Origin: Candidatus Zixiibacteriota bacterium
Lineage (GTDB): Bacteria; SM23-81
Length of the DNA: 6,308 nt
NCBI GenBank assembly: GCA_030628225.1
Contig: DAOVRJ010000149.1
Location: 1-6,308 of the forward strand
Direction of reading: 5' to 3'
Each line of letters begins with the position of its first letter. Within the stretch, counting starts at the first letter, position 1. This document shows, one piece after another, positions 1 to 6,308 of this stretch. Both the position numbers and the translations under genes were made by a program. The notes beneath the pieces are model-generated. The model saw only the letters and a program-made list of their open reading frames with translations, was not told where the DNA came from and did no database searches.

Positions 1-187
1 CGTTGCCAGGAAGCCCGAGTGAAACGAAGGGCGACGAAGCAATCTCGGCAGCACGGAAAGCCGAAAGGCTCAATATGAACACGCCGGTTGCCTTTATGAA
101 GTATCTCAACAGAGAACTTTTACTAAGCTACTAAAAACAGGACCAGCCTGAAAACGAGATTGCTTCGCAGGGCTCGCAAAGACGGCA
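1..187. repeat. Diverged inverted-repeat intergenic element (MITE/REP-like)
   Basis: A 13-bp sequence, CGAAGCAATCTCG (35-47), recurs as its exact reverse complement at 155-167. Outside this perfect core the arms keep partial similarity: the left arm contains AAGCCCGAG (11-19) and the right arm GGGCTCGCAAAGACG (170-184). About 107 bp of AT-richer, non-repetitive sequence lies between the cores. The wording (gaagcaatctc, and gagattgcttcg followed by ctcgcaa-gacg) resembles a repeat I recall from intergenic regions of many environmental bacterial genomes. That resemblance is from memory and was not searched. The element has no transposase and its ends are not sharply defined. It could be a decayed non-autonomous mobile element or a REP-like extragenic palindrome. 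A plus-strand frame is open from the window edge to the TAA at 132-134, so the left arm may alternatively be fused to the 3' end of a gene outside the window. Confidence 0.55.
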
Positions 188-227
188 AAAAAAAGAGCTT
201 ATCGTTGTTTTACCAGCAATGAGAACC

Positions 228-308
228 GGGACCCGGGGATCGGGAAAAGAAAAAAACAGAACCGTGGTCTTGAGCATTACGGATCCCGGATCCCGAGCCC
301 CGGACCCC
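228..308. repeat. Inverted heptad pair, potential hairpin (upstream region)
   Basis: The 18 bases at 228-245 (ending ATCGGGA) can pair with the 18 bases at 291-308 (beginning TCCCGAG) at 15 of 18 positions. The spacer is 45 bp and purine-rich at its start. Both arms are built of degenerate 7-bp units: GAACCGG, GACCCGG, GGATCGG on the left and GAGCCCC, GGACCCC on the right. Transcribed in either direction it could form a GC-rich hairpin, but there is no following T-run, so it is not an intrinsic terminator. A similar arrangement occurs at 4649-4728. Confidence 0.55.
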
Positions 309-322
309 GAACTCTTCATCCC
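281..322. repeat. Degenerate 7-bp tandem repeat array A1
   Basis: Six contiguous units in unbroken 7-bp register: GGATCCC twice, then GAGCCCC, GGACCCC, GAACTCT and TCATCCC. The units drift in sequence while the spacing stays fixed. The array passes directly into the 9-bp array starting at 323. It is non-coding on any plausible reading, because a 7-bp period shifts frame at every unit. Confidence 0.8.
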
Positions 323-370
323 AACTCTCAAAACTCGCCTAACTCTCTAAACTCTCTGAACTCTCAAAAC
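323..370. repeat. 9-bp tandem repeat array (AACTCTCNN)n, upstream copy
   Basis: Five complete 9-bp units plus AAC: AACTCTCAA, AACTCGCCT, AACTCTCTA, AACTCTCTG, AACTCTCAA. The period is exact with no insertion or deletion. The same consensus, including the variant AACTCGC unit followed by AACTCTCTA, reappears in the same orientation at 4818-4853, so this is one repeat family and not independent low complexity. Confidence 0.85.
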
Positions 371-400
371 CATAATACAGAATCGGTTTTTCCTTTTAAC

Positions 401-449
401 GAGTCTCGAGTCTCGAATCTCGGCTCTTCATCCAGCATCCAGTATCCAT
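401..449. repeat. Degenerate 7-bp tandem repeat array A2
   Basis: Seven contiguous units in one register: GAGTCTC twice, GAATCTC, GGCTCTT, CATCCAG twice, TATCCAT. The unit type changes midway (GAGTCTC-like to CATCCAG-like) without any change in spacing. The CATCCAG/TATCCAG half matches array B2 at 4708-4728. The array ends 14 bp before the -35 element of the downstream gene, so it could affect that promoter, although nothing shows that it does. Confidence 0.8.
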
Positions 450-462
450 CCGACATTGTAAC

Positions 463-491
463 TTGCATTTTTCCCACCGCGGTGCTATATT
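463..491 (+). promoter_or_regulatory. Sigma-70-like promoter with extended -10
   Basis: A weak -35 candidate, TTGCAT (463-468), lies 17 bp upstream of TATATT (486-491), which matches the -10 consensus at five of six positions. A TG one base before the -10 (483-484) makes it an extended -10, which would compensate for the poor -35. Transcription would be expected to begin near 498, giving a leader of roughly 30 bases before the GTG start at 529. The assignment rests on sequence match and position only. Confidence 0.55.
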
Positions 492-517
492 TTCTTCGAA
501 AATCCAATCTTCTCTCC

Positions 518-522
518 GGGAG
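518..522 (+). promoter_or_regulatory. Ribosome binding site deciding the GTG start at 529
   Basis: GGGAG lies 6 bases upstream of a GTG codon (529-531) whose first 20 codons encode a textbook signal peptide. The longer open frame could be begun at a TTG at 463. That codon has no purine-rich site in front of it and falls inside the predicted promoter, so GTG 529 is preferred. Confidence 0.65.
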
Positions 523-528
523 ACGGCA

Positions 529-3156
529 GTGAAAACACTGTTAGCTTTTATCATCATACTTTTCACAGCCTCCGGGGCCGTGGCTCAGGAGGTGCCGGAC
601 AAGACCATCCGGCTGCACTATCGGGAAGAAACCAGCTTGCGCGGCGGATTTCTGTCCCACAAGGAGCTGGTCCGCCCAAGGGTGGGTCTGGCTCTGAGCG
701 GTGGAGGAGCGCGAGGTTTCGCTCACATAGGCGTTATCAAAGCCCTTGAGGAAGAGGGAATCCACTTAGATATGGTGGCCGGCACCAGCATGGGCTGTGT
801 CGTGGGGGGGCTCTACGCCGCCGGCAACTCGCCGGAGGATCTGCGGCGAATGTGCGCTGAGATCGACTGGAGCCGGATTTTTATCGATGACCCTTCCCGG
901 GCCAGTCTCTTATTAACACAGAAATGGGGCGAGCATAAAAGCCTTGTGCGGCTCAGGTTTGACGGTTGGCGGCTGAGCTTACCATCGGGCTTTACCTCGG
1001 CGCAGAAGTTATCCGACCTTCTGGCCGAACTGACCATGACGGCCAGCTATAGAGCGGAGGGGAACTTCGACAAACTGAACGTCCCCTTTCGAGCCGTGGT
1101 CACAGATATAGTCAGCGGCCAGAGCATAGCCATCGGAGAGGGAGATCTGGGAGAAGTGCTCAGGGCCGGGTTGGCCGTACCGCTTATTTTCACTCCGGTG
1201 GAAAAGGGCGATATGCTGCTTGCGGATGGCGGCCTATTGGATATCATCCCGGTGGATGTGGCCCGGGAAATGGGCGCCGATGTGGTGGTCGCCGTGAATG
1301 TAACCTCTCCCCTGTCTTCGCGGGAACAGTTGAAGAAGCCCTGGGCCCTGACCGAGCAGATCATCAATATCATGACGCGGGAGCCCATGCTGGCCAGCCT
1401 GGCCAGAGCTGATGTGATTATCACCCCTGATATGGGCAGCCACCTGTCCTATGACTACAGCCACATAGACGAGCTGATTCTCGCTGGCGAACAGGCGACC
1501 CTGGCGGCATTGGACGAGATCCGGGAGCGTATTGGGATGTGCCAAGAGACCCGGGGAGACACCACGACCTTTGTGGTCAGCTCCGTGGAAATTCAGGGAG
1601 AGGAGGACCTCTTTGCCCTGGCTCCCGCCGTGCCCATCCAGCCCGGCGACAGAGCCAGCGAGCGGAAGATTCGAGAGGTTCTGCGGGCGCTCTATGAGCG
1701 GGGCATCTATGAGGATGTATACGCCAGCGTGCGGATGGATGAGGGCGGTATGGGGATAACCTTTCATCTTGAAGAGATGCCAGTTTTCTCCGGCTACCAG
1801 ATCTCCGGAAATTTCCTTTTTTCAGATGAACAGCTTTTGAGAAATAGCAGCTTGAAGCCCGGGCAGGTTGTCGACCTTCAACAGGCCAACGAAGATCTGC
1901 AAGCGATGTTGGACAATTATCACTCCCCGGGATTTGCTCTGGCCCGCTTTAAACATGTAGAGTTTGAACAGCGGGCTGGCGTCATCCGCGGTGAAATCGA
2001 GGAAGGGGCTATCCAGGCCGTCAGGTATCTGGGTAATGAGAAAACCAAGTGCTGGGTTTTGTCCCGGGAGTTGACGATAAAGAAAGGGGACATCTTCAAT
2101 CTCCGGCGGGCAGGTCAGGGGATAGACAATATTTACGGCACCGGACTGTTCAAGAAGGTGGCCATGGAGATTCGGCCGGGAGAGAAGGGCGCCGTTCTGC
2201 TGATCAGGGTCAAGGAAAAGAAATCGATTTCCCTGGGTATGGGAGCTCGTTATGATCTGGAGAAGGACGGGGAGGGTTTTGTCGTTCTGGGAGATGAGAA
2301 TTTCCTGGGCGTGGGAAGCAAAATCGCCCTCTATACTCAGGGGGGAAGACGCAGGGAAAAGTATCAGGTGAGCCTGAAGGCCGATCGCATCTTCAAATCA
2401 TATTTGACCTTTGATTTCAAGGGGTTTGTCAGCAAAAGGGATTGGGCCGCATACTCCGGCGGCGATGAGATCGGTCGGTATGTGCTGGACAGGCGTGGTG
2501 GCCGATTGTTTTTGGGCCGGCACATAAGAAGATTCGGAATGGTGTCCGTGGAGGGGCGTGCTGAACACGTGAAATATATGTCCAAGTGGGGTGATGGCTA
2601 CCCCCACGGTACGAGAGAGATCCGCAGCCTCGTCCTCCGCTCTCTGATGGACACCATGGACCGGTTTCCATTTCCCACAAGGGGGAATATAATAAGTGGA
2701 TATATGGAGATCGGAACTCCATTTTTCGGAGGAACAGAAGAGTTCCGCAAGATCTTTGTCTCCCTGGAGTGCTATAACACCATCTGGTCCCGGCACACCT
2801 TTTTCGCCAGGGGATACCTGGGGTTGAGCGAGAGCCCGCTGCCTTTTTCGGAGCAGTTTCTGCTGGGGGGGGATCGGGAGCTGTTCGGTTACCGCGAGGG
2901 TGAGCTGCGGGGGAACAAACTTTTTCTGTTCAACTTGGGCTATCGAATGGAGCTGGTCAGAAGATTCTATTTTAGGACCCGCTACGATGTGGGCAACGTA
3001 TGGGAGAATGAGCTGCAGATAAAGTGGAAGACCACCAAACACGCCATCGGGGTCAGCCTGGCCTTGGACACCCCCCTGGGTCCCATCACGCTCACATATG
3101 GCCGGGCAAGCGAAGGACAGGAGCGGGTCTATTTCTCCGCGGGCTACCAGTTCTGA
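529..3156 (+). CDS. Patatin-like phospholipase fused to POTRA domains and Omp85 outer-membrane barrel
   Basis: This 875-residue protein resembles type Vd secretion proteins (PlpD-like patatin autotransporters). It begins with a signal peptide (residues 1-19, hydrophobic core LLAFIIILF, cleavage after AVA). The patatin domain (about 50-335) has the oxyanion-loop GGGARG (58-63), the nucleophile elbow GTSMG with Ser87, and the dyad aspartate Asp233 in DGG, so a lipid acyl hydrolase should be active. Three POTRA-like segments follow at about 348-417, 419-490 and 495-564. A barrel of about 310 residues (566-875) ends in the outer-membrane signal RVYFSAGYQF with C-terminal Phe. PlpD has a single POTRA and about 730 residues, so this one is longer. 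The loop-6 motif reads LFGY (785-788) where Omp85 proteins usually have (V/I)RG(F/Y). Family knowledge suggests the barrel anchors or exports the lipase domain to the surface; whether it is released is unknown. It has its own promoter and terminator and is convergent with hflX. Family call is secure, substrate unknown. Confidence 0.93.
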   Translation: MKTLLAFIIILFTASGAVAQEVPDKTIRLHYREETSLRGGFLSHKELVRPRVGLALSGGGARGFAHIGVIKALEEEGIHLDMVAGTSMGCVVGGLYAAGNSPEDLRRMCAEIDWSRIFIDDPSRASLLLTQKWGEHKSLVRLRFDGWRLSLPSGFTSAQKLSDLLAELTMTASYRAEGNFDKLNVPFRAVVTDIVSGQSIAIGEGDLGEVLRAGLAVPLIFTPVEKGDMLLADGGLLDIIPVDVAREMGADVVVAVNVTSPLSSREQLKKPWALTEQIINIMTREPMLASLARADVIITPDMGSHLSYDYSHIDELILAGEQATLAALDEIRERIGMCQETRGDTTTFVVSSVEIQGEEDLFALAPAVPIQPGDRASERKIREVLRALYERGIYEDVYASVRMDEGGMGITFHLEEMPVFSGYQISGNFLFSDEQLLRNSSLKPGQVVDLQQANEDLQAMLDNYHSPGFALARFKHVEFEQRAGVIRGEIEEGAIQAVRYLGNEKTKCWVLSRELTIKKGDIFNLRRAGQGIDNIYGTGLFKKVAMEIRPGEKGAVLLIRVKEKKSISLGMGARYDLEKDGEGFVVLGDENFLGVGSKIALYTQGGRRREKYQVSLKADRIFKSYLTFDFKGFVSKRDWAAYSGGDEIGRYVLDRRGGRLFLGRHIRRFGMVSVEGRAEHVKYMSKWGDGYPHGTREIRSLVLRSLMDTMDRFPFPTRGNIISGYMEIGTPFFGGTEEFRKIFVSLECYNTIWSRHTFFARGYLGLSESPLPFSEQFLLGGDRELFGYREGELRGNKLFLFNLGYRMELVRRFYFRTRYDVGNVWENELQIKWKTTKHAIGVSLALDTPLGPITLTYGRASEGQERVYFSAGYQF

Positions 3157-3182
3157 TCTTCAGGTGAGAGAGGTGTGTTAAA

Positions 3183-3200
3183 GTCGTTATGGTCGTTATC
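3183..3200. repeat. 9-bp tandem duplication
   Basis: GTCGTTATG is followed immediately by GTCGTTATC, two 9-bp units differing at the last base. It lies between the stop codon of the phospholipase gene and its terminator. It shares the 9-bp period of the AACTCTC arrays but not their sequence. Confidence 0.6.
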
Positions 3201-3235
3201 GCCTCCGTAAGCCGGTGTGTTGCGCAATTAACCAG

Positions 3236-3259
3236 ACCCGTCATCACGGCGGGTTTTTT
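3236..3259 (+). terminator. Rho-independent terminator of the patatin gene
   Basis: ACCCGTC (3236-3242) pairs with GGCGGGT (3248-3254), giving seven pairs including one G-T wobble and a 5-base loop (ATCAC). A run of six T follows (3254-3259). It begins 80 bp after the stop codon at 3154-3156. There is no A-run on the left side, so the structure should terminate plus-strand transcription only and not hflX transcription from the other side. Confidence 0.85.
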
Positions 3260-3292
3260 GCCCCTTTGAGGGCTGAACCCCGCAGTGGAACC

Positions 3293-4588
3293 TCATTTTT
3301 CGTTAGAATCCGGTGATGGATGCGCGGAGAGTTTTTTTTGCAGACGCTGGGCGTCCTCTCGTCTCAGCTTCACGCGCAGCGAGATCTCTGTGGGGTGGTC
3401 CCGTCTTTCCAGGACCTCGCCGGTGGAGTAAATCTGAGAGAGAAGCTTGGGATTTGAGAGAGGCAGGTGCAGGATTAGCTCGATCATCTGCTGATCGAAG
3501 TGTCGGAGAAGCTCCTCAGCTAACTGCTCCATACCCTCTTCGCGAAGCGCGGAGATGAAAACGGCACGAGGATATTCCCGGCGCACCCGGGCCATCAGCT
3601 CGGGGAAACGGGCCACTTTGTCGATCTTGTTGAAAACCAGCATGAGTGGGCGGGTGTGAGCGCCCAGCTCCACTAAAACGCCGGACACCGCCTTCATCTG
3701 TTCCTCGAACTTCTCGTGGCTGATGTCGATGATGTGCAGGAGCAGATCTGTCACCACCAGTTCATCCAGGGTGCTGTGGAAGCTGGCGATGAGATGATGG
3801 GGTAGCTTCCGGATCAGGCCGACGGTGTCGGTGATCAAGATCTTTTTTCCGCCATTCAGCTGGACGGCCCGGGTTGTGGGATCGAGAGTGGCGAACAGCT
3901 TGTCCTCGGTGTAGATGTCCGCTCGGGAGAGAGCGTTGAGAAGAGTAGACTTACCCGTATTAGTGTAGCCCACCAATGCCGCGGTGAACTCGCGCCGTCT
4001 TTTTTCCCTGCGCACATCTCGCCGCTTAGCGATGCGCTTCAGGGTTGTGGAGAGATCGGCAATGCGCTTTCTTACCCGCCGCCGGTCCACCTCTAACTGG
4101 GTCTCACCGGGACCGCGAGTGCCGATGCCGCCCTCCTGCCGGGACAGGTGGGTCCACTGACGGGTCAGGCGAGGCAGCAGGTACTGCAACTGGGCCAGCT
4201 CCACCTGTGTCTTGGCCTCTCGGGTTTTGGCCCGCCGAGCGAAGATGTCCAGGATCAGGCCGCTGCGATCGATGATTTTGGCGTCGATGGCTCGCTCGAG
4301 ATTCCGGGCCTGAGCCGGGGTCAGATCGTCATCGAAGACGACCAGGTTGGCTTTTAGCTCGCTGACCCGCCGGGCCACCTGTTCGACCTTGCCCTCCCCG
4401 ATAAAGATGGCTGGATCAGGCTGGGTTCGCGCCTGGATTATCGTCTCTAACACGTCGGCACCGGCCGTGTTGACTAGTAGAGCCAGCTCTTCCAGACTGT
4501 CCTCTGGAGGCCAGCCATCGCTGTGCGGTAGCTTCACGGCCACCAGGATGGCTTTTTCGCGAGCGTTGTTGGGTTGGGTTTCGTACAT
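3293..4588 (-). CDS. hflX: GTPase HflX, ribosome-splitting factor
   Basis: HflX is a TRAFAC-class GTPase that binds the 50S subunit and splits stalled or hibernating ribosomes, for example after heat or antibiotic stress. The 431-residue protein carries the full family layout. The N-terminal HflX domain spans about 15-110 (IFIGEGKVE at 61-69). The middle helical domain has ARRAKTREAKTQVELAQLQYLLPRL (in part 117-141) and the hallmark GGIGTRGPGETQLE (153-166). The G domain has P-loop GYTNTGKS (207-214), switch I near LFATLDPTTR (231-240), DTVG (254-257), NKID (320-323) and SA (346-347). A short C-terminal domain follows at about 365-420. Length is normal for the family and no key residue is missing. 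The ATG start is supported by AAGGA six bases upstream. It lies downstream of, and on the same strand as, an ABC-F gene 252 bp away, another ribosome-acting ATPase. An A8 run (minus strand) sits near the 3' end at 3332-3339. Confidence 0.97.
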   Translation of the reverse strand: MYETQPNNAREKAILVAVKLPHSDGWPPEDSLEELALLVNTAGADVLETIIQARTQPDPAIFIGEGKVEQVARRVSELKANLVVFDDDLTPAQARNLERAIDAKIIDRSGLILDIFARRAKTREAKTQVELAQLQYLLPRLTRQWTHLSRQEGGIGTRGPGETQLEVDRRRVRKRIADLSTTLKRIAKRRDVRREKRRREFTAALVGYTNTGKSTLLNALSRADIYTEDKLFATLDPTTRAVQLNGGKKILITDTVGLIRKLPHHLIASFHSTLDELVVTDLLLHIIDISHEKFEEQMKAVSGVLVELGAHTRPLMLVFNKIDKVARFPELMARVRREYPRAVFISALREEGMEQLAEELLRHFDQQMIELILHLPLSNPKLLSQIYSTGEVLERRDHPTEISLRVKLRREDAQRLQKKLSAHPSPDSNEK

Positions 4589-4594
4589 GAAAGG

Positions 4595-4599
4595 TCCTT
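4595..4599 (-). promoter_or_regulatory. Ribosome binding site of hflX
   Basis: On the minus strand AAGGA lies six bases upstream of the ATG at 4588-4586. This is close to the ideal Shine-Dalgarno sequence and spacing, and it fixes the hflX start. Confidence 0.8.
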
Positions 4600-4636
4600 A
4601 AACTAACTCGAATGTCGTTTGTCGGTATCGAAATTT

Positions 4637-4647
4637 GAAAAACCGAT
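4637..4647. repeat. 11-bp block shared with upstream region (opposite orientation)
   Basis: GAAAAACCGAT at 4637-4647 is the exact reverse complement of 382-392 (ATCGGTTTTTC). In both places the block abuts CTG-containing 7-bp-like units (GATCCTG here; GATTCTG read on the minus strand at the other site). This suggests it belongs to the same modular repeat family. Confidence 0.5.
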
Positions 4648-4672
4648 CCTGGATACTTGATTCTGGATCCTG
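4645..4672. repeat. Degenerate 7-bp tandem repeat array B1
   Basis: Four contiguous units: GATCCTG, GATACTT, GATTCTG, GATCCTG. It lies about 60-85 bp upstream of the hflX start codon. It is the inverted counterpart of array B2 (TATCCAG units) 36 bp further along. Confidence 0.8.
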
Positions 4673-4728
4673 GAAAACAACAACCCCCAGCGGAAATTAT
4701 CTTTTTCTATCCAGTATCCAGCATCCAG
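4649..4728. repeat. Inverted heptad pair, potential hairpin (hflX upstream)
   Basis: The 20 bases at 4649-4668 can pair with the 20 bases at 4709-4728 at 17 positions, across a 40-bp spacer. Each arm is about three 7-bp units. It lies between the ABC-F stop and the hflX start. If read through from the ABC-F gene it could fold in the messenger RNA ahead of hflX. There is no T-run next to an arm that would make it a convincing intrinsic terminator. The layout parallels the inverted pair at 228-308. Confidence 0.6.
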
Positions 4729-4735
4729 TTCCTTC
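4708..4735. repeat. Degenerate 7-bp tandem repeat array B2
   Basis: TATCCAG twice, CATCCAG, then a decayed unit TTCCTTC, all in one 7-bp register. The same units occur in array A2 (CATCCAG twice, TATCCAT at 429-449) in the same orientation. Confidence 0.8.
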
Positions 4736-4780
4736 ACAATCACGTGTCCATCTCTACCTTATTGTACAACAGTCTGTTTT

Positions 4781-4815
4781 CTCCGAGCTCCGAGTTCCGA
4801 ACTCTTTCATCTCTC
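4781..4815. repeat. Degenerate 7-bp tandem repeat array B3
   Basis: CTCCGAG twice, TTCCGAA, CTCTTTC, ATCTCTC. It contains a perfect 6+1+6 dyad, GAGTTC-C-GAACTC, at 4792-4804. After two more bases it leads into the 9-bp array at 4818, in the same order as A1 followed by the 9-bp array in the upstream region. Confidence 0.75.
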
Positions 4816-4817
4816 TC

Positions 4818-4853
4818 AACTCGCATAACTCTCTAAACTCTCAAAACTCTTCA
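4818..4853. repeat. 9-bp tandem repeat array (AACTCTCNN)n, overlapping the ABC-F 3' end
   Basis: Four units: AACTCGCAT, AACTCTCTA, AACTCTCAA, AACTCTTCA. The first three correspond in order to units of the array at 323-370. The TGA stop of the ABC-F gene (4843-4841 on the minus strand) lies inside the third unit, and the last codons (Glu-Glu-Phe) lie in the fourth. The repeat therefore forms the end of the reading frame. Confidence 0.85.
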
Positions 4854-6308
4854 GACTTTTCCACTAAGGCTTCCGACATCTCCATCCATTTAGCCAGCAG
4901 AGCTTCCAGCCGGTCAGCGAGATCCTGGCGCTGTTCGTGGAGGCTCTTTAACGCCTGCCAGTCTGTGCTCAACTCGGAATTTTGCAGTAGTTTATCGACA
5001 TCTGCCAGTTCATCCTCTAAATAGGCGATCTCAGCCTCGAGAGATGCCAGTTTTTTTTTGGAAAACCCGCCGCCTTTGAAGACGTTATGGCTGGCAGCCT
5101 TTTTGCGCGCCTTCTTTTTTCTGCTCAGGGCATCTTGCCGTGCCCTTTTCTGGCGATAAGAGCTGTAGTTACCAAGGTACTCCTGGATCTGTCCGTTTTC
5201 CAGGTGCAGGATGCGCCGGGCTATCTTATCCAAGAAGTAGCGATCGTGAGAGACCAGCAGAATGGTGCCGTCATATGCGGACAGGACCTTCTCCAGAGCA
5301 TCCCGGGCGGAGATATCCAGGTGGTTGGTGGGTTCATCTAACAGCAGCAGGTTAGCCTCAGCCAGCATCAGCTTGGCCAGGGCCACCCGGCTCTGCTCGC
5401 CGCCGCTGAGGCTGCCCACCGGCCGGAAGATCTCCTCACCAGTGAAGAGAAACCGGGCCAGATAGCTGCGCAGGTCCGGTTCCAGCATTTCGGGGCGCGA
5501 CCTCCAGACTTCCTCCAGGATGGTGCAAGAGCGGTCCAGGCCCGCCAAGTCCTGTTCGTAGTACCCGATCTGGACATTGTGACCTGTTTGGTAACTGCCG
5601 GCATCCGGGTTCTCTTGGCCGGCGGCGATCTTCAACAGGGTGCTCTTGCCGGTGCCGTTGGGTCCCAGCAGGGCCACGCGCTCCCCGCGGTATACCGCCA
5701 GGCTGAGGTTCCGGAACAGGAGTTGTCGCCCATAGCTTTTGGTCACGTCCTTATATGAGAGAACCACGCGGCCCTCACGGCCGGAGGAACGCAGAACGGG
5801 CCTCATCTGATTTTGCTGTGAGGTTGGCGCAGCGATTCGCTCCATCTTCTGCAATGTCTTCCGGCGGCTTTGGGCCTGCTTGGTTTTCTGGCCGGCGATG
5901 TTCCGGCGGATAAAATCCTCGGTGCGGCGGATTTCCTCCTGCTGAAGCTGGTATTGTTTCAGCTGCTTGAGCTGGCGGTCTTCCTTTTGCTCAAGGTAGG
6001 CCGTGTAGTTTCCTGCATAAAACTGCAGGCGTCCGCCCTCCAGTTCGGCGATGGTCTCTACCGCCCGGTCCAGGAGATAGCGGTCGTGGGAGACCACGAT
6101 GACCGTGCCGGAAAACTCCATGAGGAAACGTTCCAGCCACCGGGTGGCCTCGATATCCAGATGGTTGGTGGGCTCGTCTAACAGGAGGAGCTGGGGCTTG
6201 GAGAGCAGAACCTGGGCCAGAGCGGCGATGTTCTTTTGCCCCCCGCTGAGCACGCTGGCTTTCTTGGATAGATCCGCCTGTGTGAAGCCCAGGCCGAAGA
6301 GGGTGCTC
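4841..6308 (-). CDS. ABC-F family ATPase, 5' end outside the window (partial)
   Basis: ABC-F proteins are soluble tandem-ATPase factors that bind the ribosomal E site and relieve stalled or drug-bound ribosomes; they are not transporters. The frame is open through the right edge, so 488 C-terminal residues are visible. The internal GTG at 6253 is within the first signature motif and is not a start. Visible order, counting from the edge: first signature LSGGQ (20-24), Walker B with catalytic Glu in DEPTNHLD (44-51), SHDR switch (73-76), a basic helical linker at about 98-160 (the P-site-tRNA-interaction region), second Walker A GPNGTGKST (215-223), LSGGE (300-304), DEPTNHLD (324-331), SHDR (353-356), then a charged coiled-coil C-terminal domain (about 390-488) as in Uup/YdiF-type members. 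The first Walker A and roughly 130 residues are missing. All visible ATPase motifs are intact. The exact subfamily (Uup, YheS, YdiF) cannot be fixed. An A9 run encodes KKK at 5051-5059, and the last three codons and stop lie in a 9-bp repeat array. Confidence 0.95.
   Translation of the reverse strand, partial: STLFGLGFTQADLSKKASVLSGGQKNIAALAQVLLSKPQLLLLDEPTNHLDIEATRWLERFLMEFSGTVIVVSHDRYLLDRAVETIAELEGGRLQFYAGNYTAYLEQKEDRQLKQLKQYQLQQEEIRRTEDFIRRNIAGQKTKQAQSRRKTLQKMERIAAPTSQQNQMRPVLRSSGREGRVVLSYKDVTKSYGRQLLFRNLSLAVYRGERVALLGPNGTGKSTLLKIAAGQENPDAGSYQTGHNVQIGYYEQDLAGLDRSCTILEEVWRSRPEMLEPDLRSYLARFLFTGEEIFRPVGSLSGGEQSRVALAKLMLAEANLLLLDEPTNHLDISARDALEKVLSAYDGTILLVSHDRYFLDKIARRILHLENGQIQEYLGNYSSYRQKRARQDALSRKKKARKKAASHNVFKGGGFSKKKLASLEAEIAYLEDELADVDKLLQNSELSTDWQALKSLHEQRQDLADRLEALLAKWMEMSEALVEKSEEF

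Follow-up and report, generated by a model that had tools for sequence, protein, structure and literature searches.

Heptamer and nonamer arrays within dispersed modules in intergenic regions of a Candidatus Zixiibacteriota genome

The two larger intergenic regions of a 6,308-nucleotide stretch of DNA from a Candidatus Zixiibacteriota bacterium (assembly GCA_030628225.1, contig DAOVRJ010000149.1, hereafter the window) contain degenerate repeats with periods of 7 and 9 bp, raising the question of what kind of element they form and by which process they reached these sites. The window is contig C67 of the source genome (G000), a fragmented draft of 2.34 Mb in 306 contigs, and contains three genes assigned through Pfam:

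535 to 3156, plus strand: gene for a patatin-POTRA-Omp85 protein, start not fixed
3293 to 4588, minus strand: gene for an HflX GTPase, with an ortholog 78% identical in G001
4841 to 6307, minus strand: gene for an ABC-F-like ATPase, 5' end incomplete

The comparison within the phylum covered the source genome and three others (G001, G002 and G003), G001 being of the same family and of another genus. Compared with Caldithrix, Latescibacterota, KSB1 and similar genomes, the HflX of the source genome reaches no more than 57% identity, and an FCB-type assignment of this genome is plausible.

Periodicity in the window and in the source genome

Measured against dinucleotide shuffles, the lag-7 autocorrelation reached z = 8.9 at 223-449 and z = 5.2 at 4645-4853, and the signal was absent in the three coding regions of the window (z = -1.6 to -2.4). 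The 7-bp arrays located by TRF and lag scans lie at 280-312, 400-422, 429-448, 4645-4674, 4708-4729 and 4781-4804; those with 9-bp units lie at 323-370 and 4802-4850. Over whole regions, lag-9 autocorrelation gave z values of only 1.4-1.8 because the nonamer blocks are short, and the 9-bp unit consists of a 7-base word plus two near-free bases; the strict 9-bp period described in a previous sequence-only reading of this DNA is kept in short arrays and not across the regions. That reading had the two regions tiled by arrays from end to end; the periodicity was confirmed, and the tiling was not, given four non-periodic linkers at about 246-279, 371-399, 4675-4707 and 4729-4780. The switching of unit types in register was found inside blocks, as from GGATCCC to GAGCCCC and GGACCCC at 280-312, and is lost between blocks, where the offsets are 29 bases (400 to 429) and 73 bases (4708 to 4781). 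The palindromes GGATCC and CTCGAG, ascribed before to many heptads, do exist, each for just one value of the free base, and the main palindromic feature is the pairing of whole arrays and not the palindromes enclosed in units.

An unbiased sample of the source genome was made of 40 contigs chosen by number (314 kb without N), and the all-N contigs C7, C22, C207 and C208 (loci L137, L150, L157 and L158) were excluded from the statistics. The lag-7 excess predicted for intergenic regions over coding and shuffled sequence was found here also, with 29 arrays between genes, 3 in coding sequence and 0.3 in shuffles. In the same sample, lags of 5, 6 and 10 gave no intergenic segment and lag 8 gave three, and lag-14 segments were also present, a sign of larger copying units. 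Word counts extended this to the whole genome: the nonamer AACTCTCNNAACTCTC occurs 122 times, versus 3 for its reversed control, and ATCCAGNATCCAGNATCCAG 55 times, versus none. In the same-family genome G001, AACTCTCNNAACTCTC was found 29 times (control, 1), and it was found in none of 58 other genomes. Arrays are enriched near contig ends (17 of 33, versus the 26% expected from intergenic bases), as expected for repeats that break assembly.

Modules and their dispersed copies

The arrays of the window belong to four modules, which are listed here with the arrays that they include:

226 to 311, no strand assigned: module A, a dispersed hairpin element with GGGANCC-type heptad arms at about 227-245 and 280-311 and the loop AAAAGAAAAAAACAGAACCGTGGTCTTGAGCATTACG
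280 to 312, plus strand: 7-bp array GGATCCC/GAGCCCC/GGACCCC, the 3' arm of module A (lag-7 segment, TRF)
319 to 449, plus strand: module B, with a nonamer array, the linker GGTTTTTCCTTTTAA, TCTCGAN heptads and CATCCAG heptads
323 to 370, plus strand: 9-bp array AACTCTCNN of module B (TRF, 5.3 copies)
400 to 422, plus strand: 7-bp array CGAGTCT (TCTCGAN; TRF, lag-7 segment)
429 to 448, plus strand: 7-bp array CATCCAG (ATCCAGN; TRF, lag-7 segment)
4608 to 4728, no strand assigned: module C, dispersed, with a left piece TCGAATGTCGTTTGTCGGTATCGAAATTTGAAAAACC followed by a hairpin made of a CTGGATN 5' arm, a loop at 4675-4707 and an ATCCAGN 3' arm
4645 to 4674, minus strand: 7-bp array GGATCCTGGATACTTGATTCTGG, the 5' arm of module C (lag-7 segment)
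4708 to 4729, plus strand: 7-bp array ATCCAGTATCCAGCATCCAG, the 3' arm of module C (TRF)
4781 to 4850, plus strand: module D, CTCCGAG heptads (4781-4804) joined to a AACTCTCNN nonamer array (to about 4850)

When 237 intergenic regions were compared with one another, most of 226-449 and 4608-4840 was found to resemble intergenic DNA elsewhere, in stretches of 60-131 bp with around 74-92% identity, non-repetitive parts included. Module A is 84% identical over 86 bp to locus L043, and partial copies were found in L043 and L044. Module B is dispersed as a single unit of variable length (82% over 131 bp to L033, 80% over 116 bp to L044), and its copy in the window and ten others align through the linker GGATCGGTTTTTTCTTTTAACGA, whose 12-mer core GGATCGGTTTTT was found 21 times genome-wide and its reversed control not once. 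Module C is 85% identical over 122 bp to L036 and has 53 matches in the genome, mostly to its word part, and module D is 83-86% identical over 59-60 bp to L043 and L037. In the unbiased sample, 11.5% of the intergenic bases match another intergenic region, versus none after shuffling.

The surroundings of about 40 nonamer arrays were read, and recurring linkers were found around them. This recurrence of modules with their linkers points to arrays as components of dispersed mosaic elements, and not to each array having arisen alone. In addition, a degenerate and irregular 24-mer of the TCTCGA type, TCGAATTTCGAATCTCGAGTCTCG, is present at seven places on different contigs, supporting that the irregular order of units was copied and not re-made. 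The proposal of a genome-wide dispersed modular family is thus borne out, the same words and modules recurring in intergenic DNA across the genome, and so is its distinction from a plain microsatellite. Each element is built of modules in which a fixed word of 5-7 bases, together with one or two freer positions, is reiterated at a period of 7 or 9 and accompanied by conserved linkers or loops. A higher-order repeat of 36 bp, formed by four nonamer units (CCT, CTG, AAA and CTC types), was found in L049 at about 4500-4620 (minus strand position 13901) and is a sign of block duplication inside the array.

Another dispersed element, CCTGTCATGCCTGCGTATGCAGGCATCTCCGAAAGCAG...GGAGATTCCGGCATTCGCCGGAATGACAAAAGAGAGGTTCTC, often lies immediately 5' of a nonamer array (L033, L035, L038, L041 and L047).

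Inverted pairing, free bases and gene context

A feature overlooked in the sequence-only reading is that about a third of the arrays have an inverted partner array, with which they form a long imperfect hairpin. In a word-free scan, a partner within 220 bp was found for 11 of 32 unbiased arrays and 27 of 77 selected ones, when around 1% was expected, the majority of arrays having no partner in that reach. The purine-rich arm was 5' in 35 of the 38 inverted pairs (38 of 109 arrays paired), a polarity that holds across the five word families that yielded pairs, and in 20 of 20 pairs from a word-level scan the purine array comes first, followed by the loop and the pyrimidine array. Copying probably relates the pairs of one word family to each other, and they therefore do not count as independent events. 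Arms match their own partner better than the arms of other copies (P 0.007 and 0.017), a comparison confounded by arm length. Elsewhere in the genome, TCCG, ATCCAG and AACTCTC words form long stems round conserved loops of about 35-50 bases.

In the window, modules A and C are hairpins with heptad-array arms of opposite sense, and their RNA folds lie 2.2 to 3.0 SD below those of shuffles, a modest difference (z -2.2 to -3.0). For module A the folds were -38.7 and -44.4 kcal/mol (z -2.5 and -2.8), and for the minus strand of module C the fold was -41 kcal/mol (z -3.0); modules B and D folded no better than shuffles. Searches against Rfam at the gathering score returned only tRNAs, in five sources, and none in the window. 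A nonamer hairpin was seen between two tRNA genes within a tRNA cluster (L036, 4259-4418).

The distribution of variation inside units was also analyzed. Among units adjoining an exact core, which were pre-selected for similarity to it, ATCCAGN is open at its last base (56/53/38/34), and in the nonamer AACTCTCNN, also from units pre-selected for core similarity, AACT is 96-99% conserved, position 9 is open and position 8 is nearly devoid of G (1 of 175). A first null for the concentration of mismatches, based on random placement, gave z values of 21-24, but sequences simulated under neutral slippage reached high scores with this null too. With matched nulls the variation of the source genome was still restricted to certain positions (z 6.2 for k7 and 9.0 for k9), and a copy-robust statistic gave z 7.1 for the nonamer and 2.7 for the heptads, beyond the neutral simulation. 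Position-restricted variation is therefore supported in the nonamer and only suggested in the heptads. The IMG/VR arrays showed none with the same matched nulls and copy-robust statistic, and phase-restricted variation was discarded as a general law, given these arrays and the inflation of the first z by neutral drift. Neighbouring ATCCAGN units carry equal free bases in 9 of 55 cases genome-wide, when 15.2 were expected (permutation P 0.035); a total avoidance of equal neighbours, seen as 0 of 21 in a first sample, was rejected with these larger numbers, the effect being weak.

Regarding gene context, spacers of at least 80 bp carry arrays, on either strand, in 16% of the divergent, 18% of the tandem and 24% of the convergent cases, with neither a preference for a spacer type nor a strand bias; a gene-orientation bias was rejected. 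No gene-regulatory placement of the arrays was found, and the earlier guess of a protein-binding array is left unsupported by these numbers as far as gene regulation is concerned.

The orthologous sites of the window were also compared in G001. Patatin-Omp85 and HflX are neighbours there, as in the window, with identities of 68% and 78%, and neither of the spacers of G001 that correspond to those of the window has such arrays. In this comparison of syntenic intergenic regions the arrays were not shared, a result that rests mainly on the window itself, with only four shared spacers in the samples. The ABC-F protein ends in SEALM in G001 and in SEALVEKSEEF in the window, six residues longer, and its extra residues and stop codon fall at or in the last nonamer unit of module D, this stop lying inside the array only in the genome of the window. 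Six further genes with their stop codon inside an array were detected in a 0.5 Mb sample. The absence in G001 and the position of this stop fit a gain or loss of arrays where genes end and do not prove the direction.

Known relatives and origin of the arrays

The sequence-only reading knew of no named family that fits these tracts and overlooked the heterogeneous heptamers in convergent pairs already published for Xanthomonas, GGGANTN, which are their closest published relative (PMC4692102). The Xanthomonas repeats, GGGAATC or (GGGANTN)n, are 7-bp units with some positions fixed and some open, dispersed and about 90% intergenic; in 70-75 cases they are paired convergently, they vary between related species, and the authors found neither a function nor a functional class among the neighbouring genes (PMC4692102). 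The tracts studied here resemble them in their heterogeneous 7-bp units, mostly intergenic position and inverted convergent pairs, whereas in Xanthomonas there is one G-rich word able to form quadruplexes and here no fewer than six words occur besides a 9-bp unit, several of them not G-rich, and conserved linkers join them into mosaic modules. Like the heptameric simple-sequence repeats of bacteria of Mrazek or Xanthomonas type in general, the tracts show a tandem 7-bp excess between genes and fixed and open positions, to which the convergent inverted pairs known from Xanthomonas are added. GGGANTC repeated three times was found in none of 241 genomes, G000 included. This likeness in pairing and polarity and not in the word suggests that a process is shared rather than an ancestor.

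Other heptamers are more distant. The TAACTGA direct repeats of Beggiatoaceae, Cyanobacteria and Bacteroidetes are a single exact word found mostly just upstream of start codons (PMC4679880). With the present tracts they have in common that 7-bp units are directly repeated in small arrays, abundantly and between genes, whereas here there are many degenerate words with no preference for starts. Nostoc has GGGGA(C/T)T heptamer repeats, and STRR heptamers are also mentioned (PMC4692102). The STRR heptamers, which occur in Calothrix and other cyanobacteria, resemble our arrays as non-coding 7-bp units in tandem; they are described as direct repeats of fixed words and are not known to have module linkers or inverted pairs. 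With REP and BIME sequences the tracts share dispersed intergenic palindromes combined with short modules as mosaics. REPs are 20-40 bp long and have a GTAG or CGTC tag (PMC3733652), whereas each arm here is an array of heptads or nonads, 20-85 bases long, and no such tag was seen when the sequence at the foot of the module A and C hairpins (about 80-90 bp) was read.

We consider it probable that the tracts are dispersed non-coding mosaic palindromic repeats of REP/BIME type with heptamer arms, spread by the copying of whole modules. The recurrence of modules with their linkers, the single polarity of the inverted pairs that some arrays form and the absence at the orthologous spacers of the nearest genome are the observations behind this. 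Whole modules would be copied into new intergenic sites, where they could gain or lose units by slippage, unequal exchange or duplications of 14 and 36 bp, and the words common to several modules would let them join as mosaics. Such an element would probably be selfish or neutral, and by analogy with REP sequences its hairpin might have an effect at gene ends, on RNA stability or termination. Among the three origins proposed from the letters alone, a decayed mobile element comes nearest, since what is dispersed is whole modules together with their conserved linkers. As regards MITEs, which have terminal inverted repeats and target-site duplications, inverted arms are present here, and no empty site with a target duplication was shown, the nearest genome being of another genus.

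Arrays could instead be ordinary heptamer simple-sequence repeats, arising in place through polymerase slippage that favours 7-bp units and decaying by point mutation. The over-representation of heptamers and the slippage hypothesis are published (PMC4692102, citing Mrazek 2007); perfect arrays of the same word exist in other genomes, such as repeated CTGGATA in G193:C53, and at the IMG/VR locus L296; and, with copying taken into account, the heterogeneity of the IMG/VR arrays agrees with neutral drift. Against this, conserved non-repeat linkers and loops accompany the arrays, identical irregular 24-mers lie at seven places, the inverted pairs have a fixed polarity, adjacent units do not copy each other's free bases and the variation of the nonamer is limited to certain positions (z 7.1). 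A purely slippage-driven origin, also among the earlier guesses, is weakened by the ATCCAGN neighbours and by the position restriction (nonamer z 7.1, heptads z 2.7), and we regard formation in place as unlikely. The restriction itself, with AACT conserved at 96-99%, position 9 open and G almost missing from position 8 (1 of 175) in units selected for core similarity, could be explained if a DNA- or RNA-binding protein read the fixed word and left the spacer bases free, regulating neighbours or organising the chromosome, and a post-transcriptional role was proposed for the TAACTGA heptamers of Beggiatoaceae (PMC4679880). The even distribution among divergent, tandem and convergent spacers (16, 18 and 24%), the lack of strand bias and the array-free orthologous spacers of G001 make such functional arrays improbable.

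Mobilization in trans was also considered, the tracts being then miniature relatives of an IS200/IS605-type (Y1, HUH) element whose transposase would recognise the hairpins and move them. Y1 transposases are encoded in the source genome, and one of them (G000:C221) is flanked on both sides by heptad arrays, outside its own terminal hairpins. This IS has the terminal hairpin CCCCCGCTCGTGAGCGGGGG, which is no heptad array, and its insertion within a heptad element or next to one is therefore more likely; flanking pairs are missing around the remaining Y1 genes, and no GTAG foot is visible on the hairpins of the window. Y1 transposases are present in all four genomes of the phylum, and G002 and G003 have them and none of the tested words, so they give no specific link to the arrays. 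We regard this origin as very improbable. The locus in question (L276, G000:C221:8242-8604 and flanks) has the IS200/IS605-type Y1 transposase between two copies of the CCCCCGCTCGTGAGCGGGGG hairpin, and the insertion seems to have taken place within or next to a hairpin element of heptads (TGAAAAATGCAAAGTGC ... CATTTTTCATTTTACACTTTTCAT). There is, finally, a slim chance that the lineage carries a class of element in which arms of fixed words and free spacers would be kept complementary and heterogeneous by an active process, either a word-reading protein or a templated copying enzyme, whose machinery would set the period at 7 or 9; if so, the widespread and unexplained bacterial heptamers would be its traces.

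A genome with this structure shifts the question from why polymerase slips by seven towards what copies these hairpins. The over-abundance of heptamer repeats in bacteria has been known since 2007, and no reason for it is generally accepted. What is found here is a richer form of that known puzzle of 7-base repeats in Xanthomonas and Nostoc, and not a new kind of system, and its several word families, 9-bp version, linkers and inverted pairs offer far more testable structure than the single-word cases.

The words were also searched in 241 genomes. CTGGATN three times over was found in nine, seven of them outside the family, versus two for the reversed control, and TCTCGAN was found in its own family only (2; control, 5); the sharing of words across phyla was rejected as proof of transfer, as these counts are too near the base rate. 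A viral origin was likewise rejected, the IMG/VR word matches being heptads of other words and homogeneous units with no phage link. Other genomes have their own intergenic words with periods of 7, 8 and 9, such as CTTTGTGC, AAACGGC, GATTACACA, CACAGAGGA, AATAACN and GTTCGCN (loci L234 and L243 of G193, L086, L294, L298, L307 and L312), some in inverted pairs, and the 9-bp ACACGGATA type looks common among them. At 17-50 and 153-195 the window also has another repeat in two inverted copies, GACGAAGCAATCTCGG ... CGAGATTGCTTCGCAGGGCTCGC, which flank the possible end of a short ORF, MNTPVAFMKYLNRELLLSY; GAGATTGCTTCG was found four times in the G001 sample as well.
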